Shown here: one piece after another, positions 1 to 64,000 of the stretch
How positions within the stretch are numbered: the first letter of the stretch is position 1
Layout: each line of letters starts with the position of its first letter
NCBI RefSeq assembly: GCF_001983935.1
Contig: NZ_CP017641.1
Coordinates: 1,488,001-1,552,000, forward strand
From: Fuerstiella marisgermanici
GTDB taxonomy: Bacteria; Planctomycetota; Planctomycetia; Planctomycetales; Planctomycetaceae
DNA length: 64,000 nt
Reading direction: 5' to 3'
Position numbers and translations under genes: made by a program
Notes under the pieces: model-generated
What the model saw: the letters and a program-made list of their open reading frames with translations, nothing else
What the model was told of the DNA's origin: nothing
Database searches by the model: none

Positions 1-2
1 GC

Positions 3-800
3 GCCCGGTCATGGCTGCACGCTAACTGTTCCCACTGCCATGTGAACGCTGGTGGAGGGAACGCGAGGATCCTGCTGTCATTCGACAAGTCACTTGACGC
101 TATGCATGTCATTTCGGAATTTCCGCAACATGCCACGTTCGGTTTCGCTCGCCCCAGAATCATCGCGCCGGGTGAACCGGATCAATCTGTGATGCTTGCC
201 AGGATTAGTCGTCGAGGCCGTGGTCAGATGCCTCCGCTGGTCTCAAGGCAGGTTGACCAGCGGGCTGTCAGGCTGCTGACTGACTGGATCGCGTCCATGG
301 AGTCCGACCACAAATTTGTGAAAGACTGGAAAATTGCCGATCTGCAGGATCATGTCCCGCAGTCAGCCGATGGTCGTTCACTCAAACGCGGCGCGGATGT
401 GTTCAAGTCGTCGGGGTGCGGCCAGTGTCATCGTTTAGGCGATGGCAAGGGCGGCATTGGTCCCAACCTGATTGGTATTGCCGATCGCAAAAAGCCAGCA
501 GAAATTCTTGAGTCGATCCTCGAGCCGTCGGCAAAGATTGACGACAAATACGCCGACACGATTTTGATTACCGTCGATGGTCGCGCGGTGCAGGGGCGTA
601 TCGAAACTGAAACCGACGACGCCGTTGTGCTGCGGTCGACCGGCACATTCAACGATTCAGTCGCGATCGCCAAGAAGGACATCGAGGAACGAATGCTGTC
701 CAAAGTGTCATCCATGCCCCGCGGAATGGTCAATCACCTGGAGCGTGACGAGCTTCTTGACCTGCTGGCGTATGTCCTGTTCCAGTCAGCCGAACCGTAA
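3..800 (+). CDS. Multi-heme c-type cytochrome, C-terminal part (partial at window edge)
   Basis: The frame is open from the window edge, so the N-terminus is missing. Two heme-attachment CxxCH motifs are visible: CSHCH at about bases 27-41, upstream of the first possible start codon in the window, and CGQCH at about 418-432. The second is followed by GIGPNL and a C-terminal segment typical of the Pirellula/Verrucomicrobium-type heme-binding domain (TIGR02603 family). The protein probably acts in the periplasm as an electron-transfer module, often fused to a dehydrogenase or beta-propeller, but the fused part lies outside the window. The heme motifs and domain type are seen; the electron partner is unknown. 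Confidence 0.85.
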   Translation, partial: ARSWLHANCSHCHVNAGGGNARILLSFDKSLDAMHVISEFPQHATFGFARPRIIAPGEPDQSVMLARISRRGRGQMPPLVSRQVDQRAVRLLTDWIASMESDHKFVKDWKIADLQDHVPQSADGRSLKRGADVFKSSGCGQCHRLGDGKGGIGPNLIGIADRKKPAEILESILEPSAKIDDKYADTILITVDGRAVQGRIETETDDAVVLRSTGTFNDSVAIAKKDIEERMLSKVSSMPRGMVNHLERDELLDLLAYVLFQSAEP

Positions 801-904
801 CGCCACCTGCTCCTTTCTTCGCCAACATCAGCAGGCAACGCACGGTGGGGCTGTCTTGAGGTCTTCAAGGTGGTCCGCGTGGTCGCGTTGAGGATGCCAG
901 CCTG

Positions 905-1777
905 TCACTGTTTCTTCAGCCAGCGGCCTAACCAGTGAGCCGCGTGGCCGGGCCAGGTCGAGATTTCTGATCCATCGACCGACCTCAAGCCGTACCCGTG
1001 GCCTCCGTTTCCATACACGTGCAATTCGCCGGGTATGCCTGACTTCTTAAGCCCGGCATAAAACAGCACGGCGCCCAGTGAGGACGATCGATCGTCATCA
1101 GTGTGAACAAGAAACGTCGGTGGGCAGTTCTCAGCGACTGACACACCCTCGACCAGATCCCCGCGTTTGGCGTCGTACATGTTCCAGGGATAAATCAGCA
1201 TTGCGAAATCGGGCCGGTGAGAAACCTTGTCGACCGCATCAACGGGCTGATAACTCAGACGTCCCCCATCGCTTAACAAACGCGCGGCAACTTGTCCGCC
1301 CGCAGAGAACCCCAGCAGCCCGATGCGATCCGGCGTCAACTTCCATTCGCCCGCCCGGCGACGTACCAGTGCCAAGGTGCGCTGAGCATCCTGAAGTGGG
1401 CGTTCCCAACCGACGTCGTCGCCCTGTTTGGTGCGGTAGCTGAGTACAAACGCCGTGAATCCTTGCTCGTTTAGCCACGACGCCGCTTCGGTGCCTTCTT
1501 TGTCCGGGACAACTTTGCCAAACCCGCCGCCGGGCAGAATAACTACTGCTGCGCCGTTGGGTTTCGGCGCCAGATGGACCGAAATGGTGGGTCGCGTAAT
1601 GTTCACGACTCGGGTAACAGGCGGATTTTCATTGGGACGCGCAGGCTGTGCCGTGCCCAATTTTCGAGTGGTCTCGCCCGGTGCAAGGTCCGGCCAGACG
1701 TCGAGTGGTTCATTCGCGTCAAGCGAAGGCACGAGCCCGAAACAGCAGCACAACGTAAGCGTACGTATGGAATTCAT
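905..1777 (-). CDS. Secreted alpha/beta-hydrolase (acetylesterase/xylanase-like)
   Basis: A 290-residue protein with an N-terminal export signal (hydrophobic, Cys-rich, first 22 residues). It has an oxyanion LPGGGF at about 81-86, the nucleophile elbow GFSAGG with Ser158, acidic residues in HTDDDR (about 225-230) as the likely catalytic Asp, and His260 in GGHGYG. This is the BD-FAE/Axe-type esterase pattern, which in planctomycetes usually removes acetyl or other acyl groups from polysaccharides. The start ATG overlaps the stop of the upstream DUF1501 gene (ATGA), so it is the last gene of an operon with the DUF1501 and PSD1 genes. The substrate cannot be told from sequence. Confidence 0.85.
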   Translation of the reverse strand: MNSIRTLTLCCCFGLVPSLDANEPLDVWPDLAPGETTRKLGTAQPARPNENPPVTRVVNITRPTISVHLAPKPNGAAVVILPGGGFGKVVPDKEGTEAASWLNEQGFTAFVLSYRTKQGDDVGWERPLQDAQRTLALVRRRAGEWKLTPDRIGLLGFSAGGQVAARLLSDGGRLSYQPVDAVDKVSHRPDFAMLIYPWNMYDAKRGDLVEGVSVAENCPPTFLVHTDDDRSSSLGAVLFYAGLKKSGIPGELHVYGNGGHGYGLRSVDGSEISTWPGHAAHWLGRWLKKQ

Positions 1778-3186
1778 GTCAGGATCTCGTGGACAACGCG
1801 GGCAGATTCGACACCAGTGAGTTTAAAGTCGAGACCCTGATAGCGATGAGTGAATCGTTCGTGATCGACGCCCAATTGGTGCAGTGCGGTGGCATGCAGG
1901 TCGCGAACATGGACGGGGTTTTCGACGGCGTTATAGCTGAAGTCATCGGTAGCTCCGTAACTAAAGCCGGGCTTTATTCCCGCCCCAGCCATCCAAACAG
2001 TGAAGCAGCGAGGATGATGGTCGCGTCCGGCCTGTGGTGACTTCCAATCGCCCTGTCCGGCGACACCGCGCCCGAATTCGCCGCCCCAAATGACAAGAGT
2101 ATCTTCCAGCAGTCCGCGTTGTTTCAGATCCTTCACCAGCGCGGCGCTGGCCTGGTCGGTGTCCACGCATCGCGAAACGCACCACGAACTCAGACGAGAA
2201 TGGTGATCCCAGTCCGGGTGGAACAACTGGATGAAACGCACGTTTCGTTCGGCAAGGCGACGAGCCAGAATGCAGTTAGCCGCATAACTGCCGGGGCGTC
2301 GCGAATCCGGGCCGTACAGATCAAACGTTGATTCCGGTTCATCGCTGAGGTCGGTCAGGTCCGGAATGCTGGTCTGCATGCGAAACGCCATCTCATACTG
2401 CTGGATGCGAGTTTCAATTTCCGGGTCGAAGGTTTGCTCGTATTTCTGCCGGTTGATCGAAGCTAAACCGTCCAGCATCTCCCGCCGCAGTTCACGCGGG
2501 AATCCATCGGGATCGTTCAAATACAGCACAGGATCTTTCGCGTTGCGGAGCTTCACGCCCTGGTGCCTGGACGGCAGAAAACCACTGCCCCAATAGTGAT
2601 CGTACAGCGGCTGATCGCTGCCGCGTTTCATGCGGGAAAGCAGCACGACGTAATCCGGCAGGTTGCGATTGACGCTGCCCAAACCGTAACTCGCCCAACA
2701 GCCAAAGCTGGGCCGTCCGGCAAGCTGATGCCCCGTCAGAAATTTGGTCATCGCCGGCGCGTGGTTGATTTGATCAGTCACCATCGACTTGACAAGGCAG
2801 ATCTCGTCCGCGATGGAACCGATGTGCGGCAACCATTCACCAATCATCGTTCCACTCTGTCCGTGCTGTTTGAACTTCGCGACCGATGGCATGATTAACT
2901 GTTGTTTGCCAGCCGTCATTCCGGTGAGTCGCTGTCCCTGACGAACGCTGGCCGGAAGTTCAGTGCCGGCGAGCTTCTGCAAGCCCGGCTTATGGTCAAA
3001 CAGTTCGATTTGAGACGGACCACCAGACTGCGTGAGAAAGATTACGCGTTTTGCCTGTGGAGCAAAATGTGGTAACGAATGCTTCAATTCGGCAGAAGCA
3101 AGTTCGTCACCCAGCAACGTCCCGGCGGCAAGGGCGCCGAAGTTCAGGCCTCCCTGCTGCAGAAAGCTGCGTCGTCGAAGTTGCAT
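1774..3186 (-). CDS. DUF1501 family protein (sulfatase/phosphatase-fold), Tat-exported
   Basis: The conserved body begins with a twin-arginine signal (LRRRSFLQQGG) and matches planctomycete DUF1501 proteins, which have an alkaline-phosphatase/sulfatase-like fold and no settled function. ATG at 3186 is preferred because it gives the usual short Tat leader; starts at 3216 (ATG) and 3219 (TTG) are possible and would overlap the upstream PSD1 gene. Length is about 470 residues, normal for the family. DUF1501 genes almost always follow a PSD1 gene, as here, and are thought to work with it at the cell surface. Confidence 0.88.
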   Translation of the reverse strand: MQLRRRSFLQQGGLNFGALAAGTLLGDELASAELKHSLPHFAPQAKRVIFLTQSGGPSQIELFDHKPGLQKLAGTELPASVRQGQRLTGMTAGKQQLIMPSVAKFKQHGQSGTMIGEWLPHIGSIADEICLVKSMVTDQINHAPAMTKFLTGHQLAGRPSFGCWASYGLGSVNRNLPDYVVLLSRMKRGSDQPLYDHYWGSGFLPSRHQGVKLRNAKDPVLYLNDPDGFPRELRREMLDGLASINRQKYEQTFDPEIETRIQQYEMAFRMQTSIPDLTDLSDEPESTFDLYGPDSRRPGSYAANCILARRLAERNVRFIQLFHPDWDHHSRLSSWCVSRCVDTDQASAALVKDLKQRGLLEDTLVIWGGEFGRGVAGQGDWKSPQAGRDHHPRCFTVWMAGAGIKPGFSYGATDDFSYNAVENPVHVRDLHATALHQLGVDHERFTHRYQGLDFKLTGVESARVVHEILT

Positions 3187-3193
3187 TTGAGAA

Positions 3194-6100
3194 CTATTCA
3201 CGTGTAATCGCCTCATCAAGGTTCAGCAACAGGCTGGACACCGCCATCCACGCGGCCGTGTTCGGTGCCTGTTCACGCGACGGTGGAGATTGTTGTCCGA
3301 TCGTCGTGTAATGAACGGCTTCCGCCGGGTTGTCTTCGTAATATGTTCGAGCACGCGACCAGACGGCGTGCAGTCTTTCCAACTCCGAATCATTCAGGCG
3401 TCGCGACAGCACTCGGACAGCTAGCGACTGCATCGTTTCTGCCGCCGAGGCGTCTGAAGAATCGAGTGAGGCCGTAGCATTGCCACCGTCACCAACGGCG
3501 AGGTCAGCAAGTGCTCGCGACGCTTCCAGCATTGTTGTGTCGTTCATCAACGTGAGGGCATGTAGCGGCGTGTTGGTGCGTCGGACTCCCACTTCGCACA
3601 CTCGGCGTTGAGCACTATCAAACAGGAATGTCGGTGCGACCGAGCGACGCCAGAATCCGTAGACTGTTCGGCGATACTGCGCCGGTCCAACGCTGGGTTG
3701 GTAGTCGAATCGTCCCATCGTGATTTCGGACCAAACACCTTCGGGTTGATACGGACGTACGGGCGGACCACCGATTGCGCTGTTCAGTAAACCTGAAACT
3801 TGCAGCGCATTGTCGCGAATCATCCATGCCGGCAGGCGAAACCGCGGAGCACGCGCGAGCAGTCGGTTTTCCGGATCTCGCAGAATCAGCTCGGGCGTGG
3901 CGTCGCTGCTTTGCCGATATGTTCGGCTGGTCGCAATCAGCCGGAGAATGTGCTGCAGGTCCCAGTCGTTTTCGATTAGCTCAACGGCCAACCAGTCCAG
4001 CAGTTTTGGATGTGTTGGCAGTTCGCCCTGTAACCCGAATTCGCCTGGCGTCCGCACCAATCCCTGCCCGAACATAAGCTGCCAGAGGTGATTAACGACA
4101 ACACGAGCCGTCAACGGGTTGTCAGTATCGACAAGCCAGCGAGCCAGGTCCAGCCGCGTTTGCGTCCGATCTTTGGGCCACTTCAGGACACTCGTAATAA
4201 CAGCTCGCTCGACAACATCCCCCTTCGCATCCCAGACACCGCGTAGCAACACGTGAGTTTCCCGACGTTCCTTACGTTCGGCCAGCACCATGACGTTTCG
4301 CGGACTCTGTTGCGACTTCAGTTCCGCAAGTTGTTTGTTGGCAGCTTGAAGACGCCGCGACGCCTGCTGATAGGCGTTGTCGTCGAGGAGAAACTGATCG
4401 AGTAGCCTCGCTCGTAATTCGTCGGGCAATTTTTTATCGAGCGGTGTACCTTCGTTAGGTGAGGCTGCGTCAGCCAGCGAAGAGCCTGCGATACTCGCCA
4501 GTTCTGCAATGGGTGAAACGCCATCGACTCGCCGGACAGCTTCGCCTCGTTCGGCGGCCAGTGAAATCCGAAAGCGTCCGATGTTGGCGTGGCCGTGTGT
4601 CGATCGATGCCGTAAGACAATCACCAGTCGGTCGCCCGGTTGAACGTGCCACGGTTCGGTCAATTCAAACACGCCCACATGCGGTTGAATGGCATCGACT
4701 CCAATCGTTGACCAACCGTCGCGAGCGTCATCATTCAGCGTGTCCTTGATGCGCCCGTAACGGGCATCCCACTCGCTTTTGTGTTTTGTGTCGCGTTCGA
4801 TGTCTGCCGTTGCGCCCGATAATTCGAGTTGTGTTTCCGACGGACTACCTTCACGTCGCGCAAGAACTCGCACATTGGTTAGCGTGAATTCGCCGTTGCC
4901 ATCACGAGTAAACCTGCCGCCCTCATGAGACTCGTGCGGGAACACTTCCAGCCGCCACCCGGTAACGCGTGGCATCTCATCCGGAACCTGCAGCACAACG
5001 CGATAATCATCCTGCGTTGGTGCCTTGCCGTGGGTCTGAACAATGTGGTCGGCATCGACGGAAAAGTCTGTGCCATCACTGCTGGAAACGCTCGGAGGCG
5101 GCGTCCGCCAGATGCGATAGTCTTTGGGCGGATCGGACAGAAAACTCGCCAACCAATTTTCAAAACGGTGCTCAGCAGCTTGACGCTCAGCGACTTCCTG
5201 AACTTTGCACTTATTGGCGAACGCCTGCATTTCCTGGACGCGTTCGTCGACAAGCGGAGATTGAAATTTCAAGTACGGCTTTGCTCGCATCCCGGCCTTG
5301 CCGTCTTCGTCGATACTGTTGAAGAAGGCGAACATCGAATAGTAATCGTGATGCGAAATCGGATCGAATTTGTGCGTGTGACATTGCGTGCATCCCAACG
5401 TCAGTCCCAGCCAAACCGTGCCCGTCGTGTTCACCCGGTCAATCACATAATCAATCCTAGATTCTTCCGGATCGCGACCGCCTTCGCCATTCGTCATGTG
5501 ATTGCGATGAAAGCACGTCGCCAGTTTCTGCTCGTCCGTCGCGTTTGGAAGCAGGTCGCCAGCGAACTGTTCGATGGTGAATTCGTCGAATGGTTTGTTC
5601 ACACGAAACTGTTCGATCACCCAATCACGCCATGGCCAGTTTTGCCTGGTTTGATCCTGCTGGAACCCATCAGAATCCGAATAGCGGGCCGCATCCAGCC
5701 ACCACATTGCCAACCGTTCAGCGTAATCAGGCGACTCCAACAACCGATCGATCTCAGCCTGCCACGCGTCGTTCCCCGAGTTCTCTGAAGACCGCTGTAG
5801 CGTTTCCAAACTCGGCGCCATGCCGGTCAGATCGAAAGAAAGACGGCGCAATAGAGTCTCAGGCCGCGCCGATTCTGAAAGCGTCAAGCCTTCGGCGTGA
5901 AGTCGGTCCGTCACGAACGCATCGATGGGATTGGCCTGACCGACGGGAACGTCCGGCCGAGTCAGCGATTCAAACGACCAGTGCTTCCCCCATTTGGCAC
6001 CACGAAGAATCCACTGCCGAATCGCCTCGCGTTCTTTGGCACTCAGCGGTTTGCGGTGTGAGTCCCCCGGCGGCATCAGCTGATCTTCGTCGTCGGAAGT

Positions 6101-6367
6101 GATACGCCGCCAGAGTTCGCTGTCTTCCGGTTTTCCGGGAACAATCGCGGGAATCCCGTCGCGGTCTGCTTTCGCAGCAGATTCTAAATCCAGCCGCAAA
6201 TCCGCTTCACGATTTTCTTCGTCAGGCCCATGGCAATGAAAACAGCGATCCGACAGCACAGGCAGCACATCGTGAGAGAACGAAACCTCGTCTCCACACG
6301 TCACCGACGCCGCCGCCAGCCATACGAAGACGCCGAGCATTGCGTGGACTGGATTCTTCCCCTGCAT
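3194..6367 (-). CDS. Planctomycete cytochrome C domain protein PSCyt1-DUF1549-DUF1553 (PSD1)
   Basis: About 1,057 residues from ATG at 6367 (a TTG at 6385 would add six residues). A hydrophobic export signal is followed by the heme motif CFHCH in a PSCyt1 domain. Next come the DUF1549 (PSCyt2) region with a further CTQCH heme motif, a central beta-rich segment resembling a carbohydrate-binding or discoidin-like module, and a C-terminal DUF1553 domain. The set is almost exclusive to Planctomycetota and Verrucomicrobiota and is linked by genomics to polysaccharide breakdown. It is first in an operon with DUF1501 and an esterase. The biochemical role is unproven for the family. Confidence 0.92.
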   Translation of the reverse strand: MQGKNPVHAMLGVFVWLAAASVTCGDEVSFSHDVLPVLSDRCFHCHGPDEENREADLRLDLESAAKADRDGIPAIVPGKPEDSELWRRITSDDEDQLMPPGDSHRKPLSAKEREAIRQWILRGAKWGKHWSFESLTRPDVPVGQANPIDAFVTDRLHAEGLTLSESARPETLLRRLSFDLTGMAPSLETLQRSSENSGNDAWQAEIDRLLESPDYAERLAMWWLDAARYSDSDGFQQDQTRQNWPWRDWVIEQFRVNKPFDEFTIEQFAGDLLPNATDEQKLATCFHRNHMTNGEGGRDPEESRIDYVIDRVNTTGTVWLGLTLGCTQCHTHKFDPISHHDYYSMFAFFNSIDEDGKAGMRAKPYLKFQSPLVDERVQEMQAFANKCKVQEVAERQAAEHRFENWLASFLSDPPKDYRIWRTPPPSVSSSDGTDFSVDADHIVQTHGKAPTQDDYRVVLQVPDEMPRVTGWRLEVFPHESHEGGRFTRDGNGEFTLTNVRVLARREGSPSETQLELSGATADIERDTKHKSEWDARYGRIKDTLNDDARDGWSTIGVDAIQPHVGVFELTEPWHVQPGDRLVIVLRHRSTHGHANIGRFRISLAAERGEAVRRVDGVSPIAELASIAGSSLADAASPNEGTPLDKKLPDELRARLLDQFLLDDNAYQQASRRLQAANKQLAELKSQQSPRNVMVLAERKERRETHVLLRGVWDAKGDVVERAVITSVLKWPKDRTQTRLDLARWLVDTDNPLTARVVVNHLWQLMFGQGLVRTPGEFGLQGELPTHPKLLDWLAVELIENDWDLQHILRLIATSRTYRQSSDATPELILRDPENRLLARAPRFRLPAWMIRDNALQVSGLLNSAIGGPPVRPYQPEGVWSEITMGRFDYQPSVGPAQYRRTVYGFWRRSVAPTFLFDSAQRRVCEVGVRRTNTPLHALTLMNDTTMLEASRALADLAVGDGGNATASLDSSDASAAETMQSLAVRVLSRRLNDSELERLHAVWSRARTYYEDNPAEAVHYTTIGQQSPPSREQAPNTAAWMAVSSLLLNLDEAITRE

Positions 6368-7147
6368 TGTTTTGTTCTCAGCCAAATCAACGTTTTCGTG
6401 TGAGCAGCGCCGCGTTTCATGACACGAACGGCGACAAACTGCTCAAGCATCTTACCGTGGCGGCACGGCAACTGCATGCCTTAGCTGACACCCGGAACGA
6501 GAATGTCGCACTGAAAACCGCTGGCCTACTTCGAAATTTCATTAGCCGCAGGGCGCTAGCGTGGTCTGCTAAAAATTCGGGGTTGACAGGTGTTTTCCGA
6601 TGGACTGTGTCTGGAGTTTTTGTTCTGGCCTTAGCCCGGAAGGGCGGCAGCACGTAGCCTTGGGCGTGAGCCCAAGGTCACGAGCCATGAATTTGAGCAA
6701 GCCCCGAAGGGGTGACAGCGGTGTTCTGTTCTTCCTTTCGCTGCCGCCCCTCCGGGGCTTGTTTGTACGTCGGGCGACAACCTCGGGCGACAACCTCGGG
6801 CTGACGCCCGAGGCTACGTGCTGCCGCCCTCCGGGCGAAAAACACAGTGAAACATCCGCTGCCCGGCGGAACAAAAGTTGCGCAAACCAATAAGCCACGC
6901 AATACCAGTTTTTTAACAGACCAGCGCTAGCCCCAGTTGTTGGACTTTGTCAGTACGAAACCGGGGCTGACGCCCTGTGGCGAATCCGGCGTGCCCAGAG
7001 CCACAAGCATCTGTGATTGCCCCAACCTGGACCTCCGGGCACGCATCCCGAGTCAATCGCTCGGATTTTTGGATATTCAAACCAACGTATGAATTCGTAG
7101 TGAACTGCGGGAAATGTGGATCTACAGTTGCGGATCAAAAGCCACAT
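6368..7147. other. Intergenic region with GC-rich palindromes, no convincing gene
   Basis: Open frames here read through inverted repeats and have no recognisable protein features. The stretch carries nested palindromes (see 6634-6836) and a weaker related repeat near 6955-6985. Nothing else was identified. Confidence 0.6.
6634..6836. repeat. Nested inverted-repeat cluster
   Basis: Outer arms at 6634-6678 and 6792-6836 are near-perfect reverse complements of about 45 bases, containing GGGCGGCAGCACGTAGCC and its complement. Inside lies a second pair of about 23-base arms at 6698-6720 and 6739-6761, built on CAAGCCCC and GGGGCTTG. The right outer arm is preceded by a short tandem CCTCGGGCGACAA at about 6780-6793. 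The structure could fold as an RNA cruciform or be a REP-like mobile palindrome. Confidence 0.8.
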
Positions 7148-9358
7148 TCATTCACCGCCTGCATAGTCGGCACCCTCGGCTTCTTCATTCAGAACGGGCT
7201 CCGTGAGATAGAACGCTTCATTATCTGGTTGCAGGCTGGTTGCATACGCATCGGCGTCAACGGCTATCTTCTGCATCGTGCCAATATCGCTGAGCACTTC
7301 CTCACGGCATTCGTTGTGTAGACGCTGCATCGTTTCTGGCGAACAGTACGCCACGCGGTAGGCTTCCCAGTTGGTGGCAAAGCTGACGGCCGCCGGGAGA
7401 CTTAGAAACGCGATCGTGCAGAGTCCTAACCCTGTCGCCAGAGTTGGACGGCACCAGCACAGGATGAACCGGCCGATTTGCTTTCCCCGCGTTCTGTCAG
7501 ACGCATTCGGTTGCTTATTGCGCAATCGCAGCACAATCCACAGCGAGGAGATCAGAAATCCGGCGAGTAAAGAGCACTCAGTCCCTCGATTCTGAGTCCA
7601 CAGGAAAACGGCTTTGGCCCACACGGGAATTTGCGGTAGTTGCAGTGGTGGCATTGCCCATGGATTTCCTGGCTGAGCGCTCTCCCATGCGACAGTGGCA
7701 CTGAAATGCTGCAATACCATTGCATATAGAGATCCCAGCACCAGGACGGCGGGAATGAAGATCCGTTTTCGCACAGGTGCGGTTTTCTGCGGGCGGAAGT
7801 ACCAACGTCGAATCAGCAGCACAACGATCGTCACCAGGCAGATTCCACCGACCACGTTAATTGTCCAGCCAGCGATCTCCCCACGTAAGACTCCAGCCGG
7901 AATCAACGCCTGGAACACTACAGAGACAACAAATGCCCCGCCGAAAACCACTGGATATCGCCAACCGAATGCGACACCCTCCGAAAGCTGGAAGCGTCTT
8001 CCGAACAGCCAAATCGCCGTCGCAATGACAAGGCAACCGACACCGTAAAGTAAGATCTTGCAGATGGCGGACAGGCGTGTTCCGTCGTCCCTTTCATCCG
8101 GATTTAGATCGAATCTCGCCATCACGCGAGTCCCGATTTCCTGATCCAGCCCACGTTGACGACTGATGCGAAAATTGACGTCGTATCGCGTTAGCGGAGT
8201 GTGGCTGGCAGTAAGTTCGGGCGTGCTTTGTTCCAGTTGTAGCAGTGTCTGGTGTCCCTGTGCGAACACGCCCCTTCGATATAGGCGAGGAAAGAAGCCG
8301 CTTTGTTGGTCGCTAATCTGTTCGGCCAGTCTCAATTGTTGCTCAACGATATGAGCTGCGAAGTCTGCGTTTCCTTCCCGTCGCACCCTGGTGGTTTCAA
8401 GTTCCAGATGGTCTCGCAGTTTCCTGCAAATTGCATCCACATGCCATTGGATGCGGTCTTCACTGGCACACCGCGATGCTTCGCCTGTCGCCTGCTGCGT
8501 TCGTGCGACCTGAAGTTGAAGTTGCAACGGTCGATGCTGGTTGGGAAATTTCAATTCACGGAGTTCCTGTCCCCTGTAAAAGTGACGGCACCCAGCGTCA
8601 TAAGTCGCTTGATCAGAAATTACTTCGTAGGCTCCGAGAAAATCCGAGTAGTACACTTTCTCCGCAGATTTCCTCCAGCACTGCGCAGCGGCCAAGTAGT
8701 CGTAAAGAGCATTATCTGGGTCATGCTTCCTGGCCTCATGCAGGATGTTCAGCCAGTTTGTGTCTCGCACTTCGCCACCGTCGGTGCTGAAGCACGCAGG
8801 AAACAGCAGCATCGCCCGGAGACGCCATAGTTCCCTGTTGTTCGGTTCAGCGTCCGTCGCCTGGCTCGCCAGCTCAGTGCATTTGGCCGAACACTTGTCC
8901 CAAAATTCGTGCGTCAGCTTCGCTCGTTCTTCGCTCAGGGCATCTGATCCCTGTTGCAGAAGGAACTTACTGGTCCAGGCGGATAAATAGCCGAAGCCCG
9001 GCCCATCCAACAATAATGCGGCACCCATCGCTTCTGACGCTGTCAGATCACCACGCGCTTCCAAACGGCTGACGGCTTCCAGCCAGAACTCCGCCTGTTC
9101 GGGTGGCAGCATTCGTGTTACGCGAGCTTTTTCACTGCCCACAATATCCTGAGCTGCCGCATCAATGCCGTCGGCCACTGCTGACCGCGACGCAGCGTCC
9201 CAGCGGTGGCTGAACACGCAAAACGCTGACGACGTGACAAAGCTATTCACCAACAGTGTCCAAAAGCATCGCGTGGCAAGCCCCATCAGAACTGCGGCCA
9301 GGCCCGGATCTTCCTGCTGAGTCAGCCCGCCCGTAAAAATTGTCTTTAGCCACTTCAT
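7148..9358 (-). CDS. Large multi-pass membrane protein of unknown function
   Basis: About 736 residues from ATG at 9358 (an upstream TTG at 9364 is less likely). A hydrophobic helix lies near residues 30-50. A long soluble, helix-rich segment (about 60-430) looks TPR-like in composition, without a confident repeat call. Five to six hydrophobic helices follow between about 440 and 660, then an acidic tail. I do not recognise a family. It stands alone between a repeat region and a divergently transcribed gene. Confidence 0.7.
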   Translation of the reverse strand: MKWLKTIFTGGLTQQEDPGLAAVLMGLATRCFWTLLVNSFVTSSAFCVFSHRWDAASRSAVADGIDAAAQDIVGSEKARVTRMLPPEQAEFWLEAVSRLEARGDLTASEAMGAALLLDGPGFGYLSAWTSKFLLQQGSDALSEERAKLTHEFWDKCSAKCTELASQATDAEPNNRELWRLRAMLLFPACFSTDGGEVRDTNWLNILHEARKHDPDNALYDYLAAAQCWRKSAEKVYYSDFLGAYEVISDQATYDAGCRHFYRGQELRELKFPNQHRPLQLQLQVARTQQATGEASRCASEDRIQWHVDAICRKLRDHLELETTRVRREGNADFAAHIVEQQLRLAEQISDQQSGFFPRLYRRGVFAQGHQTLLQLEQSTPELTASHTPLTRYDVNFRISRQRGLDQEIGTRVMARFDLNPDERDDGTRLSAICKILLYGVGCLVIATAIWLFGRRFQLSEGVAFGWRYPVVFGGAFVVSVVFQALIPAGVLRGEIAGWTINVVGGICLVTIVVLLIRRWYFRPQKTAPVRKRIFIPAVLVLGSLYAMVLQHFSATVAWESAQPGNPWAMPPLQLPQIPVWAKAVFLWTQNRGTECSLLAGFLISSLWIVLRLRNKQPNASDRTRGKQIGRFILCWCRPTLATGLGLCTIAFLSLPAAVSFATNWEAYRVAYCSPETMQRLHNECREEVLSDIGTMQKIAVDADAYATSLQPDNEAFYLTEPVLNEEAEGADYAGGE

Positions 9359-9525
9359 GAGCAATCAGATATGCTGTGTGCAGTCGCCGGCGACAAACGC
9401 ATGGCGTGGACAATCCTAATTCGTGGTGTGTACAAATGCAGTACGCACGCAGGCTGACAGTGGATCATCGCATTTTCGAAGATAGCTGGCATTAGCTCCC
9501 GCAAAACCTAAGAACCTTCCCAAAC

Positions 9526-10449
9526 ATGTACCTGTTTCGTCTGGCTGATCGAGTTGCTCGGGGCCTGAAAGAACTTGATCCGTCGCGTTTGCAGCGGCAT
9601 CGTGATTTCCTGCTGACTCAACGCATGCCCGACGGCGGATTTCGGGGGCGAGAAGGCGATTCGGACCTCTATTACACAGGTTTTGCGGTGCGAGCCCTAG
9701 CGGTTTCCGGTGGGCTGCAAGACGACGTCAACAATGGCGTCGTCAACTATTTGAAAAAGCATCAGCCGCTGGATTTGGGAGTGATTGATTTGCTGAGCTG
9801 GCTGTACAGTGCGTTGGTGGTGCAAGCGGGGGGCGGGGAAGACCTGCTCGCAGATGCACCTCGTGACTTCGCGGAAAAGGTCGCAGAGAAGCTGGAAGCG
9901 ACTCGAGTTGCCGATGGCGGATACGCGAAAAGCACCGAAGGTTCGGCGGGCAGTACGTATCATTCGTTCATGGTGTCGCTGACTTACGAACTGATTGGAC
10001 AAACGCCGCCAAAGCCGAACCGGCTGATTCAGTTTCTGTACGACCGACAACGCGACGACGGCGGGTTTGTTGAGATCGCTCCTATGCGCCGCAGCGGGAC
10101 TAATCCAACGGCTGCAGCGGTCGCGTTGCTGCACAGTCTGGGCGGAATGGATGACGACATCGCCGACGATGTGCAGGGCTTTCTAACCGACGTCGTCAGC
10201 ACCGAAGGCGGCTTTCAGGCGAACACTCGCATTCCCTTTGCAGACGGCTTATCGACCTTCACCGGACTGTTAACGGGGCACGATCTCGGCCGCCGCGACA
10301 TCATCAAGCCCGATCGAATTCTGCAGTGGCTGACTTCGCAGATTGAACTGCCGACCGGCGGTTTTCGAGGAGCCAGTTGGGATCAGCAGGCCGACGTGGA
10401 ATACAGTTTCTACGGCCTCGGAATTCTCGGCTTGCTGCATGCAACGTGA
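9526..10449 (+). CDS. Prenyltransferase/squalene-oxidase repeat protein
   Basis: 307 residues made of repeated (alpha/alpha) units with the signature DGGF or related motifs: PDGGFRG near residue 33, DGGFVEI near 180, EGGFQAN near 223 and TGGFRGA near 282. This matches the fold of protein prenyltransferase beta subunits and terpene cyclases. Acid motifs of class II cyclases (DxDD) are not obvious, so a beta-subunit-like or non-enzymatic repeat protein is more likely than a cyclase. The gene is monocistronic and converges on the GH3 gene. Confidence 0.85.
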   Translation: MYLFRLADRVARGLKELDPSRLQRHRDFLLTQRMPDGGFRGREGDSDLYYTGFAVRALAVSGGLQDDVNNGVVNYLKKHQPLDLGVIDLLSWLYSALVVQAGGGEDLLADAPRDFAEKVAEKLEATRVADGGYAKSTEGSAGSTYHSFMVSLTYELIGQTPPKPNRLIQFLYDRQRDDGGFVEIAPMRRSGTNPTAAAVALLHSLGGMDDDIADDVQGFLTDVVSTEGGFQANTRIPFADGLSTFTGLLTGHDLGRRDIIKPDRILQWLTSQIELPTGGFRGASWDQQADVEYSFYGLGILGLLHAT

Positions 10450-10686
10450 CGATCTCTGATCGTGGCGGGTGGTGACCTACACCTCTCCGCGGCGAAGCTC
10501 AGCGGAGGTCGGGCGAGCGAAGTAAATTCCGGGAGGGGGGCTCGGCACGCTGGAAGCACGGCTTGGTGTCTCATGGCCACTTTGTGACTGGCAACAACGT
10601 GATCAGCCCTCCCCCGATCTCGCTGCGCTTGATCGACCCCTCCCACGACAAGTCGCGGTAGGGGTTGCAGATGAATGCGGCTGGTT
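10450..10686. repeat. Intergenic hairpin-forming sequence between convergent genes
   Basis: Contains the inverted pair CTCCGCGGCGAAGCTCAGCGGAG near 10484-10506 and GGGAGGGG/CCCTCCC elements further on. It resembles dispersed intergenic palindromes of planctomycetes and may end transcription from both sides. No gene is seen. Confidence 0.45.
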
Positions 10687-12396
10687 TTACTGCACCGACG
10701 GTCGGCAGTCCTTCATGAACACGCCTTCGAAGCGGCTGTCGGGAACGAGACACGGATGTTTGTATTGTTCGGGGCTGCCACCGGATCGTGCGAGACGCCG
10801 TTCCGCGTACCGTTGCCAATCGCCTTCAGGAAGCGCTTCGCACTTCATCGGATGCAGCCGTGAGGTGGCTCGTTTTTCTTCGTATTCGCAATTAAGACGC
10901 CGCAGTTCCGCATCAACAGATTCCGCCACTCGGCGCAACTGATCATCAACAAGCGTTTGCCCGTTCGCGGCTGCGACATACAAACAATAACCCGGCGGTT
11001 CGCCCCAGGCGGGGGTGAGCGTAAATTGCCGCACTTCGATAGCAACGTTGCCGCCAGCTGTTTGGACGGCCGCCACCACCTGCGATTCCGTGATCTTTTC
11101 GCCCGTGATGCTGGATATGTGAGCTCCCTTGTGCAGGAACTCCAGTATCGGTGTGGTGCCGAAGAAACCCGTGCAGCGGACGACGTCGAACATGTTGTAG
11201 CGATACAGCCCGGACGCCGTTGTCAGCAAAATGAAGTACTCGCCGCCGTCCTGTAATTCGTGCGAATCCAGAACGACCGGCTGAGTCGAAGTGGCCTCGG
11301 CGACAGGAATGAATTCGAAGAAATGCGATTCGATGTCCAGCACGCCGGCGGCCGTGTTGTCTTCAAACGGAATCGTCATGCGACCTTCGCTGGCATGCAG
11401 ACCGTGGTCCCGGATCGGGATGTTGGGAAACGCGGTTCGCAATTGCGGCAGGTAGGCCGCCGCGCTGCCGCCTGTCCAGACTCCCAGACACACCATTTTC
11501 GGCCAGCATTCGGTCGGCTTCAGTTCGCCATGCCGTTCCATGATGCTGTGCAGTTCTTGTGCGCGTGTGGGGTTGGCAGTCATGCGCTGAGACAGCGTTC
11601 CGAACACCGCGTCTGACGGATCCAAGCAACGCAACTGGCCATCGTGGATATCGCGAATGATCGGTTCGGCCGATTCGTTCGCTTGAGCCAAAAGTTGCAG
11701 CAACGTCGACGGATTGGCCGTGATGAACATACCAACCCACGGGTCGGCCAGAGCAAACGTGGCGATCGCACGGCGTTTAATTTCGGCGTTCAGCAGGCCC
11801 GCCGTGGCGACTGGCACGCTGTACAGTTTTTGTACGATCCGTTTCTGCATCGACGACGCAAGACCGCTGATGTTTCCGCAGGGAATGCCGTCGGCCGTTC
11901 GTTGGCGGTCGTGCGAACTGCTGATCTGCACCATGCGTCGCTGCGACAATTTCGGGTGCGACTGAAACACCCCCATGCCCCAATGTTGCCAGCCGCGTCG
12001 GTAGTCGTCGACGAATCTGCGCGTGACGGGGATCAACTTGGACTTCGCCGTCGTGCCGCTGGTGACGGCATACATCAGCAACGGATTCTTCTGACCCAAT
12101 AACGCTCGATGATCGCCCTGCTTCATTTCGTCGATGGCCGAACGGAAATTTTCGTAGTCCGCAACAGGATGCCGCTGACGGAACTGCGGCACGGACAAGT
12201 CAGCGTTCAGGCCCAGCGATTGAGAGTACCGGCTGTCGGCGTTCAACTGCAGCAGCCCGGCCAGAGTCTTGCGCTGCACATCGCGGCATGACTGCTTCGC
12301 CAACTGCAGAAAATCGTCCTTCCGACGAATCATCTTCCGCCGCACGACGCGAGCGATCGCGGAACGGATTCGAATACGCAGTGGGATGGCGGTCAT
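10687..12396 (-). CDS. GH3 auxin-responsive promoter family adenylating enzyme
   Basis: 569 residues, typical of GH3 proteins. The ATP/AMP-binding loop TSGTTAKSKLIPVT lies near residues 112-125. Later motifs include YRYNMFDVV and the C-terminal-domain hinge. GH3 enzymes belong to the acyl-adenylate (ANL) superfamily and join acyl acids to amines or amino acids; bacterial substrates are mostly unknown. The gene is monocistronic, about 110 bases from the next gene on the same strand. Confidence 0.88.
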   Translation of the reverse strand: MTAIPLRIRIRSAIARVVRRKMIRRKDDFLQLAKQSCRDVQRKTLAGLLQLNADSRYSQSLGLNADLSVPQFRQRHPVADYENFRSAIDEMKQGDHRALLGQKNPLLMYAVTSGTTAKSKLIPVTRRFVDDYRRGWQHWGMGVFQSHPKLSQRRMVQISSSHDRQRTADGIPCGNISGLASSMQKRIVQKLYSVPVATAGLLNAEIKRRAIATFALADPWVGMFITANPSTLLQLLAQANESAEPIIRDIHDGQLRCLDPSDAVFGTLSQRMTANPTRAQELHSIMERHGELKPTECWPKMVCLGVWTGGSAAAYLPQLRTAFPNIPIRDHGLHASEGRMTIPFEDNTAAGVLDIESHFFEFIPVAEATSTQPVVLDSHELQDGGEYFILLTTASGLYRYNMFDVVRCTGFFGTTPILEFLHKGAHISSITGEKITESQVVAAVQTAGGNVAIEVRQFTLTPAWGEPPGYCLYVAAANGQTLVDDQLRRVAESVDAELRRLNCEYEEKRATSRLHPMKCEALPEGDWQRYAERRLARSGGSPEQYKHPCLVPDSRFEGVFMKDCRPSVQ

Positions 12397-12507
12397 ACGA
12401 AGCTAAGTTGATGTGATGTGCAATTTGTCACGGAATTCGCCAGACTTCCCGCGATTGATTCGGCTTGTCATGCTGGTGGAAGGTCACCGGACTTCTGGCG
12501 AAGTCCA

Positions 12508-14910
12508 CTACGGTTGTATGCTCTCAGCAGCGATGCGTTCGTAGATCGCCTTCGCTTCGTCGTAAGCTTTTTTGGCGGCCGCTCGTTCGTCTTCACGGAT
12601 CGCGTTCTGCTTCGAATTCCAGCATGTGTCCACTGCCTTCACACACCATTCTGCACTGCGTTTGTTGGCGCGGATAGGTTTGTCCGCGACGTGGACAAAC
12701 ACCGGGTTGGTATGAGCCGAAGGCAGGATCCGAACTGCAATCCATGATGATTGCTGCACCTTTACAGGAAAGGTGAAATCCTGCTCAGTACCATCCGCCA
12801 GCAGAGTTTTTGTGGCGACAACTTCTCCATTCACGATCACTTCGACCGGTACTTCGCGAGTCTCTGCAATGCGGCTGCGTTCGATGTGCCAGTACGGTTT
12901 TTCGTCCAGACGCCGGTTGCGGATGGCCTTCGTCGCATCAGTTTCCTCGGCCTCAAGCAGCGCGGCTGCTGAAAACGTGACATCGACCGTCGATGGTTCC
13001 GCAATGTCCAGGCGGCTGGGTTCTTTCCCTTTGCCGGATGCCTGGCCGACGCCGAGTTCGTTGACTTTGAAGTCCAGAATGTGGCTGAGTCCGTCGCCGC
13101 AGTAACTGCGACCGTCTTTCAAACCCTGGATCCAGTTGTCGTAGCTCAGGTCCTGATCGTCATCAAGCTGCACATAGATACGCCCCAAGCCGACTCGATC
13201 ACCATAAATGCACGGGAAGTCGGTTTCGCCGCTGATGCGAGACGTCATGCCGCAATTCAGAGTGTGGTACCAGATGTTTAGTTCCCAGATCGCGGGCGTG
13301 TCGACAGCGGAAATGAAGTGGCACACGTCGTGAGCAGCCGTCACGATATATTCGTTGGCACCGATTCCGTCGAACGGCGGCATCTCGTAATCGGGCAGCT
13401 TCGACGCAGCCTCGCCTTTCCAATTTTCCGCTGCACCGCCCCATCGGCGGTTGGGAAACTGTCGACTACCGTCCGGCATGATGTCCGGCAATGCCAATCC
13501 CCAGCCGCTGTGGCTGTAACCGACCACTCCACCCTGATCTTTGCCCCACTTCAACACTGGCAACGTCCAGCTCGGCCACTGTTCAAGATGAGTTGTCCCC
13601 GGATAGTCGTCTTCGCTTAGCTTCAACAGACACAAATGCCCGGCGTGCGAAGACGGAAATCCGCTCACTTCAACATCATACCGCATCAGATGTTCGCTCG
13701 AAGATAGCCGCGATACTTCACCTTCGAAGAACTGCTTCTGAGTGTACCAGCACGGCCCCCAGCTTAGCACGCAGCCAACGTTTAGGTCTTCGCCCAGAAT
13801 GTGCCGCATCATGTCGTCCGGCCCGACGCCTTCGGTCGGACTGTCATAGTGAGCACACCCGGCCGCGTGGACGTGATGGTCGCCGGAATACCACTTGCGC
13901 TTGGCAATATGAATCCATCGCTGCAGTTGAATGTCCAGCGAATGTTTTTTCTCGTTCGGGATCGTGACGGTCATCTTCACGGGAAGGTATTCCGGACCGC
14001 GAGTCACCGTGATGTCATAATCGCCGGGCGGCAGCGCCACCGTTTCGCCATCCTGCCGGTACACCTGCTGATGGAAGAAGAAGTCCGGTGCCAGGCGACG
14101 CGCTGGATTGGGATAGACTCGACCGAGTTTGTCTTTGATCACGAATGCCGCCATCGTGCCGTCGCCGTCCACATCTTTGACGTGCAAAGTCACCTCAATA
14201 GCCGGCTGACAATTAAACAAAATCGCCACCGCGTTACGGAAGCCAATGTCCTGAGTTCCCTGGCCGATATTAAACGCCAACGACGCCTCTCGTTTCCCCA
14301 CGTCGCGGCTGTACAACAGCACAACACGGTATTCGACAGCCAGACCACTCAGCCGCGGTTTCATCGGTTCGCGAGTCAGCAGCGAAACGTCCAGCCAGCG
14401 GTTAGGCACATCTGACGGATTGACAAGATCTTCATCGCTGCGCGGTTTCTGGCGAGCCCCCTTGCCACGCTGATAGACTGGCTCGGCGTTTGGACTTTCG
14501 ACTTTTAGTTCCGGGTTGATGCCCGCTTCGTTGTGAATCTTGATCAGAAACGCACGCCACCCCTGCTGCATTAACTGCTTCGCGACCGGCCCTTCCTTCA
14601 CTTTGACTCGGCTTTCCGCGTTGATGTTGATTTCAGAAAGGCACAGCGGGTCCAGCACTTCCTGAATTGCCTTCACTGCCGCGCGATCGTCGTCTAGCGC
14701 ATGAGCAGTCTTCAAATCTTGAAGCACATCGTCACTAAATGGCGAACCGGCAAACTTCATCGCTTCTGCCAGCCGCTGAGTAGCCGCGACCAATGGCTGA
14801 CGGTCCACCGGAGCGACGGGCGACAGTTCATCGCCCTTAGCGCTAGTGTGATTGCCGAGAACCAAAATCGTTAAGGCGTGAAATGCAAAAACGTGAGCTC
14901 TGGAGACCAT
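12508..14910 (-). CDS. CehA/McbA-type metallohydrolase with PHP domain, secreted
   Basis: 800 residues starting with an export signal. A good ribosome-binding site (GGAAGAGGG) sits upstream of ATG 14910. The metal-binding motif DHHVHAAGC near residues 341-349 marks a PHP-like phosphoesterase/hydrolase core, with further His/Asp residues such as YSHSGWG downstream. Beta-rich regions flank it. Planctomycetes carry many such CehA/McbA paralogs, probably acting on esters outside the cytoplasm. The substrate is unknown. Confidence 0.85.
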   Translation of the reverse strand: MVSRAHVFAFHALTILVLGNHTSAKGDELSPVAPVDRQPLVAATQRLAEAMKFAGSPFSDDVLQDLKTAHALDDDRAAVKAIQEVLDPLCLSEININAESRVKVKEGPVAKQLMQQGWRAFLIKIHNEAGINPELKVESPNAEPVYQRGKGARQKPRSDEDLVNPSDVPNRWLDVSLLTREPMKPRLSGLAVEYRVVLLYSRDVGKREASLAFNIGQGTQDIGFRNAVAILFNCQPAIEVTLHVKDVDGDGTMAAFVIKDKLGRVYPNPARRLAPDFFFHQQVYRQDGETVALPPGDYDITVTRGPEYLPVKMTVTIPNEKKHSLDIQLQRWIHIAKRKWYSGDHHVHAAGCAHYDSPTEGVGPDDMMRHILGEDLNVGCVLSWGPCWYTQKQFFEGEVSRLSSSEHLMRYDVEVSGFPSSHAGHLCLLKLSEDDYPGTTHLEQWPSWTLPVLKWGKDQGGVVGYSHSGWGLALPDIMPDGSRQFPNRRWGGAAENWKGEAASKLPDYEMPPFDGIGANEYIVTAAHDVCHFISAVDTPAIWELNIWYHTLNCGMTSRISGETDFPCIYGDRVGLGRIYVQLDDDQDLSYDNWIQGLKDGRSYCGDGLSHILDFKVNELGVGQASGKGKEPSRLDIAEPSTVDVTFSAAALLEAEETDATKAIRNRRLDEKPYWHIERSRIAETREVPVEVIVNGEVVATKTLLADGTEQDFTFPVKVQQSSWIAVRILPSAHTNPVFVHVADKPIRANKRSAEWCVKAVDTCWNSKQNAIREDERAAAKKAYDEAKAIYERIAAESIQP

Positions 14911-15376
14911 GATTGTTGCCCTCTTCCAAGACGCGGCAACGTTCTGAACCCGACGTCACCGACCACGCCAATTGTGCAAAGTGCAACATCGAATAGCCAG
15001 CGTGCCGAAAGCAAAGCCTCCTCAACACAGCCCGAAATCTCGGGGGAATTGGACTCCGCCGACTTTCCGCAGTCGCGTACTCGACATGATGGGCAGTGAG
15101 GAAACACGCTCGAAACGTGGGAACGATAGACTTCGGTCGATTGCGATTAGCTACCAAAGCGTGGAGTTCGCGGGGGGAACAGTCTAACGCAAAAACAGCC
15201 CGCCTTCGACAAAGCGAAGACGGGCTGCTGGGGCATGGTGCTGAGCATGCCGGGCATGCCGGGCACCGTCCGAAACGAACTTCGGCGACGTATCCGATTA
15301 TGGATGGGGCAGAGGCGACTACCAGCTGAACACGAATGAATGCGTCAGCGAGAGTCAACAATCTTCCGCAGCTCCA
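14911..15376. other. Intergenic region with terminator, no gene seen
   Basis: Contains the terminator at 15196-15227 and small GGGCATGCC direct repeats near 15240-15265. Open frames here lack protein-like features. Confidence 0.5.
15196..15227 (-). terminator. Intrinsic terminator
   Basis: A stem of about 13 base pairs with a 5-base loop (CAGCCCG...CGGGCTG) is followed on the minus strand by a run of five T. It lies downstream of the small gene ending at 15377. Confidence 0.75.
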
Positions 15377-15730
15377 TCAGTCAACATACTTATATTCATA
15401 CGCGTGCCGGATGTGGCGACGGTCTTTGTCATAGTCGCCGTCGTAGTCAGATCGAAGCTGGCGATCAAGGTCGTCGCTCCACGTCGCGTGTTTCGATTTG
15501 TACCGGCATTGAGCAGCGTAACCGAAGCGGAAAGCCTGCTCGCGGTTTTCGAACGCGTCATCCGCGCCCGCCATCTGCTTCACCGTGTCATCGACATCCT
15601 GGTCCATATCACGAGCCTCATCAGAACCGAAGTCCGCTTTGGTCTGCTCCCAGTCGTTGGCGAACGCCTTCTTGACTCGCTCCCAGGTACTCAAATCAGC
15701 ATCAGTACAGAAACCAGTTTTACCAGACAT
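15377..15730 (-). CDS. Small acidic hypothetical protein
   Basis: 117 residues from ATG 15730, chosen because AAGGAG lies 6 bases upstream; a longer frame to 15811 lacks such a site. The protein is soluble, rich in Asp and Lys, has no signal or membrane segment, and ends in a Tyr/His/Asp-rich tail. I do not recognise it. It has its own terminator at 15196-15227. Confidence 0.7.
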   Translation of the reverse strand: MSGKTGFCTDADLSTWERVKKAFANDWEQTKADFGSDEARDMDQDVDDTVKQMAGADDAFENREQAFRFGYAAQCRYKSKHATWSDDLDRQLRSDYDGDYDKDRRHIRHAYEYKYVD

Positions 15731-16247
15731 GCTTCGCTCCTTGTGGACACGGTGGACAGTGTAAATCGAAATGATCGGCGAAACATGAAGAACGCCGCTG
15801 CGTGTTGCCAATGCAAATCAAGTGCCAGAGATCAGCGGGGTTCTCACGTGGTCAATGTTCGAGTCGATCCGTCTGAGAAAAGTAGACGCCGGGTTACCTT
15901 GCGAAGTATTGAACTGAAAGGTGGCGTGTCGCCTGCTGACGAGTTCTTTGCGAAGTGAACGTCATTCGCTCGCGCTGCGCTGGCAGCGACCAACGGCGAA
16001 CCGTAAACCTCCCCACTAAAATGGGAGCACGGTTCCTTCAAGTGTGGCCGGGGTTGGACTGAACGCAGCGAAGGAAACCCCGGCGTTTAACTCGTGCCTC
16101 GCTGCAACCATTGCCACATATTTCGTGTGCCATCCGACAAGGATCTCTTCCGTTATCGGTCTCCAACTCTCACCGCAGTACGCGCTCGCAAGGAGGCACT
16201 GGCACTGGCACTCCGACCGGCTAACCAGTCCCTCCGTCTATGCTGAC
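15731..16247. other. Intergenic region left of the first IS3 copy
   Basis: No convincing gene. An inverted repeat GCCGGGGTT/AACCCCGGC lies at 16047-16055 and 16076-16084, and a short GGCACT triplication lies near 16194-16212. The sequence just left of the IS could hold the former promoter of the azoreductase gene. Confidence 0.45.
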
Positions 16248-16282
16248 TGAGGTGGTACAGGTTTCAGGGACAGGTCATTCTC

Positions 16283-17107
16283 TTATTTTGGGAGATTGAT
16301 GATCTGTTCGAACTGAGCTGGCGACCTGTAATCGAGGCTGGAGTGTCTGCGTTCGTGAACGTAGTAGCGGACGTATTTTGACATCTCTCTTCTTGCCTCT
16401 GCCTTGCTTTGGTAATCGGTCATTTCGAGTTCGTTCTTGATCGTTCCGAAGCAGCTTTCCATGGATGCGTTGTCATAACAGTTGTCAGCACGGCTCATGC
16501 TTTGTGTGATTGCTGCCCGACGAAGAATTGATCGGTATTCATTGCCAGCGTACTGGCCGCCTCGATCCGTGTGGTGAATCAATCCAACGTCAGGCTGTCG
16601 TTCTTTGATGCTCGAACGCAGTGCTTTGAGGACCAGCTGTTCCGTCATGTTGTTATCCAGATGCCAACCAACGATCCGCCGGGAAAACAGATCCATCAGC
16701 ATCGCCATGTAGCAAAACGTCCCGTCAGTCAGCGGGATGTAGGTAATGTCTCCAACCCAAATTTGATTGATCGTTGTTGGGGCGTCCGCATCGAGCAACA
16801 GGTTCGGCGAATAGCCCAGTCGATGACGGCTGTCTGTCGTTTTTGGAACGAACGACTTCGGCTGAATTGCCTTTAATTTAAGGGCTTTCATGACATTCGA
16901 GACCTTCCTGCGATCACAGGGAAGTCCCATTTCCTTGAGGTCTTCGGCAATGCGACGAGCCCCGTAGCGGCGGCGGTGACACTTAAAGATGACTCTTATC
17001 AACGGAGCCAGTTGAGCATCCTGTTCTTCAAAGATCGTGGGCTCAGCAGTCTGCCAGGCATAAAACGAAGTTCGGTTCACACCGAGATGACGACAGACTT
17101 CGGCCAC
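16283..17107 (-). CDS. IS3-family transposase OrfB (DDE integrase core)
   Basis: 274 residues as an isolated frame. It carries the IS3 N-terminal HTH_21-like region (VCRHLGVNRTSFYAWQ) and the retroviral-type catalytic core: D in WVGDITYI, D in HTDRGGQY and E in NASMESCFGTIKNE. The frame stays open upstream of the first ATG, consistent with production as an OrfAB fusion by -1 frameshifting at the A7G tract (T-run at 17188-17194 on the plus strand). It differs from copy 2 at two residues (C for R and P for L, early in the protein). Confidence 0.93.
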   Translation of the reverse strand: MAEVCRHLGVNRTSFYAWQTAEPTIFEEQDAQLAPLIRVIFKCHRRRYGARRIAEDLKEMGLPCDRRKVSNVMKALKLKAIQPKSFVPKTTDSRHRLGYSPNLLLDADAPTTINQIWVGDITYIPLTDGTFCYMAMLMDLFSRRIVGWHLDNNMTEQLVLKALRSSIKERQPDVGLIHHTDRGGQYAGNEYRSILRRAAITQSMSRADNCYDNASMESCFGTIKNELEMTDYQSKAEARREMSKYVRYYVHERRHSSLDYRSPAQFEQIINLPK

Positions 17108-17157
17108 GTTTCCATGACCTTCCTGAACAATCGCTTCAACGGCCGCATAGACGTCAG

Positions 17158-17459
17158 CTATTCGTTGCGGCCGAAAATAGCCAACGCTTTTTTTAGTATG
17201 TCCCTCTCACGTTCGACACGCCGCAGATCGGCTTCGAGGTCCTTGACCTTAGCCTCCAAAGAGCTTGCCACTGGACCACTTTGTTCCAGCTGCTCCTGTT
17301 TCCAGCGATACAAAACGTTGACGTTTGAAATGCCCAACCGGTCCACAACCTGAGGAGCCGTGTACCCATCCAGAAGCAGCTGCACGGCTTCTTCTTTGAA
17401 CTCATCCGTGTACTGACGGCGAGACGATTTCTTGACTGATTTTTTTTCTTCCGAGACAT
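17158..17459 (-). pseudogene. IS3-family OrfA, frameshifted near its start
   Basis: The C-terminal 75 residues match OrfA of copy 2: a helix-turn-helix (TAPQVVDRLGISNVNVLYRW) and a leucine-zipper-like tail ending KKALAIFGRNE. After the start at 17459 (MSRKKK) the frame is lost because the region reads eight T where copy 2 has TG plus seven T (plus strand near 17440-17447). OrfA would be made only by slippage in this A-tract or from an internal start, so copy 1 is probably defective unless complemented by copy 2. Confidence 0.85.
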
Positions 17460-17533
17460 CCTGAGGTCCTTTCTACGGACTCAAAATAAGAGATTCACGT
17501 GTCCCTGAAACCTGTACCACCTCAAGGAAACCC

Positions 17534-18190
17534 ATGACGACAATCCTTAAAATCAACGCCAGCGCCCGAAGTGAGCGTTCACTTACGCAGCGCCTCTCTT
17601 CGCATTTCATACGAAACTGGTTGAAACACCGTCCGGAAGATGTGGTCGTTGAACGAGACGTTGGCAGACAGCCGCCACCACCCGTGACTGAAGAATGGAT
17701 TGCCTGCGCATTCACGCCTCCTGCCGACCGAACAGAAGAGCAGGCAACAATGCTTACGCTTTCGGATATGCTGATTGCAGAGCTCGCGGCTGCTGACATC
17801 ATTTTGCTTGGTACGCCGATGTATAATTATGGTATGCCTTCATCGCTGAAAGCGTGGTTCGACCAGGTCATTCGCATCAACAAGACCTTCTCTTTCGATC
17901 TTGATCGCGGAGACTTTCCGCTCGAGCCGATTCTATCCGGCAAGACGCTCGTTATCCTTACTTCATCGGGTGAATTCGGATTCGATACTGGAGGAGTACG
18001 GGAACACATGAATCACCTGGTGCCTCACATAAAGACTTGTTCTTTCTATCTTGGCGTTACTGGGGACGACTCCATTCACCACATCGGGATTGAATATCAA
18101 GAGTTTGGTGACGGCCGCCATCGCAGATCCATTGACGAAGCGCAACATGGCGTCGTTACTCTCGTCAAAAAGCTGGTCGAAACGGTATAG
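17534..18190 (+). CDS. azoR: FMN-dependent NADH-azoreductase
   Basis: 218 residues of flavodoxin-like fold matching the AzoR family: N-terminal SARSERSLTQRL for the FMN phosphate, TPMYNYGMPSSLKAWFDQ for the flavin ring, and TSSGEFG downstream. Such enzymes reduce quinones and azo compounds with NAD(P)H in the cytoplasm and protect against electrophile stress. AAGGA, the likely ribosome-binding site, lies directly at the border of IS3 copy 1, so the native promoter has been displaced and expression may now depend on the IS. Confidence 0.9.
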   Translation: MTTILKINASARSERSLTQRLSSHFIRNWLKHRPEDVVVERDVGRQPPPPVTEEWIACAFTPPADRTEEQATMLTLSDMLIAELAAADIILLGTPMYNYGMPSSLKAWFDQVIRINKTFSFDLDRGDFPLEPILSGKTLVILTSSGEFGFDTGGVREHMNHLVPHIKTCSFYLGVTGDDSIHHIGIEYQEFGDGRHRRSIDEAQHGVVTLVKKLVETV

Positions 18191-18870
18191 CCGTTCTGTC
18201 CAATATGTCGTGGATAATGTTCGTCCGGCAGGGTTGCGGGGATTTCAAAACCTCGGGCAACCCTGCTGGGCGATTCACCGCTGCAGATGGACCAACTTCA
18301 GCGCCTCAGCGTTTCGCGCAACTGCATGCGGTGGCAATTTCTGAGGAAGCGTCGTCGAACAGATGGCACGTCGAGTCGTGTCATTCGGTCGGTTGCAGAG
18401 GGCGATTTCGTGACACAGGTCGGCGCTGCATTGACCATTTTTGTCGGACTCGTGCGCGCAAATGAGAGCACTCCTGAACGTCCAATGGATCTGAGCCAAC
18501 CCACTTCGGTCCGACACGACCGAAGTAAGTTTCCAGGATGGAAGTATCCTCGGTCGTGACCACCGACGCGCGTTCGGAATGCCGCACTTGCGACATTGTG
18601 TGCGATTGGAGAATGACTCTGGTCGGTTCGCTGTGATCGCTTAAGTAGTCTACGACTTGGCACTCAGTCCTATTCGTGACCACCTAACAAAGCGCACGGG
18701 TCCGCAAGTTCACGGCACAGAGCGATCGGGCCAAGATAGATATCGGAAGAAGCGCCAGGTCAAAAACGGGATTCGGGGCAAAGTGAAAATCCGGGAGTGA
18801 CACGATCTGAATCGCCTCTAACCTGGTTTGTTATTCTGTAAGCGTCCATCGGCACCATATGGGATTTTTG
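18191..18870. other. Intergenic region, no gene identified
   Basis: Several overlapping open frames of up to 121 codons exist on both strands, but none shows a recognisable domain or a good ribosome-binding site. It may be decayed coding sequence. Confidence 0.4.
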
Positions 18871-19445
18871 TTATTCTTGAAGTGAACTGACCAGACCCTC
18901 GATTGTGGCCAAGTCGATCTTTTCGCGAGATGTCCAGTCCAGCAATGCCGCAGCTCGGTCTTTCGCCACCGCGTTTACCGGAGGTATCTCGTTATCAGGC
19001 GGATTCAAGGCGTACACGAGAAGATTCACCTGATTGGTCGAAAGCGAGGCGATAGTTCGGGCTATCTGAAGACGCCTTGACGTGTCGATCGTGCCTCCTC
19101 GCTCGATTTCCACCGGGATCCGGTCGAAGAAAATCTGGTAATTATGATGCCCATCCGATGTACCCGGGAAATCAGGAGTGACTTCATCCGGCACTGGGCG
19201 ATTGCCAGCGCTTATGGCACCCAGAAGTATTGCAGTCGCTGACTTCTCAGAGTGACCCACGATATCGGCGTAAACGACGGAACCGAGTAATCCAGCTACA
19301 TTAACTTTCGCCACGCGAACCGGAATTAACTTTCGCTTTTGCCCCAATGGATCATCGCGAAATGCGGCCTGCCATTCCGATGCAGCGAAGTCGGACTTTA
19401 TGTAATCCGGTGAAAGAACTGCGACAGTTCGATCCGTATTCTTAA
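18871..19445 (-). pseudogene. TIR-domain protein, C-terminal fragment (split by ISL3)
   Basis: Continues the gene whose 5' part lies at 20741-22279. Removing the ISL3 element and one ATTCTTAA duplication joins the two exactly in frame. The fragment carries the second half of the TIR domain, including the likely catalytic Glu in AASEWQAAF (residue about 534 of the restored protein). It ends in an all-helical tail of about 65 residues (TSRRLQIARTIASL to the end) resembling effector-associated domains. Without the N-terminal half it has no native start. Confidence 0.85.
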
Positions 19446-20740
19446 GGTCCATCCGGGATTATTGTGGGTAGAGGTCGAGTCCTCCGCAGTAGAAGAGGAT
19501 GGCGGTTTTGAAGTTGTCGCGGTTTCGGTATCCGCCGACTCTTCGTTTGATGGCCATGATTTTGCTGTTCATTCCTTCGGCGACGGCGTTTGTGATTCCG
19601 TGAGTGCAGTAGCTCACCACATTGGCTAAGCGTTCTTTGATCGTGCGAGCGACTTTCTTCATTGGCTCCAGCTTTGTGTGGATGACTCGCTTGTACCAGT
19701 CATTGAAGAACGTCGTGGCCTCTGCCGGAGTGTCATGAACCCAGAGGTCTCGCAGCATCTCCTTGTAGGCCCACGCTTTGCCCGTGAGTAACTCTGCCTT
19801 CCATGCGGCATCAAAGCGTTCCTGCTGTTTTTCGCTGAGATTCTCCTGGCCTGAAAGCCACAGATACCGAGTTCCCGTCAATCGATCATCGCCTTCGGCG
19901 CGAAGCTTCTTCTGCTCCGACCGACGGACCTTGTCGACGGCTTCGGTTGCCAGCTTCATGATGTGAAAGCGGTCGTGCACAATCTTCTGTTCGGCCAATG
20001 CAATGTTGCCTTTGGTGCTCTTGACGTATGCGGCACTCATGTCCATCGCAACCGCCTCCACAGACTGCTTTTCACTGTCGGAAAGCTGATCGAAACAGGC
20101 ATCAGCGGCTGCCGTGTCATGACCATCGGAAATCGCTTCGACAGTGCTCTTGTCCAAGTCATAGATCAGCGTGACGTAGTTGTGTCGTTTTCGAAAGGCT
20201 TTCTCGTCGATGCCGATTCGAGGGAGGTTCTTCGATTGTTTGCGATCCTTCCCGCGAGCCACCGCCTTCTGCAGAATGTGCCACGATTCATCCCATGAGA
20301 TCCCCAGAATGCTGCACGCCCCTTTCACGGTTTGTGTGGCCAGAAGAACGTCGATGGCGAAGCGTTCAAAGAACAATGAGAAGCGGCTGTTCTTTTCCGC
20401 CCAGGGAAGCCTGATCTGTTTGACGCCATGATCCGGGCACTTCACGCGAGGCGTGCGGGCATGAAGGATGGTCGCAAATTGCATCGTGTCCAGATGCCGC
20501 CATTTGCGAGACTTCGTGTGGTCATAGCACGGCAGCTGCCTGTCGCAATCCGGACAGCAAAAAGTTTCGCCCTCGCCATGTTCGACGAAAACGTCGACCT
20601 GTTGAGCTTCCATATCCAGCTGAACGTCCGCCACAAACCACGGCCCCGTCAGTCCCAAAATCTGTTCGTAAAAGTCTGTTCCCTGCATCCCACGAAAACT
20701 AACGAATTAACGCCTCACCCACAAAGAACCCGGATGGACC
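19446..20740 (-). mobile_element. ISL3-family insertion sequence, copy 1 (1,295 bp)
   Basis: Imperfect terminal repeats begin GGTCCATCCGGG. An 8-bp target duplication ATTCTTAA flanks it (19438-19445 and 20741-20748). It interrupts the TIR gene. The second copy at 48932-50226 has the same length and lies in the opposite orientation. Confidence 0.97.
19459..20688 (-). CDS. ISL3-family transposase
   Basis: 409 residues. The N-terminal zinc finger has CPDC and CPDHG pairs, followed by a helix-turn-helix (VKGACSILGISWDESW). The DDE core shows GIDEKAF, AMDMSAAY and AVAEGMNSKI near the C-terminus. The length is normal for ISL3 and the frame is intact. It differs from copy 2 by K to Q in the N-terminal SRKWRH motif. 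Confidence 0.95.
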   Translation of the reverse strand: MQGTDFYEQILGLTGPWFVADVQLDMEAQQVDVFVEHGEGETFCCPDCDRQLPCYDHTKSRKWRHLDTMQFATILHARTPRVKCPDHGVKQIRLPWAEKNSRFSLFFERFAIDVLLATQTVKGACSILGISWDESWHILQKAVARGKDRKQSKNLPRIGIDEKAFRKRHNYVTLIYDLDKSTVEAISDGHDTAAADACFDQLSDSEKQSVEAVAMDMSAAYVKSTKGNIALAEQKIVHDRFHIMKLATEAVDKVRRSEQKKLRAEGDDRLTGTRYLWLSGQENLSEKQQERFDAAWKAELLTGKAWAYKEMLRDLWVHDTPAEATTFFNDWYKRVIHTKLEPMKKVARTIKERLANVVSYCTHGITNAVAEGMNSKIMAIKRRVGGYRNRDNFKTAILFYCGGLDLYPQ

Positions 20741-22279
20741 ATTCTTAATCGCCTGATCCATCTGTTCAACAAAGTTAGTTCCAGGCAGAAAGTCCTTAAA
20801 CTGGACCGTCACGGAATATCCAGCGGACAACAACACTCTCCCTATCCAGCGAGCCCAAAGTTCGTCGGCTTTCGTATAGCTTATAAAGATACTCTCCACT
20901 GTTGAGTTTTCCTTTCCGTGCCCGGTAATTGAAGCAACGACAATTCCCTCAAGGTTGTCGTTTTGAACAATGAATTCAATGCGGGATTTCTTTGCACGAT
21001 CCGTGGTGATCACAAACATGCCTGTTTTATCCCGGTTTGATTGTGACCCGGATTCAAAGTGTGACGCCGCCCGTGAGTCGGAGACGAATCGAAACTGAGG
21101 AGGCCGCCGCTGCCGGTTGCCATCTGCGCACCAAACCAACGTGCAAATTAGTTGTACATCATCGGCTGACAAGTCACCGACAAGTCCATCTTCCCCGACA
21201 AACAGTTCACTCCCATGTCGTTCGATCGCATTTGCGAAGGTCTTTAACAACGTTTGCCTATCATTCACGTCAATTTCAAAAAATCCCATCGGCCGTAACG
21301 TTGACGAAAGAAACTCAACTACGCGACTGCGGTACAGTTCATCGGCCCGAGCCACGCGATTTCGACTTTGATTCACCGCTTCCTCGCCAGTCGCCTCCTT
21401 CAGCGCGACATACCAATTCGCCAACTCTGGATAAATTTCCAGTGCGCGCTCTTGTGCTGCCTGGACGTCCTTTTTGGCTGGCCGGAATACTTTTTCCCGT
21501 GGGTGGCTTGGAGGCGGCGCAAGCCTTTGATCCAAGAAGTCGTTCACACTCTGACGTAACTGGATGTCGCTCATCGCGTCCAGCATGCCCCCGAATCTGT
21601 CAAACAAGTCCGGTCGATTGATCCACGGCACCGATTGGGTCAACAAGTCTATGGGCGTAAGTAATACGTACTCCGAATTGAATGCTGGAAGAAAGAACTT
21701 CCTGTGGACCCAACGCTCCTTGTCGTAGTCGAAGCTCACTCGACGCACATTGAATTCGCGGCATTGCTCAGGGGCAAGGTGCTTCCTTGCAAATACCTGC
21801 GTAAAGTTCAGTAGGAATTCATGGCAAAGATTGGTGATGAAATCGCTGAGTGCGTCCTTGCCTGCGCCCTTTGAAAATAGGAACAAACGCTCGAAATGAC
21901 TGCCTTTTGAATATTTCTCTTTGCCGAAATCCTTCAGCGGTCCCCGAAGGCCAATTAACGCTCCGCTCGCAAATGTTGGCCCCAAGCCGCGTCCAGCGTT
22001 ACCGCCAACCGAATAGCCCAACCAATTATTTGATATTTCCTTAAAATGCAGCCATTCCTTCTCCTGAGCGTCGGTCACATTTCCTTCGATGATTTTGTTA
22101 CGAACAAACGACACATAACGCACAACATCCATGTGTAGCCTTTGGTACTCAGGCTTGTCACTGTCAAAAACAAGAAAGGGGTCAATAAAGAGTGGCAGAT
22201 CGCTCACCAGCGAAATATCAAAGACATTTTCTGAAGCGAGAAGATCGTTCGAGATGTCGAAAACGTCGGAAAAGTACAT
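20741..22279 (-). pseudogene. TIR-domain protein, N-terminal fragment (split by ISL3)
   Basis: Codes for 513 residues before the insertion. ATG 22279 (MYFSDVF) is preferred as the start of the conserved-looking region; ATG 22363 would add 28 residues. Residues 1-450 form an unrecognised globular domain beginning FSDVFDISNDLL and containing LPLFIDPFLVFDS, a pattern I associate with uncharacterised proteins of defence islands. A TIR domain starts near 462 (IFISYTKADELWARW). Restored length is about 701 residues. TIR effectors commonly degrade NAD+ or make signalling nucleotides. The gene diverges from the NACHT gene across a short intergenic region. Confidence 0.82.
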
Positions 22280-22490
22280 AAAATCTGTTCCGGGAAATGT
22301 ACCTTGGCGTGGCATTTGGGGGGAGAGCGTGACTTCTGGCGGGCCGAAAAGATACACCGCCATCCCGCTTGGTGCATCTTAAAGGCTGGAGCAAGGGTGT
22401 CCGAAATTCCTACAACTTCAAGAAATGTCCGGGTTTCAAGAGAATGTTTTGTTTAGCGCGTTGCTTTCAGTTGCATCATGCGACACACCG

Positions 22491-22520
22491 AGATACAGTG
22501 AAGATATGCGGAGTGTATCT
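22491..22520. promoter_or_regulatory. Candidate operator: inverted repeat between TIR and NACHT genes
   Basis: AGATACA at 22491-22497 and TGTATCT at 22514-22520 form a perfect 7-base inverted repeat with 16 bases between, 78 bases before the NACHT start. The downstream protein has an N-terminal helix-turn-helix, so autoregulation is possible. This is inferred from sequence only. Confidence 0.4.
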
Positions 22521-22597
22521 TTCATGTCCTCCTGCTTCCCGTTAATGGTAAGTGTTTGTATCTTTTTGGATTTTCAGAAACTTCGTAGGGGAAATCG

Positions 22598-25500
22598 ATG
22601 ACACGGCATGCGAGTCAGGACTCACTGGTTGAGGCAAGATCGCTCATAATCGAGTCAGGCGAGTCTCAAACACGGTTGGCAGAAATGTCAGGCGTTTCCC
22701 GCGTGCAAATTAGTCGAATCGCAAATGGCCGTGTCAGTTCCGTTTCTGAAAAGACGTTGCGACTCCTCAGGCAAGCAGTAGGGGCTGAACGGAAGCGTCG
22801 ACACGAGAATGGAGGTTCAAAGGAATCAGGCTCGACTGACCGCTACAGAGACCTGATCGAGCAAAAGCTGAGCAGGAAGTCGTTTGCAGGGCTCGGCTTT
22901 CCGGAACTGGCACCTCAGCCGTTGGAGGACATCTTCGTAATGCCCGAAGCGATCCGGCAAATCCATGACGAGCCGGCCGATGCTGACTGTGACGACGAAG
23001 TCGCGATGGCTGCGCGGGTCGCGAGAGACCTATACGCTGATTCGCCGCGTGAGAACGAGCGATTGAGCGCCGAAGAAGCCATCCACGCATTTCCCCGTTT
23101 GATAATTCTTGGTTGTCCGGGCTCCGGAAAAACGACGTTCATGCAGTACGCAACTGTGATGACTTCGCGGGGAGATTTTTTTCAGAGTGATTGCCTTCCG
23201 GTCTTTATCAGGCTGCCGGAATTCGCCGCGGCCATGGTAGTGGATCCGAAAGTCGACTTCTTCGGATGGATCAAAGCACGAGTGGAATCGTTGGGGGCGA
23301 GTGAGTTCGGCAAAACGCTTCAGGTATGGTTGGAGGATCAGTCGAAGCGTTTACTTTTTCTGCTAGACGGTCTGGATGAAGTCCCCGATGACACTTCGCG
23401 TATTCGCTTGGTTGAAACAACTCGAAATTTCATCGCAAAATTTGCAGCCAACCGCTTCTGCCTGACATCGCGGCCAATCGGGTTCGACCCGGAGCCGTGG
23501 AGGGCACTCGGTTTTGAAGTTGTCAGATTGCTCGAATACGGTGATTCGCAGATTCGAAAAACGATTTCGAAGTGGTCCCCATTGATACAGACTGGCGACG
23601 ATTTTCAGGTAGCCCAGAACCTGGAAAAGGCGATCTGGGAAAACTCCAGAGTTCGTCAAATCGCATCCAATCCACTGATCCTGACAATCCTTATTTTTCT
23701 TTGCCGCAGTCGGAATTACGTACTACCCAGACGCCGTGTGGATCTCTATGAAAAAGTCGCGGAGGTCTTTCTGGAAACGTGGGAGGCCAGCAAGCGACCG
23801 TCGGGAGAATTCTCAGAAACTCTGGGGATTGATCTGGACGCACGAGATCTGGAGTGGCTTGTGGCGGATCTCGCTTTGCAGATGCAAAGGAACGGGGTGG
23901 TGACCGCCAAACGCTGGTGGATTGAGCAGTGCTGGCATGAAGCCTTGTCAACAAATCTGGGATTTGACGATCAAATCGCGAAGGATGCGACTGCACGGCT
24001 GCTCAGGTTCGTTTCCGGCCGAACGGGAATATTCGAGGAGCGGTCACTGGATCTCTACGCGTTTTCACATCGAACACTTCAGGAGTTCTTTGCTGCGGTC
24101 GGGCTTATGAACGAGGCTGACAATGAGACACACACGGACCTCGAAACCTTGGTTCGCCCCTATCTGTTTCATCCTGAATGGGACGAAACCATTAGGCTCG
24201 TCACAGCGCGCATTACGCCGCCACGGGCAGAACGGCTTGTTCGTTTGATGCTCGATGACTTGGATCCATCGGGGCGATTCTTATATCGTGGTCCGCTGTT
24301 GGCGATGCGTTGTTTGCTGGATGGATCTACGATTGCCAACCGGCAGGTTGTGGACCAACTTTTTCATTCGATGGACCGCCTGGGTGCGTCGCCGTGGCTG
24401 GGCATCACAATGCGTTGCCTCGACCGACTGCGGCAGTTTGAGGGTTCTCGTTATGCTCTTCACGCCAGTCAGGCCATCGGCCGAATAGTTGATCTCGCTA
24501 AGCAGGAACTCGAGCCTGACGATGTTGAAGAGCTTGAAAGTGCAGGATTTGATTTTCCGGAGATCGATGTTGAGAAACTGTCGGCTGAATTCAATAAGCC
24601 TGCTGCAGTAGTAAAGGCTCCACTTGCCGATGGCTCGGCTGAGCCTGTCTACATTCCCAACTTCAAATTGATGAAAGATGACTTTCCAGTCTGGCAAAAG
24701 GATGCAACTCGCCGGTTGCGCGATGCGAATACGCCAAACGAGGTCAAGCATTGTCTAATTGTGCGAATGGCCATGCAGAGCAACGTTCACGCGAATTGCT
24801 TTCCCGTACTTGCAAGAGTTGTCCAGGACGAACCAGATGAGGAACTGAAGGCGCTTACGATATCAGTCATTGGTCGATTCGCAAACGCCGACGAAGGTGC
24901 CGTGGCATTGCTAAAAGGCCTGCTGAGTGAATCGCAGTCAGATACCATCCGAGCTGAAGCTGCATGGGCACTTGGAAGCGTCGCTGACAGTGACGCTAAA
25001 ATCTACAAGATGCTCAGGGATCTGTTGCTCGATGCGAATGAATCAAGTGAAGTGCGTCGAAACGCCGCGCATGCACTGACAGAAGCCGTGGTTAACGATG
25101 CTGAGCTGGTGGATATGATTTTGGTGCTGGCGTATCAAGATTCGCAAAAGGGAGTTCGAATGGCGTTGCTTCATGCGTTGAGAAAGTGCGTTCAGCGGTA
25201 TCGTCATGTGCGTGAAGCTTTTATGGACTGGGCAGCGGGAGAAGGAACGGAGGCCCGTGTAACGTGCCAGATATTGGCTCGTTTGCTGGCGGAAGGGGAA
25301 ATCGAGTGGGATCAGTCATTAAGCCTGCGGATTGAAGAGGTACTGCGCCGAATCGGAATAGAAGACGGGCTTGGAAAACCTTGTCCTCACGTTTTGTCAG
25401 CATTGATCGCTTTGGTTGAAACGCGTGAATCTCGAGGCGGTGTCACGCTTCAGGAGGCTTTGGCAGACGCCTTTGAAAGTATTAAAGACAGGCTGGAGCA

Positions 25501-25816
25501 TTGCTTTGTGTTCGGGTCGACAGCAAGGAACCAGCAGTCAGCTGACAGTGACATCGACGTAATGATGATTGGTGACGTCACGATGGATGTAGTGGCTCCT
25601 CTGCTGAAGAAGGCAGAGCGAATTCTGGGGCGGCAGATCAATCCGGCCATTTACAGCTTAGCGCGTTTTCGAAAAAGGCTGCAAGACGGTAACCACTTTA
25701 TTGCTACGGTCATGCAGGAGCCAAAACTGCCAGTTCGCTGGGCAGGGAATTCAATGACGGAAAAGGAGCTAGACGATGAGCTTAGAGCTATGGCGTCGGA
25801 ACGGTTGGTTGGTTAG
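22598..25816 (+). CDS. HTH-NACHT-HEAT-nucleotidyltransferase fusion (STAND NTPase)
   Basis: 1,072 residues; TAGGGG precedes ATG 22598. Domains in order: an XRE-like helix-turn-helix (about 14-60, TRLAEMSGVSRVQISRI); a NACHT NTPase with Walker A GCPGSGKTT (172-180), Walker B LLDGLDEV (D257, D260, E261), sensor LTSRP and the C-terminal FSHRTLQEFFAA motif near 489; HEAT-like repeats (about 680-900); and a C-terminal MNT-type nucleotidyltransferase with GSx10DxD (G973-S974, D985, D987). STAND NTPases sense a trigger and oligomerise. MNT domains neutralise HEPN toxins by modifying them. The stop overlaps the HEPN gene by 41 bases, implying coupled translation. The frame is intact. The antiphage role is inferred. 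Confidence 0.88.
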   Translation: MTRHASQDSLVEARSLIIESGESQTRLAEMSGVSRVQISRIANGRVSSVSEKTLRLLRQAVGAERKRRHENGGSKESGSTDRYRDLIEQKLSRKSFAGLGFPELAPQPLEDIFVMPEAIRQIHDEPADADCDDEVAMAARVARDLYADSPRENERLSAEEAIHAFPRLIILGCPGSGKTTFMQYATVMTSRGDFFQSDCLPVFIRLPEFAAAMVVDPKVDFFGWIKARVESLGASEFGKTLQVWLEDQSKRLLFLLDGLDEVPDDTSRIRLVETTRNFIAKFAANRFCLTSRPIGFDPEPWRALGFEVVRLLEYGDSQIRKTISKWSPLIQTGDDFQVAQNLEKAIWENSRVRQIASNPLILTILIFLCRSRNYVLPRRRVDLYEKVAEVFLETWEASKRPSGEFSETLGIDLDARDLEWLVADLALQMQRNGVVTAKRWWIEQCWHEALSTNLGFDDQIAKDATARLLRFVSGRTGIFEERSLDLYAFSHRTLQEFFAAVGLMNEADNETHTDLETLVRPYLFHPEWDETIRLVTARITPPRAERLVRLMLDDLDPSGRFLYRGPLLAMRCLLDGSTIANRQVVDQLFHSMDRLGASPWLGITMRCLDRLRQFEGSRYALHASQAIGRIVDLAKQELEPDDVEELESAGFDFPEIDVEKLSAEFNKPAAVVKAPLADGSAEPVYIPNFKLMKDDFPVWQKDATRRLRDANTPNEVKHCLIVRMAMQSNVHANCFPVLARVVQDEPDEELKALTISVIGRFANADEGAVALLKGLLSESQSDTIRAEAAWALGSVADSDAKIYKMLRDLLLDANESSEVRRNAAHALTEAVVNDAELVDMILVLAYQDSQKGVRMALLHALRKCVQRYRHVREAFMDWAAGEGTEARVTCQILARLLAEGEIEWDQSLSLRIEEVLRRIGIEDGLGKPCPHVLSALIALVETRESRGGVTLQEALADAFESIKDRLEHCFVFGSTARNQQSADSDIDVMMIGDVTMDVVAPLLKKAERILGRQINPAIYSLARFRKRLQDGNHFIATVMQEPKLPVRWAGNSMTEKELDDELRAMASERLVG

Positions 25817-26231
25817 CAACGACACGGTGCCGGCGGAGATTGCCGAGCTTTTTGCAGTTGTCGACCGTGAGTTGTCCGATGCCACCAGTCAAGGCTTAAG
25901 TGTCGATGGGAAATTCATGCATGCTTACGACGCGGGGCTGATTCTGTGCATGATTCCACTCCGTGCGTGCGGGTACAGAGTTGCCAAAGGCAGCGGACAT
26001 CACAAACGCGCCATCGAATCGCTACCACTGTCGATGGGTGCAGATTTCCGTCAGGTCTCCGACCAGATCGAAGTTGCCTCACGGAAACGAGGCCAGGCGA
26101 TGTACGACCACGTAGACGTCGTTGAAGAAAGGGACGCCGATGCACTAATTGAAACCGTCAAGCGTCTCCGAACGGCGGTTTCTGAGTTTCTGACGAACAA
26201 TTATCCGGAATTGCTTCTCTCGACGAGGTGA
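25776..26231 (+). CDS. HEPN-domain protein, likely toxin partner of the NACHT-MNT protein
   Basis: 151 residues, all-helical, with AAAGGAG 7 bases before ATG 25776. It has a CGYRVAKGSGHH segment and RKRGQAMYDH near residue 106, the place where HEPN ribonucleases keep an Arg and a His/Tyr active pair. It looks closest to the SAV_6107-like HEPN branch. HEPN proteins next to MNT nucleotidyltransferases act as RNases held off by AMPylation or oligo-adenylation. The 41-base overlap with the MNT-bearing gene supports a pair. RNase activity is unproven; this branch often has a less standard active site. Confidence 0.75.
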   Translation: MSLELWRRNGWLVSNDTVPAEIAELFAVVDRELSDATSQGLSVDGKFMHAYDAGLILCMIPLRACGYRVAKGSGHHKRAIESLPLSMGADFRQVSDQIEVASRKRGQAMYDHVDVVEERDADALIETVKRLRTAVSEFLTNNYPELLLSTR

Positions 26232-26670
26232 CGGAAGGGCTTCGGCGGAATACGAAACTCCGGGGATCGTTGTAGGTCGTCGTTCAATTCTGTTCGAACA
26301 CATCGACGCCGTTGAATTACTACGAAGACATGCTTCGGTGAGACCAACCGATGCGCCGCCGGCAGCCTCCAGCACGACTTGCTCAGGGTTTAATACCGAT
26401 GATCTGGCGGAACATGATTGGAGGGCTGTTCTCGACGGACAGGTCGCGTCGATTGGGCGGACAGCCGTTTCGCAACGTGGGAGATGTTCGTGAACACGGC
26501 CACTCAGACCCAGCAGGCCAGCCCGTTCGGTCGCCGCAGATAAAAGAGGTTGTCTATCACGATAGGCGTGAGTAGGGCGACGTGTTCCTCAGCGTCGTGC
26601 AGAAACTTGTTGACAGGATTGCCTGTTTCGTGGCATGCTCAAGAAAAGGCCGCAAACAGGGAGGTTCGTC
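26232..26670. other. Intergenic region, no gene identified
   Basis: No supported coding sequence. Open frames of up to about 75 codons have no recognisable features. The region probably contains decayed DNA between the HEPN and AbrB-type genes. Confidence 0.4.
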
Positions 26671-26943
26671 GTGCTGATCGAAACAACACCACAGGATGCC
26701 TGTCACCATATTCGTGTGGATTCGTCGGGACGCATTCGGTTGCCCGTTGAGCTGAAGGAGAAGCTTGGGGTTGCAAACGGCGACTGCGTCGTCGTGGTCG
26801 AACGTGAGGATGAAATCCGACTCGAAACGGCTGCTCAGGCGTTGGCTCGAGCTCAGGAGTATTTTTCCACCTTCGTTCCGGAAGGTGTCAGCCTTGTCGA
26901 CGAGTTGCTGGATGAACGACGTGCCGAGGCCCGCGATGAGTAA
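26671..26943 (+). CDS. AbrB/MazE-type antitoxin (SpoVT-AbrB domain)
   Basis: About 90 residues from GTG 26671, chosen because GGGAGG lies 6 bases upstream. It shows the swapped-hairpin AbrB motif: IRVDSSGRIRLPVELKEKLG followed by NGDCVVVVEREDEIRLET. A helical tail probably contacts a toxin. Such genes usually precede a PIN-domain (VapC) toxin gene. Here a start ATG overlaps the end of this gene (26938) but the frame stops after 13 codons, so the antitoxin appears to be an orphan. Confidence 0.85.
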   Translation: MLIETTPQDACHHIRVDSSGRIRLPVELKEKLGVANGDCVVVVEREDEIRLETAAQALARAQEYFSTFVPEGVSLVDELLDERRAEARDE

Positions 26944-26979
26944 TGAAGTGGAGCCCAATATTTGGACCACGGGTTAGAT
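26938..26979 (+). pseudogene. Truncated start of a probable PIN toxin gene
   Basis: ATG overlapping the antitoxin stop begins a 13-codon frame (MSNEVEPNIW...) that ends in TAG. The position and the short polar leader resemble the start of VapC-type genes that follow AbrB antitoxins. No PIN catalytic motif (such as LDASALL) follows, so the rest has been deleted or has decayed. Identification rests mainly on context. Confidence 0.4.
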
Positions 26980-27307
26980 AGAGAAAACGGCACTTACTGT
27001 TGTGACGGCGGAAGAGAGTATGACGAAGCCGGAACTGGACGTCAGCGTGGAGTTGATTCGAAGGCGAGCGACCGCTTAAACGCGATCGTTGCCTTTCCGC
27101 ACAGGCACGGGGCGATTTCATCGCCCACTATAAAGGGGTTGTTGTCTATGCAGAAAGGCCGTTCAGAAATCCTTACGCCTCATCGACCGCAATAGGCAAG
27201 AAAGGCGGCACAACCGATCTCTATCCAGAGTCCGCCGAGAACCAGTGTTTTCCCGTCTTATCTCGCCACGACTCGTCATTTCCTGAAGCGGGGATCAGTA
27301 CCAAAAG
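26980..27307. other. Intergenic region before tRNA-Sec, no gene identified
   Basis: No convincing coding sequence or RNA. It may contain remains of the toxin gene lost after the AbrB antitoxin. Confidence 0.4.
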
Positions 27308-27400
27308 CGGAAGTGGATGGGAATCGAACCCACCAGGCACGGGTTAACGCGCCTCAACGGTTTTGAAGACCGCGACGATCACCAGATCGCAATCACTTCC
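27308..27400 (-). tRNA. selC: tRNA-Sec (anticodon UCA)
   Basis: Read on the minus strand, the sequence folds as a selenocysteine tRNA. The acceptor GGAAGTG pairs with CACTTCC. A six-pair D stem (GCGATC...GATCGT) has only a four-base loop, as is typical of Sec tRNA. The anticodon stem encloses CTTCAAA with anticodon TCA. A long variable arm (AGGC...GCCT) and a T arm with GGTTCGATTCC complete it. CCA is not encoded. An integrase gene starts about 150 bases from its 5' end. Confidence 0.92.
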
Positions 27401-27442
27401 GGACTGTAAAAACGCTGGTAATAACAACATCCCCCGAACGGT

Positions 27443-27470
27443 TTAAGATTTCGTACTACCCGCGTATACT
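27443..27470 (+). promoter_or_regulatory. Candidate promoter of the integrase gene
   Basis: TTAAGA (27443-27448) and TATACT (27465-27470) are separated by 16 bases, a fair sigma-70-like match upstream of the integrase. Confidence 0.35.
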
Positions 27471-27552
27471 ACCGGTAACGAAAGTTGCCCCCGCCGGATT
27501 GCAGCCAGCGGAGGCAGTGCCCCAACGCCCCGATTCGAGGAGAATTGTGACA

Positions 27553-28782
27553 ATGCCCAAGGTAGGAACCCCGCCCGCCGCCGTCCAGCCGAAGCCAACC
27601 AAGAAATCAAAGAAGACAAAGCTCAGCAAGCCACCGAAACCGTACAAGGACTTCCCATTGAGCCCCCACAACAGTGGCAAGTGGCAGAAAAAAATAAACG
27701 GGAAGATTTACTACTTCGGAAGATGGGGCCGAGTGATTGGCGGTCGACTTCGGCGAGTGGAGGGTGACGGCTGGCGAGAGGCTTTGGAACTCTACACTCA
27801 GCAGAGAGATGACCTATACGCCGGTCAAGCCACCACGGCCGACGGAGAGCAAATAAAACTTAAAGATGTCGCCAACCACTTTCTCACAGAGAAGGAGCGG
27901 CTGCTGGACTCGGGCGAACTGTCGAAACGAACGTTCAAAGAGTACAAAGAAACCTGCGACAGACTTATAGCGACATTTGGCTCGAATCGGTCAGTCTCCA
28001 CTTTGGCGCCGGGGGAATTCTCCAGACTGCGTGCATCAATTGCAGAGAGTTGGGGGCCAGTACGCCTTGGGAACGAGGTCGGACGAATTCGCGGGATATT
28101 CAAGTACGCCTACGAGGCCGACCTGATCGACAAGCCAGTTAAGTTTGGCCCGACGTTCAAGAAGCCAACGGCGAAGACCCTTCGCAAGCATCGGGCTGGT
28201 CAGCCAGAGAAGTTCTTCGAAGCCTGCGAGATCAATGCGATGCTGAAAGTCGCGTCGCCAGTGATGAAAGCGATGATCCTCCTCGGCGTGAACTGCGGCT
28301 TTGGTCCAACCGATTGCGGACTGTTGAAGAAAGAGGTTGTCGATTTAGACGGCGGTTTCATCGACTACGCAAGATCGAAGACAGGTGCGTTGCGGAGGAA
28401 CCCTCTTTGGCCCGAAACCATTGCGGCCATTCAAGGTGCAATGTCACCTGCAGACTCGGAACTCGTGTTTGTAACGTCGCAGGGTAATCCGTGGTCAAAC
28501 GGAACCGACCAGATGGTGTCCGGGCAAATGAGATTTGTGATGGAAGACGCCGATTGCTACGTTGCCGGTCGCGGACATTATGCGTTGCGGCATGTGTTGG
28601 AAACGATTGGCGGCGAGTCGAAAGACCAAGTGGCCGTAGACGCTCTTATGGGCCACATCGACAGCAGCGTGGCAGCGACGTATCGAGAACGCATCAGTGA
28701 CGAGCGGCTTGTCCAAGTTACTAGCTGCGTCAGGAATTGGCTCTTCGGAGAGGGTGGAGATCATGACCGACGTGTTCCCTGA
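27553..28782 (+). CDS. Tyrosine recombinase/integrase of planctomycete type
   Basis: About 409 residues from ATG 27553; a GTG at 27547 or ATG at 27499 is also possible, and GAGGAG lies just upstream. The N-terminus is basic (Lys/Pro-rich), followed by a SAM-like core-binding domain and a catalytic domain with HYALRH as box II, LMGH, and the nucleophile Tyr in ATYRERI. At the usual box I Arg position the sequence reads CGFGPTDC, with no Arg. The gene sits next to tRNA-Sec and heads a set of element genes (28763-33642), so it probably catalysed integration near this tRNA. Confidence 0.85.
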   Translation: MPKVGTPPAAVQPKPTKKSKKTKLSKPPKPYKDFPLSPHNSGKWQKKINGKIYYFGRWGRVIGGRLRRVEGDGWREALELYTQQRDDLYAGQATTADGEQIKLKDVANHFLTEKERLLDSGELSKRTFKEYKETCDRLIATFGSNRSVSTLAPGEFSRLRASIAESWGPVRLGNEVGRIRGIFKYAYEADLIDKPVKFGPTFKKPTAKTLRKHRAGQPEKFFEACEINAMLKVASPVMKAMILLGVNCGFGPTDCGLLKKEVVDLDGGFIDYARSKTGALRRNPLWPETIAAIQGAMSPADSELVFVTSQGNPWSNGTDQMVSGQMRFVMEDADCYVAGRGHYALRHVLETIGGESKDQVAVDALMGHIDSSVAATYRERISDERLVQVTSCVRNWLFGEGGDHDRRVP

Positions 28783-29329
28783 ATACGCAACTGTCGCAAT
28801 CTTGGAAGCAGACCTGCAAGCGTTGATGGTCCGCTGGGCGAGAGTGTTCCAATCAATCCCTGGAGACATTGAAGGCGTCTGTTCGATTTCCTTCAGGAAG
28901 ATGTCAGTCCAGGACCGCCGAGCGATTTACGAACTAGCAAGACTTGGATTGATCGCGGCCGAGGCCGATTGTGACGACCAATGCCTCTATCTTGATTCTG
29001 GCAGCAGTGAACTACACTCTTGGCTAATGGAAAACCTCGAAAGGCAACGAGCCGTTGACGCCCACTCATCGTCTACTTATGACGAGGGTGATGTGCAATC
29101 CACTAGCAGTAATGGTTGGCTCCGCCAAATCGATGTCGTGAAGGGCTTTGGCTGGGACGAGGGGGCGCACTCAAGGAAAGGCAGCATGCAAGTAAAACGT
29201 CTGTGCGAAACCGGTCACTTCGAGACCAATAACAAGAAGGGTAAGGGCAAGCGAATCTCGTTCGAAAGCGTAATGAAATACGCAAAAAACGAGAAGATCC
29301 AGTTCACACTCAACCTAGACATTGCGTAA
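28763..29329 (+). CDS. Hypothetical protein of the integrative element
   Basis: 188 residues from ATG 28763, overlapping the integrase stop by 20 bases, with GGTGGAG just upstream. The first part is helical. The C-terminus (WLRQIDVVKGFGWDEG onward) is basic and could bind DNA, as expected for an element-borne regulator or excisionase. I do not recognise a family. Transcription is probably coupled to the integrase; a terminator follows at about 29392. Confidence 0.65.
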   Translation: MTDVFPEYATVAILEADLQALMVRWARVFQSIPGDIEGVCSISFRKMSVQDRRAIYELARLGLIAAEADCDDQCLYLDSGSSELHSWLMENLERQRAVDAHSSSTYDEGDVQSTSSNGWLRQIDVVKGFGWDEGAHSRKGSMQVKRLCETGHFETNNKKGKGKRISFESVMKYAKNEKIQFTLNLDIA

Positions 29330-29391
29330 CCGCTTTGGAACGACCGCCATATTTCCCCAAAATTTCCCTGCATTAGTTAGCCTCGTGAAGT

Positions 29392-29413
29392 GCCCCTTCA
29401 TGGGGCTTTTTTT
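29392..29413 (+). terminator. Intrinsic terminator
   Basis: A GCCCC/GGGGC stem with loop TTCAT is followed by seven T, about 60 bases after the preceding gene. Confidence 0.7.
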
Positions 29414-29505
29414 GTGCCGTTACGTAACTTCACGTAACACCCAATTTTCATCCATCAGACTGGACCTCAGTAGGCAAGCGTTCCCAAACATTTTGGAGGC
29501 ACGAA

Positions 29506-29760
29506 ATGGCGACGAATACGGTGAGGCAAGTGATGGAAAAGTACGGTGTGGCACAGCACACAGTATTGGCTTGGATTAAGTCCGGTGAGTTGAAGGCGGT
29601 CAATGTTGGAGTGACGCCTTCACGAAAGAAGCCACGATGGCGGATTAGCGACGAGGCATTGGAGGAATTCGAGAAGGCAAGAACCAACAAGCAGCCGCAG
29701 AAGCCGACAGCAAATCGTCGTAACGCAGCCAACGAAAATGTGACGCAATACTACAAGTAG
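29506..29760 (+). CDS. Excisionase-like helix-turn-helix protein
   Basis: 84 residues with GGAGG upstream of ATG 29506. The N-terminal MerR/excisionase-type winged helix reads VAQHTVLAWIKSGELKAVNVG, followed by the usual RRISDEALEEF-like wing (here WRISDEALEEFEKAR) and a basic tail. Such proteins direct excision or regulate element genes. It lies between the integrase and the replication-type gene. Confidence 0.8.
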   Translation: MATNTVRQVMEKYGVAQHTVLAWIKSGELKAVNVGVTPSRKKPRWRISDEALEEFEKARTNKQPQKPTANRRNAANENVTQYYK

Positions 29761-29830
29761 ACCCATAGCCCCAAAAAGGCGGCCCCCTGAACTTTGGCAA
29801 GAGAAGGGAGACCACCTGAAAGGAAATCTG

Positions 29831-32608
29831 ATGCCAATTGTATCCGAACGACGTTCCGCAGCAACGAGACATCGGCGATTGCCACGAGAACTTTTGGAAT
29901 CGCTCAACCGTCGAAAGCGTTGCAAATTCCAACTCGTCAACGGCAGGGCGAATATGCTCGACGACCCGGAGTGGGATTGCGATGCCGCTGAACAGGAGTG
30001 CGATGATGAGGATGTTGATGACGATACTTGGGGAAGGCGAAAGCTGGAGTCTTCCGGCCTCAAAGCCAAGACGATCAGCGATGCTCAGATCACCGTGAAT
30101 TCTAGTACTGACCACTTAGACAGAATTCTCAATCGAGATGACGTGCGAAGTGCCGGCATCGTATTCCCCTTCTTCGATCTGTCAGCAAACCCAATCGAGT
30201 ACCATACCGTTAGATTTCGCGTTCCGCACCGCTTCGGGGGGAAGAAGCCGCGAGTCGCAAAGTACCTTTGCCCAACGGGCGAACCCAACCGCAGCTATTT
30301 TCCTCCAGATGCTATCGCTGCAATCAACGCCGGTGAGCCGCTGTTGATTACAGAGGGTATCTTGAAGGCCCTTGCGTCGACGCAAGCTGGTTGTCCCTGC
30401 ATCGGATTGATGGGCGTGTGGAATTGGATGGCTCCGCAAAGTGACGACGAGAAAAATCAAGACGCACCACGACGCCTCATCGCAGACCTCAGTCAAATAA
30501 GGTGGGAAGGCCGCGATGTCATAGTCATGTTCGACTTTGACAAGAAACGTAACAGCAAAGTCAACCTCGCAGCCGTGAGGCTGGCAGAAGTCCTCACTCG
30601 TCAAGGAGCGAATGCACGTATCTATACGCCGCCGAGAGCTGGGTCGGCAAGGGCAAAGAAGAACGGGATAGATGACTGGATTTGCCGCAGGGGCGAGGCC
30701 GAATTCGCAAACCGCGTGAAGGACATGTTTAGTTTACGACGATCGCAAACGATCGACGTCGTCCGCCGACAACGACAATCAACCAGACGCCACATGATGG
30801 AGCAAGATGAGGGTGGGATTTTCTTGGATCGATCCGCCACAGGTTCTGGCAAATCTCACATCGACACCGACACGATTCGTAGGCTGAATTTGGGCGAACG
30901 AGCACTCAACCTGCAGCCAACTCATGCCAATTGCCAAGAGGTTCTTGCCAGCGACCGACAACATGGCATTGAGGATTCCGCCGCATACCCCAAGCATGAC
31001 CCGGTCACGTGCCCCAATTTTTCGGATGCAAATAAAGCCCAACTACACGGTTTGAGTTTTCGATGGGCCGTGTGCCCCGACTGCAGCTATCGAAATTCGT
31101 GTCTATATCTGAGTCAGTGTGCAGAGGCCAAAGAGTCACTACACATGATCGCGACCCATAAGAGAGGCGAACTAACCATGCAACAAATAGCATCCGGTAC
31201 AAAGTACATCGCAATCCACGAAGACCCAATAGCGATGCTGAGACCTCAATATGTCGCTAAACGCGGACTCGCGACTATTGAGCAAATCGCACGAGAGGTC
31301 CTACAGAAAGTATGTGAAAACGATGTTGAGAAGCACTACTTTCAGAGAATGGCAGCGATAGCGAAAGATTTTGATGGCTACCGACGCCGTGCGATTAAAA
31401 CAGAGAACATTCCACTCCCAGAACGTGCCAAACACTGCCCGGCACGCAAGCGAATTGATCAATGCATCTGGGAGATCGTTCATGAGAAGTATGCCCTGAA
31501 TCGGGAGGCAATGCAGCTAGTTAGGTGCGCCACTGACGGACGCCTTGTGAGTCTCGTTGCTGCGGTCGACGAGTTTTTTGGCGTAGGTGGGAAGCGCAAG
31601 TTGACGCGTCGACTGGTCGGTAACTGTGCCACGCCCTTGCCTCGTCGAGCGAAAATCGTGATTAACGATGCTACGGCAAGTTTAAAGTCGCTTGCCGCCG
31701 CCACAGAACGTGAAATCCACGACATCACCCCAGAGGCAATTCCCCGTACCATCAATCCAACCGTCCAAATTCCAAGAGACGTTACACGGCGAGCATCTAG
31801 AGACTCCGTGGCCGATACGTTGCGAGGGATCATTCATGATATTCCGTATCAAAAAATTGGCTTGATCACTCACAAGAATCATCTTGACGACGGACTTATC
31901 CACTCTCTGGGGGAGGCATACCGTGATAGGGTGTCGACCTTCGACTGGTTCGGAGGCACTAAATCTCGTGGTAGCAATGAATGGTACAAAGATTGTGATT
32001 GCATGATCGTGCTCGGCACACCTCGCGTTGCGCCAGCCGCAATTCGTGAACACCTCATTCGACTGAATAAGCCATGGGCCGCAAGAATTCGCGCTGCCGC
32101 TGCCGGTTGGCCAACGAGGGAAAACGGAGGAACACTCGACGCTTGGCTTGGCAAGGACGAATCAGGCCAACCAAGGGTGGTAAGGACTGGACACTATGCA
32201 GACCACGATTGGCACGATGCGTACACGGACTTAGTCACGGCCCAACTGAAGCAAGCAATAGGGCGTGCGAGAGGGTGTCTAACAGATGGAATTCGGTGCT
32301 ATGTCGTTTCGACGGAGAACATCTGCTGTTCGGACCCGCAAACGTCGCTAATGGGGGCTGGCGCGTTCGCGTCAGACGGCCCGCAAGCCTTCTTGTCAAA
32401 ATTTCCGCTTCCTCCATTAAAACTAGCTGATGTGGCGATTCTGGACCACTTAAAAAACGGGGACAGCTCGGTGCCAGTTCCGACGCGAGAACTGGCGGCT
32501 GTGCTTGGGGTCGCCGAATCTACCTGTCGGGAGCGTCTTCAAAAACTTGAGAAGGCGGGGCGTGTACGAAGAGTTGGCCAGCGAAAAGGGTGGATTGCTT
32601 CTTCGTGA
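29831..32608 (+). CDS. Toprim (DUF3854-like) and helicase-like replication protein
   Basis: 925 residues; AAAGGA precedes ATG 29831. A Toprim/DUF3854-like region near 165-240 shows LLITEGILKALAS and VIVMFDFD. A P-loop ATGSGKSH follows near 337-344. A Cys cluster (CPNF...CPDCSYRNSC...C, about 394-430) may bind zinc or an iron-sulfur cluster. Downstream are a DEAD-like ATPase remainder and a C-terminal winged helix (ELAAVLGVAESTCRERLQKL). The layout suits a primase/helicase that replicates an excised mobile element. No classic primase polymerase domain is recognised. Confidence 0.75.
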   Translation: MPIVSERRSAATRHRRLPRELLESLNRRKRCKFQLVNGRANMLDDPEWDCDAAEQECDDEDVDDDTWGRRKLESSGLKAKTISDAQITVNSSTDHLDRILNRDDVRSAGIVFPFFDLSANPIEYHTVRFRVPHRFGGKKPRVAKYLCPTGEPNRSYFPPDAIAAINAGEPLLITEGILKALASTQAGCPCIGLMGVWNWMAPQSDDEKNQDAPRRLIADLSQIRWEGRDVIVMFDFDKKRNSKVNLAAVRLAEVLTRQGANARIYTPPRAGSARAKKNGIDDWICRRGEAEFANRVKDMFSLRRSQTIDVVRRQRQSTRRHMMEQDEGGIFLDRSATGSGKSHIDTDTIRRLNLGERALNLQPTHANCQEVLASDRQHGIEDSAAYPKHDPVTCPNFSDANKAQLHGLSFRWAVCPDCSYRNSCLYLSQCAEAKESLHMIATHKRGELTMQQIASGTKYIAIHEDPIAMLRPQYVAKRGLATIEQIAREVLQKVCENDVEKHYFQRMAAIAKDFDGYRRRAIKTENIPLPERAKHCPARKRIDQCIWEIVHEKYALNREAMQLVRCATDGRLVSLVAAVDEFFGVGGKRKLTRRLVGNCATPLPRRAKIVINDATASLKSLAAATEREIHDITPEAIPRTINPTVQIPRDVTRRASRDSVADTLRGIIHDIPYQKIGLITHKNHLDDGLIHSLGEAYRDRVSTFDWFGGTKSRGSNEWYKDCDCMIVLGTPRVAPAAIREHLIRLNKPWAARIRAAAAGWPTRENGGTLDAWLGKDESGQPRVVRTGHYADHDWHDAYTDLVTAQLKQAIGRARGCLTDGIRCYVVSTENICCSDPQTSLMGAGAFASDGPQAFLSKFPLPPLKLADVAILDHLKNGDSSVPVPTRELAAVLGVAESTCRERLQKLEKAGRVRRVGQRKGWIASS

Positions 32609-33042
32609 GAGCCCGCGTAACGACGGGTTTTCCTAAAGGTAATCTATTAGGAGAACCCGTCGATATTCCGACACCGGACAGATCGCCCCTAAGTGTGAGC
32701 ATCCCAAGTCAGCTCTATTAGTGAAGGTAAATGACGGAATACCGATTTCGGGGGCTGAGGCAATCACTCTGTATGGCGGTGACAGACCGTTCGATCGGTG
32801 TCGTCGCACAGCCTTCACCACACTTTCCGTCACCGCTGGGCAAGGCGTACTTGCGGCGGGCTCCAGCATGCACACCGCGGTCGCTGATGCGTGGAGATGC
32901 TGCCGACGTCCCACCGATAGTAACGTTTAGGGTCTAGGCCATCGAGATCTCCGAATTCGCCAGAATTGCGCCTAATTTGGACGCCGTCGCCGTATCGTTT
33001 AGGGTACACTCTATTCGATACTAACAAGTTGGAGAGAACGAG
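32609..33042. other. Intergenic region before the serine recombinase
   Basis: Apart from the hairpin at 32621-32662 nothing is identified. Short open frames here lack protein-like features. The region could hold a recombination or replication site of the element. Confidence 0.4.
32621..32662 (+). terminator. Hairpin after the Toprim/helicase gene
   Basis: A 15-base stem (CGACGGGTTTTCCTA and its near complement) with a 12-base loop begins 13 bases after the stop codon. No T run follows, so it may be a factor-assisted terminator or an RNA-stabilising hairpin. Confidence 0.5.
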
Positions 33043-33642
33043 ATGCCGAAAGTGTCCAATACAGTGGCTTGCTACGTCCGGGTTTCAACCGTCGGCCAAA
33101 ACGAGGCTGGGCAGAAGGAGGAAATCAAGCGGTGGTTGCAAGGGAACGGCGTCGATCCGAAGGTCGTTGTTTGGTACGTCGATAAGATGTCCGGAGACAA
33201 TATGGCACGTCCATCGTTCAAGAGGATGCAGGCAGACATATTTGCAGGCGAGATTTCGACAGTCGTTATCTACAAACTCGATCGCCTTTCTCGAAAGATT
33301 CGCGACGGGATCGACGCGTTGTGTGCATGGTGTGACAAGGGGCTTCGCGTCGTCTCTGTCACTCAGCAGATCGACTTCAGCGGAACTGTTGGGCAGATCA
33401 TCGCCGCCGTCCTTCTTGGTGTCGCCCAGATGGAGCAGGAGAACCGGCGAGAACGCCAAGCCGTCGGCATCGCTGTGGCGAAGAAGCAGGGGAAATACAA
33501 GGGACGTAGGTCTGGTACGACGAAAGCCGCACCGGAGAGAGCCGTGGAACTTCGCGAGAAAGGCCTGAGACCTGAAGAGATCGCCTCTGCTCTGGGTGTT
33601 TCTCGGAACACGGTATTCCGCTACTTTCGGGAAGCAAGTTAA
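33043..33642 (+). CDS. Serine recombinase (resolvase/invertase family)
   Basis: 199 residues; GGAGAG precedes ATG 33043. The catalytic Ser lies in CYVRVST, with conserved YKLDRLSR and the E-helix region (QIIAAVLLGVAQMEQENRRERQ in part). A C-terminal helix-turn-helix reads EEIASALGVSRNTVFRYF. It probably resolves or inverts DNA between short sites and is the last recognisable gene of the element beginning at the tRNA-Sec. Confidence 0.93.
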   Translation: MPKVSNTVACYVRVSTVGQNEAGQKEEIKRWLQGNGVDPKVVVWYVDKMSGDNMARPSFKRMQADIFAGEISTVVIYKLDRLSRKIRDGIDALCAWCDKGLRVVSVTQQIDFSGTVGQIIAAVLLGVAQMEQENRRERQAVGIAVAKKQGKYKGRRSGTTKAAPERAVELREKGLRPEEIASALGVSRNTVFRYFREAS

Positions 33643-33753
33643 CTTCTCAACCAAGTGGCCCCGCTCGGGCCAAGTCAAATTTTCCTCAGAGAGATGGTGC
33701 CCAAAACTCATACCACACAGCTGCCTGGCAGCCCTATGAGACTGGTTGAATGC

Positions 33754-35044
33754 CAGGGCCAGCGCGCACTTTGGGCAATTTAGGCTGGCGCGACAAGTGA
33801 GTATTGGTTAGTCTTTTCGTGTCGTAACATCGGACTTCACGAGGAGAGGACAAGAGATGTCGACAGTTGAACTGGCGGTCACCCAGGAGCTGACAGGAAA
33901 CATTGTTCATTACTTTGATCAATTGAAAGACCCGCGTTCCAACATCAATCGTCTGCATCTGCTTGGTGATGTGATTGTGATCGCCATTTGCGGAGTGCTG
34001 GCCAACGCCGACGGCCCCAGTGCGATTGCGGAATGGGCGCGACTGAATGCCGATGGCCTGCAGAAACACCTGGCACTTCCGCATGGCATTCCGAAAAAAG
34101 ATACGTACCGGCGCGTCCTTTCTCTCCTGAAGCCGAACGACTTTCAAGCGTGCTTCGTGCAATGGATTGAATCGCTGGAAGGACTTTCCGACGAACAGAA
34201 AGAAGGCTACAGAAAACAGATTGCGATTGATGGCAAAGCACTCCGTCGATCACATGACAAAAAGAATGGGCTGGGTGCGTTGTTCATCGTGAGTGCGTGG
34301 GCTTCTGATCAGGGGATTTCTCTGGGACAGGTGGCGACGGAAGAGAAGTCGAACGAGATCACCGCGATCCCGAAATTACTGAACGAAATCAATATCGATG
34401 AGGCGATCATTACGATTGACGCAGCGGGTTGTCAAAAAAACATTGCGCAGCAGATCGTGTCTGGCAATGCAGACTATGTGTTAGCCCTGAAAGGCAACCA
34501 ACCGAAACTCTATGAGGTCGTGCAGAAGTTTTTTCTCGATCACCTGGAGGATGACTTCGCTCGCTGTCCCGTCAGTCGCTATGAAGAAACAGAGAAGGGA
34601 CACGGTCGGCAGGAACAGAGAATCTACTATCAGGCGACCGTGCCTGTCGATTTTGACGTGGGCCACAAATGGGCCGGACTCAAGACCATCGGAACGGCGA
34701 TCCGAATGTACGAGCAGGACGGCATTCATCATTCTGACGTTCGCTACTACATCAGCAGTCTGCGTCGCAAAGGCGAGCTGTTCGCAACAACGGTTCGTGG
34801 TCACTGGGCCATAGAAAACACGCTGCACTGGAGTCTCGACATGACCTACCGCGAGGATGAGAGTCGAGTCCGAAACCGAATCTTCGCGAACAATTTGTCA
34901 TGGCTCAGACGACTCACACTCAGCCTCATCAAGAAACATCCTGGCAAACAAAGCAACGTCATGAAAAGAAGAATGGCCGGATGGAACATTGACTATTTGA
35001 TGCAAATCCTTACCGGCAAAACAACTTAGTATGCGCTGGCCCTG
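33754..35044 (+). mobile_element. ISAs1-family insertion sequence (1,291 bp)
   Basis: Terminal repeats CAGGGCCAGCGC and GCGCTGGCCCTG. A 9-bp target duplication GTTGAATGC lies at 33745-33753 and 35045-35053. It sits between the serine recombinase and the receiver-hydrolase gene and interrupts no recognisable gene. Confidence 0.93.
33857..35029 (+). CDS. ISAs1-family transposase
   Basis: 390 residues matching the ISAs1/H-repeat family: N-terminal YFDQLKDPRS and DVIVIAICGVLANADG, the catalytic IAIDGKALRRSHDK, TIDAAGCQKNIA as the second acidic region, and the C-terminal VRGHWAIENTLHWSLDMTY with the catalytic Glu. GAGGAGAGG lies before ATG 33857. It is intact and probably active. Confidence 0.95.
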   Translation: MSTVELAVTQELTGNIVHYFDQLKDPRSNINRLHLLGDVIVIAICGVLANADGPSAIAEWARLNADGLQKHLALPHGIPKKDTYRRVLSLLKPNDFQACFVQWIESLEGLSDEQKEGYRKQIAIDGKALRRSHDKKNGLGALFIVSAWASDQGISLGQVATEEKSNEITAIPKLLNEINIDEAIITIDAAGCQKNIAQQIVSGNADYVLALKGNQPKLYEVVQKFFLDHLEDDFARCPVSRYEETEKGHGRQEQRIYYQATVPVDFDVGHKWAGLKTIGTAIRMYEQDGIHHSDVRYYISSLRRKGELFATTVRGHWAIENTLHWSLDMTYREDESRVRNRIFANNLSWLRRLTLSLIKKHPGKQSNVMKRRMAGWNIDYLMQILTGKTT

Positions 35045-35277
35045 GTTGAATGCACAGAAGAAATTGTGAATGCAATCGGTATATTGTGAAGCACAAACTT
35101 CCGCCACCTTCGAAATATGGCCACCTACAAATGCTTAGCGAAGTCTGCCCCTGCAGGTGCGATGAATTACCCGAACGTTAGCTGCCGTCGCGAATCTGAA
35201 ATCAGTGAAATGGCTTCGACACCATCTAACCAAGTAAGCAACCCAAATCACGACGACACCCATAGGTATTACAGGAA

Positions 35278-36447
35278 TCAAGGCGGTGAGAAAAATAAAT
35301 AAATCGCCGCCGCTAGCAGAAACATAATTAGCCAAACTGGAACTACGTCTATGACAATTGTGAACTTTGGTAAATTCTTCCGCGACTCCACCTCGCTTTT
35401 GACGACCTCCCCAGACTTCATGAAGGGAATCCAGTACTTCTCGATAAATACGGAATCCATGAAAAGTCCATGCCCGCCATCGTGAAAACGATCGTATACA
35501 CTTGCACTGCCCGCTCCGTTCGTCCCAATCGCCCCGTAACCTAGGGACTTCGCAAAAACTGGCCAGAAATCAGCATTTCCACAGTCGTTTATGATGTATT
35601 CAGACTTCCGTGGATTGTCATCGTCCCCTATCCGAGACTGCACTAAGGACCAATTGAAATCCTGTTTCACAACTGATCCACACAGAACGATCCGAAAAAA
35701 CTTCACGTGCGGATCGCATAACATCAGCCTCGTTATTAAATGGGTACCAAAACTATGTGCAATGACTGAAACTTTCGCGTTGGGATACTGCGATCTAATG
35801 TTGGCATATTCTTCAGCGACACGTTTGAGAGGCTTTTTGCCAAAGTCCAACAGACGCGTGGAAGCGACAAATCGCAGTAAACTAAATCGACCATACTTCA
35901 ATGTCACTGCTGTCAAGCTTGCGTCAGCTTCTAACAGCCTTTTTACGGTTGATTGCCAACTCCCGAAATCTCTGATCCCGTGCACGACCATCACGACGTG
36001 CTTTGGGCTCTGATCCACGTCCGGAGTCACTTTGTGCACATGTTCCAGTACCCGTGACAACGTATCCGACCAGACGGTGCTTGACTCATCATACTTGGTG
36101 ATAGTCCAGCCGTGACCTGAAAATTCAGCCTGAAGACTATCCTTGGCTGCATCGTAAGCAGTGAGGCCAAAGATAAAACGCGGAGTCTTAAGCCTTGGCC
36201 CCTTGCCACACAAACTCCGAAAGAGAGAAGTTGCAAGCCCATCTTCTGAAACTCCCCCTCGCTCACGAGGTATCAGTAGATCCAGAACCAACAAGTCGAC
36301 TTGATTGTTCTCCAACCTTTCGCACGCGTCTACAAAGCAAGTGACCTCCTCAAGTTCACATCGTGATTCGCCAAGCGCATCCAAGATTGTTTTTCGAACC
36401 CGCAACCTTTTCGCTTCATTGTCTTCGACCACTAGAACCTTAATCAT
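35278..36447 (-). CDS. Receiver domain fused to alpha/beta-hydrolase with C-terminal membrane anchor (DtcC-like effector)
   Basis: 389 residues from ATG 36447, whose start overlaps the stop of the upstream receiver gene by 8 bases; a GTG at 36453 is possible. An N-terminal receiver domain has acidic E8/D9, phosphoacceptor D56 in LLVLDLLIP, T96 and K118. A serine-hydrolase domain follows (VVHGIRD near 154-160, nucleophile Ser232 in AHSFGTH, likely His326 in DGGHGLF). A single hydrophobic helix at 365-386 ends the protein. Receiver-effector fusions downstream of a lone receiver and a large kinase define Detocs; here the effector would be a lipase- or esterase-like hydrolase at the membrane. The gene is intact although its sensor is broken. 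Confidence 0.85.
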   Translation of the reverse strand: MIKVLVVEDNEAKRLRVRKTILDALGESRCELEEVTCFVDACERLENNQVDLLVLDLLIPRERGGVSEDGLATSLFRSLCGKGPRLKTPRFIFGLTAYDAAKDSLQAEFSGHGWTITKYDESSTVWSDTLSRVLEHVHKVTPDVDQSPKHVVMVVHGIRDFGSWQSTVKRLLEADASLTAVTLKYGRFSLLRFVASTRLLDFGKKPLKRVAEEYANIRSQYPNAKVSVIAHSFGTHLITRLMLCDPHVKFFRIVLCGSVVKQDFNWSLVQSRIGDDDNPRKSEYIINDCGNADFWPVFAKSLGYGAIGTNGAGSASVYDRFHDGGHGLFMDSVFIEKYWIPFMKSGEVVKSEVESRKNLPKFTIVIDVVPVWLIMFLLAAAIYLFFSPP

Positions 36448-36739
36448 GGGCACTTATGAGTCCTCGCTCTCGAAATATATGAGCAAGCTCCGACTGCCAG
36501 TCGACCTTCGAGGGGTGGTAGTATACGGTGCCCATGTAGCTTGGTGACGAATGACTGGCAAGCTCTTCCCTCAATTCCGCCAATGTCATCTTTTCTTCGT
36601 CTCGTCCGAATTCAGTCCATTGCGTAACGATGGCAACCGGAATTTCGATCCTCTTTCGGTGGAGTTCGCGAAGTATGTCTCTACCAGCAAAGAAAAACGT
36701 ATCACTGGTAGGATCTTCTTTAGTTACGTCGAAGTTCGG
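36440..36739 (-). pseudogene. Stand-alone receiver protein, C-terminal fragment (DtcB-like)
   Basis: Second part of the response-regulator gene starting at 40082. Removing the IS66 element and one copy of AAGTTCGG joins the halves exactly in frame, giving 155 residues. The fragment encodes the rest of the receiver fold, including VAIVTQWTEFG, the conserved Thr region. Its stop overlaps the start of the receiver-hydrolase gene. Confidence 0.88.
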
Positions 36740-36853
36740 GTGTCTTTGCGGTAAGCGTGCAAATCTCGATTTTTGTCGCTGGGGCTGTGAGCGGGGCTGG
36801 GGAAGCCGGTCAGGTGGCCGTCGCAACGCAGCCACTGGCAGCCGCGGACCGGT

Positions 36854-37141
36854 TCAAAGGGTATCCAGCATGCCATCGTCGTATCTTTCCGCGGCTTCCA
36901 ATCGACCGCAGAGGTCCAGGAGCTGGACCTGTGTTGCACCGCTCTTCATGCGGTTGATGGATCGGCTCACGTCTCCAATCAGGTGCTCCAGATCGAAACG
37001 GTCCATCGGGACGATCTCAATGTCACGACTTGCCTCGCAGGCCTTCAGGGCCTTTTCAATCCGTTCGAACGGATATCCATATCGCATGAGGAGTGAGCGT
37101 TCGTCCGGAGTCAGCTGAAGACCAATTGTCTCTCGCGCCAT
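36854..37141 (-). CDS. Small passenger protein of the IS66 element
   Basis: 95 residues. The ATG overlaps the tnpC stop by one base (TGATG), so translation is coupled. The protein is helical, with LTPDERSLLMRYGYPFERIE near the start and an Arg/Asp-rich middle. I do not recognise a family. Its place inside the inverted repeats shows that it moves with the IS; it could be a regulator or accessory factor. Confidence 0.7.
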   Translation of the reverse strand: MARETIGLQLTPDERSLLMRYGYPFERIEKALKACEASRDIEIVPMDRFDLEHLIGDVSRSINRMKSGATQVQLLDLCGRLEAAERYDDGMLDTL

Positions 37142-38862
37142 CAGCGAAAAGCACCTTTGCTACCGATCAGGGGGCGATGACAAGCTGACTTCGATGCCGT
37201 GTGCGACTCAGCGTCGGAAACGGATTCAACGTTGTCGAGATAATTCCAGGGCATCCAGCGATCAGGAGACCTCGTGACGTCCGCCGCATTGATCTGGAGC
37301 TGATTCAGATAGTCGAACGCATTGGCTCCACTCAACTCGCACGTGTAAATCAGACTCATGTACATGTCGCCGACGCGGGCGCCGTTGCGGGTTTTGTAGA
37401 ACATGGAATTCTTACGATGCAGAATGGCTTTCTTCAACGCACGTTCGCAGAGATTGTTGTCCAGCGGAGCCCCGGCTTTGCGGAGAAATAACGTCAGCGG
37501 CTGCCAGCGTTTGAGCAGATAGTTAATCGCTTCGCCAAGGGCGGAATTCGCTTCGACAAGTTTATCGTCGAGCTGACGCTGCAACCACGCATGCAGATCG
37601 TCCATGGTCGGTTTGCTCTGTGACTGGTGCAGGGCCAGGCGTGCTTCAGCAGACATCTTTGCGTCACGCGCAACTTTATCGTTGTGGTAGATCACCTTGA
37701 AGGCCTCGATCACGTGTCGACATTCTTCGGGAAACCGATCGTGAAGATCCACGAAGTTGCGACGGCCGTGCGCCAGACAGTTCGCGAGGATCGTGTCGAG
37801 TTCTTTGGGCAGATTCCGCGCGAGTCCGTCACACATCTGCACGGGCGCTTCAAGCTGAGCGGCTCGATGCTGCAAAACGTTCGACAGATTTTCGCCGGCA
37901 TGCCGATGGCCACTGAAGAACAGCGCGATGCGCACGCCTGCCAGCGTGGCGACAACGCCTGACGTAAACAGCCCGGTGCGGCTGGGATTGCGATCGTCGT
38001 CTACCGGTGGCGGTGCTTTTCGGGCACGCTGGCCCATCATTTCCAGGATTCGGACGGTCGTATCATCGTTATACAACACTTCGCCCTGCGCGGCCTGGCG
38101 GATGAGTTCGTTGTAAGTCGGAGCGATCAGTGAGGCGGCGGCGTGAATGATGTCCCACTGAGTCGAGGCTGCCAGAGGAACTTCGCAACTCCACTGCAGC
38201 CCCTGAAGGCGGTTGAACGGCAGCCCGCTTCCATACTTCAGCAGCCCGATCATGCTGGCCACCGTATGGTCGTACTTATCGTCGCCAACGCCGTCGGGGA
38301 CCGGTGCCGTGAAGAGCTTTCCGCAAAGGTGGCAGCGTAGCTTCTGCATGCGATAGACGGTCGCGTGCAGCGGTGCCCGACCAACAAAGCGAACCAGCAC
38401 ACCGGGCGGCTTTTCGTAAAGTGTCCCCTGACCACAGTCGGGACAGGCGTTGCCGGCCGAGTGTTCCGGATGCCTAACGTCGATTTGATCGGCACCTGGA
38501 TAATCGTCGGCACTGTACCTGCCATGTCCAGGCGGAGGCTCTGAAGAATCGTCGTTCTGATTGCTCTGAGAATCGGTTGCTGCACCATCCGCGGCGTCAC
38601 CAGCAGACACACTGGGAACCTCTTCGGCATCACCAAGGACGTTCGTCGATTTCTCACTCGTCGCACCAAACATCATTTTGCGAAGACGAGCGATCGTGGT
38701 GTTCTTATTGCCCACGATTTCAAAGAAGCCTCGGTACGATGCAAAGATGTTCCGCATCAACTCCATGTCGTCGTCACACAGCGTATTGGACGCCGCACGC
38801 TGAAGCAGTTCCTCAAACCGTTGTTCTGTCACTTCGATAATGTCCGGTGCTTTGCGAGTCAT
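37141..38862 (-). CDS. IS66-family transposase TnpC
   Basis: 573 residues from ATG 38862. An N-terminal leucine-zipper-like helix is followed by the IS66 zinc-binding region (CPDCGQG and CHLCGKLF), the catalytic core (YNDDTTVRI as first Asp, QMCDGLARN as second, NNLCERALKKAI as Glu) and the C-terminal IS66 segment (SLIYTCELSGANAFDYLNQL). The frame is intact. A longer frame upstream to 39036 lacks family similarity. Confidence 0.95.
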   Translation of the reverse strand: MTRKAPDIIEVTEQRFEELLQRAASNTLCDDDMELMRNIFASYRGFFEIVGNKNTTIARLRKMMFGATSEKSTNVLGDAEEVPSVSAGDAADGAATDSQSNQNDDSSEPPPGHGRYSADDYPGADQIDVRHPEHSAGNACPDCGQGTLYEKPPGVLVRFVGRAPLHATVYRMQKLRCHLCGKLFTAPVPDGVGDDKYDHTVASMIGLLKYGSGLPFNRLQGLQWSCEVPLAASTQWDIIHAAASLIAPTYNELIRQAAQGEVLYNDDTTVRILEMMGQRARKAPPPVDDDRNPSRTGLFTSGVVATLAGVRIALFFSGHRHAGENLSNVLQHRAAQLEAPVQMCDGLARNLPKELDTILANCLAHGRRNFVDLHDRFPEECRHVIEAFKVIYHNDKVARDAKMSAEARLALHQSQSKPTMDDLHAWLQRQLDDKLVEANSALGEAINYLLKRWQPLTLFLRKAGAPLDNNLCERALKKAILHRKNSMFYKTRNGARVGDMYMSLIYTCELSGANAFDYLNQLQINAADVTRSPDRWMPWNYLDNVESVSDAESHTASKSACHRPLIGSKGAFR

Positions 38863-39063
38863 GATTCGGTCGGCTTTCCCTGCCACACGTTCGATCCATC
38901 GAACGCGAATAGAACAGGGATTTGCATCTGGAATCAAGAGCAGTTTTGCACTCGACCTGAATGGCGCAGATTTTTGCAGAGCGACAACGGAATGTTTTCG
39001 AGCGACAGCTCGATTAGCCTGCCGGCCGTCACGCACGAGCGTCGGCTCGCGGGCCGCCCCGCA

Positions 39064-39432
39064 TCAGTGGCGTGGTCCGACCGAACGCCAGTCCGGCGCT
39101 GCCGCCGCTCGATCCGGATTGCCGGCTGAGAACAGAACCGACAACTGATGAGCGGCCAGAGCCCTGGCACTGCTGTTCTCGTCCGGCGCGGATGGCCACC
39201 AGTGGAATCGTCCCTCAGAGAGACGTTTGTGACAAAGCCAGAAACCCTGACCGTCATACACCAGCACTTTGATCGCGGTGCGGCGGCGATTGCGAAAGAC
39301 GAACACCGTCCCTGCGAACGGATCCTGCCCAAGAGCGTCTTTGCAGAGCCGCGCCAGTCCGTCAATTCCCCTGCGAAAATCAGCTGGCTCGACAGCAACC
39401 AGGATCTTCATCTGTGGCGTGATCTGCAGCAT
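39064..39432 (-). CDS. IS66 accessory protein TnpB
   Basis: About 122 residues. ATG 39432 overlaps the tnpA stop by one base. It has the family motif DFRRGIDGLARLCKDALGQDPF, then FVFRNRRRTAIKVLVYDGQGFWL. TnpB is needed for efficient IS66 transposition; its biochemistry is unknown. The C-terminal tail is Ala/Arg-rich and longer than usual. Confidence 0.93.
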   Translation of the reverse strand: MLQITPQMKILVAVEPADFRRGIDGLARLCKDALGQDPFAGTVFVFRNRRRTAIKVLVYDGQGFWLCHKRLSEGRFHWWPSAPDENSSARALAAHQLSVLFSAGNPDRAAAAPDWRSVGPRH

Positions 39433-39827
39433 CACTCACCGCTCCAGAAGCTGCGGCCAAGAGCAACAAGGTCTGGCACTTCACAGCCCCGCAGATGCAC
39501 ACGGAGACTGGCACCCGAGCCGTCTGCGAATTCGACGACACATTCCGTCGAAGCGGTCGGCGATGGAGGCGGAAGTTCGATGAATGCCGGAGCCACCGAA
39601 TCGGATTCGACGTCCTTCGCAGCAACCCGTTTCTTCAGCGAATGATAGTCCAGCTTCAACGCTGAGGACGTGCGACTGAGGCCGTGAGTTTCGACCAGCT
39701 TCACAGCCAGCGACCAGAGCTTAACCGGGATCCGAGCCCCAACCTTCCGTGTCCGTCGCCACGCCTCAAAGCGGTCTCGCCCGCGTGCCAGAGCCTTCGA
39801 AATGTCGCCACGCTTTCGTCCAACCAT
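39432..39827 (-). CDS. IS66 accessory protein TnpA
   Basis: 131 residues from ATG 39827 with GGAGG upstream. A helix-turn-helix-like region (LVETHGLSRTSSALKLDYHSLKKR in part) is followed by a C-terminal segment VVEFADGSGASLRVHLRGCE seen in TnpA proteins of planctomycete IS66 elements. It probably binds DNA and assists TnpC. Confidence 0.85.
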   Translation of the reverse strand: MVGRKRGDISKALARGRDRFEAWRRTRKVGARIPVKLWSLAVKLVETHGLSRTSSALKLDYHSLKKRVAAKDVESDSVAPAFIELPPPSPTASTECVVEFADGSGASLRVHLRGCEVPDLVALGRSFWSGE

Positions 39828-39906
39828 GGTTGTCCTCCCCAAAAAGGAAACCAACCACGGTACCGAGCCCCGGAAATTGCTTCAGGCAGGCTTGCCGGAA
39901 GGACAC

Positions 39907-40082
39907 AAGTTCGGTAGTGACATGTCAAGCAGTATCAACTCGTAGCGGTTTTCAATCGCCGCTTCTAACCCACTAGCATAGGATTTGCATTCGTCAATAC
40001 GCACCTCAGGCCATATGCTTTCGACATAGTCTTTCAGTTGCTCAAGTTTTCGGTCCGCATCTTCTACGATTAGTACTTTCAT
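39907..40082 (-). pseudogene. Stand-alone receiver protein, N-terminal fragment (DtcB-like)
   Basis: ATG 40082 follows the stop of the large kinase-like gene with no gap (TAAATG), so the two were translationally coupled. It carries MKVLIVEDAD with the acidic pocket (E7, D8) and the phosphoacceptor D53 in ELILLDMSLPN. The IS66 insertion separates it from its C-terminal half after codon 58. Restored length is 155 residues, a receiver domain with no output domain. Confidence 0.9.
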
Positions 40083-40929
40083 TTAGTCTGCCTCTAGGAT
40101 CAATCGAGCCGAATTCATTTCAATTGCCACTTTAAACATGCCATCTTTGGAAACACTGCATGCAAGTGAACTGTCGCTTTGACGCAAGTCCTCTTTCAAT
40201 AGCTTTCGAATCTTTGTCAAGCCGGAATTGCCCTCGGTTTGCAGACGCTCCTCCTTGTCCAGTTCAGCTTCTTCGCTCAGTAATACAGCTTGGTCACTGA
40301 GTTGTTCAATATCGACTTGTGAACCGACATCGTTAGATACACTGATCGTGATCGAATTTTTGCCATCGTAGTTCACGACGCAAATCGGGCGAAACTCAGC
40401 TGTCTTTGCATTCTTCACTACATTGTCAAATAGGATCACAAATACCTCAACAAACGCCTTGAACCAATCTCCGTTGAAATGATCTGAAATCAGCGACGTC
40501 TCGGGGCGAAAAATTACACTGGGGTGAAATCTTCTTGCTGTCTTTGTAGCGACGTCGACAACGAGGCTGAGTTGGAACGACTTGATAGACTGACCCGAAG
40601 AACGTGTAAACCACTCCGCAAACATAGCATAGTCTGTTTGTACCTTCGTTCTGCATGATGCGACCGTTGCAGCAAAGTCGGACTTTGCGACTGTGGGCGA
40701 CAAGGCATTAACATGCTCTTCCAGATCGTTAAGCAGAGTCAGTACACGATTCAATAGTTCTCCCTTGATCCGTTCACGTATTTGCTCGAGCAGCTTCTCC
40801 GTGATGGCCCAAAGCACTTCTATTACTTGTTCGACGAGTTCGCTATGGGATTTACATTTCGTTGACGTTGCAAACAATACATCGAGTATCGGTTGTGTGA
40901 TCTGATAGTGCAGCATACCTGTTGGGTAC
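40083..40929 (-). pseudogene. Kinase-like sensor (DtcA-like), fragment 5: C-terminal GHKL ATPase region
   Basis: Last part of the interrupted large gene. It contains a long helical region and a HATPase_c-like domain with an N-box FDNVVKNA near residue 1,050 of the restored protein and a G-box-like GNSGLTKIRKLL near the end. The first G-box is degenerate (SNDVGS). A candidate dimerisation/phosphoacceptor His lies in LEEHVNAL. It joins fragment 4 in frame after removal of the IS66 copy and one GTTGGGTAC. Confidence 0.88.
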
Positions 40930-42500
40930 GTAGCTGTCCATTTCAGCTTGGAGACTGGTCTTTTTCTGTCGGTTAGATTTTGATACGACAGGTGGATGGA
41001 CACGGATGTCAGTCAGATCATCGCTGTGGAAGTGAAGCAGCTTGTGCTTAGCCTGCAGCGTGAGGTTGCGGAGCTGCGGGACGAGAACCGGCGGCTGCGT
41101 GATCGGATTGAAGAGCTCGAAGGTAAGAACCCCACAGAGCGACTCGACGAGGCGTTTTCGGTGACGGCGGAAGAGAGACGCCGCGCTGAAACGGGCCGCC
41201 GAAAAGGTCGCAAAAAACAATCCTCGGCGCGTCGCGGTCGTCGCACAACCGAGCAGAAAGCGGACAACGCCGAACGACGCGAACTCATTCTGCCGGAAGG
41301 TTACAACGTCGCAGAGTGCCGTTTCGTTCGGGAACGTTTCGTCTGGAGAGTGATCAACGGCCAAGCCGTGCAGGTCGTCTATGAAATCTATCACGGCCCC
41401 AACGGCGAGAAATCCGAAATTCCGGGCGTGTGGCCGCGGTCCGAATTCGGCATTGAAGTTCATATCGCGCTGGCTCGCATTGTGACCATCACGGGACTGT
41501 CGATCGACAAGACGTGTGCATTGATTGAATTCTTCTGGAATCTGCCGCTCGGCAAATCCCAGGCGGACGCTCTGTTGAATCAACTGGCACGGCGTTGGGA
41601 ACAGGAATTCGAATCTCTGTGTGACCTGATGGCGTTCAGTGCGATTGTGCATGCAGACGAAACCAGTTGGAGTATCAACAGCGTGTGGGCTTTTTTGTCG
41701 GAGAAGGCGCGCGTGCTGATCTTCGGATGCCGCAAAGACGGCGACACACTGGCTCAGATCCTGTCGAAAGAGTTGTTTGGAGGCGTGCTTGTTTCGGACG
41801 ATGCGGCCGTGTACCGAGGTTTCAGTCACGCACAGAAATGCTGGGCTCACCTGCTGCGGAAGGCCATCCGTCTGACGCTGCTGAAGCCGGACAACGAAGA
41901 GTACCAGCGACTGCTCGACGGCCTGCTGGAAATTTTCTACGCGGCCAAACGCCACGCCGCCGATGGTCGTCTTGGCGATGCCGGTCGTGCGGCGAAGGTC
42001 GATGAACTTGATAACACGCTGGCGGCTCTGCTGGTGCGTTACTGCGCCGAGGATTCCGATGTTCGGGCGGCCGACTTCGGCAAGGATTTTGACAACCTGG
42101 TCTCAGAACTGATTCGGCTGATGACGGAAGAGGAGTTGTTTTGTTTTGTGACAAGCCCGGCCGCGCCAGCAACGAACAACGAAGCGGAACGCAGTCTTCG
42201 CGGCGCGGCCATGGACCGTCGCACAGGTCGAACGAGCAAAACATCGAAGGGAGCCCGTCGCCGCAGCATTCTTACAAGCGTCCTGGAATCGCTGAATCTC
42301 CATCTGAAAACACCAACGCTCAGTTCCGTGGTGGCCGAGGTCATGACGTGGCAGCAGGATGGATTCAGTCTGTTTGATCGACTGAAACTTGAAGTCGGCC
42401 TGACCTCCGCGCCGCCCGGTCAGTCGCGACTGTCCAAACTCGTCCCCGCCAACTGAACACCACACCTCACGCTGCGCACCACGCGGAAATGGACAGCTAC
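40930..42500 (+). mobile_element. IS66-family single-transposase element, copy 1 (1,571 bp)
   Basis: Ends are GTAGCTGTCCATTT and its complement AAATGGACAGCTAC. A 9-bp duplication GTTGGGTAC lies at 40921-40929 and 42501-42509. It has one transposase gene and no tnpA/tnpB, as in the ISBst12 group. It is inserted in the kinase-like gene. An equal-length, nearly identical copy lies inverted at 47227-48797. Confidence 0.95.
40996..42456 (+). CDS. IS66-family transposase (ISBst12-like)
   Basis: 486 residues. An N-terminal coiled coil (LQREVAELRDENRRLRDRI) precedes a basic linker and the catalytic core: HADETSW as first Asp, VSDDAAVYRGF as second, NNEAERSLRGAAMDRRTGR as Glu. The zinc-finger Cys pairs of classical TnpC are absent, as in ISBst12-type enzymes. 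The protein is identical to that of copy 2. Confidence 0.95.
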   Translation: MDTDVSQIIAVEVKQLVLSLQREVAELRDENRRLRDRIEELEGKNPTERLDEAFSVTAEERRRAETGRRKGRKKQSSARRGRRTTEQKADNAERRELILPEGYNVAECRFVRERFVWRVINGQAVQVVYEIYHGPNGEKSEIPGVWPRSEFGIEVHIALARIVTITGLSIDKTCALIEFFWNLPLGKSQADALLNQLARRWEQEFESLCDLMAFSAIVHADETSWSINSVWAFLSEKARVLIFGCRKDGDTLAQILSKELFGGVLVSDDAAVYRGFSHAQKCWAHLLRKAIRLTLLKPDNEEYQRLLDGLLEIFYAAKRHAADGRLGDAGRAAKVDELDNTLAALLVRYCAEDSDVRAADFGKDFDNLVSELIRLMTEEELFCFVTSPAAPATNNEAERSLRGAAMDRRTGRTSKTSKGARRRSILTSVLESLNLHLKTPTLSSVVAEVMTWQQDGFSLFDRLKLEVGLTSAPPGQSRLSKLVPAN

Positions 42501-43123
42501 GTTGGGTACTCAGGGTCTTTGATGCGAATCCACTTGGAGTTGACTTCTTCAACGATTTCGTCCAAGTCACTTGAAAACGCTTTGAAAAGCCTATTTGCCT
42601 TTTCCAATGAGACGTTTCCTAAAGGCTCAAGTCTTTCTAACCAATACTGGTTATCCTGATAAGCTCCATTGGTCTCACGAGTTGCCAAATGATGTAGTTC
42701 GAATTGCCCGCGAACCTGCGAACTGATGTACCCGTGTCTAATGTGAACCGAAATGTACGTGTTTAGCCCGTGCGAAGTATTACCGACAAACTCGTCCCGT
42801 ATTTCCTCCGCGAATTCCCGGAGCAGTTCTGACGAGTAGTCATCTACATAGACAACACTCTTACCCGCCAACTCGATGCCTGTGACTTCAAGTTGTTTGC
42901 GAGCGGCTTGGTTGTTGATCTTCAGGACTCGCTGCAAACGGACAAAGTTTTGTAGACTCTCATCAGACAATGCAGACTGGATGCCTTTCGTGTTGACGAA
43001 AATTCGTCCGGATTCTACTTGCTGTATTGCCTTTCTCAATTGATCTTGTTGCGTGATTTCCGCAATCTCAGCCCTTGCCATACGGCCAAATTTCTCAGCT
43101 GCGTGATGCAATACGTATTGGAG
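42501..43123 (-). pseudogene. Kinase-like sensor (DtcA-like), fragment 4
   Basis: Encodes residues from about 684 of the restored protein. It has a central conserved-looking segment LNTYISVHIRHGYISSQVRG and a helical stretch leading to the kinase region. It is flanked by the IS21 element (duplication TTGGAG) and the IS66 copy 1 element. The frame is open throughout. Confidence 0.85.
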
Positions 43124-43240
43124 TGGAGATCGGCGTGTAAAACGGTCCCACTTCGGCGCGGAAAATGGTCCCACCTGGTGAGTGTTTGACGACCGAGGGC
43201 GTGGTCGTCGTGAGCTTCGTTTTCGCCGTGGCCGCCGCCG

Positions 43241-44122
43241 TCAGTCTTTGGAACCGGGCGGCTGTTTTTGTTTCATCGACTCTTTGAATCGAAAGCTTTC
43301 GCCGTTCATTTCAAAGATCTCAGAATGGTGAGTCAGCCGATCGAGCAGCGCGGCCGTCATGCGTTCTCCCTGGAAGATCTGGCCCCAGTCGCTGAAGGCA
43401 AGGTTGCTGGTGATCAGCAGGCTGCGGCGTTCGTAGCGGTCGGCAAATACCTGGAACAACAGCTCCGCGCCGGCGCGACTGAATGAGAGGTAGCCCAGCT
43501 CATCGACGATCAGGAGGTCGAGTTTATCGAGCCGCTTCAGCATGCGATCCAGGGCGAATTGCTTCTGAGCTTCTTCGAGCTGATTGACAAGCGTTGCTGC
43601 CGTGAAAAACTTCGTCCGCAGTCCGTGTCGACACGCAGCCAGTCCCAGTGAAACCGCGAGATGCGTTTTACCCGTTCCCGGTTGACCCAGCAGGCAGACG
43701 TTACGTCGTGCGGAAATCCATTCGCAGCGAGAAAGCTCCAGCACTTTCTGTTTGTTGACCGATGGTAACGCCGAGAAGTCGTAGCTGTCCAAATCCTTCT
43801 GAACGGGAAACGCCGCCTGTTTGATGCGTGAGTTCAACGCGTTGCTGGAGCGCGCCGCCACTTCCAGTTCCGTCAACCGCAGTAGATAATCCTGGTACGT
43901 CTGATTCGAGTCCGCCGCTTCCCGAGCCAGCTTGTCGAACTCCGCGTTCATCGTGGGCAGTCGCAACTGTCGGAGGTTCGACTTCACCAGCATTTGGTTC
44001 GTGTCGTTCGTTTTTGGAGGCAACTTTGGCTTCTGACCGGTTGACGACGACGGTTTCGCATCCGCCGCAGGCTGCTGGCTGTTCGTTCTTGAATTCACTT
44101 TTTTCTTTGCGGGCATCGTCAT
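43241..44122 (-). CDS. istB: IS21-family AAA+ ATPase IstB
   Basis: 293 residues from ATG 44122, chosen for AAGGAAG upstream. Walker A is LLGQPGTGKTHLAVSL, Walker B LLIVDELGYLSF, sensor SLLITSNLAFSDW, and the family end THHSEIFEMNGESFRFKE. IstB assembles on target DNA and activates IstA. An unusual Lys/Ser/Pro-rich N-terminal extension of about 50 residues overlaps the end of istA. Confidence 0.95.
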   Translation of the reverse strand: MTMPAKKKVNSRTNSQQPAADAKPSSSTGQKPKLPPKTNDTNQMLVKSNLRQLRLPTMNAEFDKLAREAADSNQTYQDYLLRLTELEVAARSSNALNSRIKQAAFPVQKDLDSYDFSALPSVNKQKVLELSRCEWISARRNVCLLGQPGTGKTHLAVSLGLAACRHGLRTKFFTAATLVNQLEEAQKQFALDRMLKRLDKLDLLIVDELGYLSFSRAGAELLFQVFADRYERRSLLITSNLAFSDWGQIFQGERMTAALLDRLTHHSEIFEMNGESFRFKESMKQKQPPGSKD

Positions 44123-45674
44123 CGCTTCCTTGTGTTGACGAACTGAGAAACTGATTGAAATGATCGAGGCTCGGCATCGGAACCTGAACCGACAGCACGT
44201 CCGGTGAAACTCCTTCGTCGTGAAGAGAGTTCGCCGAATGTGTGTCCGTTGAATCGCTGGACGAACTCTGCGAACGCGCGGCCGACTGTTCCACGCGACG
44301 AATGATTCGTTCGGCGTCAGCGCCTTCTGCGCCACGCAGTTGTTCGATGGCCGACTGCACTCGCGGCACCGGATGAGAGGCCAGCAACTGCAGCACGCGA
44401 ACGTACTGACGCACTCCGGCCCGACCACCGTGGCGTGCCTCCAAACGCTCCCTGAGCCGCAAAAATACTGACGGAAGCGTCCAGTTGCGGTACACGTTCG
44501 AATGATCCAGAGCCGCCGGACGTCGTTCGAGCGTCGTCAGGTAATGCAGCGGATCGAGCACCTGGTCGCCCCTCGAATAGCTGCGGACGAGTGTCGCCAC
44601 GACCGCATTCCGATGAACAATCTCCACGCGATCGACATACGCCTTCACGGTCACTGTGTGAAACGCACACTGCCGCGGCACGCTGTAACTGACGTTATCA
44701 AAACGAGCGAACTGATACTTATCCACCTTCGCTTCCTGGCAAACACAAGCGTCGAACGAATACGCGGGCAGCGTTGTCGCGAGGGCCTTCTCTTCTTCGA
44801 AACGAACGCCAATCGTGTCCGTCTGCCGACTACTGACGCGATCAAGTTCTGCAACGCAGCGCTGCCGCAAATAGGCGTTCAGTTCATCGACATCCTTCAC
44901 TCGCGGCACCGGCGTTGACCAGTTGCGTTCGAGTGTCTTCACGCGAATTTCAACAATCGGCTTCTCGTTCCCGCTACGTGGCATGCAGTACAACGGATCA
45001 AACGCGAAGTGACTCGCCAGCGCCGCGTAGCGTTCGTTGATCGTCCGTTCACGTCCTTTCAAAATCGCCGTCGCCACAGTTTTCGGGTTATCCCACCAGA
45101 CTTCCTTCGGCACACATCCAAAGAATCCAAACGCCTGCGACATACCTTCCAGAATCGCTTCGGTCCGCTGAGTCGGCAGAGCAATCGCGAATGGCGCGTT
45201 CGAATACGACCACACCAAAATCAACACGTTGACCTTCTGCCGACCGTCCGGAAAGTCCACAGAAATTTCGCCGAAGTCAGCTTCCACTCGCTGACCGGCC
45301 CCATGATCGAGCGGGATGAATGTCTCAAGCTTCGACACGCGCTGCTTCTTCACAAAGCGACGAACGGCATCGTAGCCGCCTGCGTATTCGTGTTCGTCGC
45401 GAAGTCGCTCAAAGATCCGCATCGCCGTGTGACGCTGCTTCGGCGGAGCCGTTTCATCCAGCGTCAGGATTTCCAGAATCCGATCATGAAACGCACCCAC
45501 CTTCGGGGCCGACTGACGTTCCCGCCGAGGATATTTCCCGGGCTCCGCCTCGTCACCGTTGAGGATTTTTCGGATCTTATGTCGTGAATGATGAAACCGC
45601 CGAGCCATCTCGCGAATGCTCATGCCGTCGCGGTGAGCTCGCCGAATCCGTCCGTAATCGTCCACCGTGAGCAT
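43701..45674 (-). CDS. istA: IS21-family transposase IstA with long C-terminal extension
   Basis: 657 residues from ATG 45674; the family norm is about 500. An N-terminal helix-turn-helix (GMSIREMARRFHHSRHKIRK) precedes the rve core (VEADFGEI and VWWDNPKT as the two Asp) and the C-terminal Mu-type beta domain (FDNVSYSVPRQ). The last 150 or so residues overlap istB by 422 bases and look low-complexity, so the extension may be an out-of-frame reading of istB rather than a selected domain. Confidence 0.92.
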   Translation of the reverse strand: MLTVDDYGRIRRAHRDGMSIREMARRFHHSRHKIRKILNGDEAEPGKYPRRERQSAPKVGAFHDRILEILTLDETAPPKQRHTAMRIFERLRDEHEYAGGYDAVRRFVKKQRVSKLETFIPLDHGAGQRVEADFGEISVDFPDGRQKVNVLILVWSYSNAPFAIALPTQRTEAILEGMSQAFGFFGCVPKEVWWDNPKTVATAILKGRERTINERYAALASHFAFDPLYCMPRSGNEKPIVEIRVKTLERNWSTPVPRVKDVDELNAYLRQRCVAELDRVSSRQTDTIGVRFEEEKALATTLPAYSFDACVCQEAKVDKYQFARFDNVSYSVPRQCAFHTVTVKAYVDRVEIVHRNAVVATLVRSYSRGDQVLDPLHYLTTLERRPAALDHSNVYRNWTLPSVFLRLRERLEARHGGRAGVRQYVRVLQLLASHPVPRVQSAIEQLRGAEGADAERIIRRVEQSAARSQSSSSDSTDTHSANSLHDEGVSPDVLSVQVPMPSLDHFNQFLSSSTQGSDDDARKEKSEFKNEQPAACGGCETVVVNRSEAKVASKNERHEPNAGEVEPPTVATAHDERGVRQAGSGSGGLESDVPGLSTAVDGTGSGGALQQRVELTHQTGGVSRSEGFGQLRLLGVTIGQQTESAGAFSLRMDFRTT

Positions 45675-45792
45675 CCCCGGCCCTCGAAGCCACTGGCAAA
45701 TTCGCCAGTACCTTCGCGAGTCCAATACGGTGGGTCCATTTTACGCGCCGATCAGACCCCCGAAGTGGGTCCGTTTTACACGCCGATCTCCA

Positions 45793-47226
45793 TTGGAGTA
45801 TTGCGATACGTTCCGCATTGAGATCCTCAGTTCGTTTGAGCTTGTAATTTCGCTTTAATACCGCCGGTACGCAGACGTACATCAGGAACACAAGCAGCTC
45901 TGCGGTGGGTAACGAAACCTTTTCAAGAAAGTTTGAGGCAATGCTGCATCCGTGCGAATAGAGAAACTCATCCGAGGCTACATGCAGATTGTGGATTTGT
46001 TTCTCTGTAAGTCCAGCTCGGTGCGCCAGCCAGTACACTATCGCCCATCTAAGGCTTGTCGATCCTTGGCATTCGCCGATCTCCAACTCATCCCGCCGGA
46101 TCTCGGCTAGTGTATGGCGGAGACTGCCAAATATGTATGATTCGTTTTCAACAAACGCGGCAGAAATCTCGTCGACAACCATTGCCATCTTGTTTTGTAG
46201 AATCGCTATGCGCACCAAAGCACTAGATACATGTGCATTCAAGGACGCAACGTCGCTGGCACTACGAAGCTCTTTGTATTTTTCAACGGCCGCTGTCTGC
46301 TGGCCGGTCGACTCGAACATAATTGCCGCAAAAAGCAGGGCAAAGGAACTATCGTATTTGGTGGAACGGCTTGAAGCGTCGCCACTCTCGCTTATTGGAC
46401 TTAGTTGGAATAGCCAGTCCGCTTTCAAGCCTTCGTCGCTTTCGCACGCTTCAGCAAAGACTGCTCTAGCTTTGGGGCTCATGCTAAATGAGATACTTGG
46501 CGTTAGGCAGCTCTGACTCGCAATTTTAAAACGAGGGGTGTGAGCCGAGTATTGTTGTGCGGATAACCAGTATGACATGATTGCGTGTCCGAACCGAGAG
46601 TTCCCAAAGCAATATGAAAGCTTGGCGAGTGTGGCCAGGCTATCTTCTCGCTGCTGGTCGAACGCTTCGCAGGAGTGCACTGCCTGTATGATTCGGTCTC
46701 CAGTCGTATTCTCAGCGAACGGAGATGACCGTTGTAAACCGCCACAAGCGGATGCTTGGGCATTTAACGCATAGAGTTCAAAACAAAGGGGATAGCTCTT
46801 AATTAGCGAGCAGCTTAGCTCTTGGGTTTTTGCAAAGGAACCTTGAAGCAACATATCCTGCAGTTCAAAAACTTTTTTCGTCAACTCTGTATGCTGGAGA
46901 GTTTCACCTGGATTTATCCACACACGTAGCGTGTTTGAGACATCTGGCCCAAGGAAAACCGCCCCCTCATCAACTGCCCTATGAGTTGCGTCTAATGAGC
47001 GTGAATCTGCGCTAGATAATACATAAAGAGGAAGGATCGTTCGATAAGCTAACGCGAGATCCACAAACGAGTAACTTCGACAACAGTCAAGAGCTGCAAG
47101 TAGGTTGTTCGCTACCTCTTCGGTATGAAAATCCAAGTGAAACAGCACATCGGCAACCGTTTCATCATCAACTCCCTGCTTTTGTGACTGCTCTACAAGA
47201 GTCTGGACAGCCCGGCAGTAGTATCT
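45793..47226 (-). pseudogene. Kinase-like sensor (DtcA-like), fragment 3: helical-repeat region
   Basis: Encodes about 475 residues (209-683 of the restored protein), almost entirely helical with TPR-like spacing (for example LLQGSFAKTQELSCSLIKSY and LLFAAIMFESTGQQTAAVEK). TPR-type sensor regions are typical of DtcA. It is bounded by the IS66 copy 2 and IS21 insertions and shows no internal stop. Confidence 0.85.
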
Positions 47227-48797
47227 GTAGCTGTCCATTTCCGCGTGGTGCGCAGCGTGAGGTGTGGTGTTCAGTTGGCGGGGACGAGTTTGGACAGTCG
47301 CGACTGACCGGGCGGCGCGGAGGTCAGGCCGACTTCAAGTTTCAGTCGATCAAACAGACTGAATCCATCCTGCTGCCACGTCATGACCTCGGCCACCACG
47401 GAACTGAGCGTTGGTGTTTTCAGATGGAGATTCAGCGATTCCAGGACGCTTGTAAGAATGCTGCGGCGACGGGCTCCCTTCGATGTTTTGCTCGTTCGAC
47501 CTGTGCGACGGTCCATGGCCGCGCCGCGAAGACTGCGTTCCGCTTCGTTGTTCGTTGCTGGCGCGGCCGGGCTTGTCACAAAACAAAACAACTCCTCTTC
47601 CGTCATCAGCCGAATCAGTTCTGAGACCAGGTTGTCAAAATCCTTGCCGAAGTCGGCCGCCCGAACATCGGAATCCTCGGCGCAGTAACGCACCAGCAGA
47701 GCCGCCAGCGTGTTATCAAGTTCATCGACCTTCGCCGCACGACCGGCATCGCCAAGACGACCATCGGCGGCGTGGCGTTTGGCCGCGTAGAAAATTTCCA
47801 GCAGGCCGTCGAGCAGTCGCTGGTACTCTTCGTTGTCCGGCTTCAGCAGCGTCAGACGGATGGCCTTCCGCAGCAGGTGAGCCCAGCATTTCTGTGCGTG
47901 ACTGAAACCTCGGTACACGGCCGCATCGTCCGAAACAAGCACGCCTCCAAACAATTCTTTCGACAGGATCTGAGCCAGTGTGTCGCCGTCTTTGCGGCAT
48001 CCGAAGATCAGCACGCGCGCCTTCTCCGACAAAAAAGCCCACACGCTGTTGATACTCCAACTGGTTTCGTCTGCATGCACAATCGCACTGAACGCCATCA
48101 GGTCACACAGAGATTCGAATTCCTGTTCCCAACGCCGTGCCAGTTGATTCAACAGAGCGTCCGCCTGGGATTTGCCGAGCGGCAGATTCCAGAAGAATTC
48201 AATCAATGCACACGTCTTGTCGATCGACAGTCCCGTGATGGTCACAATGCGAGCCAGCGCGATATGAACTTCAATGCCGAATTCGGACCGCGGCCACACG
48301 CCCGGAATTTCGGATTTCTCGCCGTTGGGGCCGTGATAGATTTCATAGACGACCTGCACGGCTTGGCCGTTGATCACTCTCCAGACGAAACGTTCCCGAA
48401 CGAAACGGCACTCTGCGACGTTGTAACCTTCCGGCAGAATGAGTTCGCGTCGTTCGGCGTTGTCCGCTTTCTGCTCGGTTGTGCGACGACCGCGACGCGC
48501 CGAGGATTGTTTTTTGCGACCTTTTCGGCGGCCCGTTTCAGCGCGGCGTCTCTCTTCCGCCGTCACCGAAAACGCCTCGTCGAGTCGCTCTGTGGGGTTC
48601 TTACCTTCGAGCTCTTCAATCCGATCACGCAGCCGCCGGTTCTCGTCCCGCAGCTCCGCAACCTCACGCTGCAGGCTAAGCACAAGCTGCTTCACTTCCA
48701 CAGCGATGATCTGACTGACATCCGTGTCCATCCACCTGTCGTATCAAAATCTAACCGACAGAAAAAGACCAGTCTCCAAGCTGAAATGGACAGCTAC
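47227..48797 (-). mobile_element. IS66-family single-transposase element, copy 2 (1,571 bp)
   Basis: Same ends and length as copy 1 at 40930-42500, in opposite orientation. A 9-bp duplication GTAGTATCT lies at 47218-47226 and 48798-48806. At least one synonymous difference from copy 1 is visible. Inserted between fragments 2 and 3 of the kinase-like gene. Confidence 0.95.
47271..48731 (-). CDS. IS66-family transposase (ISBst12-like), copy 2
   Basis: 486 residues identical in protein sequence to the copy at 40996-42456, with the same coiled-coil start and DDE motifs. The identity implies very recent duplication within the genome. Confidence 0.95.
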   Translation of the reverse strand: MDTDVSQIIAVEVKQLVLSLQREVAELRDENRRLRDRIEELEGKNPTERLDEAFSVTAEERRRAETGRRKGRKKQSSARRGRRTTEQKADNAERRELILPEGYNVAECRFVRERFVWRVINGQAVQVVYEIYHGPNGEKSEIPGVWPRSEFGIEVHIALARIVTITGLSIDKTCALIEFFWNLPLGKSQADALLNQLARRWEQEFESLCDLMAFSAIVHADETSWSINSVWAFLSEKARVLIFGCRKDGDTLAQILSKELFGGVLVSDDAAVYRGFSHAQKCWAHLLRKAIRLTLLKPDNEEYQRLLDGLLEIFYAAKRHAADGRLGDAGRAAKVDELDNTLAALLVRYCAEDSDVRAADFGKDFDNLVSELIRLMTEEELFCFVTSPAAPATNNEAERSLRGAAMDRRTGRTSKTSKGARRRSILTSVLESLNLHLKTPTLSSVVAEVMTWQQDGFSLFDRLKLEVGLTSAPPGQSRLSKLVPAN

Positions 48798-48931
48798 GTA
48801 GTATCTCGCAGACAAGTCTGTTTCGATTCGCTGCGAGAACAGGGTAGCTAATAGACCAATGCGAGGATGCGGATTCTTTTCATACACTTCGGCTAAGATG
48901 CGGCGATTACCTTCTACTCCATTATTCAATT
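48798..48931 (-). pseudogene. Kinase-like sensor (DtcA-like), fragment 2
   Basis: A 42-codon piece (NGVEGNRRILAEVYEKNP to SARYY) left between the ISL3 copy 2 and IS66 copy 2 insertions. It reads in frame into fragments 1 and 3 once ISs and single duplications are removed. Confidence 0.85.
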
Positions 48932-50226
48932 GGTCCATCCGGGTTCTTTGTGGGTGAGGCGTTAATTCGTTAGTTTTCGTGGGATGCAGGGAACAGACTT
49001 TTACGAACAGATTTTGGGACTGACGGGGCCGTGGTTTGTGGCGGACGTTCAGCTGGATATGGAAGCTCAACAGGTCGACGTTTTCGTCGAACATGGCGAG
49101 GGCGAAACTTTTTGCTGTCCGGATTGCGACAGGCAGCTGCCGTGCTATGACCACACGAAGTCTCGCCAATGGCGGCATCTGGACACGATGCAATTTGCGA
49201 CCATCCTTCATGCCCGCACGCCTCGCGTGAAGTGCCCGGATCATGGCGTCAAACAGATCAGGCTTCCCTGGGCGGAAAAGAACAGCCGCTTCTCATTGTT
49301 CTTTGAACGCTTCGCCATCGACGTTCTTCTGGCCACACAAACCGTGAAAGGGGCGTGCAGCATTCTGGGGATCTCATGGGATGAATCGTGGCACATTCTG
49401 CAGAAGGCGGTGGCTCGCGGGAAGGATCGCAAACAATCGAAGAACCTCCCTCGAATCGGCATCGACGAGAAAGCCTTTCGAAAACGACACAACTACGTCA
49501 CGCTGATCTATGACTTGGACAAGAGCACTGTCGAAGCGATTTCCGATGGTCATGACACGGCAGCCGCTGATGCCTGTTTCGATCAGCTTTCCGACAGTGA
49601 AAAGCAGTCTGTGGAGGCGGTTGCGATGGACATGAGTGCCGCATACGTCAAGAGCACCAAAGGCAACATTGCATTGGCCGAACAGAAGATTGTGCACGAC
49701 CGCTTTCACATCATGAAGCTGGCAACCGAAGCCGTCGACAAGGTCCGTCGGTCGGAGCAGAAGAAGCTTCGCGCCGAAGGCGATGATCGATTGACGGGAA
49801 CTCGGTATCTGTGGCTTTCAGGCCAGGAGAATCTCAGCGAAAAACAGCAGGAACGCTTTGATGCCGCATGGAAGGCAGAGTTACTCACGGGCAAAGCGTG
49901 GGCCTACAAGGAGATGCTGCGAGACCTCTGGGTTCATGACACTCCGGCAGAGGCCACGACGTTCTTCAATGACTGGTACAAGCGAGTCATCCACACAAAG
50001 CTGGAGCCAATGAAGAAAGTCGCTCGCACGATCAAAGAACGCTTAGCCAATGTGGTGAGCTACTGCACTCACGGAATCACAAACGCCGTCGCCGAAGGAA
50101 TGAACAGCAAAATCATGGCCATCAAACGAAGAGTCGGCGGATACCGAAACCGCGACAACTTCAAAACCGCCATCCTCTTCTACTGCGGAGGACTCGACCT
50201 CTACCCACAATAATCCCGGATGGACC
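48932..50226 (+). mobile_element. ISL3-family insertion sequence, copy 2 (1,295 bp)
   Basis: Same ends (GGTCCATCCGGG) and length as copy 1. The 8-bp duplication ATTCAATT lies at 48924-48931 and 50227-50234. Inserted near the 5' end of the kinase-like gene, in the opposite orientation to copy 1. Confidence 0.97.
48984..50213 (+). CDS. ISL3-family transposase, copy 2
   Basis: 409 residues with the same zinc finger, helix-turn-helix and DDE motifs as copy 1, differing by one visible residue (SRQWRH for SRKWRH). Intact. Confidence 0.95.
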   Translation: MQGTDFYEQILGLTGPWFVADVQLDMEAQQVDVFVEHGEGETFCCPDCDRQLPCYDHTKSRQWRHLDTMQFATILHARTPRVKCPDHGVKQIRLPWAEKNSRFSLFFERFAIDVLLATQTVKGACSILGISWDESWHILQKAVARGKDRKQSKNLPRIGIDEKAFRKRHNYVTLIYDLDKSTVEAISDGHDTAAADACFDQLSDSEKQSVEAVAMDMSAAYVKSTKGNIALAEQKIVHDRFHIMKLATEAVDKVRRSEQKKLRAEGDDRLTGTRYLWLSGQENLSEKQQERFDAAWKAELLTGKAWAYKEMLRDLWVHDTPAEATTFFNDWYKRVIHTKLEPMKKVARTIKERLANVVSYCTHGITNAVAEGMNSKIMAIKRRVGGYRNRDNFKTAILFYCGGLDLYPQ

Positions 50227-50724
50227 ATTCAATTCTCCAAGGAGTAATTCGGACTCAACGCTCCATAATGAGACGCCGAACTTGGCAGTCATGGATTGCA
50301 GCATAGTTTCTGCTGTCTGCAGATTGCCGCTAACAATAGCACAGTGAAAGTGTTCGGAAAGTTCGTAGACTTGAAGTGTGGTTTCTCGTTTCGACTTTAG
50401 TATACTGGCTGTAAATTCGATTGCAGCCTGCAGCGTCTTCGACGCTATCGGGGAACGAAGTCGGCAGAGTGTTTTGACTCGACGAGGGAATTCCGAAGGC
50501 AGTATTCTCCCTCGCGTTTTCGGATCAGCCAGTAACCTCGAGACGAGTTTGTCGCGAGCCGGCATTGATAAATTGGTCAAATTGGCGACGGTGCCTGAAT
50601 CGAATCCGCTTCGAATCTGATCGATGTACCGCTTAGATTCACGGTCGAGAGTTTTCTGTTTCTGTACTCGCCTCTCCCGCTCTTTGCGCTTTCTCAATTT
50701 GTTTTTCTCACTCTTCCGATTCAC
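50227..50724 (-). pseudogene. Kinase-like sensor (DtcA-like), fragment 1: N-terminus
   Basis: GTG 50724 is preferred because GGGGAGGGGG lies 5-6 bases upstream; TTG 50748 is an alternative. The first 30 residues are very basic (RKSEKNKLRKRKERERR), then helical with TPR-like character. It is the first of five fragments (50724 to 40083) that restore a protein of about 1,167 residues in one frame when four ISs are removed. It is first in the ancestral operon with the receiver and receiver-hydrolase genes. Confidence 0.87.
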
Positions 50725-51071
50725 CGTCTGCCCCCTCCCCAAGTCCAACAGGTCCCCTCGCTAGTGGAACAAGTTGTTAGCCATCTTCGATCGCACCCAG
50801 CAGATATTTAGAATACCACACCGATCACACAAAGAACAGAATGGCGGCGTCGCGAGATGCGGCCCTAAGCTGATTGCTCTACTTTATTCACTCGCACAAC
50901 CTCGATTTGTATTCCCCATGAGTTTAGGTACTGTGGTTTTGTGGGATCGTGATCCACCTATGGTGAGGACGTGTAACTCTGGCTAGGCAAGACGGGTGTG
51001 TTGTTGCGTGCCCAAGCCACCGGTAAGAGGGTTTCCAGCTACCGCTATTCGAGAAGGCTGCCGTGCACGGT

Positions 51072-51155
51072 GCGATTGCCGTTAACTTGAAGGCCGTTTT
51101 AGGATCCGGTGGCGTTACTCTCAGAGATTATGCTGGCGGAGGGGCTACTTGCTAG
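51072..51155 (+). pseudogene. Fragment resembling the C-terminal region of Fpg/MutM
   Basis: A 27-codon frame reading AIAVNLKAVLGSGGVTLRDY resembles the segment of formamidopyrimidine-DNA glycosylase around its conserved GG-TLRD(Y/F) motif, just before the zinc finger. The zinc finger is missing and a stop follows. Upstream sequence is only weakly alignable. Assigned from motif memory alone. Confidence 0.5.
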
Positions 51156-51185
51156 TAGAATCGTCTACTGGCAGTAAGGCACCGT

Positions 51186-51209
51186 AAGAGGCTAACTGCG
51201 TAGCCTCTT
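51186..51209. terminator. Hairpin AAGAGGCTA/TAGCCTCTT
   Basis: A perfect 9-bp stem with a 6-base loop between the Fpg-like and SelD-like fragments. There is no clear T run, so the terminator role is uncertain. Confidence 0.4.
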
Positions 51210-51338
51210 GGCGACGATTTCTTCGCCGCTCCATGCATCCGCACGACGGATAAGTTGCTGGCGTCAGGGTAGACGATGGACCGGCAAGAGCGCACCTGCT
51301 CGAGCTACTCAAGAATTCGATTGCCACGGTGCGAGTGT

Positions 51339-51548
51339 TTACGTCGTCTGGATAAGCACGCTATCCGGCTTTTGGTTGACGACTTCGCCGATGGCGATCG
51401 CCGTTGTGAGAGCTGCCTCGACCATTGCCGTTTCGAATTCCTGCACTAACGGCTTTGGAACGCCCAACAATAGACCGCTGCAGGTTTGAGCATCGAAGAG
51501 GGCTTTGTATTCGGGGCGTGACTGGACGTCCGAAGTCGCCGTAATGAG
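51339..51548 (-). pseudogene. selD: SelD (selenide, water dikinase) C-terminal fragment
   Basis: Reads ALFDAQTCSGLLLGVP, the counterpart of the SelD hallmark FDPQTSGGLL, then a helical end and stop TAA at 51339. SelD makes selenophosphate, the selenium donor for Sec-tRNA. The IS3 copy 2 insertion (duplication GAG) separates it from a short upstream piece at 52827. The changed residues (A for P, CS for SG) suggest decay or divergence. Confidence 0.7.
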
Positions 51549-51583
51549 TGAGGTGGTACAGGTTTCAGGGACAGGTCATTCTC

Positions 51584-52408
51584 TTATTTTGGGAGATTGA
51601 TGATCTGTTCGAACTGAGCTGGCGACCTGTAATCGAGGCTGGAGTGTCTGCGTTCGTGAACGTAGTAGCGGACGTATTTTGACATCTCTCTTCTTGCCTC
51701 TGCCTTGCTTTGGTAATCGGTCATTTCGAGTTCGTTCTTGATCGTTCCGAAGCAGCTTTCCATGGATGCGTTGTCATAACAGTTGTCAGCACGGCTCATG
51801 CTTTGTGTGATTGCTGCCCGACGAAGAATTGATCGGTATTCATTGCCAGCGTACTGGCCGCCTCGATCCGTGTGGTGAATCAATCCAACGTCAGGCTGTC
51901 GTTCTTTGATGCTCGAACGCAGTGCTTTGAGGACCAGCTGTTCCGTCATGTTGTTATCCAGATGCCAACCAACGATCCGCCGGGAAAACAGATCCATCAG
52001 CATCGCCATGTAGCAAAACGTCCCGTCAGTCAGCGGGATGTAGGTAATGTCTCCAACCCAAATTTGATTGATCGTTGTTGGGGCGTCCGCATCGAGCAAC
52101 AGGTTCGGCGAATAGCCCAGTCGATGACGGCTGTCTGTCGTTTTTGGAACGAACGACTTCGGCTGAATTGCCTTTAATTTAAGGGCTTTCATGACATTCG
52201 AGACCTTCCTGCGATCACAGAGAAGTCCCATTTCCTTGAGGTCTTCGGCAATGCGACGAGCCCCGTAGCGGCGGCGGTGACGCTTAAAGATGACTCTTAT
52301 CAACGGAGCCAGTTGAGCATCCTGTTCTTCAAAGATCGTGGGCTCAGCAGTCTGCCAGGCATAAAACGAAGTTCGGTTCACACCGAGATGACGACAGACT
52401 TCGGCCAC
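51584..52408 (-). CDS. IS3-family transposase OrfB, copy 2
   Basis: 274 residues in the isolated frame, same DDE motifs as copy 1 (WVGDITYI, HTDRGGQY, NASMESCF). It is expected to be made as an OrfAB fusion through the A7G slippery tract (T-run at 52489-52495, plus strand), just upstream of the OrfA stop. Confidence 0.94.
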   Translation of the reverse strand: MAEVCRHLGVNRTSFYAWQTAEPTIFEEQDAQLAPLIRVIFKRHRRRYGARRIAEDLKEMGLLCDRRKVSNVMKALKLKAIQPKSFVPKTTDSRHRLGYSPNLLLDADAPTTINQIWVGDITYIPLTDGTFCYMAMLMDLFSRRIVGWHLDNNMTEQLVLKALRSSIKERQPDVGLIHHTDRGGQYAGNEYRSILRRAAITQSMSRADNCYDNASMESCFGTIKNELEMTDYQSKAEARREMSKYVRYYVHERRHSSLDYRSPAQFEQIINLPK

Positions 52409-52458
52409 GTTTCCATGACCTTCCTGAACAATCGCTTCAACGGCCGCATAGACGTCAG

Positions 52459-52761
52459 CTATTCGTTGCGGCCGAAAATAGCCAACGCTTTTTTTAGTAT
52501 GTCCCTCTCACGTTCGACACGCCGCAGATCGGCTTCGAGGTCCTTGACCTTAGCCTCCAAAGAGCTTGCCACTGGACCACTTTGTTCCAGCTGCTCCTGT
52601 TTCCAGCGATACAAAACGTTGACGTTTGAAATGCCCAACCGGTCCACAACCTGAGGAGCCGTGTACCCATCCAGAAGCAGCTGCACGGCTTCTTCTTTGA
52701 ACTCATCCGTGTACTGACGGCGAGACGATTTCTTGACTGATGTTTTTTTCTTCCGAGACAT
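52459..52761 (-). CDS. IS3-family OrfA, copy 2 (intact)
   Basis: 100 residues from ATG 52761 with AGGACC upstream. A basic start (MSRKKKTSVKKSSRRQYTDE) precedes a helix-turn-helix (QVVDRLGISNVNVLYRW) and a leucine-zipper-like tail. It binds the IS ends and supplies the N-terminus of the OrfAB transposase. Confidence 0.93.
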   Translation of the reverse strand: MSRKKKTSVKKSSRRQYTDEFKEEAVQLLLDGYTAPQVVDRLGISNVNVLYRWKQEQLEQSGPVASSLEAKVKDLEADLRRVERERDILKKALAIFGRNE

Positions 52762-52826
52762 CCTGAGGTCCTTTCTACGGACTCAGAATAAGAGATTCAC
52801 GTGTCCCTGAAACCTGTACCACCTCA

Positions 52827-52950
52827 GAGTTGCTCGACGGTTCGGTTGTTGGGAGCCAGCGTGCTTTCGATGCGGCGGTCACTTACTGAAGACGTGCTGG
52901 GACTCCTGACATGCGGGAAGCATCAACGCTACGAAAAACGCCACCTCAGT
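52827..52950 (-). pseudogene. selD: SelD upstream remnant
   Basis: Reads IESTLAPNNRTVEQL, which joins the fragment at 51548 in frame when IS3 copy 2 and one GAG are removed. The frame is blocked by a stop about 30 codons upstream and no ATP-binding part of SelD is seen, so the gene was already truncated or shifted. Confidence 0.55.
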
Positions 52951-52977
52951 TGTACCAAGGCGGCGTAGTCGTGCTTC

Positions 52978-53199
52978 TCAGAGGAGCAAAAGATCTGTTT
53001 CCTGATCATCTTGGTCTCTTAGGATGATCCGAACCTCCCCCTGCTTCGCCTCCCAAAGATGCTCGTACACTGCTAACGCTCGTCGTATCACTTCCGTGGA
53101 ACTCGCCGCGTCTGACAGCTTCTTTAGCTTCATCAATCTCTTCTGCTCCGGCGGACTGATCCGAAGATTCAACCGCTCGGATTTCTGATGTGTGGCCAT
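52978..53199 (-). CDS. Ribbon-helix-helix (CopG-like) protein
   Basis: About 73 residues from ATG 53199 (53205 also possible). LNLRISPPEQKRLMKLKKLS is the beta strand and first helix, and SSTEVIRRALAVYEHLWEAK the second helix of an RHH DNA-binding domain. It is probably an antitoxin-type or plasmid-type regulator. Its start lies inside the 3' part of the membrane-protein frame at 53006-53443. Confidence 0.75.
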   Translation of the reverse strand: MATHQKSERLNLRISPPEQKRLMKLKKLSDAASSTEVIRRALAVYEHLWEAKQGEVRIILRDQDDQETDLLLL

Positions 53200-53443
53200 C
53201 GCCATCCCTTCTCCACTGCAGGATAAACACAGTGGCTCCAAAAAGGAGAATGAGGACCGCTACGGAGAATACGGCAGACCAATGCGCACCGTACCAAGAC
53301 AGGAAAAACGCGATCGAAACCAGAGCTGCCAATGTCACAGTAAAGTAGTACCGTGGTGAAGGCAGCTGAGATACCTCGTGGATTCCCGCTCTCCAAGCGG
53401 CGTAATCAGGCTGAGACCTTCCATCTTTCTTGTCGTCCATCAA
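53006..53443 (-). CDS. Small two-helix membrane protein overlapping the RHH gene
   Basis: 145 residues. The first 85 look real: two hydrophobic helices (about 35-50 and 57-75) after a polar start (DDKKDGRSQPDYAAWRAG). The last 60 overlap the RHH gene in another frame and are low-complexity, so an earlier stop may have been lost or the tail may be junk. Function unknown. Confidence 0.5.
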   Translation of the reverse strand: MMDDKKDGRSQPDYAAWRAGIHEVSQLPSPRYYFTVTLAALVSIAFFLSWYGAHWSAVFSVAVLILLFGATVFILQWRRDGDGHTSEIRAVESSDQSAGAEEIDEAKEAVRRGEFHGSDTTSVSSVRASLGGEAGGGSDHPKRPR

Positions 53444-53885
53444 TTACGCTCCATTCAATATTCGAATGGGAGCGTAGCGATGAACGCAGGAACGGAACCA
53501 AAGTCATAAGACTGGGTCTCCCATTCTGCGTTTCAACGCCTCGCCAGTGAGCGGCTGTTCTAACATCATTAATGAACGCTTCAGTGACCATCCACGAATT
53601 CAGCACGTTAGCACCGTCGACTCAGCAGGAAGGTGAAAAAACGTAAACGATTTATTGAGCAACACGCTCAACTGTTGCTGGAACATCCCCAACAGTTTTG
53701 AATGGGCCTCTCCTCTCAAGGCGTCAGAAAAGCACACTCTTTCTCGATAGCTAAGACAGAATCTTCTGGTCACATTAAGACCTGTCTATCGGAACGTTAA
53801 GGGAGATGTATTGTACGTACATCTGGCTCAGTTGTCAACAAGTTGGCCCGTTTGTTTAGCGACAATTAGTTTTCCCGATCTCGTT
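53444..53885. other. Intergenic region, no gene identified
   Basis: A/T-richer than its surroundings. Contains GATGTA...TACATC near 53802-53821, a possible operator. Nothing else was found. Confidence 0.4.
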
Positions 53886-55705
53886 GCCTCAACACAAAAT
53901 GTTACCGAAATCATGAGATTGATTTGATGGTAATGGAGGCTCCTGAGACGTGCCCAGGAGCCTCCGGCGCTTTGACGCACCGTCGAGTCAGCTATCCCTG
54001 GTGAGTTGCGTCTCCGCAGCGCTCACTTCTGTTTCACTGACTGACGGAATCGTAACACATCGATTCGTCATCTTTGAACACCCGAGCTGATGCCTCGAAA
54101 ATCTCGGGGGTTTGGGGGCTGGCCCCCGGCTCCGTTTTCCGGCTCCGTTTTCGGTATCGACATCGATGGAATGTCGGCGTCTTCCAGGCAGGCGTAAACC
54201 ATTTTCTTCGCCATAACCTGTCGCCATTGTTTCACGCGACGCTGAAGTGTCCGCAACAATCCGTCCGAATACTCATCCGGATACTCGTTCTGTAGACGTT
54301 CCAGCAGTGCCTTTGCCGTGACGTCGGGCTGCTGTTCAAGCCACTCCAGAATCTGAGGCCATACGTTCACGAACGGGTCCACTCGTGTCCGATAGTCTCG
54401 TGGCTTCGTCGCTTGTTGCCGGTGAGTCGGCCGCGCATCACCGGTCATCCACAGAGTCGGGAGCTCAGAAAGAAACTCGGCCAGTGACTTTGTGTCGGGA
54501 TGATCGATTGTTGTGCCAGACAGACTCGCCAATGCCGCCTGGCATTCTCGAATACGATGTAACAGTTCAACCGGATCGAGCGCGTCTCGTGTCGCACGGA
54601 GAATTTCTTTCTGCTCCCGAGAAATCTTTGAATGATCAAGCAATCGATCGCATGGAGTTTTCGGACTTTGAAATTTCCGTTTCAACTTCGAGCCATCGCG
54701 GTGCTTTGACAGCAGTTTGAACGATGGCTGAAAGTAGTTCACGTATAGTCGCACAGATTGGTAAAGAGCCCCCAGAGTCTGACCGGCGACGATGCCGGAA
54801 AACCGCTCTGACCCAACAAATTTGCGAATGATCGCGCCGTTCTTCTGCTCGATCCACGCCTGATCGTTGCTCTTGTATGGTCGTGAACGAGTGAATTCGA
54901 TTTCCTGCTGCTCGCAGTATGAAATTAACGTCTCGTTGATGAACGCACTGTCATTGTCGGAGTTAATTCCTCGAATCGCCATCGGAATCTGCCGAGCGAG
55001 CACAGTCAGTCCTTCGACAACAAGAGACTGTTCTCGCGCCAGCAATGGCACAGCTTCCGTCCAGCCGGAACAGACATCAGTGATCACCAGGCTATGGATC
55101 TTCTCGCCAGCCGGTTGCCCACCGCAATGGACCACAAAGTCAATTTCGGTATACCCCGGATCGGGCTCATTCCAGTCCGCAAACGTCTTAACCTTGACTG
55201 CCTGTGCAGACTTCGTCCGCGTACGTTTCTTCTTTCGTTTTCTGGCGACGTCACGATTGGGCTTCAGCAGTCGATCCAGAGTTGAAGCGCTTGCGGCCAG
55301 CAGTTTCCGTCGAACCTCAGAAGCAAGCGTCACGTGACCATGCCTCTCCATCGATTCCACGTACTGCGGCATAACGGACTTCAGGCGCTTGCCGCAGATC
55401 CGATCGGCAGCCTCCCAAACGACAACCAATGCCTCATGAACTGCCAGGTCGTAGACCTTCCGGCCCTGCTTTGTATTTGGGCTCACGTGCAACTCGGGAT
55501 CTCGATTCAAAAGTCGAATTGCATGCTTCCGATGGACGCCGGTCAAGGCGACAAACTCATCAAGAATCTTTGACTTGTCCAACTTACGTGCAACCTGATA
55601 ACGCAAACGCAATGCCGCGACCACTTCGTGCCGCGATGAAATACTGACGACGTCGTTCATGGAAGGCCTCCCCGATACCGATTTCGGTAACTCTTGGTTG
55701 AGGCA
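53886..55705 (-). mobile_element. ISNCY-like insertion sequence (about 1,820 bp)
   Basis: Ends share TGCCTCAAC and, about 10 bases inside, GTTACCGAAATC in inverted orientation. No target duplication is evident. An 11-bp perfect hairpin (GGAGGCTCCTG/CAGGAGCCTCC) lies inside the left end at 53936-53967. It carries one transposase gene. Confidence 0.75.
54068..55660 (-). CDS. ISNCY-like transposase with rve integrase core
   Basis: 530 residues. The N-terminal part has a helix-turn-helix (FVALTGVHRKHAIRLLNRDP) and a basic linker (ARKRKKKRTRTKS). The rve core shows YTEIDFVVHCGG (Asp), INSDNDSAFIN (Asp) and NDQAWIEQKNG (Glu). The C-terminal part is helical. Intact. Confidence 0.88.
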   Translation of the reverse strand: MNDVVSISSRHEVVAALRLRYQVARKLDKSKILDEFVALTGVHRKHAIRLLNRDPELHVSPNTKQGRKVYDLAVHEALVVVWEAADRICGKRLKSVMPQYVESMERHGHVTLASEVRRKLLAASASTLDRLLKPNRDVARKRKKKRTRTKSAQAVKVKTFADWNEPDPGYTEIDFVVHCGGQPAGEKIHSLVITDVCSGWTEAVPLLAREQSLVVEGLTVLARQIPMAIRGINSDNDSAFINETLISYCEQQEIEFTRSRPYKSNDQAWIEQKNGAIIRKFVGSERFSGIVAGQTLGALYQSVRLYVNYFQPSFKLLSKHRDGSKLKRKFQSPKTPCDRLLDHSKISREQKEILRATRDALDPVELLHRIRECQAALASLSGTTIDHPDTKSLAEFLSELPTLWMTGDARPTHRQQATKPRDYRTRVDPFVNVWPQILEWLEQQPDVTAKALLERLQNEYPDEYSDGLLRTLQRRVKQWRQVMAKKMVYACLEDADIPSMSIPKTEPENGAGGQPPNPRDFRGISSGVQR

Positions 55706-55760
55706 ACCACTCTACGAAAGTAGCGCTTTCAGTGACGCAGCGCGAACCGAACGACTAATT

Positions 55761-55956
55761 GTCGCCGAACAACAATGCCGTCGCGGAGAGTTTCTTCGCG
55801 ACGTTGAAGAAGGAATTGGTTCATCAGTGCGAGTATGCCGATCAGGAGGAAGCTCGTGCGAGCATCTTTGAATACATCGAAGTGTTCTATAACCGAGTGC
55901 GACGCCATTCGGCTCTTGGCGGAATGAGTCCGGAACAGTTCGAGCAGCAGGGATAG
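55761..55956 (+). pseudogene. IS3-family OrfB C-terminal remnant
   Basis: About 65 codons reading NNNAVAESFFATLKKELV and RVRRHSALGGMSPEQFEQ, the end of an IS3 transposase core including the catalytic Glu region. Everything upstream is missing or frameshifted. It is unrelated in detail to the two intact IS3 copies. Confidence 0.8.
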
Positions 55957-56159
55957 CTGGTTGAAGTGGTGAAGTCCCCTCGAACCTCACCAACAAAGGC
56001 AAGGCGGCCGGATTTGCCTTCATCTCCGCTCGGTCATCGATTCGTGGCAAGTATGAACGAACCGACGACCGACTCCGACGAAGGCAAATCCTCACACACC
56101 ACTTTTCCGAGACAGAATGCCTGTCTCAAACAACCTTAACAAGCGCCCACGAAAGTCAC

Positions 56160-56300
56160 GGAACTTCAAGCCGACTCGACCAACCGTGGGTGCGACCGGT
56201 CGAATGTTCTTTGAGAAAACGCAACGCTCGAATCAAATGGGCGAAGCAAAATTGGATACTGCAATCGGTCAGTCCCCGGTACTTATGATAGGGATGCATT
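56160..56300 (-). pseudogene. IS66-like transposase fragment
   Basis: Reads YRGLTDCSIQFCFAHLIRAL followed by RFLKEH, resembling the conserved Q-x-C-x-AHL-R-(D) region of IS66-type transposases. Frames on either side are disrupted. Assigned on one motif. Confidence 0.5.
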
Positions 56301-56596
56301 CCCAATGCGTTTGGCGACTCCTGCACCGGTTCCTTCATACCAAAGGTCGGGCACATGTGCGCCCACTTCGTTGAATACGCAGTCATCATTTGAGTAGCCA
56401 TTATCCGGCTTCACCCCCAACGTCATCCCTACTTCGGTTTGCGACTGGCCATCGCCCCGGTGTTCGGCGAGAATGATCAGCGAGCTGTGAGAACTTAGGA
56501 TCGAGCGACAACGTGGATTTTCAATAACGATTCGTTCCGTAAGCCAAGCATTGAATCTCACGACACCAATCAGATTTGACAACTTTTGAATGGTCC

Positions 56597-58300
56597 TTAG
56601 TCATCCTTACGTTCGACCGTATTCTTCAGCCTATTCTCTATCTTCTGGCGCATCTCCGCTTCGGCTGTCTTGAGTTCCTCGTCTTCTTGGGGGGCAGTTT
56701 TTTTAGAAAGCCCCGCTTCTGTCTTCTCAACATCCTTATTGCCTAGATCTTCCAGCGATAAATAGGGAGCTTCCGAGTGGCTGGGGGCCATCATCATTTC
56801 TGGTGTATCAGAATCGTCGGTATATCCCACCTGCATGTCGCGGACTGACGCGTTGGGGCATCGAACTTCCCAGCCGCCGCCAAGCGCTTTGTACAGTTTG
56901 ATCAGACTTTCAACGACGTCGCCTTTCGCAGAAGCCAACTGATCCAGGACAGAAACTAACTCCCTCTGCATGACATAGACCAATGTATAGTCTCGGTCGC
57001 CTTCTTCGTATCTAATCGTGACCAATCGCAGCGCTTCTTTTAGTTCGACGGCACTCTTTTGAATGTGTTGGACTCGTTCCTGGTTCTTGAGGAATGCGAC
57101 CAGCGAATCTTCGACTTCTCGGTTCGCTTCGAGCACCGTGTTTTGGTAGTTCAGGATCAGTGCTTGCAAGCCGGATTCCTGTAGGTCCACGTTGGCCAAG
57201 ATTCGACCATAGTTCAGGATGTTCCAGCGGAAGGATGGCCCGACCGCTCCAGTGTTGGCAGCAGAGCCAAACAGGTCACCGAACTTCTCCGCGTCCCAAC
57301 CAATATTTCCTGTAATGGTGAACGACGGGTAGAGATCGGCCAACGCAATGCCAACCTGTTCGCTCTGAGCAGCGATGGCTCGTTCAGCAGCACGAATATC
57401 AGGTCGACGACGTAGTAGGTCCGCAGGAATTCCAACCGCAACTTCGGCTGGCGCATTGGGAATGATGCCATCGCCCAGTAATTGGGACAGGTCTTGGGTG
57501 GGCATCCCCATCAACAGGCACAACGCATTGTTTGTCTGACGCTTACCAGCTTCAAGTAATGGCTCAAGCGACCGTACCGCCTCAAGCGATGCAGAGCCAA
57601 GATGGACGGCAGTGAATCCAGTTTTGCCTTTCTCGGCCTTCGTATTCGAGATTTTCAGCAGCCCTTCCTGAATCTCAATATTCTGACGAACGTATTCAAG
57701 TCGCTGTTCAAATACGCGGTACAGATTGTACGTTTCGGCAACATCGGCAATCAGGCTCAACTGCACAAAATCGTAGTCACCTTCAGCAACTTGGACGTCC
57801 GCATCGGCTGATGCCACCGAGCGACGGAATCGTCCCCAAACGTCAACTTCCCATGCCAGTCCGGCTCCCACTGACCAGTCATCAAACGCCTTGATGGGAG
57901 CGGGCAGCGCCGTCGCCTGGCTCGTCAAAAGTCGATTGTAGGCCCCCGAAGCCTGCTGTATTTGCGGGAATAGATTTCCGGTGATGATTCGCCGAACGTC
58001 TCTGGCTTGCTGAATTCTCCAGCCAGTTTGTTTCAGCGTGAGGTTTTGTTGTCTGGCCGAATCGACCAGACGGTTAAGAACCGGGTCATTGAAGTTAGAC
58101 CACCAGTCAACATGATTCGGAAGGCTAAGATTGACTCGTCGGTCAGGGCTATCCTGCCAGTCAACAGCCACGGGAGCATTGGGACGACAATAGTTTGGGC
58201 CAACGAGAAATTTGTTCGTTGCCCAATGCTTCAGTTGGCACCCGCTGAGCAAGCAAAAGAACGTAGCAATCAATACTACCTGAAAGTACTTGCGTCCCAT
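56597..58300 (-). CDS. RND/FUSC-type efflux outer membrane lipoprotein (NodT/OprM family)
   Basis: 567 residues with a lipoprotein signal (lipobox LSGC, Cys21) and two OEP domains. Typical motifs include VGPNYCRP, AWEVDVWGRFRRSV, GIPADLLRRRPDIRAAER and SFRWNILNYGRILANV. It forms the outer membrane channel for the FUSC/HlyD pump encoded just upstream. The C-terminal 90 residues form a charged extension (acidic then Lys/Glu-rich) beyond the usual family end. Confidence 0.93.
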   Translation of the reverse strand: MGRKYFQVVLIATFFCLLSGCQLKHWATNKFLVGPNYCRPNAPVAVDWQDSPDRRVNLSLPNHVDWWSNFNDPVLNRLVDSARQQNLTLKQTGWRIQQARDVRRIITGNLFPQIQQASGAYNRLLTSQATALPAPIKAFDDWSVGAGLAWEVDVWGRFRRSVASADADVQVAEGDYDFVQLSLIADVAETYNLYRVFEQRLEYVRQNIEIQEGLLKISNTKAEKGKTGFTAVHLGSASLEAVRSLEPLLEAGKRQTNNALCLLMGMPTQDLSQLLGDGIIPNAPAEVAVGIPADLLRRRPDIRAAERAIAAQSEQVGIALADLYPSFTITGNIGWDAEKFGDLFGSAANTGAVGPSFRWNILNYGRILANVDLQESGLQALILNYQNTVLEANREVEDSLVAFLKNQERVQHIQKSAVELKEALRLVTIRYEEGDRDYTLVYVMQRELVSVLDQLASAKGDVVESLIKLYKALGGGWEVRCPNASVRDMQVGYTDDSDTPEMMMAPSHSEAPYLSLEDLGNKDVEKTEAGLSKKTAPQEDEELKTAEAEMRQKIENRLKNTVERKDD

Positions 58301-58744
58301 GTGCCCGAATCCTGTTGCAATTGGCTACCACATTGCAGGGTGCCGCGCCATTGAGGTGTTGGAAAACGAAGACGAACGATCATTTGCGTACCATCCGCGC
58401 TACCCGTCAGATCGGCATAACAGTCTTGGCAGTCACAAGATTCATAGACTGCCCCTCAGGCCCACCGCATACGGTTCTGCCGCAACATCCGTACGGGGCT
58501 GGCTGATTGGTGCAGTCGGCACAACTGGCATATTTTCACAGCCCGGAAGTTGCCGACGCGACAAACTCAGAATGACGCACTGCCCCAAAGTTGACGGTTC
58601 ACTTGGTAGAGTGGCCAGAGTGCGTTGGCAGATGCGTTTGTTGATGAACAAGACCCGAAATCGACGTAAGCCTAGCCGATGGCATCGCAGGAAGTCGGCA
58701 ACTCCAAACGATGAACCTTGGAGCGATCCACGGCTGGCTCTGAT
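58301..58744. other. Spacer between FUSC and outer-membrane-factor genes
   Basis: A 444-base gap within the presumed efflux gene set. No gene is supported; open frames on the plus strand lack protein features. The outer-membrane-factor gene may therefore have its own promoter here. Confidence 0.4.
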
Positions 58745-61006
58745 CTAGAATCGGCTGGCGGTCCAGCCTGCCCAGTTGATTTGTCTGACGACTGAATCAC
58801 AGCGGGCGACCGCATGGACTAAACCTCGAAGATTGCCCAGCAATACATGAAAGTCCTGCAAAGCCAGTTCGCTCAACGGTTCAACCGTCGCTTTGGACTC
58901 GGCCGGAGTTTCTGACGCATCAGTTGCACCAGATGCCTCGTCAATCAACGTTGCGGTACCGCGTTGGTTGATCTCGTTTTCCAATTGGGCGACCAGCGGC
59001 CCAAGAGATTCCGACTCCGTTTCAGAATCAAATTTTGCCCAACGGTCAAAGACGCTTTGGAATTCCCGGTTGATTCGACCGGCCAGATCATGGAGCGGCT
59101 TTGGAATCTCGTTGGCGTGGGACAGGGCGCGGCGATGGGATTGTTGCATCGCCACCAGTTGGCTCGAAATCCCTTGAACCGTGACCAGCAATGACTGAAC
59201 CAACTCAGGCGAATTTTCAGAGTGCGATCCTTTTTTGAGATCCGTTTGCCAATGTCGAATCTCACCCGATGCCGGCAAGACGAACATTTCCAAGTCGCGT
59301 TTTCTGGTTTCCGCGTCTCCCGTAAAAAAACCATCGCAAACGCGGGAACACCCACGATAAAAACGCGACAACGTTCGCAGCAGCCCTTGTTCTGGCCGCA
59401 TCGGAGTTAGCAAATACCAAAACACCGTTAAGAACGGAACGGCCAACAAGAACATCAAACCTGCATTGACGTTGCCCTGAAACGAGAAGTGTTGCGAATT
59501 GGAGATTGAAGCGACGGTTGCAAAAACGACAAGTGGAATGATTTTCAGCGCGGAGTTCTTGCCACCCAGATACGTAAAGACAAAAGCGTAGGCGAAAATA
59601 AAGGCCAGCAGTTCTGCGCCAGTATTGAACGCGGGCATGACCAGCCACGTGACGGGGGCGACGATTAAGAAAAGGACAATCAAAATGGCGATTCCCAATA
59701 CGATGGGACTCGTTCTTTCTCGAATGAGCATCAAGGCGAGTGTTGCCGTCATCTGCACTTGGGCCGTCCCCGTCGGCGGATGAAAGTAAATCCAAAACAG
59801 GAATGTCGAAATCCAAACAAGTACAGGAAACAGCCCGATCAGGAAACGATCGACACTCCAAATGCTCGGTGTGAGCACTTCACTGGCGTCCACGTGCGGC
59901 AGCAGTTGCTGGTGGTTGATCGCGTCGAGTCCGCAGATGATCCGTAGATTTCGGACCACCCGATCAGCGTCCCGGTCTAACAGTTTCAGGTGTTCGACAA
60001 AGTTGTGAATGGCGGCTCGCTGTGTAATCGGCAGCTTTGCCAGTTCCGCAACATTCAGTTCAAGCTCCGCGGGCGCTAGTGGCTGACGATCAATCTCCTG
60101 CACGTCGCTCGGCTGCGAGTCGAGTGGCAGACTGTCGTCCAACACTTCGCTCCACAGCGACTGAATTTGCCGGAACCGATCGGCGACGCGATCCAGTTCC
60201 TTATTTAGCTTGGGTAATACTTGCTGCAAAGGAAGCTCGCGACAATCCACTGCGGCTTCATGCCAAATATCCAGATGATTGACAAGCGACCGACCGTTGA
60301 TCCGCAACGCTTTCCATGCCGCGCGGTGATGACGCACCGCTGGCGTGTCGAGCATGGCTTGCTGTAAGTCAAAGTCCGCGATGGCATAAGCACTAGCGAT
60401 CTCTGCTCGCAGCCCTGTGATGTCTACGTTTTCTGACTGCCCCAGTTTGTCGCGGCAGTCAGAAAACAGTTTTGCGATGTTGCTCCACATGGGAGCGGCC
60501 GTCATTTTCAGTTGATGCCCGGATGATCGGGGCCAGATCACGACATCCACAATCGAATAGATAACGATGCCAGCGACCGTTTCCAGCCAACGATACACAC
60601 TAAAGGTGAACGTGTTGTCAAAAGTGGGATAATTGCTGCTCCAGAGGACGAGCGGCAAAAAACCGCCCACGTACCATGCGTACGTATAGCGACTGGTCTG
60701 AATTCCATACCCAATGGCCCCGAGGTAAACGGCCATCGCGACCATGAACTGCCAACGGTCATGCGCAAACATGGAAAGCATTGCGATTCCAATGACGATG
60801 CCAATGCAGGTGCCAACGAAACGCATCAGCCCTTTCTCGATGCTTGAACCGGACGTTTCAAGCGAACAAAAGATGATGGCGTAGGCACCGTACACGGTCA
60901 GCTGCCAATCAAACGCCAGCGTAAACCAGTAGCACAGCGTCAAGCTTAACGCCACCTTGAAGGCGTTTCGCAGTGACAGCGTATTGGGGGTTGGTTCGGC
61001 GTTCAT
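58745..61006 (-). CDS. FUSC-family inner membrane transporter (AaeB/YccS-like)
   Basis: 753 residues from ATG 61006; a longer frame to 61153 lies over the HlyD gene and is less likely. It shows two sets of about five to six membrane helices (residues 12-165 and about 420-560), each followed by a cytoplasmic helical domain, the FUSC/ArAE layout. It starts just past the end of the HlyD gene. Such pumps export aromatic acids or similar compounds with an HlyD adaptor. Confidence 0.9.
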   Translation of the reverse strand: MNAEPTPNTLSLRNAFKVALSLTLCYWFTLAFDWQLTVYGAYAIIFCSLETSGSSIEKGLMRFVGTCIGIVIGIAMLSMFAHDRWQFMVAMAVYLGAIGYGIQTSRYTYAWYVGGFLPLVLWSSNYPTFDNTFTFSVYRWLETVAGIVIYSIVDVVIWPRSSGHQLKMTAAPMWSNIAKLFSDCRDKLGQSENVDITGLRAEIASAYAIADFDLQQAMLDTPAVRHHRAAWKALRINGRSLVNHLDIWHEAAVDCRELPLQQVLPKLNKELDRVADRFRQIQSLWSEVLDDSLPLDSQPSDVQEIDRQPLAPAELELNVAELAKLPITQRAAIHNFVEHLKLLDRDADRVVRNLRIICGLDAINHQQLLPHVDASEVLTPSIWSVDRFLIGLFPVLVWISTFLFWIYFHPPTGTAQVQMTATLALMLIRERTSPIVLGIAILIVLFLIVAPVTWLVMPAFNTGAELLAFIFAYAFVFTYLGGKNSALKIIPLVVFATVASISNSQHFSFQGNVNAGLMFLLAVPFLTVFWYLLTPMRPEQGLLRTLSRFYRGCSRVCDGFFTGDAETRKRDLEMFVLPASGEIRHWQTDLKKGSHSENSPELVQSLLVTVQGISSQLVAMQQSHRRALSHANEIPKPLHDLAGRINREFQSVFDRWAKFDSETESESLGPLVAQLENEINQRGTATLIDEASGATDASETPAESKATVEPLSELALQDFHVLLGNLRGLVHAVARCDSVVRQINWAGWTASRF

Positions 61007-61044
61007 TTGATGGGACTGGATGACTAACACTGTGCTTGACCGAA

Positions 61045-62400
61045 CTACTTCCTGATTGCCACCGAGGCGGTCATTCCGGAAACAAGGTGCAAATCGTCGG
61101 GAATATCCTTCAGTTTGATGCGCACCGGGACTCGCTGGGCGAGACGAATCCATTCAAACGTGGGCGCGATGGTTGGCACCAAATTCGCTGGCCCTTCGGT
61201 TGCCGCAATTCGAGGTGGGTTGATGGCGAAGCCAATGCTCTCCACTTCCCCTTCGATTTTTTGATGCTTGTGCCCCATGATCGTGACCATGACTTTGTCG
61301 CCTGCGGCAATATTTTTGAGTTTTGTTTCTTGAAAGTAAGCGTCCACTCGGAAGGATGATGAATCAACAAAAAGCGCAAACGGGTGCCCCTGAGTAACGA
61401 GTGTGTCGTTCTGTAGATTCATATTGGTGATGTAGCCATCGGCCGGTGCGTAGATCGCTGTCCACTTAAGATTCAGCTCAGCGCGTTCTACAGCGACCAG
61501 AGCTTGCCGCACGTGCTGGTTCGCGTCTCCGGTTTCACCAAGCGCCGCAGACGCCTTGTCGCGATTTGCAACCGTCGTCTCGATCGCCGTTTGGGTTTCG
61601 ATCAGACTGCTCTTGGCCGTGTCCAAACGCAAGTCCGCTTCGTCTCTCGCCGTTTTGGCCTTTTCAAGTGAGGCTTGGGCTTGCGTCAATCCCGCCTCCG
61701 CGCTCTTAAGTTGTGCAGCGACCGCGATCGCTGCTGCCTCTCTCGCTTCGGCGGTTGCCACTGCGCCCGCTCGGCTGTCACTCAATTGCCGTGCTCGAGC
61801 GGCCTCACGAATCGCCTCTTCGGATCTTGCTCGCACTTGCTCGATCACCGCACGAGCGTACGTCACTCCCGCTTCGGCTTCCTTGACCACCGAATCGGCC
61901 GAAACGATTCCCAGCTTGACTTCTTCAATCTTTTTCTGGGCGGTCTCAACAGCCGCTTTTCGCTGGCGAATCATTGCCTCAGCGGCACGAACATCGGCTT
62001 CCATCGCCGACGCGCCCTCGCGGGCCAATGCCAACGCAACTTTCGCCTGATCGACAGCCAGTTGGTATGGCTCAGGGTCAATCTGGAATAGCAAATCGCC
62101 TTTCTTGACCTGCTGGTTGTCCTGCACATTGACCGTCACCAGATGCCCGCTAACACGCGGCGAAAGCTGAACCATGCCAGCACGCACTTGTGCATCTCGC
62201 GTCCACGGATGCGCGACAAAGCGCGCGTAGAGAAGCCAAGCAGCGCATGCTGCGACAAGCAGAAGAATAAGGGTAGCCGCTAGTTTCGGTTTTTGCTTCG
62301 GTTTCGGTTTTCGTTCTTGCTTCGCTTCTTGCTCTTGCTTCGGTTTTTGCTCTTGCTTAGCCTCTTGCTCTTCCTTCGGTTTTTGTTTTTCCTGACTCAC
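61045..62400 (-). CDS. HlyD-family periplasmic adaptor (AaeA/EmrA-like)
   Basis: 451 residues. A cytoplasmic tail of about 40 residues is built of Lys/Glu/Gln/Pro repeats. One membrane helix (about 43-62) follows, then a barrel-sandwich half motif (VSGHLVTVNVQDNQQVKKGD), a very long Ala-rich coiled-coil hairpin (about 110-300), the second half motif (APADGYITNMNLQNDTLV) and a beta-barrel. It links the FUSC pump to the outer membrane channel. The coiled coil is longer than in EmrA. Confidence 0.92.
   Translation of the reverse strand: MSQEKQKPKEEQEAKQEQKPKQEQEAKQERKPKPKQKPKLAATLILLLVAACAAWLLYARFVAHPWTRDAQVRAGMVQLSPRVSGHLVTVNVQDNQQVKKGDLLFQIDPEPYQLAVDQAKVALALAREGASAMEADVRAAEAMIRQRKAAVETAQKKIEEVKLGIVSADSVVKEAEAGVTYARAVIEQVRARSEEAIREAARARQLSDSRAGAVATAEAREAAAIAVAAQLKSAEAGLTQAQASLEKAKTARDEADLRLDTAKSSLIETQTAIETTVANRDKASAALGETGDANQHVRQALVAVERAELNLKWTAIYAPADGYITNMNLQNDTLVTQGHPFALFVDSSSFRVDAYFQETKLKNIAAGDKVMVTIMGHKHQKIEGEVESIGFAINPPRIAATEGPANLVPTIAPTFEWIRLAQRVPVRIKLKDIPDDLHLVSGMTASVAIRK
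62283..62394. repeat. Degenerate tandem repeat coding the HlyD cytoplasmic tail
   Basis: Repeated CTTGCTTCGGTTTTTGCT-like units encode alternating KQEQKPK/EAKQE blocks. Such repeats can expand or contract without shifting the frame if the units are multiples of three. Confidence 0.6.
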
Positions 62401-62584
62401 TTTGGTCTCTGCTATTAAAAAAGTGGAAGAGTTCGACGATTGTATTTACAGTTGCTTCCGACAAAGTATCGGGCCTTGGCTTTTTTAGCCAAGCTTCACC
62501 GCCACGCTGGATCCTGACAGTCATCCGCAGGATCACTGAAATCATTGCGAAGCAGTTTTGATACCAAGCAACGCAATCGCTTGG

Positions 62585-62791
62585 CTATGGTGGAACGACA
62601 CACAAGCCCACCACAGATGTCATCAAAATCCAAATCGCAAGAAAACACAGCCCCGGATGCCAGAAGTGCTTGCTGAGGCCCGTTCGGTTGAGGATTTCAG
62701 TCGTCACCAAGGTTGCGACAAAGCCAAGCAACACCGTAAAGAAAAATGGTGGGAAGTAGACCCATTCAAATGATGTTTCGTGTGGAATCAT
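62585..62791 (-). CDS. DUF1656 (AaeX-like) small membrane protein
   Basis: 68 residues from ATG 62791. Starts IPHETSFEWVYFPPFF, matching DUF1656, with two hydrophobic helices. DUF1656 proteins are encoded at the head of aaeXAB-like operons, as here (DUF1656, HlyD, FUSC). Exact role unknown. Confidence 0.85.
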   Translation of the reverse strand: MIPHETSFEWVYFPPFFFTVLLGFVATLVTTEILNRTGLSKHFWHPGLCFLAIWILMTSVVGLCVVPP

Positions 62792-62821
62792 GGTGATCTG
62801 AAACACCGTCCTAACTTTCAA

Positions 62822-63309
62822 TTGTCAACGACCCGCAAAGCCCGTGTTTTATTGAGCCGATTGGTGAGGAGTCGAACCTGCGAGGATTAAACCAAGAGTG
62901 ATCGCCATGAGGATAATGTTGTGACTTGGCGTTCTGTTCGATTTCTGTTGGGCTCTGAAAGAAAGCGTGCCAATCTTCCCTCCCAGAATCCTAGTGGTTT
63001 GTCAAAACTAAGTGTTGAGCTTGTTGATTCGTTTTATCAACTGGACTTCGAGTTGCAGTGAAATGCCAACCCAAATTTGCAAGCCAAATAGAGCACCCAG
63101 TCACCAGTCTAGTATACTCAGCGACGAGAACGCTTGAAGCAAATTCTGACGTTCTAGTGCTAGAGAATCAACCAGTAGTTGTCGCAAAAACGATCGGCCA
63201 CCGCCACGCCCCCCTGACTGAAGCAACCAATGATCTGTCGAAGCAATGCCGTCTCGCCTGTTTCCTTGCCTTTGTACTTGGCAATCGCGCAGGCAGGGAG
63301 CAACGTCCG
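62822..63309. other. Upstream region of the efflux operon, no gene identified
   Basis: No supported coding sequence. It probably holds the operon promoter, but no convincing -35/-10 pair or operator stood out. Confidence 0.4.
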
Positions 63310-63848
63310 CGTCGATTGGCCCTTCGTTTAACTGGAAGATTCTGAACTACGGCCGAATCGCCAACAACGTGCTGTTGCAGGACAACCGATTTGATCAGGC
63401 GTTGGTAAACTATCGCAACGTCGCCTTGACGGCTCAGCGAGAAGTCGAAGACGGCATCATCGACTTCCTTCGCTTCCACGATCAACTGAAGCATCAAGAA
63501 ATCAGCGCCAAAGCGGCCGCCCGCACGGCAGAACTGGGCCGCTTCCGCTACGAGGCAGGCAAGATCGCGTTCAACTCCGTGTTTGTTTACGAAGCCGATC
63601 TTGTGTCCAAGCAGGATTCGCTGATTCAGACGCGAGCCAACGCCGCACTGGCACTGATCAACACTTACAAAGCCCTCGGTGGCGGCTGGCAGATTCGCCA
63701 ACGCGAACCTTACGACGGCGTGAACCGAGGCGTTCCTTCCCCTGTCGCATTCCAACAGACCGATCTTGAAGAGGTCCCCGCGCTGGAAGCACCGGATTCT
63801 TTGCCGGATGAAGATGATCCCGCGCAGGAACTAACGATCGCTCAATAA
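63310..63848 (+). pseudogene. C-terminal fragment of a second TolC/NodT-type outer membrane factor
   Basis: From about 63310 the frame reads SFNWKILNYGRIANNVLLQD and later FRYEAGKIAFNSVFVYEADL and ALGGGWQIRQ, the second OEP domain of an efflux outer membrane protein. The first half is missing: upstream codons in this frame are not OEP-like and no signal peptide exists. Probably an N-terminally truncated relic diverging from the intact efflux operon. Confidence 0.8.
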
Positions 63849-64000
63849 ACAGGTGCATAGGCTGGCATCCTGTGGTCGCGCACGTCACATGTCATAGAGG
63901 CGGGCCAACGATCTCTTGATCGAAAGGCTCAGCAGCCTTGGCCAGCATCTCATGTGACAGCCCAACAACTTTGGCTGATTCACAAATCGCACGGAACATT

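Follow-up and report, generated by a model that had tools for sequence, protein, structure and literature searches.

In enterobacteria, the tRNA-Sec gene selC is a site for genomic islands such as LEE, which are found 3′ of the tRNA gene. Of the 3,919 islands counted in Islander, a 3′ tRNA fragment marks 3,760 and a 5′ fragment 159 (PMC4383910). Given this ratio, and because integration of the archaeal pTN3 type has been described, integration on the 5′ side is known but, as far as these sources extend, rare. A further mode, tRNA-dependent lysogeny, is outlined in PMC10865867 as using a short core (∼10 bp), with a tRNA gene that is not rebuilt and an element that carries a spare tRNA.

The locus described here belongs to Fuerstiella marisgermanici, whose genome is a single contig (C1) of 8,920,478 bp. 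The analysis started from a stretch of 64,000 nucleotides (C1:1488001–1552000), referred to as the window; positions without the prefix C1 are window positions. The locus resembles the 5′-tDNA islands of Islander in having a complete tRNA, a same-strand 5′ fragment displaced upstream of it, an integrase gene inside the interval and a crossover that would fall in the anticodon region; neither a family devoted to the 5′ side nor planctomycetes are described in the parts of that report used here (PMC4383910). With the pTN3-type elements it has in common a shared tRNA 5′ half of 41 bp and a rebuilt tRNA that would be separated from its own promoter (PMC5495485, PMC8371274). In contrast, the pTN3 integrase gene is split on integration, whereas the F. 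marisgermanici integrase is a whole frame of 427 aa beside the tRNA; in addition, pTN3 belongs to Archaea and uses tRNA-Leu. The likeness drawn here is one of layout. Unlike tRNA-dependent lysogeny as given in the source above, the locus has a 41-bp core and a complete tRNA-Sec.

A truncated copy of selD interrupted by an IS3-type element

Alignment with the genome's own selD placed the fragment on the minus strand and resolved it as the last 83 codons, the stop codon (51339–51341) and 7 to 8 bp beyond it (8 bp of continuing homology in the window). The 3′ part (51331–51544, minus strand) shares 91.6% identity across 214 columns with C1:1587653–1587865 (E value, 7e−84), and the 5′ part (52829–52871, minus strand), truncated at 52871, shares 93% identity across 43 bp with C1:1587869–1587911 (E value, 3e−12). 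DNA identity of 92 to 93% to the intact gene establishes descent from selD. The original prediction, made from the window alone, had recognized a SelD C terminus split by an IS3 element and lacking its ATP-binding part, to be given up if alignment showed that the fragment was not SelD. Alignment identified it as SelD, with the two pieces lying around 51549–52826 and covering the last 83 codons only; the N-terminal ATP-binding and catalytic region is absent from the fragment. The interval proposed for it (51339–52950) does contain a genuine SelD fragment, but selD homology stops at 52871, and the suggested alternative of a redundant copy was right in outline, but the copy is a 5′-truncated scrap within an island and no second gene.

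Searching the genome with the fragment stretch identified no selD copy beyond the intact gene. The left flank (50214–51346) matched only itself in the genome; the right flank (52828–54067), apart from its own position, matched an IS end and the selD piece. Translated searches of both flanks against 223 other loci returned no match. The fragment is a dead, 5′-truncated copy of the selD 3′ end, debris that was later cut by the IS3-type element.

This element (51549–52826, minus strand, 1,278 bp) was delimited using its sequence ends, transposase domains and genome copies. It is flanked on both sides by GAG (51546–51548 and 52827–52829), its ends, as read from the sequence, are inverted, and its transposase carries rve and HTH_21 domains. 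An HTH and rve transposase, inverted ends and a 3-bp duplication are the characters of the IS3 family, and this element shows all of them. Genome-wide, eight full copies, including the one in the fragment, and two interrupted copies were found. The interrupted copies (C1:1475716–1478344 and C1:8630593–8633221) each hold an insert of ∼2.6 kb at the same place, and the insert in the first contains a 727-aa frame that by eye is serine recombinase-like.

The selenocysteine system of F. marisgermanici

The intact selD gene (C1:1587660–1589942, minus strand) is fused to a pyridine nucleotide-disulphide oxidoreductase and scored 260 to 263 bits against TIGR00476 (cut-off, 125), while its score against TIGR04369 ("fusion_not_SelD") was 412, below the cut-off of 700. 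It is adjoined by selA (506 bits; cut-off, 268), and selB lies at C1:2822687–2824543 (336 bits; cut-off, 242). As predicted, the window includes a complete tRNA-Sec (selC), located by ARAGORN at 27307–27400 on the minus strand (Rfam RF01852, 79.7 bits) and read here as rebuilt at the island end.

Six formate dehydrogenase matches were obtained, five of them without an internal stop; the weak sixth, which has a TGA, was formylmethanofuran dehydrogenase subunit B (FmdB). The gene (C1:5981081–5982421, minus strand; L170:2081–3421) has the in-frame TGA at SL-U-HGP, which we take to be the catalytic Cys/Sec position, and with the TGA read as Sec the product covers positions 1 to 420 of the 421 in TIGR03129 (492 bits; cut-off, 327.8). 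On this sequence evidence, FmdB is likely a selenoprotein. No SECIS could be shown after the FmdB TGA, where the hairpin was nonsignificant (z = −1.14).

Because selD, selA, selB and tRNA-Sec are intact and FmdB has an in-frame TGA, the fragment is no sign of selenocysteine loss. The main suggestion of the original prediction had been that selenocysteine synthesis was lost and selC remained as a relic, to be checked by a genome search for selD, selA, selB and UGA-containing selenoprotein genes. The fragment itself would indeed be unable to act as a working SelD, but that search recovered all three genes intact together with FmdB, and the suggestion is refuted, with next to no probability left to it. 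A Sec-containing FmdB and a full set of Sec genes, in the order selA-selD-selC, have been reported for another planctomycete (PMC4807772). F. marisgermanici resembles it in its complete Sec gene set and probable FmdB selenoprotein; neither an island at selC nor a displaced tRNA half is mentioned in the parts of that report used here.

A proposed island at the anticodon loop of selC

In F. marisgermanici, selD and selC are 72 kb apart. The 5′ half of tRNA-Sec, 41 bp comprising nucleotides 1 to 40 and one further base (27361–27401, minus strand), has a perfect second copy at C1:1587172–1587212, on the tRNA strand and 448 bp past the stop codon of intact selD. The scan for both tRNA-Sec halves covered 130 kb around selD and selC and found this one extra 5′ half; no extra 3′ half was found there at the tolerance used. 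A gene encoding a tyrosine integrase of 427 aa (27499–28782, plus strand) is divergent from tRNA-Sec, its start lying 99 bp from the tRNA 5′ end and pointing away from it. The frame is whole, contained in an open frame of 471 aa, with matches to PF00589 (28.4 bits; cut-off, 27.1) and to phrog_1 integrase (E value, 1.5e−25). Between the two genes, the direct repeat GGTAGTA occurs twice with a spacing of 13 bp, at position 73 (27454–27473, minus strand), and provides candidate integrase arm sites. Downstream of the integrase lies a gene for a DUF3854 primase-like protein of 925 aa (29831–32608, plus strand; PF12965, 81.4 bits; phrog_849 DNA primase, E value 3.5e−9).

The proposed island would occupy 27361–64000 of the window and extend 35 kb past its end to C1:1587171, where the displaced tRNA half begins. 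The fragment lies within it, with selC 24 kb and selD 48 kb away. The pairing of the fragment with tRNA-Sec in the original prediction thus pointed to something real, in that both belong to one island locus.

We consider it likely, and hold this with good confidence, that the dead, IS3-cut selD 3′ end lies inside an island of ∼72 kb integrated by the tyrosine integrase at the anticodon loop of selC. The integrase would have recombined with this loop, the island supplying its own tRNA-Sec 5′ half and the DNA upstream of that half, and the native 5′ half would have stayed behind next to selD. Transcription of tRNA-Sec would now start in island DNA, presumably at an island promoter. The 72 kb would have arrived by this integration and been enlarged later by insertion sequences. 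The fragment would derive from the selD-selC junction, either carried along from a site that the island occupied earlier or duplicated locally.

Within the proposed island, a 1.9-kb IS with an rve transposase is present as direct, near-identical copies (C1:1541852–1543778 and C1:1579245–1581171). They enclose ∼35 kb, including an outer-membrane efflux gene; no common outer duplication was seen by eye that would mark the pair as a composite transposon. On the 3′ side of selC, the window holds a gene for a NACHT-HEAT protein with an HTH and a nucleotidyltransferase-like end (22598–25816) and a frame that by eye is TIR-like (18871–19452); these are possible defence genes.

selD-selC order and selC sites in relatives

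In two relatives (G012 and G007), tRNA-Sec starts no more than ∼80 bp after the end of the SelD match, on the same strand. It follows selD at 1.6 to 3.4 kb, again on the same strand, in three others (G001, G002 and G004) and lies 3.7 kb from selD in G040. Altogether, 18 relatives had a selD match, and in the remaining 12 tRNA-Sec was on another contig, far off or without a strong match, in part because the assemblies are drafts. The ancestral selD-selC order is therefore taken from a minority, since most other genomes have tRNA-Sec elsewhere or far away.

In G002, inspection by eye showed a selC 5′ half beside selD that is broken at the anticodon; the complete selC is adjoined by an integrase remnant containing stops. 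Judged from these sequences, G002 appears to represent a decayed form of the same selC integration event. By eye, G001 (locus L048) has a degenerate tRNA-Sec copy directly after selD and a complete tRNA-Sec 3 kb further on (15972–16065).

The tRNA-Sec search yielded 30 loci (29 tRNA-Sec and one tRNA-Ser), and eight of them contained a second kind of integrase, 26% identical to that of the window across 177 aa and always on the 3′ side of tRNA-Sec. It therefore appears that integration at selC has occurred on both sides of the gene in these bacteria. Whole integrases of this other kind converge on the tRNA-Sec 3′ end in G004 (L053, 923–2230) and G005 (L071).

A Planctomycetota integrase family associated with tRNA 5′ ends

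Homologs of the window integrase were identified in 69 of the 148 genomes searched, its own genome included. In a first set of 30 integrase loci, a tRNA gene lay directly upstream on the opposite strand in 24. A second set, from named genomes, comprised 80 loci kept from 183 found (8 shared with the first set), with titles naming a planctomycete group in 75 of the 80. A divergent tRNA was present within 700 bp upstream in 65 of the 76 loci that had at least 700 bp of upstream sequence, and a codirectional one in a single locus; no tRNA was found within 700 bp downstream of the integrase in any of the 80. Seventeen anticodons were used across this set, tRNA-Sec accounting for two loci, and none of the 80 loci had a SelD match at an E value of 1e−3. 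The pattern is weaker in viral contigs: 18 carried integrase relatives, of which five begin no more than 55 bp from the locus edge; a divergent tRNA was found in 4 of the 13 others.

Displaced tRNA halves were sought in 17 regions, 4 of them short (4.5 to 15 kb) and 13 of at least 40 kb. Ten of the 13 longer regions had a displaced 5′ half (first 30 bases, at most one mismatch). All ten share the strand of the tRNA and are found 4 to 72 kb from it on the side of the integrase; identity breaks off 2 to 7 bases after the anticodon. No displaced half was found in the four short regions or, among those of at least 40 kb, at F. marisgermanici's own tRNA-Arg site or in G071; the G115 region gave only matches to a tRNA array, with six mismatches. 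Arrays of unusual tRNA-like genes occur at or near integrase sites in G136 and G115 (L127–L133), and these arrays may be the integrase target there.

With spacings of 9 to 17 allowed, an exact direct 7-bp repeat was present between tRNA and integrase in 59 of 66 loci, compared with a mean of 2.8 and a maximum of 8 after base shuffling. The spacing was 12 bp in 52 of the 59, and the repeat started 72 to 79 bases from the tRNA in 42. These repeats are candidate integrase arm sites. A promoter consensus upstream of the family tRNAs was also considered: TATAAT-like sites with at most one mismatch were found in 20 of the 66 loci against ∼10.5 in shuffles, TTGACA-like sites showed no clear excess over shuffles in the same loci, and the consensus was set aside.

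The catalytic register was set by profile alignment with XerA and XerD. Of the R-K-H-R-H/W-Y catalytic set of tyrosine recombinases, K294, R364 (the second R) and Y395 were present in all sequences of an alignment of 13 integrases and H386 (the later H) in 12, while the box-I arginine position was occupied by Gly and the first His by Tyr in 12 of 13 each. R299, a candidate substitute for the box-I arginine, was also present in all 13. A motif search of the 80 loci recovered 49 frames, all with Gly at the box-I position, a count that is not unbiased because the motif required neighboring residues. The box-I arginine is likewise missing or shifted in the IntCTnDOT and IntDes subgroups, and in IntDes Tyr also replaces the first His; those are Bacteroides and Desulfovibrio groups, and planctomycetes are not mentioned in the main text of the report (PMC8138268).

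On balance, it is probable that this is a large Planctomycetota element family whose integrases, with Gly in place of the box-I Arg and Tyr in place of the first His, routinely cut tRNA anticodon loops and replace the 5′ half along with the DNA driving it. Numerous host tRNAs, including this tRNA-Sec, would thus be transcribed from mobile DNA, and an upstream neighbor could end inside an island, as the selD tail did here. A literature search found no planctomycete family of 5′-side tRNA integrases. A family within one phylum that is devoted to this side, with this layout and active site, is absent from the literature searched and in that sense new.

Origin of the selD fragment

Apart from IS copies, nothing but the fragment matches between the island and 58 kb of flanking DNA, and the gene from which it derives is the one next to the insertion site; both points favor a link with this locus. 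It differs from intact selD at 20 of 249 nucleotides, distributed 9, 2 and 9 over codon positions 1, 2 and 3. In the same stretch, same-genus relatives are 39 to 55% identical, and a single match was found in each of the 18 relatives that had any. Eleven residue differences between fragment and intact gene were compared with these 18; two reflect decay in the fragment, two favor an older split, and seven are tied or undecided. All 18 relatives have the P and G of FDPQTCGG, which are altered only in the fragment. At tail positions 29 and 51, the K and E of the fragment occur in 2 and 7 of the 18 relatives, and the R and K of the intact gene in none. This comparison weakens the case for a foreign origin, so that local duplication and capture at a former site of the island next to another selD stand about even. 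Neither a tRNA half nor an integrase was found beside the fragment (best local score, 12; shuffled maximum, 14), and among nine other elements searched for outer-flank pieces, none was clear (eight without a match and one weak match of 52 bp at 77%). Both observations argue against capture as the mechanism.

An old duplication of the genome's own selD tail, through ectopic or IS-associated repair, would require no transfer between hosts and would leave the reading of the island unchanged. We regard it as plausible, somewhat short of an even chance. The source would be a neighboring gene in the same orientation, the identities of the same-genus relatives mean that none examined is a better donor, and the altered P and G are as expected of a dead copy. 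However, the residues at tail positions 29 and 51 are those of relatives and not of the supposed parent, the third-position share (9 of the 20 changes) weakly suggests some time under selection, and the truncated edge at 52871 has neither a repeat nor an IS end. That the island instead sits in the selD 3′ end, with the fragment as its displaced end, was considered and rejected because the displaced selC half follows intact selD and no tyrosine-type integrase occurs among the frames scanned next to the selD end.

The position of the same displaced half also bears on a Campbell-type single crossover between the host's selD and a circular molecule with a selD tail, which would leave 48 kb between two tails and need no site-specific recombinase for that part. 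It predicts two directly oriented selD tails at this distance, as are present, but the half follows intact selD and not the fragment, and the circle would for that reason also have to bring a selC half from a donor island; we judge this course very improbable. That insertion sequences built up the interval between selD and selC piece by piece, with the 41-bp half left by a smaller, older element, is unlikely, if less so than the crossover. Many IS copies are common to the island and its flanks, and the direct 1.9-kb copies 35 kb apart would fit such growth, but both ends of the 72 kb show the exact layout of nine other elements of the family, and the integrase frame is whole. Integration of the island at the selC anticodon loop remains the favored account of the 72 kb.

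Implications for tRNA genes in Planctomycetota

The mode of tRNA-targeted integration seen at this island is rare, and one integrase family of the Planctomycetota relies on it consistently. For mapping islands in these genomes, it offers a mark composed of a tRNA, ∼75 bp, two spaced heptamers and a divergent integrase. If the proposed integration is correct, a mobile element provides the DNA from which a tRNA, in this instance tRNA-Sec, is transcribed, and in F. marisgermanici it would have separated the selA-selD operon from its selC.
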